Shown piece by piece: positions 1 through 42,324 of a stretch of 42,324 nucleotides of DNA. Each line of letters starts with the position of its first letter. Positions within the stretch are counted from its first letter, which is position 1. Location of the stretch: NCBI GenBank assembly GCA_023265925.1, contig JAHFSD010000005.1, positions 1 through 42,324 on the forward strand. Direction: 5' to 3'. A program made the translations under genes and the position numbers. The notes under the pieces are model-generated. The model was not told the DNA's origin. It worked only from the letters and a program-made list of their open reading frames with translations, and did not search any database. The stretch is from an archaeon (lineage in GTDB: Archaea > Nanobdellota > Nanobdellia > Woesearchaeales > GW2011-AR9).

Positions 1-2
1 CA

Positions 3-191
3 ATAATTGCATCGAACGGGATCATCAGTATAGCAGAAAGTTGGAGAAAAATGCAAGAGGGAACAAAGACCTTGAGGGAATTTCTTCTCTCTATGATATT
101 GGAGATGTTTATTACAACTATAGATAATTCTGCGGGATATATGACAAGTATAAGCAGTTTATCGATGAATAATTCTGCAAAAATGTCATGA
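3..191 (+). CDS. C-terminal part of an ORF entering from outside the window (unknown; possibly a remnant)
   Basis: Frame open from base 3 to TGA at 189-191: IIASNGIISIAESWRKMQEGTKTLREFLLSMILEMFITTIDNSAGYMTSISSLSMNNSAKMS*. No start inside the window is required. Confidence 0.35.
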   Translation: MIASNGIISIAESWRKMQEGTKTLREFLLSMILEMFITTIDNSAGYMTSISSLSMNNSAKMS

Positions 192-210
192 AAACAACAG
201 AATTATCTAT
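120..210. repeat. Inverted repeat: 13-bp arms (120-132 / 198-210) plus inner 5-bp arms (141-145 / 185-189)
   Basis: ATAGATAATTCTG ... CAGAATTATCTAT perfect; inner ATGAC ... GTCAT with an equal 8-nt offset on both sides. Confidence 0.7.
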
Positions 211-230
211 ACATCGACAAACAAAGATTG

Positions 231-374
231 ATGAAACTGTCTAGGAAAACAAACAAATGGATTCCAAAAGAAAAGAAATGGAGAACGCCAGCAGAAAGGG
301 CGAAGATAAGAGTAAAGTTAGGAGAGAGATTTCAGTTGTTAAATCTAATTAAACAGGCATATCCCGAAGATTAA
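231..374 (+). CDS. Small basic ORF, 47 aa, unknown
   Basis: ATG 231 to TAA 372-374: MKLSRKTNKWIPKEKKWRTPAERAKIRVKLGERFQLLNLIKQAYPED; not in the ORF track because of its length. Confidence 0.35.
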   Translation: MKLSRKTNKWIPKEKKWRTPAERAKIRVKLGERFQLLNLIKQAYPED

Positions 375-426
375 AGAGAATCAGATCAGCGTAAAGTTTT
401 TAACTAATACCGCCCTGGAACAGGTT

Positions 427-2580
427 ATGGCAAGGATTTCCGCAACCCAGATCAAGATAAAGAATGTTCTTACGCGAAATGGGCAAACCGAAGAGTTTAG
501 CTTATTAACCATTGCCGAATCTGTTTTTAGCGCTGCACAATCAGTAGGAGGAAAAGACCGGGAACTTTCCATTGCCCTTGCCCATGAGGTAGTAGAGCGA
601 TTAAATTCCCGCCTTGCCGGCAGTGCTGAGGGCAATGCCGAGGACGGCAGCACGAAGAAGAGCAGGGAGGAAGAACCAGTCCTAGTCGAACAGATTCAGG
701 AACTGGTCGAACGCGTGTTGATTGAACACGGCCACGTTAAAACGGCGAAAGCTTACATCCTTCAGCAGCATAAAAAGCATCCGGAGAAAGAAGAAATTGA
801 AGGGAAGGAAGAAATCAGGAGTAAAGAAGAAGTTAAAAACCATGATTACATTACCGAAGAAAGTTTACAATTCTCTGGTCAGGCCGTCAGGATTCTGGAA
901 CGGCGCTACCTGCGCCAGGACGAAACCGGCAATCTGGTGGAAACACCCAAGGAAATGCTCTGGCGCGTGGCCTTAAATATAGCGTTTGCTGACCGGTTTT
1001 ATGGAGCGGATGAAGAAGGTGTAAACAGTACTGCCGAAAAATTCTATAATCTCATGGCCGGGCTGCGTTTCCTGCCCAATTCTCCCACGCTGATGAATGC
1101 CGGCACCAAATTCCAGCAAATCAGCTCGTGCGTCGTTCTCCCCATTGACGATTCCATGGAAAGCATCTTTGCCAGTCTGCGTGATGCCGCAATGATTCAT
1201 CAGCGAGGAGCAGGCACGGGCTTTTCCTTTTCCCGCGTCCGGCCGAAGGGTGATGTGGTGAAAAAGCAATTGGGTGTGGCCGCCGGTCCCGTCTCGTTTC
1301 TGCACGTCTATGATGCTGCTCTCGAGGTAATTAAGCAAGGTGGTGTCCGTCCTGGCGCCAATATGGCTGTATTGAGGGTGGACCACCCCGATGTTATCCG
1401 TTTCATTGAATCCAAGCGAGACAAGAAGTCGTTAAAGAATTTTAACATTTCTGTTGCTGTCACTGACAATTTCATGCGGGCAGTGGAAGCCGACCGGGAA
1501 TATTACCTGGTGCATCCCAAGACGGGAAAATATGTTGGCAAGCTGCGGGCTAAAGACATCTTTGCCATTATCACCCAGAATGCCTGGAAGACCGGCGATC
1601 CGGGCTTGCTGTTCATTGACGAAATCAACCGGAAACATCCCGCCAAGCAGTTGGGCGAGATTGAAACTACCAACCAGTGCGGGGAAGCGCCGCTCTTGCC
1701 GCATGAAGGCTGTGTTTTGGGCTCGCTCAACCTGAACAAATTTGTGGATGAAGAGAACAAGGAAATTTTGTGGGAGCAGTTGCGGGAGACGGTGCATGCT
1801 GCCGTTCATTTCCTTGATAATGTCATTGACATGAATAACTATCCTAAGCCCGAGATTGAGCAGCAGACTAAAAATACCCGGAAATTCGGGTTAGGTATCA
1901 TGGGTTTTGCCGATATTCTCTTTAAGCTGCAGGTGAAGTATGACTCTGAGCCGGGGTTAGAAATTGCTGACAGGATCATGTCGTTCATCCATAATGCTGC
2001 CTATGAAAAGACAATGGAACTGGCGGAAAACAGGGGCGCCTGTCCGGCCTGGAATGGCTCTGACCATCAGCGGCAAGGACGCAAGATGAGAAACATGACT
2101 TGCCTGTCGATCGCTCCTACCGGCACTATCAGCATTTTAGCGGACGCGTCTCCCGGCTGCGAACCGTTGTATGCGCTCTCCTTTCATAAAACAGTGCTAG
2201 GAGATACGGAATTGATTTATGTTAACAAGACTTTTGAAAAAGTAGCAAAAGAAATGGGCTTTTACTCACCCGATTTGATCCGTAAGATTGCCCGCAGCGG
2301 GAGCATTAAAGACGTAACGGAAATTCCTGCCGGGATCCGCGACATTTTTGTGGTTGCCCAGGACATCAGTCCGGAGTGGCATATCAGAATGCAAGCTACC
2401 TTACAGAAGCATGTGGATAATTCCATTTCCAAGACGATCAATTTTCCCAAGGCGGCGACGATCAAAGATGTGGAGAATGCCTACCTCCTGGCCTGGAAGG
2501 AGAAGTGCAAGGGCATCACTATATATAGAGACGGCAGCTATGAAGATCAGGTCATGAATATTGGGGAAGGGATGAATTAG
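427..2580 (+). CDS. nrdJ: Adenosylcobalamin-dependent (class II) ribonucleoside-diphosphate reductase with N-terminal ATP-cone
   Basis: N-terminal ATP-cone-like region; LPNSPTLMNAG, RGAGTGFSFSRVRPKGD, ETTNQCGEAPLLPHEGCVLGSLNL, APTGTISILADASPGCEP, KGITIYRDGS. Confidence 0.93.
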   Translation: MARISATQIKIKNVLTRNGQTEEFSLLTIAESVFSAAQSVGGKDRELSIALAHEVVERLNSRLAGSAEGNAEDGSTKKSREEEPVLVEQIQELVERVLIEHGHVKTAKAYILQQHKKHPEKEEIEGKEEIRSKEEVKNHDYITEESLQFSGQAVRILERRYLRQDETGNLVETPKEMLWRVALNIAFADRFYGADEEGVNSTAEKFYNLMAGLRFLPNSPTLMNAGTKFQQISSCVVLPIDDSMESIFASLRDAAMIHQRGAGTGFSFSRVRPKGDVVKKQLGVAAGPVSFLHVYDAALEVIKQGGVRPGANMAVLRVDHPDVIRFIESKRDKKSLKNFNISVAVTDNFMRAVEADREYYLVHPKTGKYVGKLRAKDIFAIITQNAWKTGDPGLLFIDEINRKHPAKQLGEIETTNQCGEAPLLPHEGCVLGSLNLNKFVDEENKEILWEQLRETVHAAVHFLDNVIDMNNYPKPEIEQQTKNTRKFGLGIMGFADILFKLQVKYDSEPGLEIADRIMSFIHNAAYEKTMELAENRGACPAWNGSDHQRQGRKMRNMTCLSIAPTGTISILADASPGCEPLYALSFHKTVLGDTELIYVNKTFEKVAKEMGFYSPDLIRKIARSGSIKDVTEIPAGIRDIFVVAQDISPEWHIRMQATLQKHVDNSISKTINFPKAATIKDVENAYLLAWKEKCKGITIYRDGSYEDQVMNIGEGMN

Positions 2581-2602
2581 AAGATAAACTATCCATCATA
2601 AC

Positions 2603-3214
2603 ATGCCCATCTACACCAAAGTCGGCGATGAAGGACGCACCTGCTTTTTTGGCTGCGGCCTGGTCGAGAAGAATGATGACCGGATTGAAGCGCTTGGCGT
2701 TCTGGATGAATTGAATTCGATCATCGGCCTGACGCTTTGCTTTGTGGAAGATGACCGGCTGCGGAACATGCTGACTAAAATCCAGAACGACCTGTTTACC
2801 GTGGGCGCCGATCTGGCTGGAAGCGAGCTGGCTGCCGATACCCTTCCCCGAATTACCGATGGGCACGTCCACGAGCTAGAAAATCTGATTGACGAACTGG
2901 AAGATAAGTTGGGGATGCCTAAGAAATTCATCCTGCCGGGAGGGACGATCAGCAGTTCCTTTTTGCATCTGTGCCGGACCATCACCCGACGGGCTGAGCG
3001 GGAATTGGTGGGTGTAAAGCTCGCCATCAAATTAAACCCGATCATTCTCCGGTACGTGAACCGGTTGAGTGACTTGTTTTATGTTCTGGCGCGGCAGGCC
3101 AACAAGGAGCTGGACGTCAGGGAGCAGCAGCCGATTTACAAGTATCTGAAGGAAGACACTATGAAGAGAGGGGTAGATAGAGGAGTAGAGAGAGGAGCGG
3201 AGAAGGTGGTTTAA
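2603..3214 (+). CDS. Cob(I)alamin adenosyltransferase, PduO type
   Basis: IYTKVGDEGRT, ALGVLDELNSIIGL, LPGGTISSSFLHLCRTITRRAER, YVNRLSDLFYVLAR. Confidence 0.93.
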   Translation: MPIYTKVGDEGRTCFFGCGLVEKNDDRIEALGVLDELNSIIGLTLCFVEDDRLRNMLTKIQNDLFTVGADLAGSELAADTLPRITDGHVHELENLIDELEDKLGMPKKFILPGGTISSSFLHLCRTITRRAERELVGVKLAIKLNPIILRYVNRLSDLFYVLARQANKELDVREQQPIYKYLKEDTMKRGVDRGVERGAEKVV

Positions 3215-3225
3215 AATCAACAAAA

Positions 3226-3774
3226 ATGAACTCCGCCAAAGAATTCAAAAAGCTGTTGAACAACTGTCAGGACACCCTCAATTGGGGCGGCAGCCTGCAT
3301 AAGTATCTTACCACTATGATTGATGCCCTGGAAGGGTTGAAGGCAGTTTCCGACAAGAACAAAGCAAAAAAAGTTTATCGGGAAGCCTATCAGCACTTTC
3401 GCTATGCGTTGCGTTCCGCCCGCCGATTAAACCGCTATTATGGAAAGATTAAAGATTCTCTGGAACGGCTGAAGCCACTGTTTGGCACAGCAATGCGGAA
3501 GCAGGTGGAAGAGATCGAACAGCGCTTGCGTCCGCAGAAAGCGGTGGTGATTGCCAAAGCATCTTTTTTCCGTGGAGAATTAAATAAAGACCTGAATGCC
3601 ATTGAAGCCAGGATGGTCACCAGCCGGCTCACTGCCCGGGAGGTCGATGCGTTCAATGGAAAGATACGACAGATCATTGCTGCCGATCGGCGTTCCGTAG
3701 GCTTAGTCCCCTTCCTGATTGAAGTCCGCAACCTGCAACGGTTACTGCAGGGAGTACAGAGAAGAGTAGCTTAA
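3226..3774 (+). CDS. Hypothetical basic helical/coiled-coil protein
   Basis: Intact ORF in line with the upstream genes; Lys/Arg-rich helical sequence. Confidence 0.6.
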   Translation: MNSAKEFKKLLNNCQDTLNWGGSLHKYLTTMIDALEGLKAVSDKNKAKKVYREAYQHFRYALRSARRLNRYYGKIKDSLERLKPLFGTAMRKQVEEIEQRLRPQKAVVIAKASFFRGELNKDLNAIEARMVTSRLTAREVDAFNGKIRQIIAADRRSVGLVPFLIEVRNLQRLLQGVQRRVA

Positions 3775-3880
3775 TTCTTTTCCACATCTGGCTACAACAA
3801 TCTACAGATTAAAGCACAACAGAATATTTAAATTGCTGATTTTTCTCGTTTTCCTTACTGGCAAAAAAGGGGGTGGTAGG

Positions 3881-4492
3881 ATGAATACAGAGCCACATCT
3901 GGAAATTATCATTGGGACAATGTTCAGCGGGAAGAGTACGGAATTAATCCGCCGGGTCAATCGCTATGAAGTAGCGGGAAAAAAAGTCCAGTTGTTTAAG
4001 CCCATTCTGGATGACCGTTATAGCAGAGACCATGTTGCCTCTCATGATGGGCTGAAGCGAACGGTGACATATGTTTATGATCTTGATGACCTGAAACGGA
4101 AATATGAACCATCAATAGGGGTGTTGGGAGTAGATGAGCCGCAGTTTCTGGAGAGTGGCATTGTCGATTTTACCGAAGAGCACGTACGCCGCGGCGGTAT
4201 TGCGGTCGTAAGCCCCCTCCTTAAGGATTTTTTGGATAACTACTTTGTTTTCAAAGATGGGAAGTTAGACACCTCTGAATTTGTTCGGAGGGCAGATCAT
4301 GTCACCTACCTGAAAGCTCTGTGCACGTATCAGGTAGAAAATAGTCAAGATAATGTCTGTGGAGACGAAGCCACCAGAGTGCAGCGGTTTATCGATGGCA
4401 AAGTTGCTCCTCCCGACTCGCCGCTCGTTTTAGTGGGGGGAAAAGAAGCCTATGCACCAAGATGCCGGAAGCATTATCAGTTCTATCGCTAA
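3881..4492 (+). CDS. tdk: Thymidine kinase (type II Tdk family), divergent
   Basis: EIIIGTMFSGKSTELIRRVNRYEVAGKKVQLFKP, GVDEPQF. Start chosen at ATG 3881 after GGGGGTGGTAGG rather than the track start 3833. Confidence 0.85.
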   Translation: MNTEPHLEIIIGTMFSGKSTELIRRVNRYEVAGKKVQLFKPILDDRYSRDHVASHDGLKRTVTYVYDLDDLKRKYEPSIGVLGVDEPQFLESGIVDFTEEHVRRGGIAVVSPLLKDFLDNYFVFKDGKLDTSEFVRRADHVTYLKALCTYQVENSQDNVCGDEATRVQRFIDGKVAPPDSPLVLVGGKEAYAPRCRKHYQFYR

Positions 4493-4521
4493 CGAAGAAG
4501 AAGGAAAGAAGATAATACCAC

Positions 4522-4671
4522 TTAAATAATCGGGGGAGTGGCACCTTTCTGGAATTCTGCGATCACTTCCGGCATAACCACCATTCCCGGCAGGAGACGC
4601 GTTGCTGGATCATTTACCATCGAAGGTAAGGGGAGAGAACCTTCATCAAACGAAAAATAGAGGCCTTGTCG
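4522..4671 (-). pseudogene. C-terminal remnant of an unidentified gene
   Basis: Stop-to-stop frame on minus strand: RQGLYFSFDEGSLPLPSMVNDPATRLLPGMVVMPEVIAEFQKGATPPII*; no ATG near the 5' end and embedded in decayed sequence. Confidence 0.3.
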
Positions 4672-4957
4672 TTATTGAAAGAAGAGTTTTATGTGCAAGG
4701 GGGGAAATGATTCCGGAGAAGGGGTTTAGGCAGATTAATGATACTCTCAGCGATTCATATTGCCAATGAGATTAACAGAAATAAATAATGTTTCATTACC
4801 TATCGCACTGAAAGATATTAGTGGACGGATTAAATTAAAGTTTATCAAAAAATAGGTTCTTATCGTGGAGCATATTATATACTCAAACTACCTTCCCAGC
4901 GAGAGCAAGGAGCGCTGCCGCTACGTCCAAATGTACTGCCACGTTGTTGTTATGCTA

Positions 4958-5509
4958 TCATCTTACCTTGCTCACAAACTCATTTCCCTCCACAAAAAAC
5001 CGCCAGGGTAAATGCTGGGCATCCTTAATCCCAATGCGGGAACTTACACCGATTCTCCTTACTGCAAATCCATCATCCCCGACCTGGACATCTTTTCCCA
5101 ATTTTAACCCATTTAATTTTCTGGTAATTCTCAAGGCTTGGCACAATTTTCCCGGGCCGGAACAAAGATTGTAAAGATCGGTTGTACCCCGATTTTTCTT
5201 CATCTTTTCCACTCCTTTCAGCGGTTCGACGGCCCGGATCAAAACGGCGCCGGCCTCATTCTTTTCCGTCGTAAAATTGATGCACTCATACATTCCATAA
5301 ATCAGATAGACATAGACGTGGCCATAGGTATCGAACATAATGTTGCTTCTCTCAGTCCGCTTATAGGCATGGGATGCCGGGTCTCGTCCATACGCTTCCG
5401 TTTCGACAATGCGGGCCCGGCAGCCGTTGACGGAAATTATCTTTCCCAGCAATTCTTTAGCTACTTGAACGGTATCGCGGGCGAAAAAGGAGAGGGGAAG
5501 GGGTTTCAT
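4958..5509 (-). CDS. DNA-3-methyladenine glycosylase (AAG/MPG family)
   Basis: LSFFARDTVQVAKELLGK, RIVETEAYGRDPASHAYKRTERS, GHVYVYLIYGMYECINFTTE, AVLIRAVEPL, LCSGPGKLCQAL. Confidence 0.93.
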   Translation of the reverse strand: MKPLPLSFFARDTVQVAKELLGKIISVNGCRARIVETEAYGRDPASHAYKRTERSNIMFDTYGHVYVYLIYGMYECINFTTEKNEAGAVLIRAVEPLKGVEKMKKNRGTTDLYNLCSGPGKLCQALRITRKLNGLKLGKDVQVGDDGFAVRRIGVSSRIGIKDAQHLPWRFFVEGNEFVSKVR

Positions 5510-5937
5510 GTTAATTTCTTTTGAACGGTTTGTTTTAATTTAGTTATGATGTCCAGAATTGGCTGTTTATTTCGACGGAGATAGCCAACATTAACCATTA
5601 TTCCCCGATAATCGATATCATTACGGATCTTTCGAAGCTGATCGATAAACTGAATTTCTGATGAGAAAAATTCTCGATGGTAAAAACGAGCAAGATATCC
5701 TACCAACAGCTCATGACTGACTGTTTTCCATCCGTCTATCGCCATAATGGCGGTAATCAATTCTTTGATTATTTCATAATATCCTTCAATGATAAGAGTA
5801 ACAAATTCTTCTCTTTTCGCGACGAGATCCTGTTCCCGTAATTCCACGAGCTTTAATAACGACTGGGCTTTTTCTAGATCTTTAGATAGTTTAGACACTT
5901 TTTCGGAATTTTCGTCCCAATCGAGCATTTTCACCAC
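5506..5937 (-). CDS. HEPN-like protein (putative toxin of HEPN/MNT pair)
   Basis: Helical protein with LRKIRNDIDYRG motif; overlaps the MNT gene upstream and the MPG gene downstream by a few nt. Confidence 0.65.
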   Translation of the reverse strand: MVKMLDWDENSEKVSKLSKDLEKAQSLLKLVELREQDLVAKREEFVTLIIEGYYEIIKELITAIMAIDGWKTVSHELLVGYLARFYHREFFSSEIQFIDQLRKIRNDIDYRGIMVNVGYLRRNKQPILDIITKLKQTVQKKLT

Positions 5938-6455
5938 ACCTTCAAATATCCAGCCAATACGTACCCATTGATAAGGTTATTTAAAAGTTCTTTGCTTAAT
6001 CTCTGGAGATGTGGCTCAAACAAAAGGTTTATCTTCCGCTTTAGAATTTTTTCATATCGGGCAAGATCTATTTTTGTCTCTTCACTCTGAATAAACAGGT
6101 CCAGATCACTCTGTTCTGTATCTTCCCCCCGGGAAGCTGAACCAAATAAGATGATGCAATTAGGCTGGGTTTTTTGCCGAAGCTGTTCTAACAGTCCGCT
6201 GGTCGTGATGCGCCAGATGATATTATGTTTCTTGAGCAGTTTAAATGTTTCACTGTCCCGGTTGGCCTGGAAGGCAGGATATAATCCTGTTTTTTCCCGG
6301 ACAACTAACTCGTCTTTGACCAACGCTTTCAGATGGGCAACCACGGAAGGCTGAGCTAAGCGTACCAGCCGGGAAAGCTCGCGCATCAGAAACTGCTTTC
6401 TCGGAAAGTCAAAAAATTCCTGTAGCAACCGATACCTGCTGTAATTTTGTAGCAT
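5931..6455 (-). CDS. wHTH plus minimal nucleotidyltransferase (MNT) protein, putative antitoxin
   Basis: N-terminal wHTH (FLMRELSRLVRLAQPSVVAHLKALVKDELV) and nucleotidyltransferase motif LFGSASRGEDTEQSDLDLFI. Confidence 0.85.
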   Translation of the reverse strand: MLQNYSRYRLLQEFFDFPRKQFLMRELSRLVRLAQPSVVAHLKALVKDELVVREKTGLYPAFQANRDSETFKLLKKHNIIWRITTSGLLEQLRQKTQPNCIILFGSASRGEDTEQSDLDLFIQSEETKIDLARYEKILKRKINLLFEPHLQRLSKELLNNLINGYVLAGYLKVW

Positions 6456-6552
6456 GTGCTCTAATTATATAGCAGGTGGTATATAAATGTATCGGATCAA
6501 AACTGGGGAAAGGCTGTCGCCGGCGAAAAAGGCCGGGGAGAGTGGTTTCATG

Positions 6553-6786
6553 TTAACGGAATAACCGGTCTATTAAATACCAAAGACCAAGTCCAATTGG
6601 GGGAACATGATACATCGACATTCCAAAATCGTAGGCCTTCTCTTTAAATCCGGCAAGATCTCGAGAATGAATTTTCATCTCCGCGTCAAGACGCTCATAA
6701 TAGAATATTAACCCCATGAATGGAATCCATTCCCGCAGATGCACTTCAATGCCTTTATCTCCGCATCTACGTTCTAAATCCCCCAC
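6553..6786 (-). CDS. Hypothetical protein, 77 aa (GTG start)
   Basis: Open frame immediately upstream of an MPG-like start remnant; no family recognised. Confidence 0.3.
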   Translation of the reverse strand: MGDLERRCGDKGIEVHLREWIPFMGLIFYYERLDAEMKIHSRDLAGFKEKAYDFGMSMYHVPPIGLGLWYLIDRLFR

Positions 6787-6854
6787 TATAAACTCTTCCC
6801 GCTCTTCGTTGAAGTGCTAGGGTACCATCAACGTCACTATTTCCTGCTTAATTT

Positions 6855-7271
6855 TTAAACCTTACGTGGAAGGAGAGGAATCCTGGTAATGCCAGGTATC
6901 TTATCAAAATCGGGATCTTCGCTGATGATTTCTCGTTCCTTTTCCCGATGCATCGTGGCGAGGTGAATGGCATCACGAGGTTTCAGATTAAGATGTTTCA
7001 TCAGATGATGAGCTTCAGTGATTACTTCACGAGTGGCATCGACTAACGATAGGTGGGGTAAAGAAAGAAATAATTCGCCGGCCCAGTGCCCTTTTTCTTT
7101 ATCCAGTAATTTTTTTCGGACACCCCATACCACTTCATCATAGGTTAATACCGAAGTACACGCCTCTCGCTGCCCCTTAATGATGGATTTAACGACAGTA
7201 CGGGCAGCATCTCCCACTTCTCCTTCTTCGGAAGCAGCGAAAATAAACACGTTGGCATCGATATAAGTCAT
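6855..7271 (-). CDS. PIN-domain protein (VapC-like toxin)
   Basis: MTYIDANVFIFAA, conserved Glu in LTYDEVVWGVRKKL, KPRDAIHLATM, ISEDPDFDKIPGI. Confidence 0.88.
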   Translation of the reverse strand: MTYIDANVFIFAASEEGEVGDAARTVVKSIIKGQREACTSVLTYDEVVWGVRKKLLDKEKGHWAGELFLSLPHLSLVDATREVITEAHHLMKHLNLKPRDAIHLATMHREKEREIISEDPDFDKIPGITRIPLLPRKV

Positions 7272-7531
7272 AGTAAACCGCTCCGGTGCATTCGCTCTTC
7301 ATACTCTTCTTCAATCCCATGGAGCAGATCAAAAGTAGCTTTTTTTTTGCTGCTGCGAGCTAGGCGAGCGAACTCCTCGACAATATCGACATACGGTTTC
7401 TGAAGAAGTATTCCTTCACCTACATCCTGGAGTGTAACTTCAGTTTTGGGATCAAGCCCATACTCTTCCCGAAATACTTTGGGAATGACAATCTGTCCTT
7501 TTTGTCCTATTTTCATTTTGAATGCCACCAT
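7268..7531 (-). CDS. AbrB/SpoVT-type antitoxin (VapB-like)
   Basis: KMKIGQKGQIVIPKVFREEYGLDPKTEVTLQDVGEGILL; 4-nt overlap with PIN gene. Confidence 0.88.
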   Translation of the reverse strand: MVAFKMKIGQKGQIVIPKVFREEYGLDPKTEVTLQDVGEGILLQKPYVDIVEEFARLARSSKKKATFDLLHGIEEEYEERMHRSGLL

Positions 7532-7557
7532 TTTCGTACAGTAAGTATAACTTTTTC

Positions 7558-7570
7558 CTACTTAAAGTAG
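7558..7570. promoter_or_regulatory. Palindrome between TATA-like box and vapB-like start (candidate operator)
   Basis: CTACTTAAAGTAG (6-1-6 palindrome); TATA-like CTATATAAAC at 7577-7586 read on the minus strand. Confidence 0.45.
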
Positions 7571-7586
7571 TGCCCCTATATAAACT

Positions 7587-8123
7587 TTACCCGAACAAAT
7601 TCCCAATCCCATATCCAACCAGCGCGGCAATGCCGCCTACGAGCACCATCTCTATCCCTGAACGAAGCCAATTCCGCAGTGTATATTTCGTCTTCACTGC
7701 TCCCAGAATAAATAACCCCAACAGTGTAATGACAATCGCCGGAACAATCCCCTGCTGCGCTTTCCAGATCAGAAAGACCGCCAGCGGAATGGCTGCCCCC
7801 ACAATCACTGCTAACCCCATGATCAGGGAAGAAGTAAGCGGATTTTTATGCCGAGAATATTCTTTCCCATACTTCCTTTCTTTCTTCCGCACGGCAAAAT
7901 ATTCCTTTTCCGACTTGACTGACAAATAATTCCCGGCAAACATCGAGATCGCTTGCGCGGCCATAGTGGCTATCCCTGCCAGCACAATCAGCGTGTTTGG
8001 TGCCAAGGCTTGCGCCATGCCCACGACCACACCAAGGTTGCCAATCGCACCATCCTCTACCCCAAAGATGATTTCGCGCAGGTTGCTGCCAACTTCGGAC
8101 TCAGGAATGTTTACTTTTCTCAT
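7587..8123 (-). CDS. VIT1/CCC1 family Fe/Mn transporter-like membrane protein
   Basis: LREIIFGVEDGAIGNLGVVVG, AQAISMFAGNYLSVKSEKEY, multiple TM segments. Confidence 0.85.
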   Translation of the reverse strand: MRKVNIPESEVGSNLREIIFGVEDGAIGNLGVVVGMAQALAPNTLIVLAGIATMAAQAISMFAGNYLSVKSEKEYFAVRKKERKYGKEYSRHKNPLTSSLIMGLAVIVGAAIPLAVFLIWKAQQGIVPAIVITLLGLFILGAVKTKYTLRNWLRSGIEMVLVGGIAALVGYGIGNLFG

Positions 8124-8135
8124 TTCATCATCACT

Positions 8136-8414
8136 TCATTTCAGCACCGTTTTACACCTGCCATTCCCACACTTGATTTCTCCCTGCCCGCAATCTATCG
8201 TGCCGGGAACACATTCCTGCGTGCACAAGATGCCTTTACAGTTGGGTGTAAAATCCTTGTTCACCGCATCATTCGGATGGCAACAGGTGGAAGGGAGACA
8301 GTCACTGTCCTGCGTGCATTGTTTCTCTGCTGGAATTTGCTGGGGAGCACATGCTGCCAGGAGCAACAGCAGCAGCCCCAATATTCCGGGCAAAAAAAAT
8401 GTTTTCTTGGGCAT
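8136..8414 (-). CDS. Small Cys-rich predicted lipoprotein
   Basis: Signal peptide plus lipobox-like LLLLAAC; CTQDSDCLPSTCCHP..CGQGEIKCGNGRC. Confidence 0.65.
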   Translation of the reverse strand: MPKKTFFLPGILGLLLLLLAACAPQQIPAEKQCTQDSDCLPSTCCHPNDAVNKDFTPNCKGILCTQECVPGTIDCGQGEIKCGNGRCKTVLK

Positions 8415-8420
8415 TTGTTC

Positions 8421-8762
8421 TCACCGTCTGATCTTTGATTTCATTTTACTCCACACCCCTTCTTCCTTCCTCCGTAATTTACCCAGCCTTCCTTTCAGCA
8501 CCTTTTTGAGGGCCGTCAACTCTGTCTTCCGGGCAATTCCCGTCCTGACGATGGCTGCCTCAAAATACTTGTCTGCCACTTTCAGCACTTCCCTGCTGGC
8601 CTGCCTGGAATTCCGGACCAATTCCCGTGCCAGCTTCCTGCTCTCCTCGTCATTCAGGTGCAGTTCCCGCCGGGCAGTAGCCGCTACTTTTTTAGCCTGC
8701 TCAATGCTCAGCAGCCCTAACCCGTATCCGGTCTTTATCGCTTTCTTAATGGTTTGTTCCAT
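8421..8762 (-). CDS. Hypothetical helical protein (phasin-like appearance)
   Basis: MEQTIKKAIKTGYGLGLLSIEQAKKVAATARRE...; overlaps the UbiB gene. Confidence 0.5.
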   Translation of the reverse strand: MEQTIKKAIKTGYGLGLLSIEQAKKVAATARRELHLNDEESRKLARELVRNSRQASREVLKVADKYFEAAIVRTGIARKTELTALKKVLKGRLGKLRRKEEGVWSKMKSKIRR

Positions 8763-10440
8763 GGTCAATCACCTTCCTTGGTTGTTGGGATAAAGAAAAT
8801 AGTACGAGAAGCAAGGCGACAAAGAAGAGCACTAAACTTATCGGCACTCCCCACAGTTTGGTTCTTCCTTCCACATAAAAGAATACGGCTGAGACAATCA
8901 TAAAGAGCCCCGCCAGGTACCCAAACATTTTCTTCCGCGACAGCCATTCCCATTCCCGCTCCAGTTCCTGTAATTGCTCAATTTCCAGCTGGTGGGGTGG
9001 CTCAGGCTGCTCCAGCCTCTTCACGAGACGGTGCAGATGTTCCGGCAGGTCAGCGAGCAATTCCCGCTGGCTCCAGACGGTTTTAAGCGCCTTCGTGGCC
9101 AGCGTGTGCGGCGCATAACGCTGTTTCAGGTATTTCTGGGAAAACAGTTGCAGCCCGTCCCTGACTTTAAAATGCGGATGTAATTTTAAGCCTAACCCTT
9201 CGGCCTGATAGACTGCCTTGGCCATCAGGACATGATTCGTGTCAAACACGATGCCGTATCTTGCCCCTAATGCCATGATCTGGTACAAGGCCGAGCCGAT
9301 GCTTCGTTCGCCGATGCTGGAAAGATAGGTTTCCTCCAGTATGGGCAACGCTTCCTGCTTAAAATCATCAACCATTGCTTTGGAGGTATCACGAGCCAGA
9401 GAGATGATGATTTCTAAACTTTTTTCCGCATCTTTCTCGTCCAGCGAGCGGATGAAACGGATGATTTTCTGCCGGTCTGCTTGGGTAAGCTCGCCCATGA
9501 GGCCATAGTCGAGAAAGACAAGTTTGCCATTCTGCTGCACAAAAATATTAGCCGGATGCGGGTCGGCATGGAAAAAGCCGTACAGCAACGCCTGCTCTAA
9601 GATAGCGGTAAAGTAGATCAAGGCAATTTTTTCCCGGTTGAGGCGGAATTCCCGCAGCCTGGCAACGTCGTCAATCTTAATGCCTTCCACGAATTCCATG
9701 GTCAGCACCTGCCTGGAAGAAAAAGCGGGGTAAATGAGCGGGACTTTGACATTTTTATTATTTTTCATCTCGGCTTTGAGACGTTGCGCGCTTCTGGCTT
9801 CCACTTCAAAATTCAGCTCTTTCCTGGTCCATACGGCAAATTCCCGGACGATGGCGACCGGCCGATAGGGACGAATTTGGGGAAAGTGCCGCTCGACCGT
9901 TTCGGCCAGGTGAAACAAGATGTCAAGATCCGTATCAATTGTTTTTTTGATATCAGGACGCTGGACTTTGACGGCAACAATCTTTCCCGACTTCAGCACC
10001 GCTTTATGAACCTGGGCGATGGACGCGGACGCTATTGGTTTCCGTTCAAACTGCCTGAATACTTTACGGATTGGTTTATGAAGCTCTTCCTCAATGATTT
10101 TTTTAGCCTGCTCGTAATGGAACGGCGGTACCTGATCCTGTAACTTTTCCAATTCCCTGCCCATTTCTGCCGGCACTAAATCGGGCCGGAGCGAAAGAAG
10201 CTGCCCCAGCTTGACAAAGGTCGGGCCCAGACGTTCAAAGGCATGCCGCAGGTGCAGGGCCAGCGCTTCCTGGTCAGTAAGAGGCGGAGGCGGAGAAACG
10301 CTCAGGCGTTTACGGAACGGCAGATGTTTCCGCAGCTTGGTCTTGAGAATGTAATGCCCTAAACCCTCTTCAAAGAAGACCAGCAGGATTTTTTCTAGCC
10401 GGCCGATGTCGTTCACATCATTCCGTAAGTGCTGGAACAT
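8746..10440 (-). CDS. ABC1/AarF/UbiB family protein kinase-like protein
   Basis: LGPTFVKLGQLLSLRPDLVP, KPIASASIAQVHKAVL, VAVKVQRP, GFFHADPHPANIFV, LVFLDYGLMGEL; C-terminal TM pair. Confidence 0.95.
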   Translation of the reverse strand: MFQHLRNDVNDIGRLEKILLVFFEEGLGHYILKTKLRKHLPFRKRLSVSPPPPLTDQEALALHLRHAFERLGPTFVKLGQLLSLRPDLVPAEMGRELEKLQDQVPPFHYEQAKKIIEEELHKPIRKVFRQFERKPIASASIAQVHKAVLKSGKIVAVKVQRPDIKKTIDTDLDILFHLAETVERHFPQIRPYRPVAIVREFAVWTRKELNFEVEARSAQRLKAEMKNNKNVKVPLIYPAFSSRQVLTMEFVEGIKIDDVARLREFRLNREKIALIYFTAILEQALLYGFFHADPHPANIFVQQNGKLVFLDYGLMGELTQADRQKIIRFIRSLDEKDAEKSLEIIISLARDTSKAMVDDFKQEALPILEETYLSSIGERSIGSALYQIMALGARYGIVFDTNHVLMAKAVYQAEGLGLKLHPHFKVRDGLQLFSQKYLKQRYAPHTLATKALKTVWSQRELLADLPEHLHRLVKRLEQPEPPHQLEIEQLQELEREWEWLSRKKMFGYLAGLFMIVSAVFFYVEGRTKLWGVPISLVLFFVALLLVLFSLSQQPRKVIDHGTNH

Positions 10441-10574
10441 GGGGACCTCTTTTTCCCAGAAATAAGCGGAATAAAGTATATAAGGCTTTTGCCGGATATT
10501 TTTACTTAGGAGTATAGTAGAGAACTATTCCAGTACGACCTACAGCCTTGTCCCAAAATCTCTCTCGAGAGCTG

Positions 10575-10796
10575 CTAGGTCACCGTGCCCTTGAACAGGA
10601 CTTCATCCCGGCTTTCCTTCTTCTTCAGCCGGGTCATGTAGCCGGCAATGATGTTGCGCTGCTTCTTGCTGGACGCACCCAGATGCTGGGCAGTAATGGC
10701 CTTGTTCTGAAGGAATTCCGTCGTGAACTTGGTCCCGTATTTCTTGTACAGTTCAATCGTCTTGCGTTTGAGCAAGGTGGTTTTAATGCGGCCCAT
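10575..10796 (-). CDS. rps17e: 30S ribosomal protein S17e
   Basis: MGRIKTTLLKRKTIELYKKYGTKFTTEFLQNK...SSKKQRNIIAGYMTRLKK. Confidence 0.88.
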   Translation of the reverse strand: MGRIKTTLLKRKTIELYKKYGTKFTTEFLQNKAITAQHLGASSKKQRNIIAGYMTRLKKKESRDEVLFKGTVT

Positions 10797-10855
10797 TTTA
10801 CCATCCAGAAGGGCACTGTTTTATAAACTTTTCTTCTCTCAGAGACATTCTGATT

Positions 10856-10919
10856 AGCCCGTGATTTCTGACAAAAAAAATACTTCTTATGAGCGTAACG
10901 CAGCGAAAAATCACGGGCT
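10856..10919. repeat. Inverted repeat / hairpin directly after the orphan C-terminal fragment
   Basis: AGCCCGTGATTT (10856-10867) vs AAATCACGGGCT (10908-10919), perfect 12-bp arms; nested GCGT-A-ACGC inside. Confidence 0.7.
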
Positions 10920-11193
10920 CAGTGTATTGTCTCGGTAGGATCGTCACCAGTCATACATTTGTCAACTGAACCAGAATATGTTCCACAATATCCTCCAGCA
11001 CCAGTTCCTTCCTGGCATATTAGAACTGTTCTACCACCAACTTCATCTCCGGGTGGGGCGGGATCTGGTGACGGCCCTTTCGTTCCCGGTGCTAAACCAA
11101 TTGGTTCCTTGACCAGCTTCTGCATTTGAGCCTGATCCAGGCAATTAGCCAATGCCTCGACTTTCTGTGCCTAGGCGGAGCATTCATCTGCCT
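10919..11193 (-). pseudogene. Orphan C-terminal copy 1 of the 739-aa protein
   Basis: DECSA*AQKVEALANCLDQAQMQKLVKEPIGLAPGTKGPSPDPAPPGDEVGG... matches DECSAQSQKTDALADCLDRAQMQKFVKKPIGLAPGTKGPAPDPAPPGDEVGG; in-frame TAG and early stop. Confidence 0.85.
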
Positions 11194-11261
11194 CCCCTAT
11201 TCTGCCATTGCGAACAATGAGCCAAAATATTTATATAAACTGCACTCCCCCAGTTATCACT

Positions 11262-12221
11262 ATGATGAAAGGATTATCCCTTTCCATGGCTTTAGCAGGA
11301 CTTGTTGGCTTTAGTTACCTTACTGTTCAGCACTGCAGCTATGAAATTCAGCGTTCAGAGGCGGTGGAACCACAGCCAGCACGAGAACATCAATCGGAAG
11401 AAAACGAGCGCAGGCAACATCTTAAAAGAGACCTTTACTGGCGCTACATCAATATGCTTGAAATTGATCTGCCATTTATCAACAGGAAAGATTTAGAAGT
11501 GGAAGGAATATCCAAGAGTTGTGACGAAGAGGAGATAAAGAAGAAACACGCTGAACTGTTGGAATATATAAAGCAAAGAGAGACACTGCTGCCCACTGCT
11601 CAGAATGATGGGCCGATTCACGCCATCTGGGAGTCTACCGACGACCTCATTTGTCTCGACATCAATCTGGCGAATTATAAATATCGGGACAATCCGGAGA
11701 AATACCGGGGACTGATGGAAGATATTGTGGAGCATTATAAACAGTTGGGAAGGTTTGCCGGAGCAGCCCGGATTTATCACCATTTATCAGAATATTACCT
11801 CCATAAAGACACTGAAAAGTCTAAAGAATATATGAAAAAAACCAGGGAATATTTTCGTAAAGATTGGTATGGTGTTGAAGAAGTGATTAAAATAACATCG
11901 CTGGAAGAGCTTGCTGTCCTACGGGATGAAGATCTACAACACGGGAATTATTGGAGCGCCGGTAAGATTGAATGGTATTTGGGAAATAAGGAAAGAGGGA
12001 AAAGTCTCATTATGCAGTCATCAGAATATCAAAGATTGGTAAAAGAATCTAAAATATCTGTTGAAAGAGATGAATATCATGATGCAATACAGGACCTCTG
12101 GGGAGAGTTAATACCTTTCTACAAGGAAATAATGAAAGAGTTATGTGGAAAGAATAAGAAATGCCTCAGGGAGGTACGAACTCATGTTCCTGCCAAGAAC
12201 TATCCTCTGATGATGTTTTAA
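11262..12221 (+). CDS. Membrane-anchored/secreted TPR-like protein, partner paralog A
   Basis: N-terminal hydrophobic segment MMKGLSLSMALAGLVGFSYLT; helical repeats; paralogous to 12464..13444. TATA-like TTTATATAAAC about 30 nt upstream of ATG 11262. Confidence 0.75.
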   Translation: MMKGLSLSMALAGLVGFSYLTVQHCSYEIQRSEAVEPQPAREHQSEENERRQHLKRDLYWRYINMLEIDLPFINRKDLEVEGISKSCDEEEIKKKHAELLEYIKQRETLLPTAQNDGPIHAIWESTDDLICLDINLANYKYRDNPEKYRGLMEDIVEHYKQLGRFAGAARIYHHLSEYYLHKDTEKSKEYMKKTREYFRKDWYGVEEVIKITSLEELAVLRDEDLQHGNYWSAGKIEWYLGNKERGKSLIMQSSEYQRLVKESKISVERDEYHDAIQDLWGELIPFYKEIMKELCGKNKKCLREVRTHVPAKNYPLMMF

Positions 12222-12229
12222 GTATTCTT

Positions 12230-12428
12230 TTAGTCATTGCCCAAGCCGGGACATCCTGGCTTTTTTCCTTCTTCCGTACTTTCGACTTGCTGGCAGATTT
12301 TTGGCGTTCCCATTCGGCCGCCCAATGCAGACCCACCAAAATCACAGAAATCTCCAATAATACAATCATCTGCTGAATTGAGTTCGATCCGGGCAATCAG
12401 CTAAGGCACCAGTTTTCTGAGACTGGCC
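12230..12428 (-). pseudogene. Orphan C-terminal copy 2 of the 739-aa protein, with internal deletion
   Basis: Minus strand: GQSQKTGALADCPDRTQ.. then (shifted frame) LNSADDCIIGDFCDFGGSALGGRMGTPKICQQVESTEEGKKPGCPGLGND*; matches QSQKTDALADCLDRAQ and NSADDCIIGDFCDF...KCQMVQVENGKLPCPPL. Confidence 0.85.
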
Positions 12429-12463
12429 AAAATTGTTACAAAAAGTATTTAAAGAATCAAAGT

Positions 12464-13444
12464 ATGGGAATAGATGGTGAGATGTTCTTAAATGTAAAAA
12501 CAATGAAAAAAACATCTTTGGCAGCAGGAATAACAGCAATGCTTGGAATCCTCAGCTTCGGATGGCCTTTCTCTGGAAAAAGTTTTGGTGACGTTCCCAG
12601 CCAGTCCACTTCCAGAAAAAACATGACACAGAAAGTACGGGATGAATATATTAACTATGTTAATGGTATCACCACCAAAAAGATAATACCGTATGAAACC
12701 GATAAAATTATTAAGGAACTAGGATGCAACAGGAAGGAATTAGAATATGAACACTGGAGATACCAGACCGTATTAGAAAAGAAGCTCTATGAAAAACTAG
12801 ATAGGGGTCATGGAGCTAGACCTTTTATTAACACCATTGTCGCAATTGATGTCAACTTAGCTCTCTGTTTTTCTAAACCAAAAACGCCAGTGCATCGTGA
12901 ACGAATGGAAGACATTGTTAAGCACTACGAGTCACTTGGCCGTTATGGAAATGCAGGAAGAGTATATTACTACTTATTTGAGCTCTATAAAAACACAGAG
13001 TATCTTGAGAAAGCAAAAGAAAACTTACGAAGAGACCGTCATGGATTTGAAGCCTACCTTAAACTCACGCCACGGGAAGATCTTCCCCGAGTGCGTGACG
13101 AATATTTGGAACAGGAAGATTACTTGCGTGCCGGTAAAATTGAATGGTATTTTGGGAACCGAGAAAAGGGCAGGGAACTTATTGAAAAATCCAAGGAGTT
13201 TCGGGAAGCGATAGAGGATAGCAGAAAAGCAGTACGGGAAAAAGATTACGGATATGCTATCGGCTGTTTATGGAACGGTTATAGAATACCTTTCACTGAG
13301 GAGATAATAAGAGATCTTTGTAAAAATAATAAAGAATGTTTACGAGACTTAGAAAGGTATGGGCCCCGTAAAAACAAAGAATTTTTTACACTTAAATCTT
13401 CTTATTGCAATGGCGGGCAAGGCAGCTTTCCATTTTCGACTTGA
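12464..13444 (+). CDS. Membrane-anchored/secreted TPR-like protein, partner paralog B
   Basis: N-terminal signal/TM; shares MEDIVkHYesLGRygnAgRvYyyL and AGKIEWYfGNrEkGreLI with paralog A; TATA-like GTATTTAAAG upstream. Confidence 0.75.
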   Translation: MGIDGEMFLNVKTMKKTSLAAGITAMLGILSFGWPFSGKSFGDVPSQSTSRKNMTQKVRDEYINYVNGITTKKIIPYETDKIIKELGCNRKELEYEHWRYQTVLEKKLYEKLDRGHGARPFINTIVAIDVNLALCFSKPKTPVHRERMEDIVKHYESLGRYGNAGRVYYYLFELYKNTEYLEKAKENLRRDRHGFEAYLKLTPREDLPRVRDEYLEQEDYLRAGKIEWYFGNREKGRELIEKSKEFREAIEDSRKAVREKDYGYAIGCLWNGYRIPFTEEIIRDLCKNNKECLRDLERYGPRKNKEFFTLKSSYCNGGQGSFPFST

Positions 13445-15621
13445 ACCATCTGGCATTTTTTGTTTATTGTTGCCAATGAAGATGCTCCTGCCCACTGGGC
13501 AAAATCACAGAAGTCGCCAATAATACAATCATCTGCCGAGTTCTTCTTAGTTCCAAAATATCCCCCTGCTCCTCCACTCTCCCTCGTTTCATCACAAGCT
13601 GGAACTTGTGTACCACCTACTTCATCGCCGGGAGGGGCGGGATCAGGTGCTGGCCCTTTCGTTCCCGGTGCTAAACCAATTGGCTTCTTAACAAATTTTT
13701 GCATTTGGGCTCGGTCCAGGCAGTCAGCTAAAGCATCTGTTTTCTGGGATTGGGCGGAGCACTCATCTGGTTCTAAATTATCAGGTGAAGGCTTTTTGCC
13801 CTTCGGTTTTACAAAATTGTTGTCATTACTTTTGTCTTCTTCTTCTCTATCATCATCATTCTCATCAACTGATTTTTTAGGATCATCTTTAATAATATGA
13901 TTCTGTTCATGCTTCACCAAAGCCTGAAAGGTGTATACTTTTCCGCCACCTTTTGGCGAAGGTGCGGTGGTTGGATCCTTGGGACTAGCTTTAATATTCT
14001 CTTTAAGAACGTACGCTGTTTTCGTGCTCTGAATAGAACAAGCTGCGGCGCTTGCTCCCCGGTCTCTTCCACAAGTTTTATCCATCTCTTTTCGTGTATC
14101 CACGACGCGCCATTTTTCTCCTGCTGCTCCTGCCCCGGCATTTTTCAGATATTTTTCTTCCTGTTTGGTTGGTTCCCGGCCGCATTTGGTGCCATCGGAA
14201 CCACACCCTTTATTTCCTCCGGGGAGCAAACAGGAGATATCGGTGCACTGCGAACCACTTTGCGAAGCAGAAGGGATACACTGATTATCAGGAAGACCAT
14301 CCAAATTCTGCACCTGTTCCAGTCCTCTGGGACCAAAGAAATGATTAACACATTGCATCTCTTCTTTCAGACCAGTAGCTCCTAACTCCGGCGTCGCAGA
14401 CAAAATACAGGCATTCGGCTTATTTAACCCAAACTGTCCTGCACCTCCCCCACCAGCTAAATCCTTGGCTAAGTCCCCCGGGTTTGCGGTACAAGCTTCG
14501 GAGAATAACGAGGCAAACAGCATTGCCTTCTCGTATTCCCCTTTGAGGCCTTCTCCCGTGCCGGTGGCAGCTGTAGCTGTAGAAATAACTCCGCCCGTGA
14601 GAGAACTCCCTGCTCCAGTTAATGTCGGAACAAAGCTGCCGTATTTGGACGATTTTTCTTTTACTTTAGCGCATTTCTGTTTGACGTTGTCGATGATTGT
14701 TTTTCCGCTGGCGCCTAAGGCATTCTGAAATTCATCTTTGACATCAGTATTTACTATTTTAATCTGATCACTCTCGACGCTAAAGAGCAGGGAACTTCGC
14801 ATTAATTTTCCGTCGGGATTACTTCTCAAATCTACGCCATCCACACAAATAAACCCTTGATTCATCCAGTCGGTTAGACTACATCCCACACCATAATTGA
14901 TTGGGCCCTCCCTCGGATCAACCGCAAATTTCCAGAAATAATCCCAAACGCCGAAGCATTTGCTTTTGTTTTCGGAAGGATCGCAGAAGACACTTCTTTG
15001 GACAACCCTCCCCGTTCTCACGTCGTACGTAAACATGCCGTGGCTGAGCTGAGGGTAGTAAATAAGGCACTGTTTGCCGACATCCTGATAATGCTGTAAG
15101 AGGGGATACATTTTTGATTTCCCCGTCCACAAAGTTAAGTCCATCACCAGCAAAGAAGGATTCAGCAATCCATTAAAGATACCGCAGGATTGTTGTTCTT
15201 TGGAAATATTTTCTTTGTTTATTCTCACGTTTAGGGCTGCTTTTTCCAATGACTTTGAAAGAACAGTATCAATAGCCAGCATATTTTTCACGTCCAGGCC
15301 ATTCAACTGATCCTGCCAATGGATGATTTGAACTGCTGCTGCGCTGTAATTATGGGCAGTAAAGTCCTGTAGATACTTTTTAAGTTCTCGATTGGCATTA
15401 ATCCCGGAACGATATTGAAGATTGTCTTTGAGTAGTTTGGCGGTAGTGACGTAGGATTTGTCAGGAATTGGTTCTAGAACCTGATTAAGCTCAGTCGCTG
15501 GAGCGGCTACTTCCTGAGGTATATTTGTAATCAGATAATAGTCGATTACAATGACAATCAATACGAGGAGAATTATTACTATCTTCATTGGAAACTGCTT
15601 CTGCGATAACCTCTTTTTCAT
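13402..15621 (-). CDS. Large membrane-anchored Cys-rich extracellular protein with HExxH motif
   Basis: N-terminal TM (MKIVIILLVLIVIVIDYYLI); many Cys; VKHEQNHIIKD (HExxH, 13897-13911); Pro/Gly linker KPIGLAPGTKGPAPDPAPPGDEVGG. Confidence 0.8.
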   Translation of the reverse strand: MKKRLSQKQFPMKIVIILLVLIVIVIDYYLITNIPQEVAAPATELNQVLEPIPDKSYVTTAKLLKDNLQYRSGINANRELKKYLQDFTAHNYSAAAVQIIHWQDQLNGLDVKNMLAIDTVLSKSLEKAALNVRINKENISKEQQSCGIFNGLLNPSLLVMDLTLWTGKSKMYPLLQHYQDVGKQCLIYYPQLSHGMFTYDVRTGRVVQRSVFCDPSENKSKCFGVWDYFWKFAVDPREGPINYGVGCSLTDWMNQGFICVDGVDLRSNPDGKLMRSSLLFSVESDQIKIVNTDVKDEFQNALGASGKTIIDNVKQKCAKVKEKSSKYGSFVPTLTGAGSSLTGGVISTATAATGTGEGLKGEYEKAMLFASLFSEACTANPGDLAKDLAGGGGAGQFGLNKPNACILSATPELGATGLKEEMQCVNHFFGPRGLEQVQNLDGLPDNQCIPSASQSGSQCTDISCLLPGGNKGCGSDGTKCGREPTKQEEKYLKNAGAGAAGEKWRVVDTRKEMDKTCGRDRGASAAACSIQSTKTAYVLKENIKASPKDPTTAPSPKGGGKVYTFQALVKHEQNHIIKDDPKKSVDENDDDREEEDKSNDNNFVKPKGKKPSPDNLEPDECSAQSQKTDALADCLDRAQMQKFVKKPIGLAPGTKGPAPDPAPPGDEVGGTQVPACDETRESGGAGGYFGTKKNSADDCIIGDFCDFAQWAGASSLATINKKCQMVQVENGKLPCPPLQ

Positions 15622-15730
15622 TGCGATGATAATAAATTGTAGGGCGGCTTATATACTTTACTCTTACAATCTCCCATCTCTGAATATACAAACTAATAAC
15701 ATTTATATATTAACCTACGATTCCCCATAC

Positions 15731-16126
15731 ATGGTGCTTTTGTTTGACCAGTTCAACCTGCCGGAAGACATCTACAGGATCATCTTTGCTACCGAACAGC
15801 AGGAAGTGGTAGGCCGGCTGCTGGTCAAGTATATGCAGGACAATGGCGGGGAGATCGGCAAGACCGAGATGGGCGTCTTTGCCCAGAGATTGCATGACGG
15901 CGAGGCTACGGTCAGGATCGGCCAGCCGCCCTTCCAGAAGGACACCAAGATATCTTACAACAAGCGGCAGTTCTACGACCGCATTCTGACACCGTTGCGG
16001 GGGATGGGCTTGATCGATTACGACCTATATACCAAGAGGTACCGCCTTTCCGATAAATTCAATAAAATCATGATTAAGATTGGCCTGATGTGGTTACGGG
16101 AGTTGGAGAGGGGGAAAAGGAAGTGA
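15731..16126 (+). CDS. Conserved-looking archaeal wHTH-like protein
   Basis: TATA-like TTTATATATTA about 25-30 nt before ATG 15731; MVLLFDQFNLPEDIYRIIF...; the upstream extension in the track is unlikely. Confidence 0.55.
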   Translation: MVLLFDQFNLPEDIYRIIFATEQQEVVGRLLVKYMQDNGGEIGKTEMGVFAQRLHDGEATVRIGQPPFQKDTKISYNKRQFYDRILTPLRGMGLIDYDLYTKRYRLSDKFNKIMIKIGLMWLRELERGKRK

Positions 16127-16185
16127 TCTCTTTTTACTGAGGAAAACTATTTTTTCGGCCGGGATGTAGGGCCAATGAATTGATT

Positions 16186-16202
16186 TACCGGGATTCCCGG
16201 TA
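16186..16202. promoter_or_regulatory. Candidate operator upstream of HATPase gene, with repeated half-site
   Basis: TACCGGGATTCCCGGTA (8-1-8 palindrome); half-site TTCCCGGTA repeated at 16233-16241; TATA-like CTTTATAAAT 16214-16223 between them. Confidence 0.6.
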
Positions 16203-16243
16203 TTCAGAGAAACCTTTATAAATAACGGCCAATTCCCGGTAAC

Positions 16244-17206
16244 ATGCGCCTCCACCTGCCCAACAGCGCCTTTTTAGGTAATATTGATCCCTTTCTGCTT
16301 TCGTTCTCGCCATCCTACCCGGCCCGGCTGACCCTCACCGCCAATAAGAAATGGATCTCCATCCATCCCGCGGTATTGTCGCTGGTGGCCGCGTTAGGCC
16401 TGACGGTAAAGCCAACTCGTATTTCCTGTGAAAAACTGGAGGCGACATCCAAGCATTATTTGCAGCGGATGGGGCTCTTTAAACTTCTCCGGATCCCTTC
16501 CGGCATTACCATCAAAGAACATGAGCCAGCGGGACGTTTCATACCCTTAACAAGAATAACGAACTCCGGACAGCTCAGCAGATTCATTACCGAAATGATT
16601 CCTTTGCTGCATCTCGAGCCCCGGCAGGCAACGCCCATCAAGTACGTCGTCAGCGAATTGGTGCGTAATGTGTTAGAGCATGCCCAAGCTGAACATGGCG
16701 CCATCGTCTCGGCTCAGTATTACACCAAGAGCAACACCATCCGGATAGGAATTGCTGACACGGGCGTGGGCATTAAGGCTACTATCACTCAATCGTATCC
16801 TGCTTCTACCCATCTGGAAGCAATCCGGCTGGCGCTGACACCAGGAATAACCGGTACCACCAGAAGGGAAGGCGGCACGGAATTCAATGCCGGAGCAGGG
16901 CTGTTCGTGATCAAATCGATTGCCAAGGTAAGTAGGGACTTTTTTCTTATCTACAGCGGCAATGCTTTGTATAAAGCGTTGAAAAATCCTGCCACAAAAC
17001 AGGTTCAGCTCTATGCTGATCCCTTTCGGGACAGACATTCGGCACGAGAAGACCTTCCTTTTTGGCCAGGGACAGTAGTGGGTATCGATATCACTGTCGA
17101 CAATACGCCGGAATTCACTTCTTTATTGGATTCCATCTGGGACGTGTACATTAAAACTATACGGGAACGAAAAAAAGAGCGGTATCGGAGGGCACAATTC
17201 AGATGA
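16244..17206 (+). CDS. HATPase_c (GHKL) domain protein
   Basis: VVSELVRNVLEHA (N box), IGIADTGVGIKA (G1), GGTEFNAGAGLFVIKSIAK (G2). Confidence 0.85.
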   Translation: MRLHLPNSAFLGNIDPFLLSFSPSYPARLTLTANKKWISIHPAVLSLVAALGLTVKPTRISCEKLEATSKHYLQRMGLFKLLRIPSGITIKEHEPAGRFIPLTRITNSGQLSRFITEMIPLLHLEPRQATPIKYVVSELVRNVLEHAQAEHGAIVSAQYYTKSNTIRIGIADTGVGIKATITQSYPASTHLEAIRLALTPGITGTTRREGGTEFNAGAGLFVIKSIAKVSRDFFLIYSGNALYKALKNPATKQVQLYADPFRDRHSAREDLPFWPGTVVGIDITVDNTPEFTSLLDSIWDVYIKTIRERKKERYRRAQFR

Positions 17207-17490
17207 TGACTTTAAAATTACGCCCTCTCGTCGGCGTCTTCGCGGAAAACAAGGACAAAGCCCGGGAAATCCGCCTTCATAAAATTGTCCCGGCACTGGC
17301 GAAAGGGCAGGAAGTAACCTTAGATTTTGCCGGGATAGATTCTGCAACCCAATCGTTCGTCCATGCTTTAATCAGTGATTTAATTCGGACGTATGGCTGC
17401 GAAGTTCTCGATAAGCTCTACTTCCAGAATTGTACCGAAACGGTCAAGAAGATTATCGCCATCGTGGTTGACTATATGCAGGAAGGATAA
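17203..17490 (+). CDS. STAS-like protein (DUF4325-like)
   Basis: VTLDFAGIDSATQSFVHALISDLIRTYG; ATGATGA overlap with the HATPase gene. Confidence 0.75.
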   Translation: MMTLKLRPLVGVFAENKDKAREIRLHKIVPALAKGQEVTLDFAGIDSATQSFVHALISDLIRTYGCEVLDKLYFQNCTETVKKIIAIVVDYMQEG

Positions 17491-17513
17491 TTGGCAATAA
17501 AAAGGCGGAATAG

Positions 17514-18713
17514 TTACGTTCTCACCACCAGCCCATCCTTCTGCACTGCCAACTCCGCGTCCTTCTTCAATAACTCTGCCTTATCCGTCTTCTCCCAGGT
17601 GAAATCGGGATCGTTGCGGCCAAAATGGCCGTAGGCAGCGGTTTTCCTGTAGATTGGCCGGCGCAGGTTGAGCTGCTCGATGATGGATTTGGGGCGGAAA
17701 TCAAAATGCTTCTTGACTAACTCTACAATCGTTTCTTCAGGAACCTTAGCTGTGCCAAAAGTGTCCACTAAAATGCTGACGGGATGGGCTACTCCGATCG
17801 CATAAGCTACCTGCAGTTCACACTTCCCGGCTAAGCCGGCGGCAACAATGTTCTTGGCGGCGTAGCGGGCATAGTAGGCAGCAGAGCGGTCTACCTTGCT
17901 GGGATCCTTTCCACTAAATGCGCCTCCTCCATGCCGGGAATACCCGCCATAACTGTCCACAATGATTTTCCTTCCGGTACAGCCGGCATCTCCCACCGGG
18001 CCGCCAATCACAAATTTGCCGGTGGGATTGACAAAATAATTAGTCTGCTCATCCACCCAGCCATGGCCGATGGGCTTAATGATTTTAGCAATGACATCTC
18101 TTCTGATGGTTTCCAGATCAACGTCAGGATGGTGTTGCGTGGAAATAACGACGGTCTCAACTCGTTTTGGCTGGCCATTTTCATATTCCACCGTCACCTG
18201 CGACTTTCCGTCAGGACGAAGGTACCAAATCTCTCCTCTCCGCCGCACACTGGCTAACCGCTGGGTCAATTTATGGGCTAGCATAATGGGCAGCGGCATG
18301 AACTCCGGCGTTTCATTACAGGCAAAGCCAAACATCAAGCCCTGGTCGCCGGCACCCTGCTCTTTATACAATCCTTCTCCTTCATTGACGCCCTGGGCAA
18401 TGTCCGGAGACTGTCCTGATAACGCCACCAGAACTCCACAGGTTGATCCTTCAAATCCATAATCTGGTTTGTCGTAGCCAATTTCCAGAATAGTGTCACG
18501 GGCAATTTTCTGCACATCGACATAGGTGTTGGTGGTGACTTCTCCGGCGACGACGACAAAACCAGTCTTAGTGAGACATTCGATGGCCACCCTGGCCGTG
18601 GGATCGTCTTTGATAATGGCATCCAAGATCGCATCCGAAACCTGGTCCATCATTTTATCCGGGTGCCCTTCGGTCACGCTTTCTGACGTAAATAAAAAAT
18701 TTTCTGTAGCCAT
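17514..18713 (-). CDS. metK: S-adenosylmethionine synthetase, bacterial/eukaryotic MetK type
   Basis: [70 protein letters not shown]. Confidence 0.97.
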
Positions 18714-18795
18714 GGTTCAGTACCTCTTTATGGTTTCAATGTTGATAATGGTGATGGAGCAGCCTTGGTGGTATATAAAGTATCGTGACCGTAAT

Positions 18796-18815
18796 ATTCT
18801 GATCGGAATAATTCC
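18796..18815. promoter_or_regulatory. Overlapping palindromes in the metK / HTH-CBS divergent intergenic region
   Basis: ATTCTGATCGGAAT (near palindrome, GATC centre) overlapping GGAATAATTCC (5-1-5 palindrome), between two opposed TATA-like boxes. Confidence 0.45.
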
Positions 18816-18856
18816 AGGGGAAAATTTAATAAAGTCCAGTACTATCAAGCTAGTTC

Positions 18857-19411
18857 ATGGCCAACCGAGCTCTGGAAGAGATCAAAAAACTACGCAAGAA
18901 ATATCACCTCAACCAGAAAGAATTAGCCAATCGTGCCGGAGTATCCCAAAGTTTAATTGCCAAGATCGAAGCCGGAAAACTTGATCCCTCTTTTACCAAA
19001 GCCCAACAAATCTTTGCTGCTTTAGATCAGCTCAGAAACAGTAACGAAACCAAAGCCCGGGAGGTGATGAACAGCAAGGTTGTTTTCGTCCAGGCGAACG
19101 ACAAGATCAAAGAGATCATCAAAGCTATCAAGAAGCGCGGCATTTCTCAAGTGCCAGTTTTATCGAAAGAGAAAGTGGTGGGCATTTTAACGGAAGGTAG
19201 TATTCTCAATGCTATCGCGGAACATCCCGGCAGAATTGCCACGCTGCAGGCGGCAGAAGTTATGGAAGAGGCCCCGCCGATAGTTTCGCCCAAGACGGGC
19301 TTGACGGTGCTGTTGGAACTGCTGCGGGATCATCCGGTGGTTCTGGTGGCCGAGAAAGGTGAGGTGAAAGGCATCATTTCCAAGACGGACTTGCTGGGGA
19401 AGGTGGAGTGA
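18857..19411 (+). CDS. Xre-type HTH plus tandem CBS domain regulator
   Basis: LRKKYHLNQKELANRAGVSQSLIAKIEAGKLDPS; KARGISQVPVLSKEKVVGILTEG-type and VVLVAEKGEVKGIISKTDLL CBS motifs. Confidence 0.88.
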   Translation: MANRALEEIKKLRKKYHLNQKELANRAGVSQSLIAKIEAGKLDPSFTKAQQIFAALDQLRNSNETKAREVMNSKVVFVQANDKIKEIIKAIKKRGISQVPVLSKEKVVGILTEGSILNAIAEHPGRIATLQAAEVMEEAPPIVSPKTGLTVLLELLRDHPVVLVAEKGEVKGIISKTDLLGKVE

Positions 19412-19439
19412 GATTGCCGCCTTCTCACCAGAAGTCGTT

Positions 19440-20300
19440 TCATTCCTTACTGGCCTGAAAGGCCAGAATGTCGTCCATGCTTAATTTCTTCTTTGCCTTC
19501 AATTTTTCCTGCACTGCCGCGGTTTTCTCCCGCACTTTCTCATTAAAACTCTTTTCTTCCTCCTCCCAAAATGATTTATTCAACTTCTGAACCCGGGCCG
19601 AAACCAGCTCCAGCGCCTTGCGCACTTGCTGATATTGCTCTCTCAACTGCCGATGCTTCCCTGCCAACGGCTTCTCCTGCTCGCGCCACGTTCGGATTTC
19701 GTCATACAACTGATTCATTTCTTCATGCTTCTGCTGCGACTGTTCCGCCAGCTTCTGCACCTGGTGGTGCGACTCCTGGGCCACTCGCCGTGCCTGCGAG
19801 AAGTCGGCCGCAGCCAGGGTCATTTCTTTCTGCACCTGCTCGACCTGCTCCAAGGCTTTCGCGCGCACCTTCAGCACCTTGATCTGCTTGGTAATCTGCT
19901 GCTCTTTGGTAAACGGCAGCGCTTCCGTCTCAATTTTAGTCTCAAGGCGCCGGATTTCCGCTTTAAGCGCCCGCGGATTCTCCCGGACTTTCAGGTGGGA
20001 ATAGACCTGCTCTTGTTTTTCTTCCACGCTCTTCCGCTGCTCCGACTTTTCCCGGGCGGCCAGGTTAAACTGGTCGCGCTCTCCCTTCACTGCTTTCACG
20101 TGCTGCGTTAAATTGTCCCGTTCCTGCTTCAGCTGCGTAAGGCGGGCAGTATGTGCTTTGATTTTATCGTGAAGAAGCTTGAATTCGTGGAACGCTTTCT
20201 CTTTCTCTTCCTGCCGCAAGCTGAGCTGTTCCCGCAGCTGGGCGAGCTCTTGTTTCTTCTGTCGCCATTCCGCGCGCTGGTCTGATGACTCGGTCTCCAT
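19440..20300 (-). CDS. Coiled-coil protein (COG1340-like archaeal coiled coil)
   Basis: Long Gln/Glu/Lys heptad-rich sequence; start placed at METESSDQ. Confidence 0.65.
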   Translation of the reverse strand: METESSDQRAEWRQKKQELAQLREQLSLRQEEKEKAFHEFKLLHDKIKAHTARLTQLKQERDNLTQHVKAVKGERDQFNLAAREKSEQRKSVEEKQEQVYSHLKVRENPRALKAEIRRLETKIETEALPFTKEQQITKQIKVLKVRAKALEQVEQVQKEMTLAAADFSQARRVAQESHHQVQKLAEQSQQKHEEMNQLYDEIRTWREQEKPLAGKHRQLREQYQQVRKALELVSARVQKLNKSFWEEEEKSFNEKVREKTAAVQEKLKAKKKLSMDDILAFQASKE

Positions 20301-20341
20301 GTGGTGGTAAGTCAAAAAAGGAAAAAAAAGAAAAAGCATCT

Positions 20342-20659
20342 CTAGCCGAACAGCGCGCCTAATCCGGCAGCGGCAGCTTCTTCAGCTTTCTTTTCATCTT
20401 CTTTTGACTTTTCTTCTTTTTTCTTGCCCTCTTCGGGCTTGGCTGCGGCAGGAGCAGCGGCGGCCACGGCGACGGGTGCAGTGACGGCTGCTTTTTTGAT
20501 CGCCTCGTCAATGTTCACGCCCTGTAACGCGGCCACCAGCGCTTTCACGCGGGCCTCATCGGCCTTCACGCCGGCAGCGGTCAGAACTTTCTTGACGTTA
20601 TCTTCATTGACTTCTTTGCCTGCTTTATGCAACAACATGGCACTGTAGATGTATTCCAT
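20342..20659 (-). CDS. rpl12: Ribosomal protein P1 (archaeal L12)
   Basis: [31 protein letters not shown]...; Ala/Lys/Glu hinge and GLGALFG terminus. Confidence 0.95.
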
Positions 20660-20673
20660 TTTTAATCCCTCCA

Positions 20674-21774
20674 TTATCGTAGTGTACCTTTCTTCTGTAA
20701 AGCTGTCAACAGCTGAGCAGCTTCATCCTGTGTCACAGTTCCCTGCTTGGGATGCGGTTTCTGTGGTTGTGCAGGAGTAGGACGAGGCAGCGGTGAATGA
20801 GGCAATTCTTTCTTTTCTTTTTTCACTTCAGCACTCCCACTTTTTTTCTCTTCCTGGACCAAGGGGGCAACAACTACTCTCTCCGCTGCTGTTTTTTCTA
20901 CCGGCAGCTTCTCTTCCGATGGCTTTTCCGGAACTTCAATCTTCCCTTCGGCAATGATCGCCAACGCTTCCCGCTCCACTTTGGCCAGGATATCGCCGGC
21001 CGTCAGATCAGTGATGATATTCAACTCTAAACTTATAGCTTTGGCATCCTGGAAGGCCTTCTGCAGCAGCAGTTCCGTGGTCTCCGTTGTGGGATAGGCC
21101 ACTTCGATCGCTACATTCATCGCCCACTGGGCTGCCTGCGTAATGTTTTGAGCATATTCCACTTCATCAATGTGCAGCTGCCTGGCATCAAATACCAGGC
21201 CCTTCTCCCAGACGGCCACTACATCCAGCCCAATCTCCATCGGCTTGATATCCAGCCGTTTAAGGGTCTCGCTCACTTTCGGGGAAATGGGCTGCCCTTC
21301 CCTGACGATCGTCGTGTCGGCGATAATGCTTAATTTTCCGCCCTCGACTTTGGTCTTGATGCCGACTGCGGCCAGCTCGGAAATGATCGGCCCGGGGGCA
21401 AAGTTGGTGGGACCGGCTTTCACCATGATATCTTTTGGCGAGATTTGTCCCGGCCGGGCAGGCGCTTCGGACTTATTCTTCTGGATAGTCTTGTACAGGG
21501 CAAAGGGATTGCTTTTCGTTAACAGCAAAGCGGGCATACTTTTCATTTTCTCAGCCAATTTGTGGATGTTCTGCTGCTGTGATCCGTCAAAGGCCCGCTG
21601 CAACAGCTTCTTTCTGGTCATGGTGAGAGTAACGCCCTGCGTTCTCAACAGCGCCCGCATCCGCTGCAGCTGGGCGGCGGGAAGGTTCTGCATGTTGACC
21701 AGCCCAACGATGGGCGAGGCACGAATCTCTTCCGTTAACTTCTGTACAAATTCCACCTTTGCCGGGCTGACCAT
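20674..21774 (-). CDS. rplP0: Ribosomal protein L10 (P0)
   Basis: [75 protein letters not shown]. Confidence 0.95.
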
Positions 21775-22413
21775 TTAGAGCTTCACCGGTTTTCCCATGG
21801 TTAATTTCAGGAGCACTTCCCTGATGTTCTGCTGCTCGTTAGGAAGTTGTTTGACAATAGTATTGTAAATCGTCAGGATGTTCTCCAGGACCTGCTCGGC
21901 AGGCTGGTCTTCTTTTCCCACCAGGCATTGCATGTTGGTGGCTTTCTTGGCCTGCAGGCGGACCGCCTGCCGCAGTTTTTTGGTGAGCGCATCGAGATTA
22001 GCAGTCGGAGGAACAACACAGCCCAGCTTGGGATTGGGCATCTTTCCCCGCGTGCCCAGCGCTTTCCCGAATCCGGCTGCTACCTTAGGCATCAGGTTGG
22101 CTTGCGCAATGAAATAGTCGTATTCCCCGGCCAGTTTCTTTGCCGCTTTTTTATTGGCATACTGCGGAAAATCACTTTCTTTAATTGCTAAGTCACAGAA
22201 TTTGCTGGCCGGCTCGGCTAATTCCTGGGCGACAAAGGCCGCCACTTTCACCACTTTTCCCTGGGGGTAAGGCAGCGGGACAAAGAAATCCAGCGGATTG
22301 GTCTTGATGTCAATGTTTTTAAGATTGATGATCAGGTCATAGGATTGGGTGAACTTTCTCTTGGGCTGCTGCGCCAGTTCCTGCAAGGCTTTCTGAATTT
22401 GTTCTTTCTCCAT
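21775..22413 (-). CDS. rpl1: Ribosomal protein L1
   Basis: FTQSYDLIINLKNIDIKTNPLDFFVPLPYPQGK, LMPKVAAGFGKALGTRGKMPNPK. Confidence 0.95.
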   Translation of the reverse strand: MEKEQIQKALQELAQQPKRKFTQSYDLIINLKNIDIKTNPLDFFVPLPYPQGKVVKVAAFVAQELAEPASKFCDLAIKESDFPQYANKKAAKKLAGEYDYFIAQANLMPKVAAGFGKALGTRGKMPNPKLGCVVPPTANLDALTKKLRQAVRLQAKKATNMQCLVGKEDQPAEQVLENILTIYNTIVKQLPNEQQNIREVLLKLTMGKPVKL

Positions 22414-22543
22414 GGCAACCTCCTACTCGATCAACGGTGGGAGAGGAGTAGTTATAGCGGTTTATGCTCTTCAGGAAGGGGGTGGTTTATAAATATTTGG
22501 GGGAAAGTTTATATTTAGGCTGGTTTTTCTTAGTTCATTGCCC

Positions 22544-22630
22544 ATGAAAGACATTATTGCCTACCTGGCAGCTCTTTTTGTGATCGTCGCTGCTGTACTT
22601 CTTATTCTTAAGATTCTCGGCATACTCTGA
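22544..22630 (+). CDS. 28-aa single-pass membrane microprotein
   Basis: MKDIIAYLAALFVIVAAVLLILKILGIL*; TATA-like GTTTATATTTAGG about 30 nt upstream. Confidence 0.5.
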   Translation: MKDIIAYLAALFVIVAAVLLILKILGIL

Positions 22631-22635
22631 AAAGA

Positions 22636-22809
22636 ATGGAACCACAATCTCTGCGTATCATTAAATTTTCTCTCTATATCATCAGCATCCTCTGGTGAGC
22701 ATACTTGATTGTAATTTCATGTCAACAGACGGGAGAACTTCTGACGGCAATCGTTACCGTGCTGGTCCTGTTGGCTTCAATGATTTTTAATGATCTGATG
22801 AACAAATAA
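22636..22809 (+). pseudogene. Two-TM microprotein frame interrupted by one TGA
   Basis: MEPQSLRIIKFSLYIISILW*AYLIVISCQQTGELLTAIVTVLVLLASMIFNDLMNK*; TGA at 22696-22698. Confidence 0.45.
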
Positions 22810-22826
22810 GCACCCTTATCCACTAT

Positions 22827-23177
22827 TTAGCAACAGAGTGGGGTAAAGAGGCCTTCTACAAACTGAAAAAAGTTGGTTATGAATAGAGATAATACGCTAT
22901 AAAACAGAAACACATTGATGAGGATAAAGAGAATAGCAAATGTTCTATGCTTTCCTTTCTGAACGAAAAAATCCCAGCACAATAATGCTGAAAGTATGAG
23001 CACACCAAAGGATGCGACGATCAGCGGCAGGAAGGAATCATCAATAGCACCAACTCCCGACTCGCTTGTTTTTTGTGCTATCCAAAGCAGATGAAACAAA
23101 GTGAAGCCCACCAGCAGGAGAATAAAGTAACACAGATATTTTGTACTTAGGGGTCTTTTTTGAAAAATCTCTTTCAT
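22827..23177 (-). CDS. Small multi-pass membrane protein
   Basis: Three hydrophobic segments. Confidence 0.55.
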   Translation of the reverse strand: MKEIFQKRPLSTKYLCYFILLLVGFTLFHLLWIAQKTSESGVGAIDDSFLPLIVASFGVLILSALLCWDFFVQKGKHRTFAILFILINVFLFYSVLSLFITNFFQFVEGLFTPLCC

Positions 23178-23190
23178 TTACCCACCAGAA

Positions 23191-23286
23191 TCACGCCGCC
23201 ACAGGCAGAAACTGTTCCAGCTCTTGCAGCTCTCCCTGCAGGTAACGGTAATGCACCAGATCCTGATACCACTTGTTGAAGTACAT
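23191..23286 (-). CDS. 31-aa small ORF directly downstream of the PRC-barrel gene
   Basis: MYFNKWYQDLVHYRYLQGELQELEQFLPVAA*; starts 2 nt after the stop of the upstream gene. Confidence 0.4.
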   Translation of the reverse strand: MYFNKWYQDLVHYRYLQGELQELEQFLPVAA

Positions 23287-23288
23287 GC

Positions 23289-23564
23289 TTACTTTTCCTC
23301 TCCTTCCGGCGCTCCGCCCACCGGCGCGGCACTTTTGGAAATCACCAGCACATCGCCCATCGCTTTGACCAGCTGGTGCGGCACGATCACGCCTTTGGCG
23401 CTGCCCAGCACGCTGCTCAGGTAGGAATTCTTGCTGGCGCGGATCTTCCAGCCGGCCACCTTATTCCCCTGGACAATACAGTCTTCCACTTCACCGAAAA
23501 AATCGCCGGCATCCGTAAACACTTTCAAATCATACGCTTCCGATACCTTTTTCATCTTTAACAT
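23289..23564 (-). CDS. PRC-barrel domain protein
   Basis: KKVSEAYDLKVFTDAGDFFGEVEDCIVQGNKVAGWKI...GVIVPHQLVKAMGDVLVI. Confidence 0.75.
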   Translation of the reverse strand: MLKMKKVSEAYDLKVFTDAGDFFGEVEDCIVQGNKVAGWKIRASKNSYLSSVLGSAKGVIVPHQLVKAMGDVLVISKSAAPVGGAPEGEEK

Positions 23565-23677
23565 GGAACATCACCTCACTTTAGGCTGCTGAAAGACCGT
23601 AAGTTTAAATACTTTTCTATAATGGAGTAGTAGAAGAGGTAGTAGTAGAGGTAGTATTTCTCTGCTACCCTAATACC

Positions 23678-24364
23678 ATGAAACTCCATCTCATCGGCAC
23701 CAGCCATATCGCTCAGGAAAGCAGCAAGGAAATCAGGAAGTACATTGAGGAAGAGAAGCCCGACCTGATTGCCGTGGAACTGGACTTTCAACGTGCTGCT
23801 GCCCTGCTGCAGGAAGAGAACAGCGAGCTTTCCCTGAGCCACATCTTCCGCTTTGGCGTCAAGGGCTACCTGTTTGCCAAGGTCGGGCAGTACCTGCAGC
23901 AGAAATTGGGGAAAATGGTGGGTGTCTCTCCCGGCGCGGAGATGAAAACTGCCCTGGAATTGGCTCGGAAACATAAACTGGAAGTGGCCTTCATTGACCA
24001 ACCCATCCACATTACCTTACGAAGGTTCTCATCAAGCCTGACCTGGAAAGAGAAAGGGCGTTTTGTTGCCGACCTGCTTTCCGGCCTGTTCTTCCCGCGG
24101 CAACAATTAAAGAAACTCGGCCTGAGCAAATGGGATTTGAAGAAAGTGCCCGAACGGGAAATGATTTCCTCGCTGATGAAAGAGTTGAAGAAGCGCTATC
24201 CCAACGTCTATCGGGTGCTGGTGGAAGAAAGGAATAAGTACATGGTCAGGCAATTAATCAGCCTCCTGCGCCATCATCCCGGCAAGAAAATTCTGACGGT
24301 GGTGGGAGCTGGGCACAAGGAAGGGATGGAAGAGCTGTTGCGGAAGGTGGAAGTGGTAGGATAG
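23678..24364 (+). CDS. TraB/PrgY-like protein
   Basis: LHLIGTSHIAQES, DLIAVELDFQRAAAL, TVVGAGHKEGMEELL. Confidence 0.85.
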   Translation: MKLHLIGTSHIAQESSKEIRKYIEEEKPDLIAVELDFQRAAALLQEENSELSLSHIFRFGVKGYLFAKVGQYLQQKLGKMVGVSPGAEMKTALELARKHKLEVAFIDQPIHITLRRFSSSLTWKEKGRFVADLLSGLFFPRQQLKKLGLSKWDLKKVPEREMISSLMKELKKRYPNVYRVLVEERNKYMVRQLISLLRHHPGKKILTVVGAGHKEGMEELLRKVEVVG

Positions 24365-24445
24365 CTGACTGGCGCTCTTCGCAGGGTTTCTATGAGGCTC
24401 CAGCGCAATAATCTTTATATAACAATCCCTGTTTCAAAGTCGGTT

Positions 24446-25078
24446 ATGAAGAAAATCACCATTGTATACGTTCTTTTACTGGCAGTATTATTATTATTAT
24501 TATTATTATTCGGCTGCGTTCCTTCGCAGAAAGAGTTTGTCCGTACCAAAGAAGGAGCGGAACAAGCGTCGGCAGTTCCTACTACCCCCACATCGACAAC
24601 TTCCCCCCCGGCAGCACCACCTTCTGCTCCTGCTGCAGCGCCGACAACAACACCAGCCAAGCTGCCTTCCACCAGCGGCGAATGTACTGTAAATGCCGAC
24701 TGTGCCAGTGGAACATTATGCATCGACAACGCCTGTAAAACCATAGCATCACTCTACAACACGGCCTGTGCCAAGAAATGTACCGTTGAAACGGTAGACG
24801 TCACTACCAGCGATGGCGAGAAATATACGTTAGCGAGAACGCAGGGCAGTTATACGGCAGCAGGAGCCTTGGAATGGAAAGTGGGCAGCATTCCCTTGTA
24901 CTGTCCCGGTCAAAAAGCCACCATTCCTTTCCACTTCATCAAGAAAACGACGGGAAAAGTGCTGAGTGAAGAGGTCGTAACAGTGGAAGAAGGACAGACC
25001 AGCCCGGTGATTACCCATCCGCTAATTTCAAGAGTGAAGTTTACAGTGCGGGTGGATAAGGTAAAGGAAGTGTGTTGA
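24446..25078 (+). CDS. Predicted secreted lipoprotein
   Basis: MKKITIVYVLLLAVLLLLLLLFGC lipobox-like; Pro/Thr/Ala linker; Cys-containing C-terminal domain; TATA-like CTTTATATAAC upstream of ATG 24446. Confidence 0.65.
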   Translation: MKKITIVYVLLLAVLLLLLLLFGCVPSQKEFVRTKEGAEQASAVPTTPTSTTSPPAAPPSAPAAAPTTTPAKLPSTSGECTVNADCASGTLCIDNACKTIASLYNTACAKKCTVETVDVTTSDGEKYTLARTQGSYTAAGALEWKVGSIPLYCPGQKATIPFHFIKKTTGKVLSEEVVTVEEGQTSPVITHPLISRVKFTVRVDKVKEVC

Positions 25079-25116
25079 ATGTTTTAAGTGTGTTGAAGAT
25101 TTTTCCAGGAATTTTC

Positions 25117-27624
25117 CTAAGAATTTCTCTGCAGAAATTTCATATTCACTTCAATCTTTTCCACTGTCTGCTTCAGCGCCAGTGTAATGTCCTCCCGGAA
25201 ATTTTCCCTGGCTGACAAGAACTGCTGCACATCCTTTTTCACTTCTTCCGTATCAATCCCCGCCAGGTTATTGACCAAAGGCGACAACAGGTGCGTCCCG
25301 CTGCTGTATTTTTTCAGGAACTGCGGCCAGTTGTGCTTAGTCCAGGGCCAGAGTAACGAAGAGCCGTACACGTTCGCGGAAATCGTCAACGGCAGGACTA
25401 ACGAATCCTGTAAGCGCACCGTGGAAGATTGCGATAAATCCAGCGCTTTCTTTAACAACGCCACGTCTTTAAACATCCCTAAGGCGCGCAACAGTTTCCG
25501 GCTCTCTTCCGGCAGTTTCTCCTGCTTGTACCGCTCCAGGAAATACGAATAGGTCTCTTCATCTCCCTGCCAGGCAGCTAAGGCATAAACCGCTCCCCGC
25601 AGGTTGGGATCAACGGCCTGATTTTTCCTGATCTTCTGGAACAACAACGAGAATTGCTGTAATGTCTCTTTATGATTCAGAAAGCCCAGGGAGACTATGG
25701 TCACCGCCCGTAGCATGGTGTCCGTATTTTTTTCATTTTTTTTCCTGTTCCATCCCAACCGCTGCAGCAGGCGCTGATGGTAAAGCAGGCTGACTTTGGC
25801 AATGGCAGCCGCTAACGGCTGAGCTGTTGGTTTCCCAAAGAAGAAACGATGCAAAGAGGTCAAATGCAACGACACGGCCAGGTCCAGCGGATAGCGAGCA
25901 TCGAGACAATAATTTCGCACAAACTCCAGATACTCTTTTACCGGCACTTCACCCGCTGCCACTAGAGCATAAAAGTCATCTTCTACCCCAGCGGCATCTA
26001 ACGCCGAGAGTTTCTTCCCGTGAATGTCTTTCCCGATCTTCTGCAGCAGTTCCGGCGGATATTGCACGCGGTAAAAGCCGTTCTGGTTGAGGTTGAGTTT
26101 AATGGATTCGGCCTGCTCGGGAAGAATAATCCTGTTTTCCTTGAGCAATACTTTTTTCACGTCCTTCCCCGACTGATAGGTCACCGGCACCAGCCACCAC
26201 TGGGAATAGTTCCTGCCCAGCAGCGTAAAGCGTTTCTGCTCCAGAACATAGCCCTGCTTGCTTCTCTGCACTTTCACCAGCGGATAGCCCGGCTGCAGGA
26301 TCCAGTTCTTCATCAGCGCGGTAAGATTTTCCTTCCCATATTCCTGCTGGATGGCAACCCACAAATCTTCTTTTACCGCATTGCCGTAGGCATGCTTCTT
26401 CAGGTAACGCTGCAACCCCTGGCGGAATATTTCTTCCCCCACATACTTTTCCAGCATCTGCAGGATGCTGCCGCCTTTATCATAACTGATGCGGTCAAAG
26501 ATTTCATCCACCTGCGCCGGCGTCTTGACGTCAACATTGATGGGATGAGTTGAGTCCAGCTGATCCGCATTCAGGGCATCAGCGATGGTATCGCTGTAAT
26601 ACTGCAAGGGCAAATCCCAGTCTGGATAGGCCGCATTTACCGTTTTATAACTCATGAAGGTGGCAAAACTTTCATTCAGCCAGAGATCCTCCCACCATCC
26701 CATCGTCACCAGGTTGCCAAACCATTGGTGGGCTAACTCATGGGCAATGGTGATGGCAATCTGCTGCTTGACGGCAACGGAGGTATGGTCATCACCCAAG
26801 AGGGCAATTTCCCTGAAGGTAATGGCGCCCCAGTTTTCCATCGCCCCGGCAGCAAAATCGGGAATGGCAATGATATCAAGTTTGGGCAGGGGATAGGGAA
26901 TCTTAAAATAGTCTTCCAGGAATTTCAGGAAAGTCCTGGTAAAGTGCAGGGGCAGGCGGGCCAAATGAAGTTTGTCAGGCATGGTAAAGATGCGAAGATC
27001 AATGTTGCGGTGCTTCGTCATCAAGGATTTGAAATTGCCCACGCCCATATAGAGTAGGTACGTCGACATGCGGGGCGTGCGCTGGAAAGTGACCTGCTTC
27101 TTGTTGTTCAGTGCTTTTTCTTCCCTCACCGGCATATTGGACAACGGCGTCATGCTTTTATCAACGACCAGCGTTACGTCAAACGTCGCTTTCAGAGCCG
27201 GCTCGTCAAAGCAGGGAAAAGCAGTTCGGGCATTGGCAGCTTCAAATTGGGTAGTGAGCAGATAGGTGTCTTTGCCATTCAGGGTGTATTTGCTGCGGTA
27301 GAAGCCATACATCTTCTCATTATGGTAACCTGAAAATTCAATCTCTAACTGTGCTTTCCCCTGGATGGTCTGTGGGAAGGTGAAAGTCAATTCCTGCCGC
27401 TGGTCGTCCTGATGGATTGATCCCGGGAGCTTGTTACAGAGAACGTTGGTTATCTTCAGTTCCCGGGCATTGATTTTGATGATTCTGGCTGGTTTTTTAA
27501 CCTCGACGTTAATGGTCGCTTTCCCCTTGAATCGAAACGTCCGGAAATCAGGCTCAAACTGGAGCGTATAATGAGTCGGGATGACGTTCATTCCCAGAGT
27601 TTGCCGGGCGGATTGAGGGCTCAT
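25117..27624 (-). CDS. M1 family zinc aminopeptidase
   Basis: GAMENWGAITFRE, HELAHQWFGNLVTMGWWEDLWLNESFATFM. Confidence 0.97.
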   Translation of the reverse strand: MSPQSARQTLGMNVIPTHYTLQFEPDFRTFRFKGKATINVEVKKPARIIKINARELKITNVLCNKLPGSIHQDDQRQELTFTFPQTIQGKAQLEIEFSGYHNEKMYGFYRSKYTLNGKDTYLLTTQFEAANARTAFPCFDEPALKATFDVTLVVDKSMTPLSNMPVREEKALNNKKQVTFQRTPRMSTYLLYMGVGNFKSLMTKHRNIDLRIFTMPDKLHLARLPLHFTRTFLKFLEDYFKIPYPLPKLDIIAIPDFAAGAMENWGAITFREIALLGDDHTSVAVKQQIAITIAHELAHQWFGNLVTMGWWEDLWLNESFATFMSYKTVNAAYPDWDLPLQYYSDTIADALNADQLDSTHPINVDVKTPAQVDEIFDRISYDKGGSILQMLEKYVGEEIFRQGLQRYLKKHAYGNAVKEDLWVAIQQEYGKENLTALMKNWILQPGYPLVKVQRSKQGYVLEQKRFTLLGRNYSQWWLVPVTYQSGKDVKKVLLKENRIILPEQAESIKLNLNQNGFYRVQYPPELLQKIGKDIHGKKLSALDAAGVEDDFYALVAAGEVPVKEYLEFVRNYCLDARYPLDLAVSLHLTSLHRFFFGKPTAQPLAAAIAKVSLLYHQRLLQRLGWNRKKNEKNTDTMLRAVTIVSLGFLNHKETLQQFSLLFQKIRKNQAVDPNLRGAVYALAAWQGDEETYSYFLERYKQEKLPEESRKLLRALGMFKDVALLKKALDLSQSSTVRLQDSLVLPLTISANVYGSSLLWPWTKHNWPQFLKKYSSGTHLLSPLVNNLAGIDTEEVKKDVQQFLSARENFREDITLALKQTVEKIEVNMKFLQRNS

Positions 27625-27696
27625 TTTACGTACAGGGGTATTTTTGGAAAGTTAATAAAGGTTGCGAGGGTGCATTCTCTGCTGAGGCAAGGAAAA

Positions 27697-28185
27697 TTAA
27701 CCAGCTTTCTTCCGCTTCTTCACTCTCTGAACCACAACTCTTTTGTTTGTCTCTTCTTTTGTTCCTTCTTCTGTCTGTACCCTGCCTTTCTTCAACCCCT
27801 CATTTTCCACCTTTTCTTTCGTTCCTTCTTCCTTCCGCCCCTCGCCTTTCTTCACTTCCCCATTCTTCATTTCTTCTTTCTGTCCCTCACCCTTCTTCAT
27901 CTTCCTCATCTCCCCCGCCACTTTTTTAAACACTTCAATTTGTTTCTCGCTCAGGGAGTGATACTGGAGGTAAGCTCGCTTGATATTCCGCAGGAACGAC
28001 GACTGTTCATACAGCTCCCGGGGAAGGTCCAGCAGTTCTTTATAGGCCGGATCGGTGACGGGATCTTCAATCTGTTTCATGTGACAGGAGGTGCAGATGG
28101 GAAACTGCCGGGAAGAATACATTAGCACCATGTTCTTCCGGCACAAGGCGCATCGCTGCTTGTATTTTGGCGGCATAAGTTTCAC
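27697..28185 (-). CDS. Zn-ribbon-like protein with low-complexity repeated tail
   Basis: CALCRKNM...CTSCH; Lys/Glu/Gly tail repeats; 4-nt overlap with dnaJ. Confidence 0.6.
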   Translation of the reverse strand: MKLMPPKYKQRCALCRKNMVLMYSSRQFPICTSCHMKQIEDPVTDPAYKELLDLPRELYEQSSFLRNIKRAYLQYHSLSEKQIEVFKKVAGEMRKMKKGEGQKEEMKNGEVKKGEGRKEEGTKEKVENEGLKKGRVQTEEGTKEETNKRVVVQRVKKRKKAG

Positions 28186-29294
28186 CCAAACATCCTTTTC
28201 AAAAATCCTTTGCTGGCTTTCTCTTCATGCAGCTCTTTAATCTGCTCCATCTGCTTCCTGCTTAATTTCTTAGGAACTTCAATCTTCACTTTCACCAGCT
28301 GATCACCCCGACCGGTATGACGCAGTGAAGGTATCCCTTTCCCCTGCATCCGGAAAATTGTCTCGGAATCCGTCCCGGCAGGAATTTTCAGGATTGCTTT
28401 CCCGTCAATAGTAGGAACTTCAATCTCATCTCCGAGGGCAGCTTGGGTAAAGGAAAGGGGCACGGTCAGATATAAATTCATTCCCTCCCGCTGGAAATAG
28501 GGATGGTTCTTGATCTGCACCTGCAGGTATAAATCTCCGGGCGGGCCGTTCTGCTCACCCACTTCGCCCTCACCGGCAACCCGCAAGCGCAGGCCGCTTT
28601 CCACCCCGGCAGGAATACTCACTTCCAGCTTTTTCTTTTTCCGGAGCAGGCCTTCTCCCTGGCATTCTGCACAGGAATCCTGGGCAACTTCACCCTGGCC
28701 GCGGCAGCTGCCACAGGGTCCCGACTGCTGGAAGATGCCAAAGGCGGTTCTCGTCGTGCGTTGCAGGTAGCCTGAGCCCTGGCAATGGTGGCAGGTTTCA
28801 AATTTCAAGGCGCCTTTACCGTCACAGGCACGGCAATGCTCCAGTTTATTGAACTGAATCGTCTTCTCAGCTCCTTTGGCTGCTTCTTCCAGGGTGATTT
28901 CCGTTTCATACAGTAAGTCGGCTCCCCTTCTCGCCCGCGTTCTTCTTCCCCCGCCGCCAAAGACATGCTCAAAAATGTCATCAAAGTTGCCAAAGGTGCC
29001 GGATCGGAATTGTGACATCACGTCGGAAAAGTCAAACCCTTCAAAGCCGGCGCCCGGCTGGAAGGCAGCTGAACCATACTGGTCGTACTGTGCTCGCTTT
29101 TTATCATCACCGAGAACCGAGACGGCTTCATTGATTTCCTTGAATTTCTCTTCATACTCTTTTTTCTTGTCATCGGGCGCCCGATCGGGATGATATTTCA
29201 TCGCCAGCTTCTTGAAGGCTTTTTTAATATCGTCTTTGGTTGCCTGCCGTTCTACTCCCAGTTTTTTATAATAGTCTTTGTCGGCCATGTTCAT
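28182..29294 (-). CDS. dnaJ: Chaperone DnaJ
   Basis: J domain YYKKLGVERQATKDDIKKAFKKLAMKYHPDRAPDDKKKEYEEKFKEINEAVSVLGDDKKRAQYDQYG; CxxCxGxG zinc repeats. Confidence 0.97.
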   Translation of the reverse strand: MNMADKDYYKKLGVERQATKDDIKKAFKKLAMKYHPDRAPDDKKKEYEEKFKEINEAVSVLGDDKKRAQYDQYGSAAFQPGAGFEGFDFSDVMSQFRSGTFGNFDDIFEHVFGGGGRRTRARRGADLLYETEITLEEAAKGAEKTIQFNKLEHCRACDGKGALKFETCHHCQGSGYLQRTTRTAFGIFQQSGPCGSCRGQGEVAQDSCAECQGEGLLRKKKKLEVSIPAGVESGLRLRVAGEGEVGEQNGPPGDLYLQVQIKNHPYFQREGMNLYLTVPLSFTQAALGDEIEVPTIDGKAILKIPAGTDSETIFRMQGKGIPSLRHTGRGDQLVKVKIEVPKKLSRKQMEQIKELHEEKASKGFLKRMFG

Positions 29295-29914
29295 AACAAT
29301 ACCTGTTTTCCCAATTCTTCCGGCATAAACGAGAGCTGCTTAAAAATCTTCTTCTCATACTGCTGCTGTTCCCGCTTCGTGGCCGGCCAATCAATCTTAT
29401 TCCGGCGAATCCACGTTCCATACCGTTTGTAAATATATTTCATCCGCTCCTTCAGCGGCACGACTTTATTCCCCAGTACCCGCCAGTCCACGTAATGAAT
29501 GAATTTAGTTTCTTCCCGAACCAGGGCGGCTGGATTTCGGGTCAATTCATCCAGTTCCAGAAACAAGTGGGCAAATTCCGGATAGTTCTCCTTCAGGATC
29601 AGGTAGGCAACATAGGTTTCTGATTTCCCGGCATACTGCTGCCGTAGCTGTTGATGCTTTTGCACTTCTTCCGGTGTGGGAATGTAATTATAGGGTGGCC
29701 CATCCAATCGTTCCAGCACCACTGCTTTCATGAAATCGTGAAGAAGGGAAAAAGGCCGGACAATCTGTAAATCTAAAGGATATCCCTGTGTCACCAATTT
29801 TTCTGCCAGGAAGACCGCAACTTTATGGACGGTCTGGCAATGGACTCGGACCGTTCCGGGGACTTGGTACTGGGTGAAGAGGGCCTGGCAGTCGGAAAGG
29901 GTGGGGACAGTCAT
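29291..29914 (-). CDS. Putative HD-domain phosphohydrolase
   Basis: VHCQTVHKVAVFLAEKL ... FSLLHDFMKAVV ... HYVDWRV. Confidence 0.6.
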   Translation of the reverse strand: MTVPTLSDCQALFTQYQVPGTVRVHCQTVHKVAVFLAEKLVTQGYPLDLQIVRPFSLLHDFMKAVVLERLDGPPYNYIPTPEEVQKHQQLRQQYAGKSETYVAYLILKENYPEFAHLFLELDELTRNPAALVREETKFIHYVDWRVLGNKVVPLKERMKYIYKRYGTWIRRNKIDWPATKREQQQYEKKIFKQLSFMPEELGKQVLL

Positions 29915-30876
29915 TGGTGTAATATTCTCTTTATTTTATCTTTAGAAGGAAGTCTGGCACTATATTCAGCTATGAAAATCTCTTTCTTTAAATCGCCTAA
30001 CGCATAGTGAACAGTTTCTTCGTCTTTCGTCTTGCAAATGATCAGTCCCACGGGAGGTCGTTGCCTTGGTCGTAATTTATGTTGTTTGTACCAGTTAAGG
30101 TAAGAGTACATCTGACTAACATGCTGATGCTGGAATGGTTCGGTCTTGATTTCTACTAGGATATAACATAAGAGACCAGCGTGAAAGAGTTCCAAATCGA
30201 CTTTATCGTAATTTCCGGCAATCAGTAGGGGCACTTCTCTTCTTCCGACAAAGAAGTCCGGACCTAGTTCCTGAATAAATCTTTCTAATTTAAGTAGCAG
30301 AGCGTCTTTAAGATCTTTTTCTGTATAGTCCTGTTGTAAATCCAAAAAATTAAAATTGTAGGCATCTTTAAAGACCTGCTCAGGTTCAATTATTGTTAAA
30401 GGTAATTTCTGTGTTATGATTAAACTACCTTTTTTAGCTGTGGTTTGGTACAACTGGTTCTTGATTTTTTGTTCTAACTGTCTGCTGCTCCACCCGTTTC
30501 TGACAATTTCCTGCTCATAAAAAATTCTCTCGGTTTTATTGTGAAGATATAACAAGCTAACAAGATGTGTCCAGCTTAATTGTCTAGGCACTGCCTGGAC
30601 GATTGGATATGTTCGGTAAAACAAGATCATATTATGTAAATTTGCTTTAGAAAAGCCCAGGTCCGTGGCCAAAGAAGTGATTAATTTTTGGCCATAGTCA
30701 GCTTTATCTTTATGCTGCAGTTCTTCTCGGACAATTCTTTCTCCTACTTGCCAGTAGGTTTGGACACGCAGGTTATCGACCGCTTTATAGGCCTGATATT
30801 GAGCTTTGGTGAGGAGGGATTTTAAGTCCTGTAAGAGTTCAGGATAGTTCGTTAAGTCTGATATCGCTTTTTTCAT
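29911..30876 (-). CDS. DUF1016/YhcG PDDEXK nuclease family protein, copy 2
   Basis: TYWQVGERIVREE N-domain; GPDFFVGRREVPLLIAGNYDKVDLELFHAGLLCYILVEIK. Confidence 0.88.
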   Translation of the reverse strand: MKKAISDLTNYPELLQDLKSLLTKAQYQAYKAVDNLRVQTYWQVGERIVREELQHKDKADYGQKLITSLATDLGFSKANLHNMILFYRTYPIVQAVPRQLSWTHLVSLLYLHNKTERIFYEQEIVRNGWSSRQLEQKIKNQLYQTTAKKGSLIITQKLPLTIIEPEQVFKDAYNFNFLDLQQDYTEKDLKDALLLKLERFIQELGPDFFVGRREVPLLIAGNYDKVDLELFHAGLLCYILVEIKTEPFQHQHVSQMYSYLNWYKQHKLRPRQRPPVGLIICKTKDEETVHYALGDLKKEIFIAEYSARLPSKDKIKRILHQ

Positions 30877-31832
30877 TGCAGTAGCCGTTTAATCTCCTCC
30901 TTGGAAGGCAACTTGGTTTGGTACTCAGCAATAAAAATCTCCTTTTTCAGACCGCCTAACGCGTAGTGAACTGTTTCTTCGTCCTTGGTTTTACAGATTA
31001 TTAAGCCAATAGGCGGTCGTTGCCCCCGCTGCATCTTGTGTTGCCTATACCAGTTAAGATACGAATACATCTGGCTAATATGTTTATGCTGGAAAGACTC
31101 TATTTTGATTTCCACCAGAACATAACAGAGCAGGCCAGCGTGGAATAACTCTAAATCAACTTTATCATAATTCCCTCCAATCAGTAGGGGCACTTCTCTT
31201 CTCCCAACAAAAAAATCTGGTCCTAGTTCCTGGAGGAATTGTTCTAGTTTATTAAGTAAAGCGCTTTTTAAGTCGTATTCTCGGTAATTTTTCTTTAAGT
31301 TGAGAAAATCAAAGTGATAAAGATCTTTAAATACTTGTTCTGGCTCTACCACTTGGAGAGGGAACTTTCTTTTAATAACCATGGTCCCCTTCTTTGCTAC
31401 CCTCTGATAGACCTTGTTTTTAATTTGTTGGCGTAAAATCCGTATGCTCCATCCATTTTGAATTATCTGCTGTTCATAAAAATCCCTCTCAGAAGCGTTC
31501 GACATGATCAGGAACTCCTGATAATGAGACCAACTTAATTGTCTCGACAGTGTCAAGACATTCGGATAGGCTTTGTAAAATTGGACTATTTTGTAGAAAA
31601 CTGGTCGGGAAAAACCCAGATCCACCGCCAACCTCTCGACTAAATGCTTCCCATAATCCGCTCTTTCTCTAAATTTCAGCTCCTCCCGGGCAACCCTTTC
31701 CCCCATCTGCCAATAAGTCTGTACTAAAATATTATCGACCGCTTTATAGGCCTGATATTTGCCTTTGGTGAGGAGGGATTTTAGGTCTTCCAGCAGTTCT
31801 TTGTATCCTTCCAGGACTGGTTGTTCTTTCAT
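30873..31832 (-). CDS. DUF1016/YhcG PDDEXK nuclease family protein, copy 1
   Basis: TYWQMGERVAREE; GPDFFVGRREVPLLIGGNYDKVDLELFHAGLLCYVLVEIK; paralogous to the next gene. Confidence 0.88.
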   Translation of the reverse strand: MKEQPVLEGYKELLEDLKSLLTKGKYQAYKAVDNILVQTYWQMGERVAREELKFRERADYGKHLVERLAVDLGFSRPVFYKIVQFYKAYPNVLTLSRQLSWSHYQEFLIMSNASERDFYEQQIIQNGWSIRILRQQIKNKVYQRVAKKGTMVIKRKFPLQVVEPEQVFKDLYHFDFLNLKKNYREYDLKSALLNKLEQFLQELGPDFFVGRREVPLLIGGNYDKVDLELFHAGLLCYVLVEIKIESFQHKHISQMYSYLNWYRQHKMQRGQRPPIGLIICKTKDEETVHYALGGLKKEIFIAEYQTKLPSKEEIKRLLQ

Positions 31833-31939
31833 GAGAGTTTTCGTACGATGCCTTGGCTGGCGTCCACTTCCACCAAATCACCATCCTGGAAGACTTTGGT
31901 GGCGAATTGGGTGCCGACGAAGCTTAGGCTACAAAACCG
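31829..31939 (-). pseudogene. Remnant of a PEP-utilising enzyme mobile (swivelling) domain C-terminus
   Basis: RFCSLSFVGTQFATKVFQDGDLVEVDASQGIVRKLS*; the rest of the enzyme is absent. Confidence 0.6.
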
Positions 31940-32067
31940 TTCAGGAAGCGGGAGGGAGCTGTGAAGAATAACTGCCGCAGAATAAAACTGTCCTTGACAT
32001 CCAGACCGGAAGGTAAATCTGCTCATCGAGGCTGACCATTTTTCTCCAGACTATTTATTCTTTCTCC

Positions 32068-33939
32068 CTACGTCTTCTCCTTAAACTCCGCATCAACCAC
32101 GTTCTCATCATCCAGCCCGGCCGCTTTCTTTCCGGCTTCAGCATCACTGCCCGTTCCGGCTCCGCCTCCGGCCTCCCCGGCTCCCGCTTTGCTTCCGGCC
32201 TGCTGGTACATCTTGCTGCCGATCTCCTGCATCGCTTTGTTCAAAGCTTCAATTTTTTTATTTATTTCCTGCGGATCTTCGCCTTTCCGCGCTTCCTCCA
32301 GATCCTTCAACTTATCTTCAATCTTCTTCCTGGTGTCCGCGTCAACTTTATCGCCAAACTCTTCCAGCACTTTCCTGTTCTGATACAACACCGCGTCAGC
32401 ATTGTTCTCAGCGTCAATCCTGGCTCTTCGTTTCTCGTCTTCCGCTTCATTCTTCTTGGCTTCCTCTTTCATCCGCTCCACTTCGTCCTTGCTCAGGGCG
32501 CCGGAACCGGTAATCACAATCTTCTGCTCCTTGCTCGTCCCCAGATCCTTGGCCATGACGTGCACAATCCCATTGGCGTCAATGTCAAAGGTCACTTCGA
32601 TCTGTGGCACGCCGCGGGGAGCAGGCGGGATGCCCACCAGGTCAAATTGCCCCAGCGTTTTATTGTCGGCAAACATCGGCCGTTCACCCTGCGCAACCCG
32701 AATCGTCACCGCCGGCTGGTTGTCAGCAGCCGTGCTGAAGATCTGCGATTTCTTGGTGGGAATGGTGGTATTCCTCTCAATCATCCTGGTCAGGACGCCG
32801 CCCAGAGTTTCAATCCCTAACGTCAGAGGCGTTACATCCAACAAGAGTATATCCCGAACTTCCCCGCCTAAAACACCAGCCTGAATGGCTGCTCCGACTG
32901 CTACTGCTTCATCTGGGTTGACGGATTTATCTCCTTCCTTCCCGGTCAGGCGCTTGACTAACTCCTGCACGGCGGGAATCCGGGTACTTCCGCCGACAAA
33001 AATGATCTTGTTCATTTTCTCGACGCTTAATCCGGCATCCTTGAGCGCATTCCTGGTCGGCCCTTCCAGCCGTTTCAGGATGGGTGCGATCAGCTCCTCA
33101 AATTTTGCCCGGGTCAATTCTTCCTTAAGGTGTTTGGGCCCGTGCTGGTCAGCAGTAATGAAAGGGATGTTGATTTCCACTTTGGTTTTTGACGACAATT
33201 CAATCTTGGCTTTTTCCGCCGCTTCCTTCAGCCGCTGTATCACGGTAGGATCTTTATGCAGGTCTATTCCCGTTGACTTCCTGAATTTGTCCATAATGAA
33301 TTCCATGATCAGTTCATCAATGTCATCCCCGCCTAAGAAATTGTCACCATTGGTAGCTTTCACTTCAAATACCCCACCACCCAGCTCGAGGATGGAAACG
33401 TCAAAGGTACCGCCGCCAAAATCAAAGACTAAAATGGTATGTTCTTTATCCTGTTTGTCTAAGCCATAGGCTAAACTGGCCGCAGTCGGCTCGTTAATTA
33501 TCCGCAGCACGTTCAATCCGGCAATCTCGCCGGCATTTTTAGTTGCCTGCCGCTGCGCATCGTTAAAGTAGGCCGGAACAGTAATCACCGCATTCTTGAC
33601 CGGCTGTCCCAGGTACGCTTCCGCATCGCGCTTTAATTTCTGCAGGATCATTGCTGAAATTTGTTCCGGGGTATAGTCCTTGCGGTCAATCTCGATTTTT
33701 TCATTACTGCCCATCTTCCTCTTGATCGAACGAATGGTATGGGCAGGATCGACAATCGCCTGGTTTCGGGCGACTTGCCCGACAATGACTTCATTATCTT
33801 TGATATGCACGACACTAGGAGTTATCCTCCCTCCCTCGGCATTGGGTATGATGGTTGATGTACCCCCTTCCATGACGGCCACTGCCGAAAAGGTTGTTCC
33901 TAAATCTATGCCAATCGTTGCCCCTTGATTTTTTGCCAT
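32068..33939 (-). CDS. dnaK: Chaperone DnaK (Hsp70)
   Basis: [61 protein letters not shown]. Confidence 0.98.
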
Positions 33940-33957
33940 GTTTTGTTCACCTGTTGT

Positions 33958-34494
33958 TTATTTTTGTTCGTTTTTCATCGGTGTTTGTTCCTGTTTTTTC
34001 CTGCCGGAACTTACTTTGACTCGGGCATGCCGCAACACTCTGCCTCCTAACAGATAGCCTTTCTGAAATTCTTCAATGATTCTATTCTCCGGCAATTCCG
34101 ACTCCACTTTCAGTAGGGCTTCATGAAGATAGGGATCATACACTTGCTGTTCCGTGACGATGGGCTCTACGCCTTGCCCTTCCAGCAGCGTGATGAATTG
34201 GGAATAAATCAATTCCATGCCTTTGACGAACTCTTCCGGACGCTGCGTATTCTTCAGCGCCAATTCAAAATTATCCACGACCGGAAGCAGCTGGAGCAGC
34301 ACTCCTTTGGCGGCGAGCTGCTGCATTTCTTCGCTCCGTTTCTCAGTTTGCTTGCGGTAATTCTCAAAGTTTGCTTGTGTCCGCTTCAGCAAGTCGGTCA
34401 TTTCCTGCAGCGGATCAGGCTGCGGAGCTTGCTCAGCCAGCGCTTCATTAGCTTCATCAGTTTCTGCACTTCCCGGTTGAAGTTGTCCTGCCAT
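33958..34494 (-). CDS. grpE: Nucleotide exchange factor GrpE
   Basis: LLKRTQANFENYRKQTEKR, LLPVVDNFELAL, PYLHEALLKVES, KGYLLGGRVLRHARVKVS. Confidence 0.93.
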   Translation of the reverse strand: MAGQLQPGSAETDEANEALAEQAPQPDPLQEMTDLLKRTQANFENYRKQTEKRSEEMQQLAAKGVLLQLLPVVDNFELALKNTQRPEEFVKGMELIYSQFITLLEGQGVEPIVTEQQVYDPYLHEALLKVESELPENRIIEEFQKGYLLGGRVLRHARVKVSSGRKKQEQTPMKNEQK

Positions 34495-34628
34495 TGCTTG
34501 TGTATATTGTTTGTGTATCTTATTTGTTTACTTTAAGCCAACTTTGACTACTTGAAATAGAACTAGTATATAAACTTTACGGAAGAAAAAGGGAAAAGTT
34601 TAAAAGGTGCAAAGTATTCAGGCCACTG

Positions 34629-35027
34629 ATGAGCCAAAGAATAACCATCATCAACATCCGCAAGGGAGACACTCGGAACATCAACGATGAATTACAGTGG
34701 TTGGGCAATTCCCTGGGCTTGTTTAACCTGCGGGATCGGGACAGCAGCTGTTTCCGGGTGTTTATCACCCTGGTAAAAACTGCCCGGCAGAATAAGCCTC
34801 TTAGCTCTGATGAGATTGCCGAGCGCTTAAACCTGAGCAGGAGCACGGTCATCCATCATCTGGAAAGGCTCCTGGAGTCCGGCATCGTGATGAAGGAACG
34901 TCGAGGGGGTTACATCCTGCGGGAACGGACCATGGAAAGCCTGATTAAAGATGTCCATCAGGACATGGAAGCGCTGTTTTCCCGCGTGCAGGAAGTAGCC
35001 AAAGAGATTGATGAGCTGATGGGGTGA
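34629..35027 (+). CDS. Winged-HTH transcriptional regulator, divergent from grpE-dnaK
   Basis: NKPLSSDEIAERLNLSRSTVIHHLERLLESGIVMKERRGGYILRE. Confidence 0.75.
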   Translation: MSQRITIINIRKGDTRNINDELQWLGNSLGLFNLRDRDSSCFRVFITLVKTARQNKPLSSDEIAERLNLSRSTVIHHLERLLESGIVMKERRGGYILRERTMESLIKDVHQDMEALFSRVQEVAKEIDELMG

Positions 35028-35030
35028 GAA

Positions 35031-36551
35031 TTATTGTGGCGATGATTCACTCGTGGGCAACCCTTCGCCTTCCTTCTTCTTCCTTTTCTTCTTAGAGACC
35101 TTTTTCTTCACCTGGGGAGCTTCTTCCTTCCCTTCCGCTTTCGGCTCTTCGGGCGGCTGATGCTCAGCATGCTGTTCCGGATGATGCTCCGCCTTTTGTT
35201 CCGGTGAATGAGTACCATTCTTCTTGGCCACCAATTTCTGCTTGACCGTCTCCGTCAACTTCTCTGCCCCAGTTTTGGCTTTCTTGGCCCAGGCGGCTAT
35301 CGCTCCACCAACTACACCAAACGCAATAATAATGGCCGAGATGGTGGAAATATTATCCTTAAACCACTGCAGCTTGCTCACTTTCAGCTTCTGCGCCTGC
35401 GCCAAACTTTGCGTGATATCATTAATAGCCGTGCTCAGGAGGTCAAGATTTACCTTAGCATCTGCTAACTTTCCTGTCAATAATTGCCCCTGGACGTCCT
35501 GCATCTGCTTCTTCGTCGGCTTGATGCCGCTTTCATAGATCTCACTGACTAAATATTTCTCAGCATTCTTGCTACTGAAGATGTTCTCCTGCTCCTGTAA
35601 TTTTTCCTTGAGGAGATTGAACTGGGTTTCTAATTCTTCTTGGTTATATTCGATCTCTTTGACCACGGTCAGATTGACCGGGAAAGTTTTATCCAGAACT
35701 TTGAGGGTAGCCTCGCCCAATTTTGTCTTCAAGACCACATTGACTGTTAGCGTCAGCGAATCCTCCTCTCCCGGCTGGAGGGCAGGGATAGTGGTAGAAC
35801 TCATGTGCTGCACCCCCGTGCCCACTATCCTAGCCGTAATGTCGGTTAAAATCTTTTCCCCCCCATTCTTGATAATGACGGTAATTTTATTTTCCCCTTT
35901 CTTCACTTCATCCGGAAAGTATGATGACAGTTCCAGTTTGGAATCAAAGGCGGTGACGGTAATCGACTCGATTTTCTGGAAGGAATTTCCACTGGCATCA
36001 GTAACTGTAAGAGTAACGTTATATACACCAGCATTGTCGAACGTAAATGATGGGCTTGGGCTGGTGCTGTCAACGGTTCCATCTGCCTGAAAATACCAGG
36101 AATAACTGAGCGGCTCTTTTCCCACCGCGGCAGCGATGAACTGCACGCCTAAAGGAGCTACTCCCCCGGCAGGATTGGCTTTCAGGGTAATAGTGATTTG
36201 TGGTTTAGGGGCAGTAACGACTATTGACTGGGTAGCAGTTGCTGTTTCATTCGTGGCCGTGGTGATGGTAACGCGGGCCGTAAAGCTGCCTTCCTGGGAA
36301 TAGGCATGAGCAGGAGATGGTTCAGTACTATCAATAATGCCATCATCTTCAAAATCCCAGGAATACGAAACTGTTTCTGCAGAAATGGTAGAACTGTTCG
36401 CCTGGAAATGAATTTCCAAGGGCGCTATTCCGGAATCCTTATCGGTGAGAATGGAAACCGTAAGCGGAGTTGCTGCCGTCAGCACTTCATCCACAGCAAT
36501 GGTCGTGAATGACAACAGTAACAAAAATGGTATAAACCAGGTAAATCTCAT
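35031..36551 (-). CDS. Membrane protein with PKD domains and Lys-rich cytoplasmic tail
   Basis: Two PKD-like repeats (SYSWDFEDDGIIDSTEPSPAHAYSQEGSFTARVTI; SYSWYFQADGTVDSTSPSPSFTFDNAGVYNVTLTV); TM near the C terminus; start at MRFTWFIPF. Confidence 0.8.
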   Translation of the reverse strand: MRFTWFIPFLLLLSFTTIAVDEVLTAATPLTVSILTDKDSGIAPLEIHFQANSSTISAETVSYSWDFEDDGIIDSTEPSPAHAYSQEGSFTARVTITTATNETATATQSIVVTAPKPQITITLKANPAGGVAPLGVQFIAAAVGKEPLSYSWYFQADGTVDSTSPSPSFTFDNAGVYNVTLTVTDASGNSFQKIESITVTAFDSKLELSSYFPDEVKKGENKITVIIKNGGEKILTDITARIVGTGVQHMSSTTIPALQPGEEDSLTLTVNVVLKTKLGEATLKVLDKTFPVNLTVVKEIEYNQEELETQFNLLKEKLQEQENIFSSKNAEKYLVSEIYESGIKPTKKQMQDVQGQLLTGKLADAKVNLDLLSTAINDITQSLAQAQKLKVSKLQWFKDNISTISAIIIAFGVVGGAIAAWAKKAKTGAEKLTETVKQKLVAKKNGTHSPEQKAEHHPEQHAEHQPPEEPKAEGKEEAPQVKKKVSKKKRKKKEGEGLPTSESSPQ

Positions 36552-36654
36552 TCTGAACGGTCTAGATAAAGGCCTCTTTTTAAACTTTTTGATTACCCCA
36601 TATATTTTCCCAAAAACAACTATTTTTATATATAGGGAAGCTTCTTCCAGCGCT

Positions 36655-36861
36655 ATGAACAGCAAACTGCTCCTGGTGGTGGAATTTGTCCTCTTGGCAA
36701 TCTATTTAGCCTTAGTCTTTTTTGTACTGGATACCGGTACCGTAACCGGCTTGGTCTTGCTGGGCGTCTCAACCCTCATTATTTTTGTGCTGGTCTGGAT
36801 ACTGGAAAAGAAACGGGAGAAATTAAAAATCCCAACCGGAGCAAGCTCCGGAGATTTTTAG
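36655..36861 (+). CDS. Small two-TM membrane protein
   Basis: MNSKLLLVVEFVLLAIYLALVFFVLDTGTVTGLVLLGVSTLIIFVLVWILEKKREK; TATA-like TTTTTATATATAGG upstream. Confidence 0.6.
   Translation: MNSKLLLVVEFVLLAIYLALVFFVLDTGTVTGLVLLGVSTLIIFVLVWILEKKREKLKIPTGASSGDF
36836..36851 (+). terminator. Hairpin followed by a short T-run at the end of the small membrane protein gene
   Basis: CCGGAGC AA GCTCCGG then AGATTTTTAG. Confidence 0.35.
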
Positions 36862-37054
36862 TGTTTGTTGAGAAATTTATTCCATTCACTACAAGCAGGG
36901 GGGATTTATACTCAACAAACAACTGAAGGAAGCAGAGCAAGGCCCGCCACAACCTTTGGCGGGAACTGGATTTGGACAGCAGCCAACGACGCCCTTTCCT
37001 CCCCAACCGCCGCCGCAACAACAGCAGACCTGGCCGAAGTAAATTTCCCCTTTT

Positions 37055-37097
37055 CCCGCTCCGCCCAGCTCGGCACGCTACGTTTAGGCGGGGCGGG
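37055..37097 (+). other. GC-rich potential RNA stem-loop
   Basis: CCCGCTCCGCC (37055-37065) pairs with GGCGGGGCGGG (37087-37097), 11 bp with one G-U pair. Confidence 0.4.
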
Positions 37098-37188
37098 CAG
37101 CACGATACCCAGCACTCACTTTGAGACTGGTGCCCAAAAACGCAAAAGTTGAGTAAACATTTAAAAGCAGTTTGATAATCCTTCTTCC

Positions 37189-38223
37189 ATGCTCACACCC
37201 CTACAGATTGCCTTCCTTCGTGAAGAACTGGCCACGGCTAAAAATCCCCTGTTCTTCCATGATGATGACGCTGACGGGTTGTGCTCTTTCCTGCTGCTCT
37301 ATCGGATCCAGCGCGAAGGGCGGGGCTTCATCTTTAAGTACGGCCCGTCCTTGAACGCCCAGCACCTGCGGAAAGTACAGGAATTAAATCCTGACAAAAT
37401 CTTCGTGCTGGACATCCCGCTCATTGAGCAGGAGTTTATCGACCAGGCTAAACGGCCGATCTTCTGGATCGATCACCACCAGCCCGTTGAACGCAGCAAC
37501 GTACATTATTTCAATCCCCGGCTGAAAGAGCCGGATGCCTATGTTCCTACTACCATGATGGCCTGGCAGGTGAGCCAGCGAAACGAAGATTTGTGGATTG
37601 CTGCTGCCGGCTGCTTAGCCGACTGGTACGTTCCCGATTTTCTGGAAGAATTCATTCAGAAGTATCCACACTTACTGAGCAGGAAAAGTGATCTGCCGAC
37701 TATGCTGTATCAAGAACCGATCGGAACGCTGGTGAAAGTCTTTTTTTTCCTGCCGAAAGGACCCCCGTCCGATGTCCGCAACTCGCTGGCAGTCCTTTCC
37801 CGCCTGCAGCATCCGGACGAAATCCTGCAGCAAACTACTGCTCAGGGAAAATACCTGTGGAAACGCTTCCAGGACATCAACCAGCGCTATGAAACGCTAT
37901 TGAAAGAAGCCAGGAAAGAAGTGGGAAAGGGAAAATTGCTGCTGTTTGCCTACAGCGAACAGCACTGGTCATTTACCGCTAACCTGGCCAATGAGCTGGG
38001 GGCACTCTACCCGGAAAAAATAGTCATCATTGCCCGCAAGAAGTCGGGAGAGTGGAAATGCAGCTTACGGGCGCAGGTGGCCATCGCCCCGGCGGTGGAG
38101 AAAGCACTGGTTGGTGTGCAAGGCTATGGCGGGGGGCATCCCACGGCTTGCGGCGCGGTGATCAAGGAAGAGGACTGGGAGCAGTTCCTGCAGAATTTTA
38201 AACGGGAGATGAAGGTGAAATGA
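37189..38223 (+). CDS. DHH superfamily phosphoesterase (RecJ-like)
   Basis: FFHDDDADGLCSFLLL, IFVLDIPLIEQ, IFWIDHHQP, GYGGGHPTACGA (DHHA1-like). Confidence 0.9.
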   Translation: MLTPLQIAFLREELATAKNPLFFHDDDADGLCSFLLLYRIQREGRGFIFKYGPSLNAQHLRKVQELNPDKIFVLDIPLIEQEFIDQAKRPIFWIDHHQPVERSNVHYFNPRLKEPDAYVPTTMMAWQVSQRNEDLWIAAAGCLADWYVPDFLEEFIQKYPHLLSRKSDLPTMLYQEPIGTLVKVFFFLPKGPPSDVRNSLAVLSRLQHPDEILQQTTAQGKYLWKRFQDINQRYETLLKEARKEVGKGKLLLFAYSEQHWSFTANLANELGALYPEKIVIIARKKSGEWKCSLRAQVAIAPAVEKALVGVQGYGGGHPTACGAVIKEEDWEQFLQNFKREMKVK

Positions 38224-38651
38224 TGGTTATCCACAACATTATTCTGCCATTTATCGTTTCCCTGGCTGGGCTTGCTCTTGGTTATTTGTTTGCCTTCCTG
38301 GCGCCGGAAGAAGTAAAGCCGGGTGAGAAGTATTTTCGGTGGCTAAAAAGGGCCTTGTTGCTGGTGTTTGTGGTCGTGATGGGTTATGGTTTTTTCAGGG
38401 AAGGAATGATGATATATTTAGTTGTTTTTACGGCGGTAGGATTGGCAGTGGGGGGATTAGATTTGTTTAAACTAAAAAAGCTTCCTGGATCAGGGGGAAC
38501 GAGCGAGAGCCTGGTGGTGCTGGGGAGCTATGCTTTTTTTGCCGTTGCCTACTTTTTGACTGCAGAGTTCTCTGTTCGCCTCCTCCTGGCTTCCCTTATT
38601 TTTCTTTATGGCCTGCCGGCGGGGACGCTCTTACGAAAAGGAATATTATAG
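38220..38651 (+). CDS. Multi-pass membrane protein
   Basis: Hydrophobic segments; 4-nt overlap with the DHH gene. Confidence 0.6.
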   Translation: MMVIHNIILPFIVSLAGLALGYLFAFLAPEEVKPGEKYFRWLKRALLLVFVVVMGYGFFREGMMIYLVVFTAVGLAVGGLDLFKLKKLPGSGGTSESLVVLGSYAFFAVAYFLTAEFSVRLLLASLIFLYGLPAGTLLRKGIL

Positions 38652-38664
38652 CACAAAAAATCAG

Positions 38665-39339
38665 TTAAAGCAGTCCTTTCAACGCCTGCACTTCTTTAAT
38701 GTTTACACCGTATTTCTTCTCCCTAAAAACACCTTTAAAGCTGTCCATAAACTCCTTGCGCTCTAGTAATTCCAGCAGTTTCTGGATGTTCTGCCTGACC
38801 ACGGCAGTATCGCCAACCACGATCAGCTTCCGGACAATCTCCAGATTTACATCCTGGCACAAAGCTACAATATCCCGGAAATCCGTAAGCCGGCCGGAAT
38901 AAATTTTTAAAGCAATCAGCACTTCGGGATCAGGGACGAGTAACGTTACTTCTTTCTCCGTTCCGATAACCTTTCTCTTGCGGGAATGCCGCTCCAGCAA
39001 TTCCAGGCTGAAAGAAGCGTGCGTTGTCCTGGAGCCCAGGCCATTGATCAGCAGGTCAAAGCTTGCTGAGGGCTGTTGTTTTGTTTCATAGCGTATAAAT
39101 TCTGAGGCATAAACATGATCTAATTTTTTGACAATGGTCTTCTCAAACTTATGGTGGCGAAGTAGCTCCTCAAACTTTTCCAAATCTTCTTTTTTAAGGA
39201 CCAGATCGGCATCGACAGAAAAGCGGTGTTTATACGCGCTTACCGCATAGCCGCCCACTAAGACAAAGCGCAGGTTTGCCTTGGTGAATTCCTGGAGAAC
39301 ACTGAAGATGAGGTTTTCCCGCCCGGTCAGATCAAACAT
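38665..39339 (-). CDS. Nucleotidyltransferase (AbiEii-like)
   Basis: LRFVLVGGYAVSAYKHRFSVDADLVLKKEDLEK; SASFDLLINGLGSRTTHASF; VPDPEVLIALKIYSGRLTDFRDI. Confidence 0.75.
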   Translation of the reverse strand: MFDLTGRENLIFSVLQEFTKANLRFVLVGGYAVSAYKHRFSVDADLVLKKEDLEKFEELLRHHKFEKTIVKKLDHVYASEFIRYETKQQPSASFDLLINGLGSRTTHASFSLELLERHSRKRKVIGTEKEVTLLVPDPEVLIALKIYSGRLTDFRDIVALCQDVNLEIVRKLIVVGDTAVVRQNIQKLLELLERKEFMDSFKGVFREKKYGVNIKEVQALKGLL

Positions 39340-39979
39340 TAGTGGCCACCTCTTGATATTTCACGGTTTGTTGTTGATGTCGTGGATGTAATTCCGGCAT
39401 CATCTCCAACGCCGGCATGAAATTATACTTATTTTTTTCCATGAAACGAATCGTCTCTTCTTTACTCTCCACCGGCATGCCTTCGCAGTATTCGGGATGG
39501 ATCGAATCAACATACTGCACCTGAAAGAAAATACCTCGTTTTTTGTTGATCTTCAACCCTAATTTCCGGCAATACCATTCCAATATCTGTTTGTCCTTAG
39601 TCTGCACTTTGATGAAAATGGGATAATACTCCCGATAGCGGCCAATGTTGTAGCCGCCTTTGGTCCAGACGTAAACGGCATCGGTCTGAGTAAAACAATA
39701 GGTGATGCCCCATAATGATAATACCTCATAATAAAAAGAGGGAGAATTCCCCATGGCCTCACGGATATACCTGATGGTTCTTCGGTAAAATTCATTCTGT
39801 TCATTCAAGTACGCTTTCATCCGGGTTAAGCGGACTACACCTTGCTGGGCTAAAGCTTTCATCCAGGTATACGTCCAGCCGTAGCTGACGCTGATGCGCC
39901 GGGCAATTTGCCGGATGGAATCTTCCTGGCGGCAGGAGATGACCATCTTTACCGTGTAGGGATTGATTATATTAATCAT
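39332..39979 (-). CDS. HTH protein paired with the nucleotidyltransferase (AbiEi-like role)
   Basis: DSIRQIARRISVSYGWTYTWMKALAQQGVVRL HTH; 8-nt overlap with the downstream nucleotidyltransferase. Confidence 0.6.
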   Translation of the reverse strand: MINIINPYTVKMVISCRQEDSIRQIARRISVSYGWTYTWMKALAQQGVVRLTRMKAYLNEQNEFYRRTIRYIREAMGNSPSFYYEVLSLWGITYCFTQTDAVYVWTKGGYNIGRYREYYPIFIKVQTKDKQILEWYCRKLGLKINKKRGIFFQVQYVDSIHPEYCEGMPVESKEETIRFMEKNKYNFMPALEMMPELHPRHQQQTVKYQEVATNV

Positions 39980-39999
39980 GTTATCAGTATAATGATAAC
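39980..39999. promoter_or_regulatory. Inverted repeat directly before the HTH gene start (candidate operator)
   Basis: GTTATCA-GTATAA-TGATAAC, perfect 7-6-7 dyad adjacent to the start codon and next to the minus-strand TATA-like box. Confidence 0.6.
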
Positions 40000-40058
40000 T
40001 TATATAAAAAGGTTCCGGTTAGCAATCTTTATATAATTCTCCACTGTTTCAGGAAGAT

Positions 40059-42182
40059 ATGAAAATAGCGCTGCCCCGGAAGAAACAGGGATTGGAGAAA
40101 ACAGGCAAAAAGAAAGCAGACAATGTTATCATCACCGCTGCCCTGCCCTACGCCAACGGCCCAGTCCACATCGGCCACTTGTTAGAATACGTCCAAGCCG
40201 ACATCTATACCCGCTTCCTGAAACTGATCGGGAAAGAAGCGTTGTACATCTGCGCTTCTGACATGCATGGCACTCCCGTGGAAGTCAATGCCCGGAAAGC
40301 CGGTCAGGATCCCGAGAAATTTGCCCTCGAATTCTGGAAGCAGCATCAGCAGGATTTTAAGGCGTTCCTGATTGAATTTGACAATTATTACCGGACGCAT
40401 AGTCCGGAAAATAAGCAGCTGGCTGAATATTTTTATTCTGAACTGAAGAAAAAAGGCTACATCTACCGGAAAAGAATCCGCATCATCTACTGCCCATCCT
40501 GCGCCCGTTCCCTTCCTGACCGCTATGTCCGCGGTACCTGCCCCTACTGCACGACGCAGGATCAATATGGCGATGTCTGCGAGCAATGCAGCAGTGTTTT
40601 GAAAGGAATCGACTTAATCAATCCAAAATGCACGCTCTGTGGCCGGCCACCGATTCAGAAGGAAAGCGAGCATTATTTCTTCCGGCTCAGCGCTTTCAGC
40701 GGTAAATTAAAGAAATGGATGAACGATCCTGATAGCGGATTGCAGGATGAGATGCGCAATTCTTTGCAGGAATGGATGGGCAAAAGATTGGAAGATTGGT
40801 GTATCTCGCGCGATGCGCCTTATTTTGGCTTTGAAATTCCCGGAAGCAGGGAAGAGACCGGCGCGACCAAATATTTTTATGTCTGGCTGGATGCGCCGAT
40901 TGGGTATATTTCGTCCACCCAGAATTACTGCCTGAAAAAGAAAAAAGGCCAGTGGCAGGATTATTGGCTGAATGGAAAAGTACAGCATTTCATCGGGAAG
41001 GACATCAGTTATTTCCACTTCTTATTCTGGCCGGCAATGCTGCTGGCTGTCGGGATTCCTTTGCCCAAATTAACCGTACATGGCTTTGTGACCGTGAATG
41101 GGCAGAAAATGAGCAAAACCAGGGGAACTTTTTTCACCGCCAAAGATTTTTTGAAACTCTATCCCGCCGAAGCGCTGCGTTTTTATTATGCCAGCCATCT
41201 GGACCGGACCATCCAGGACATCGATTTGAACTTTGAGGATTTCAAGGCCTTCAACAACAACGTGCTGATGGGCAATCTGGGCAACTTCTGCTATCGCGTG
41301 CTCAGCTTTGCCGAGAAGAACTATGGGGCGATCAGGAAAGTAGATAAAAATGTCAGGAAAGAGCAGGAAGTTGAAGAGCTTATCGCCGAAATTCAGCGGA
41401 ATTACCAGGCACATGATTTTAAATCGGCGGTGAGGAATATATTGGCCGTTGCGGACCTGGGTAATGCCTATTTCCAGCAGGCTGAGCCCTGGAAAAATCC
41501 TGAGAAAACGGCAGGTATCGTGGGCTGGGGAGTAAATCTGGCCCGGAATCTGGGAATCATTGCCTCTCCCATCCTGCCTTCATTCTCCCGCAAGATCAGC
41601 CAGGCGCTGGGTGAACAGTCTTTGGCCGGGAAGGATCTCGCCTTTACCTGGAAAGGAAAAATCAAAGGAATAACCCATCTTGTCGAGAAAATCGAGAAAA
41701 TTCCTGCCTCCCAGACCTTTCCGCTGCGGATGATGGTGGGGAAAATCTTCGACGTCAAAGACCATCCTAATGCCGATACGCTCTATGTCCTGCAGGTGGA
41801 GTTGGGAACAGAAATTGGAAAAAAGCAGGTGGTGGCTGGATTGAAAAACTATTTTACGTCTTCCTCGCTGAAGAACCGGAAGGCAATCTTCTGCGTCAAT
41901 ATGAGACCAGCGACGATTCGTGGACAGAAATCGGAGGCGATGATCCTGGTGGCGGATGATGGCGAGAACGCTTCGTTACTGGATGCCGAGAAATCAGCGG
42001 TGGGTGAAGAAGCTGCTTTTGAAGGGATGGAAAATTCCCGGAAAGAGGTTACTTTTGACGAATTCAAGAAATTGCTGCTGGTAGCCGAGCAAGGGCTGGT
42101 CTGGTTTGAGGGGAAGAAGTTAGTGACGCCGGCAGAAGCAGTGCGGGTGCACGGGGTGAAAGACGTGGGAAGGATTTATTAG
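40059..42182 (+). CDS. metG: Methionyl-tRNA synthetase with C-terminal tRNA-binding domain
   Basis: TAALPYANGPVHIGHLLEYVQADIYTRF, CPSC/CPYC zinc knuckles, GKDISYFHFLFWPAML, NGQKMSKTRGTFF; C-terminal VGKIFDVKDHPNADTLYVLQVELG. Confidence 0.97.
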   Translation: MKIALPRKKQGLEKTGKKKADNVIITAALPYANGPVHIGHLLEYVQADIYTRFLKLIGKEALYICASDMHGTPVEVNARKAGQDPEKFALEFWKQHQQDFKAFLIEFDNYYRTHSPENKQLAEYFYSELKKKGYIYRKRIRIIYCPSCARSLPDRYVRGTCPYCTTQDQYGDVCEQCSSVLKGIDLINPKCTLCGRPPIQKESEHYFFRLSAFSGKLKKWMNDPDSGLQDEMRNSLQEWMGKRLEDWCISRDAPYFGFEIPGSREETGATKYFYVWLDAPIGYISSTQNYCLKKKKGQWQDYWLNGKVQHFIGKDISYFHFLFWPAMLLAVGIPLPKLTVHGFVTVNGQKMSKTRGTFFTAKDFLKLYPAEALRFYYASHLDRTIQDIDLNFEDFKAFNNNVLMGNLGNFCYRVLSFAEKNYGAIRKVDKNVRKEQEVEELIAEIQRNYQAHDFKSAVRNILAVADLGNAYFQQAEPWKNPEKTAGIVGWGVNLARNLGIIASPILPSFSRKISQALGEQSLAGKDLAFTWKGKIKGITHLVEKIEKIPASQTFPLRMMVGKIFDVKDHPNADTLYVLQVELGTEIGKKQVVAGLKNYFTSSSLKNRKAIFCVNMRPATIRGQKSEAMILVADDGENASLLDAEKSAVGEEAAFEGMENSRKEVTFDEFKKLLLVAEQGLVWFEGKKLVTPAEAVRVHGVKDVGRIY

Positions 42183-42324
42183 CATAAAAAAAAGCCAGAA
42201 AATTCCGAACAAATGAACGTAAGGGGCGGAAATTGAACTCTCTTTTGGGAGAAACAAGCTAATGGGTTGATAAAATATTGGGCAAAGAGCCGTATCACGA
42301 AAAGGTGACTGTATCGATGGGCAG

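Follow-up and report, generated by a model that had tools for sequence, protein, structure and literature searches.

Tip-and-partner cassettes exchanged among paralogous loci of a small archaeon

In a small archaeon of the Woesearchaeales (GW2011-AR9 lineage; GenBank assembly GCA_023265925.1), at least ten paralogous loci carry a protease-like gene, predicted to encode a cell-surface protein, whose variable tail is exchanged together with a matching neighboring gene. The arrangement resembles bacterial toxin/immunity arrays but is built from protein families found nowhere else in the collections searched. The locus from which this analysis started lies in a window of 42,324 nucleotides, the whole stretch of DNA analyzed (contig JAHFSD010000005.1, here C41), and approximately 3% of the reduced 1.2-Mb genome goes to this one private, recombining family. 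Small archaea of this type often live on other cells, and how they recognize hosts or fight rivals is largely unknown. If the pairs are cognate, the loci provide a compact set of natural variants, including the same body with swapped tip and partner and two cassettes in opposite order, that makes effector/immunity or recognition specificity in such archaea directly testable by binding and expression without culturing the organism.

Architecture of the locus and its paralogues

The initial annotation described, from left to right, an orphan C-terminal fragment, partner A, a second orphan fragment, partner B, and a full-length 739-aa gene, as one intact copy and degraded copies of a repeated unit, and this observation is confirmed in both order and strands (Table 1). 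The repeats are far beyond chance: orphan fragment 1 and the main gene share 168 nt at 80% identity, and the window shares 1,438 nt at 92% and 1,358 nt at 88% with a second locus, on contig C48. Partners A and B, which had been called paralogous but diverged, are 34% identical. The annotation nevertheless requires several corrections. Both orphan fragments are broken, the first by a TAG and the second by being split across frames with a linker deletion, and the mechanical ORF at 12166-12396 is not the homologous frame. Moreover, the designation “large surface protein” rests on one N-terminal hydrophobic anchor and many conserved cysteines.

The original description also understates the case, because the window locus is one of at least ten, and every main gene whose 3′ end is assembled has the partner gene beside it. 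Five loci also carry orphan C-terminal fragments, four of them with extra partners. The large protein is a mosaic of an N-terminal anchor, a conserved body, a highly variable HExxH domain, a linker, and a four-cysteine tip of ~50 residues.

Table 1. Features of the window locus
Coordinates	Strand	Feature	Observations
13402..15621	-	Large protein (main gene), 739 aa	N-terminal membrane anchor, conserved body, HExxH domain, linker, and Cys-rich tip; at least ten paralogues in the same genome
15526..15585	-	Hydrophobic N-terminal anchor (aa about 13-32)	Follows a K/R-rich start; predicted N-in/C-out; predicted helix with pLDDT 74-80; hydrophobic in all paralogues
14617..15501	-	Conserved N-terminal domain (aa 41-335)	Cysteine-containing; 57-79% identical between close paralogues; dN/dS about 0.2
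14269..14616	-	Middle segment (aa 336-451)	95-97% identical among four paralogues; sharp mosaic junction at its end
13822..14268	-	Variable HExxH (zincin-like) domain (aa 452-600)	Drops to about 20% identity between paralogues whose middle segment is 97% identical
13897..13911	-	HEQNH motif (aa 571-575)	H571, E572, and H575 invariant in the six full-length paralogues aligned; one paralogue (C48) has HAEGH
13552..13773	-	Conserved linker (aa 617-690)	Start of most orphan fragments; presumed recombination homology
13405..13551	-	Tip B (aa 691-739)	Four-cysteine scaffold with a variable loop; co-varies with the partner; 3′ end overlaps the partner B gene by 43 nt
12464..13444	+	Partner B, cognate to tip B	N-terminal signal/TM plus predicted alpha-helical (TPR-like) solenoid; TATA-like box AAAGTATTTAAAG just upstream
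12233..12400	-	Orphan fragment 2	Tip of type A (..DCIIGDFCDFGGSALGGRMGTPKICQQV..); no start or signal
12369..12551	-	Linker remnant of orphan 2	Frame-shifted; abuts the promoter of partner B
11208..12221	+	Partner A	Real start probably an ATG near 11262, after a TATA-like box; intact orphan partner under purifying selection (dN/dS 0.23 against the C48 main-gene partner)
10922..11194	-	Orphan fragment 1	Linker plus the start of another tip type; interrupted by TAG and truncated; its own partner is lost

Co-variation and exchange of tip and partner

The initial annotation had named as a test whether C-termini vary over conserved N-termini and whether the partner genes co-vary. Among the paralogues of this genome the outcome is positive, whereas the related genomes searched contain no homologous loci in which to extend the comparison across species. 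Tip and partner distances are strongly correlated (Mantel r = 0.80, p = 0.0001; r = 0.80-0.88, p <= 0.0002 across analyses), while the N-terminal domain and the partner are not (r = 0.27, p = 0.14), and body segments in general are uncorrelated with the partner. The paralogues on C41 and contig C5 are instructive in this regard: their HExxH domains are 90% identical, but their tips are 49% and their partners 33% identical. The most variable region of the large protein, the internal HExxH domain, is not the one that the partner follows. It is not carried in the orphan cassettes, and its correlation with the partner is not clear (r = 0.49, p = 0.02 overall; r = 0.39, p = 0.07 without the divergent copies).

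Two loci carry the same two cassettes, A and B, in opposite order. Specifically, C41 12333-13767 matches C48 2230-3667 (92%) and C41 11023-12379 matches C48 1039-2395 (88%), such that the main gene of the window bears B with A as the orphan, and on C48 it is the reverse. The genes show sharp mosaic junctions, with 38 of 60 triplets exceeding all 500 shuffles, and near-identical tracts are shared between paralogues. Exchange does not, however, respect the borders of the partner gene, as the partner on contig C22 has a recombined N-terminal half (35% against 92% in the C-terminal part). Orphan partners have open frames, TATA-like boxes, and dN/dS of 0.23-0.26, indicative of purifying selection, while orphan tips lack a start and a signal and begin in mid-frame next to the promoter of the neighboring partner.

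These data bear on the simplest alternative, in which there is no special system but only tandem and dispersed duplication of an ordinary surface-protein gene pair, with decay and ongoing gene conversion. The broken orphan fragments of the window and the direct duplications that flank several units are in keeping with this view, and linkage of convergent 3′ ends would itself give a correlation, so that the tip–partner correlation could partly reflect physical linkage and is not fully separable from function. Yet the break in correlation lies inside the large gene (linker versus tip, 0.57) and not at the gene border (tip versus partner, 0.88), unit boundaries recur at the same linker position, and orphan partners are under purifying selection. 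We thus consider this explanation very unlikely.

Antigenic variation by silent cassettes, which the initial annotation also raised, posits that the orphan fragments are donors for gene conversion of a displayed surface protein and that the partner is carried along. The mosaic genes and the promoterless orphan fragments with linker homology would fit, as promoterless partial copies that can donate variable segments to a full-length surface gene are a feature of pilin and surface-lipoprotein systems. In contrast to one expression site with silent donors, there are at least ten full-length loci, and of the nine with a 5′ end about six show a TATA-like box by eye. In addition, the stored segments come with intact, promoter-bearing partner genes, the orphan tip B is conserved (dN/dS 0.05) rather than hypervariable, and the window's own donor fragments are broken. 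This model is not excluded, but it is less natural because orphan partners look expressed, and we regard it as very unlikely.

Possible roles of the tip–partner unit

Collectively, these analyses tentatively favor a multi-locus, cassette-exchanging surface effector/cognate-partner system of one archaeal lineage, organized like orphan toxin-immunity modules. The sequence data establish that each locus has a membrane-anchored large protein with a conserved body, a variable HExxH domain, and a short Cys-loop tip, that the tip and the C-terminal half of the partner form one exchangeable unit, that extra units are stored downstream without a body, and that units have changed places. What these parts do is inferred. 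In this model, the linker is the recombination homology by which a stored unit is joined to the body; the HExxH domain is a secreted or surface metalloprotease acting on neighboring cells; and the partner, displayed on the same envelope, binds the tip and neutralizes or restrains the cognate effector, thereby conferring immunity. Stored partners would be expressed and would broaden or preserve immunity, while stored tips would stay silent. The interpretation of the initial annotation, that the locus is reminiscent of polymorphic toxin/immunity arrays, is thus supported in part: the architecture and the cassette switch between loci match, but toxicity and immunity remain inferences. Several features sit uneasily with the model. 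A partner that does not clearly track the HExxH domain is an odd inhibitor of it, the tip is short for a toxin, and no secretion or delivery device was identified.

The closest known systems are the CDI and Rhs loci with orphan cdiA-CT/cdiI or rhs-CT/rhsI modules (PMC3150448). There, too, a large anchored effector gene is followed by a small cognate gene and then by tandem orphan units of C-terminal fragment and cognate gene, the fragments lack translation starts, a shared segment precedes the variable part, units change place between loci, and orphan partner genes look expressible. The present loci are, however, archaeal and without sequence relation to CdiA, Rhs, or other known delivery scaffolds or pre-toxin domains in Pfam, NCBIfam, and PDB searches. 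The partner is convergent and appears envelope-anchored, a layout that the initial annotation had noted as unusual for immunity. No CdiB or other export partner was seen. The orphan unit carries only the linker and a 50-aa Cys tip, with no known domain, while the domain with the catalytic-looking motif lies upstream and varies separately. The VARTIG modules of Thermococcales (PMC8416519) are likewise archaeal hypervariable loci of unknown function with a large surface protein whose C-terminal part is shuffled by recombination, and were likened by their authors to polymorphic toxin systems. VARTIG proteins are built of Ig domains, have varied downstream genes, and occur across Thermococcales, whereas here there is an HExxH domain with a single partner family, in at least ten loci of one genome and no other searched, and no Ig or other Pfam domain was found in the large protein or its paralogues. 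Literature searches for polymorphic toxins of DPANN or Woesearchaeota gave no direct precedent.

The main rival, although we consider it unlikely on present evidence, is that the pairs are orthogonal docking pairs and not toxins. In this view the tip is an address that binds a cognate TPR-like envelope protein, acting as anchor, chaperone, or receptor, such that ten or more similar surface proteases are sorted or held on the cell by their own partner, and exchange of tip and partner re-addresses a protease or changes recognition of a host or kin cell. Consistent with this, the partner tracks the tip and not the HExxH domain, the tip is a small Cys scaffold with one variable loop, both proteins appear anchored on the same envelope, and the alpha-solenoid of TPR/SNAP type predicted for the partner is a fold that commonly binds peptides. 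The docking model does not explain why silent tip fragments with expressed-looking partners are stored in tandem, nor why the HExxH domain is itself so variable. A further reading, also unlikely but not excluded, is a new kind of archaeal cell–cell recognition system without toxins, in which the Cys-loop tip of a family of surface HExxH proteins is a recognition address read by a co-inherited TPR-like envelope receptor and stored tip/receptor cassettes re-specify which partner (host, kin, or rival) the cell engages.

Distribution and predicted folds

Homology searches with the large protein found no real match outside the genome, whether in the genus and order (352 other genomes), in a phylum sample (371 genomes, which returned essentially only noise from the N-terminal hydrophobic segment), in two pattern scans of genome contigs, or in viral contigs, plasmids, and phages. 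A profile of the partner returned only TPR-like noise at E about 1e-3 in the order and nothing in a viral scan. The syntenic site lacks the locus in a same-genus genome. An apparent 100% match of the divergent copy on contig C54 in the same-genus genome G001 was rejected as a contaminant contig, because it is 99.97% identical over its whole length while true G001 synteny is 65-79%.

Pfam, NCBIfam, PADLOC, and PDB gave no family for the large protein or its HExxH domain, and the domain matches no zincin family by sequence. For the partner, a structural model is all alpha, with block-mean pLDDT of 76-96 over residues 141-300, in agreement with a predicted helical-repeat fold; several members show weak TPR/SNAP Pfam matches, and Foldseek matches to SNAP and TPR proteins are weak (best E 0.026). 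An AlphaFold model of the large protein, built from its single sequence, reached a pLDDT of only 38 and is unusable for the HExxH domain. As in zincin metalloproteases, the HExxH motif lies in a predicted helix preceded by predicted strands. A downstream Asp is often kept, but its role as a third metal ligand is unproven. The motif itself is retained in 9 of 10 copies despite about 20% identity, the C48 copy having lost the motif Glu position.

Organization of the locus and size of the gene family

The initial annotation described, from left to right, a C-terminal fragment of a large gene (-), a partner gene A (+), a second such fragment (-), a partner gene B (+) and an intact gene encoding a 739-aa protein (-). 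This order and these strands are correct (see the table), and the observation is confirmed and proves to be larger than was reported. The 739-aa gene converges with partner B and overlaps it by 43 nt. The two C-terminal fragments are broken but are real homologues, with a match of 168 nt at 80% identity to the main gene and much longer matches elsewhere in the genome. The window also encodes ribosomal protein eS17 and an L10 with the archaeal/eukaryotic insertion domain, as judged from Pfam hits, so it is archaeal. Genome size and gene content suggest a DPANN-type lineage.

Coordinates of the features of the window locus, of segments of the large protein and of related sites
Location	Strand	Feature
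Window 13402-15621	-	Main gene, 739 aa
Window 12464-13444	+	Partner B
Window 12233-12400	-	Broken C-terminal fragment of the large gene
Window 12369-12551		Frame-shifted linker remnant belonging to the preceding fragment
Window 11208-12221	+	Partner A; real start probably near 11262, after a TATA-like box
Window 10922-11194	-	Second broken fragment, one TAG
Window 29911-31832	-	Two adjacent, similar DUF1016/YhcG-type PDDEXK nuclease genes
Large protein, aa 41-335		Conserved Cys-containing N-terminal domain
Large protein, aa 336-451		Middle segment
Large protein, aa 452-600		HExxH domain
Large protein, aa 617-690		Linker
Large protein, aa 691-739		Tip
Contig C48 (locus L019) 1-1179		Paralogue with HAEGH in place of HExxH
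Contig C54 (locus L020) 6882-6923 and 10733-10774		Identical 42-nt direct repeats
Contig C5 (locus L011) 1765-1817 and 6570-6622		Direct duplication, 53 nt at 98%
Contig C55 (locus L015) 6608-6774 and 9974-10142		Direct duplication, 169 nt at 84%
Same-genus genome G001 (locus L065) 4869-5455		Aspartyl-protease-like gene next to a DUF5678 gene at the site equivalent to the window locus

The window, which lies on contig C41, carries only one of at least ten such loci. The 1.2-Mb genome (57 contigs, 86% complete) holds further copies on contigs C5, C12, C3, C15, C55, C24 and C54 and, cut by contig ends, on C22, C48 and C1, with 35-86% identity to the window protein. The C12 copy has one in-frame TAG. 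C1 holds only a 5' end and could be the other end of C22 or C48, so that the count of main genes is a minimum. The partner family occurs at 14 places, one beside every main gene whose 3' end is assembled, and in C54, the most divergent copy, the two genes are divergent (head-to-head) instead of convergent. Orphan linker-tip fragments lie on C41, C48, C5, C15 and C3, and all of these but C3 also have an extra partner. From the coordinates, the family takes about 36 kb, or 3% of the genome.

Mosaic structure of the large protein and properties of the partner

An alignment of the paralogues indicates that the large protein consists of a K/R-rich start and one hydrophobic anchor, followed by the five segments listed in the table. 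The middle segment is 95-97% identical between the window copy and the C3, C15 and C55 copies, yet the next 150 residues are only 21-24% identical in the same pairs. At the nucleotide level, the window copy compared with C55 falls from 97% (aa 401-450) to 46% (aa 451-500), while compared with C5 it stays at 87-97% through the HExxH domain and drops only near aa 576. In 38 of 60 triplets the phylogenetic signal switches along the gene more than in any of 500 shuffles, so these genes are mosaics made by recombination. In the HExxH domain three cysteines and both histidines are invariant, and the motif glutamate is present in all copies but C48, which may be catalytically dead or altered; this is selective retention in a domain that has otherwise diverged to about 20%. 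The tip has a fixed scaffold (DDCIIGDFCDF ... KC..V ... C) with a variable loop between the second and third cysteine.

The partners have an N-terminal hydrophobic signal or anchor (some with a Cys just after it), conserved cysteines (C88, C286 and C292 are invariant in the alignment) and an alpha-helical body. Several members give weak TPR/SNAP matches in Pfam. A structural model built from two sequences is confident over residues 141-300 (block means 76-96) and all-helical; Foldseek matches to SNAP and TPR proteins are not significant by E-value (best of all matches 0.026) and support the general fold only.

Association and exchange of tips and partners

Over 14 units, tip identity and partner identity are correlated (Mantel r = 0.80, p = 0.0001), while the N-terminal domain (r = 0.27, p = 0.14) and the middle segment (r = 0.20, p = 0.21) are not correlated with the partner, and the HExxH domain is intermediate (r = 0.49, p = 0.02). 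When the comparison is made by segment, tip versus partner residues 226-308 gives 0.88, whereas linker versus tip, within one gene, gives 0.57. The break in association therefore lies inside the large gene and not at its end. The pair C41/C5 shows this plainly, with the HExxH domain 90%, the tip 49% and the partner 33% identical. Physical linkage of the convergent 3' ends contributes to the correlation, however, and cannot be fully separated from functional matching with these data. In C22, the C-terminal part of the partner is 92% identical to partner B and its N-terminal half 35%, so exchange tracts can end inside the partner, and specificity, if any, should sit in its C-terminal part.

A comparison of the window with C48 reveals a cassette switch. 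C48 reads: main gene with tip A, partner A, orphan linker-tip B, partner B, and remnants of tip A and of a second A-type partner. The window reads: main gene with tip B, partner B, remnant of tip A, partner A and remnant linker. The DNA matches are continuous across the units, with window 12333-13767 matching C48 2230-3667 at 92% and window 11023-12379 matching C48 1039-2395 at 88%. The window arrangement is what recombination between the linker of a C48-like main gene and its first orphan would leave. The same kind of event, a deletion that fuses an orphan module to the main gene, is described for a Yersinia cdi locus (PMC3150448).

TATA-like boxes, as read by eye (for example, GTATATAAG ahead of the window main gene and AAAGTATTTAAAG ahead of partner B), precede about six of nine main genes and most partners, including orphan partners. 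In contrast, orphan tips begin in mid-frame at the linker, directly against the promoter of the neighboring partner, with no signal sequence, again as read by eye. Orphan partner A compared with its main-gene counterpart in C48 has a dN/dS of 0.23, partner B of the main gene versus the orphan 0.26, and linker plus tip B of the main gene versus the orphan 0.05. Thus, orphan partners look functional and tips are conserved within a type.

These data partly support the interpretation offered in the initial annotation, which had likened the locus to polymorphic toxin/immunity loci or silent-cassette antigen variation. The arrangement and the covariation follow from the analysis, but the mechanism that we consider most likely is an inference from them. 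In this model, the anchored ectodomain displays an HExxH domain and a tip, and the partner on the same envelope would bind the tip of its own effector and restrain it, or protect the cell from the effector of sister cells. Linker homology would let the body take up a stored tip-plus-partner unit, while stored partners keep working. This would be the working logic of CDI/Rhs orphan modules, although the system is not a member of those families by sequence, its protein families are private, and the step from tip recognition to immunity is unproven. The main alternative model takes the tip/partner pair as a docking or recognition address with no toxin.

Distribution and insertion sites

No relative of the large protein was found in 352 other genomes of the order, in a 371-genome phylum sample, in two genome-collection pattern scans, or in viral, plasmid and phage sets; the collection scans rely on short patterns and could miss distant relatives. 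In the same-genus genome G001 the neighborhood is syntenic (UbiB-type kinase gene, eS17, then the HTH-like gene and MetK), but the space between eS17 and the HTH-like gene holds two unrelated small genes, one aspartyl-protease-like and one DUF5678, instead of the locus. The site may thus be a general insertion hot spot. A 3,184-nt contig of G001 (C132, locus L064) is 99.97% identical to the genome studied here, although the two species differ by 20-35% at the nucleotide level elsewhere, and it is probably cross-binned contamination.

Three other units are flanked by direct duplications; none was found flanking the window copy. At C54 the repeats bracket the divergent copy and its partner and equal the first codons of the adjacent phosphoglycerate mutase-like gene, like a target duplication or att site, with no recombinase gene noticed nearby. 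The duplication at C55 is of a neighboring gene, and together with that at C5 it suggests a shared insertion mechanism. The family thus appears to have spread within this lineage by insertion at many sites, by an as yet unidentified mechanism. Elsewhere in the window, the two DUF1016/YhcG-type PDDEXK nuclease genes lie in tandem, an assignment checked against Pfam for one of them.
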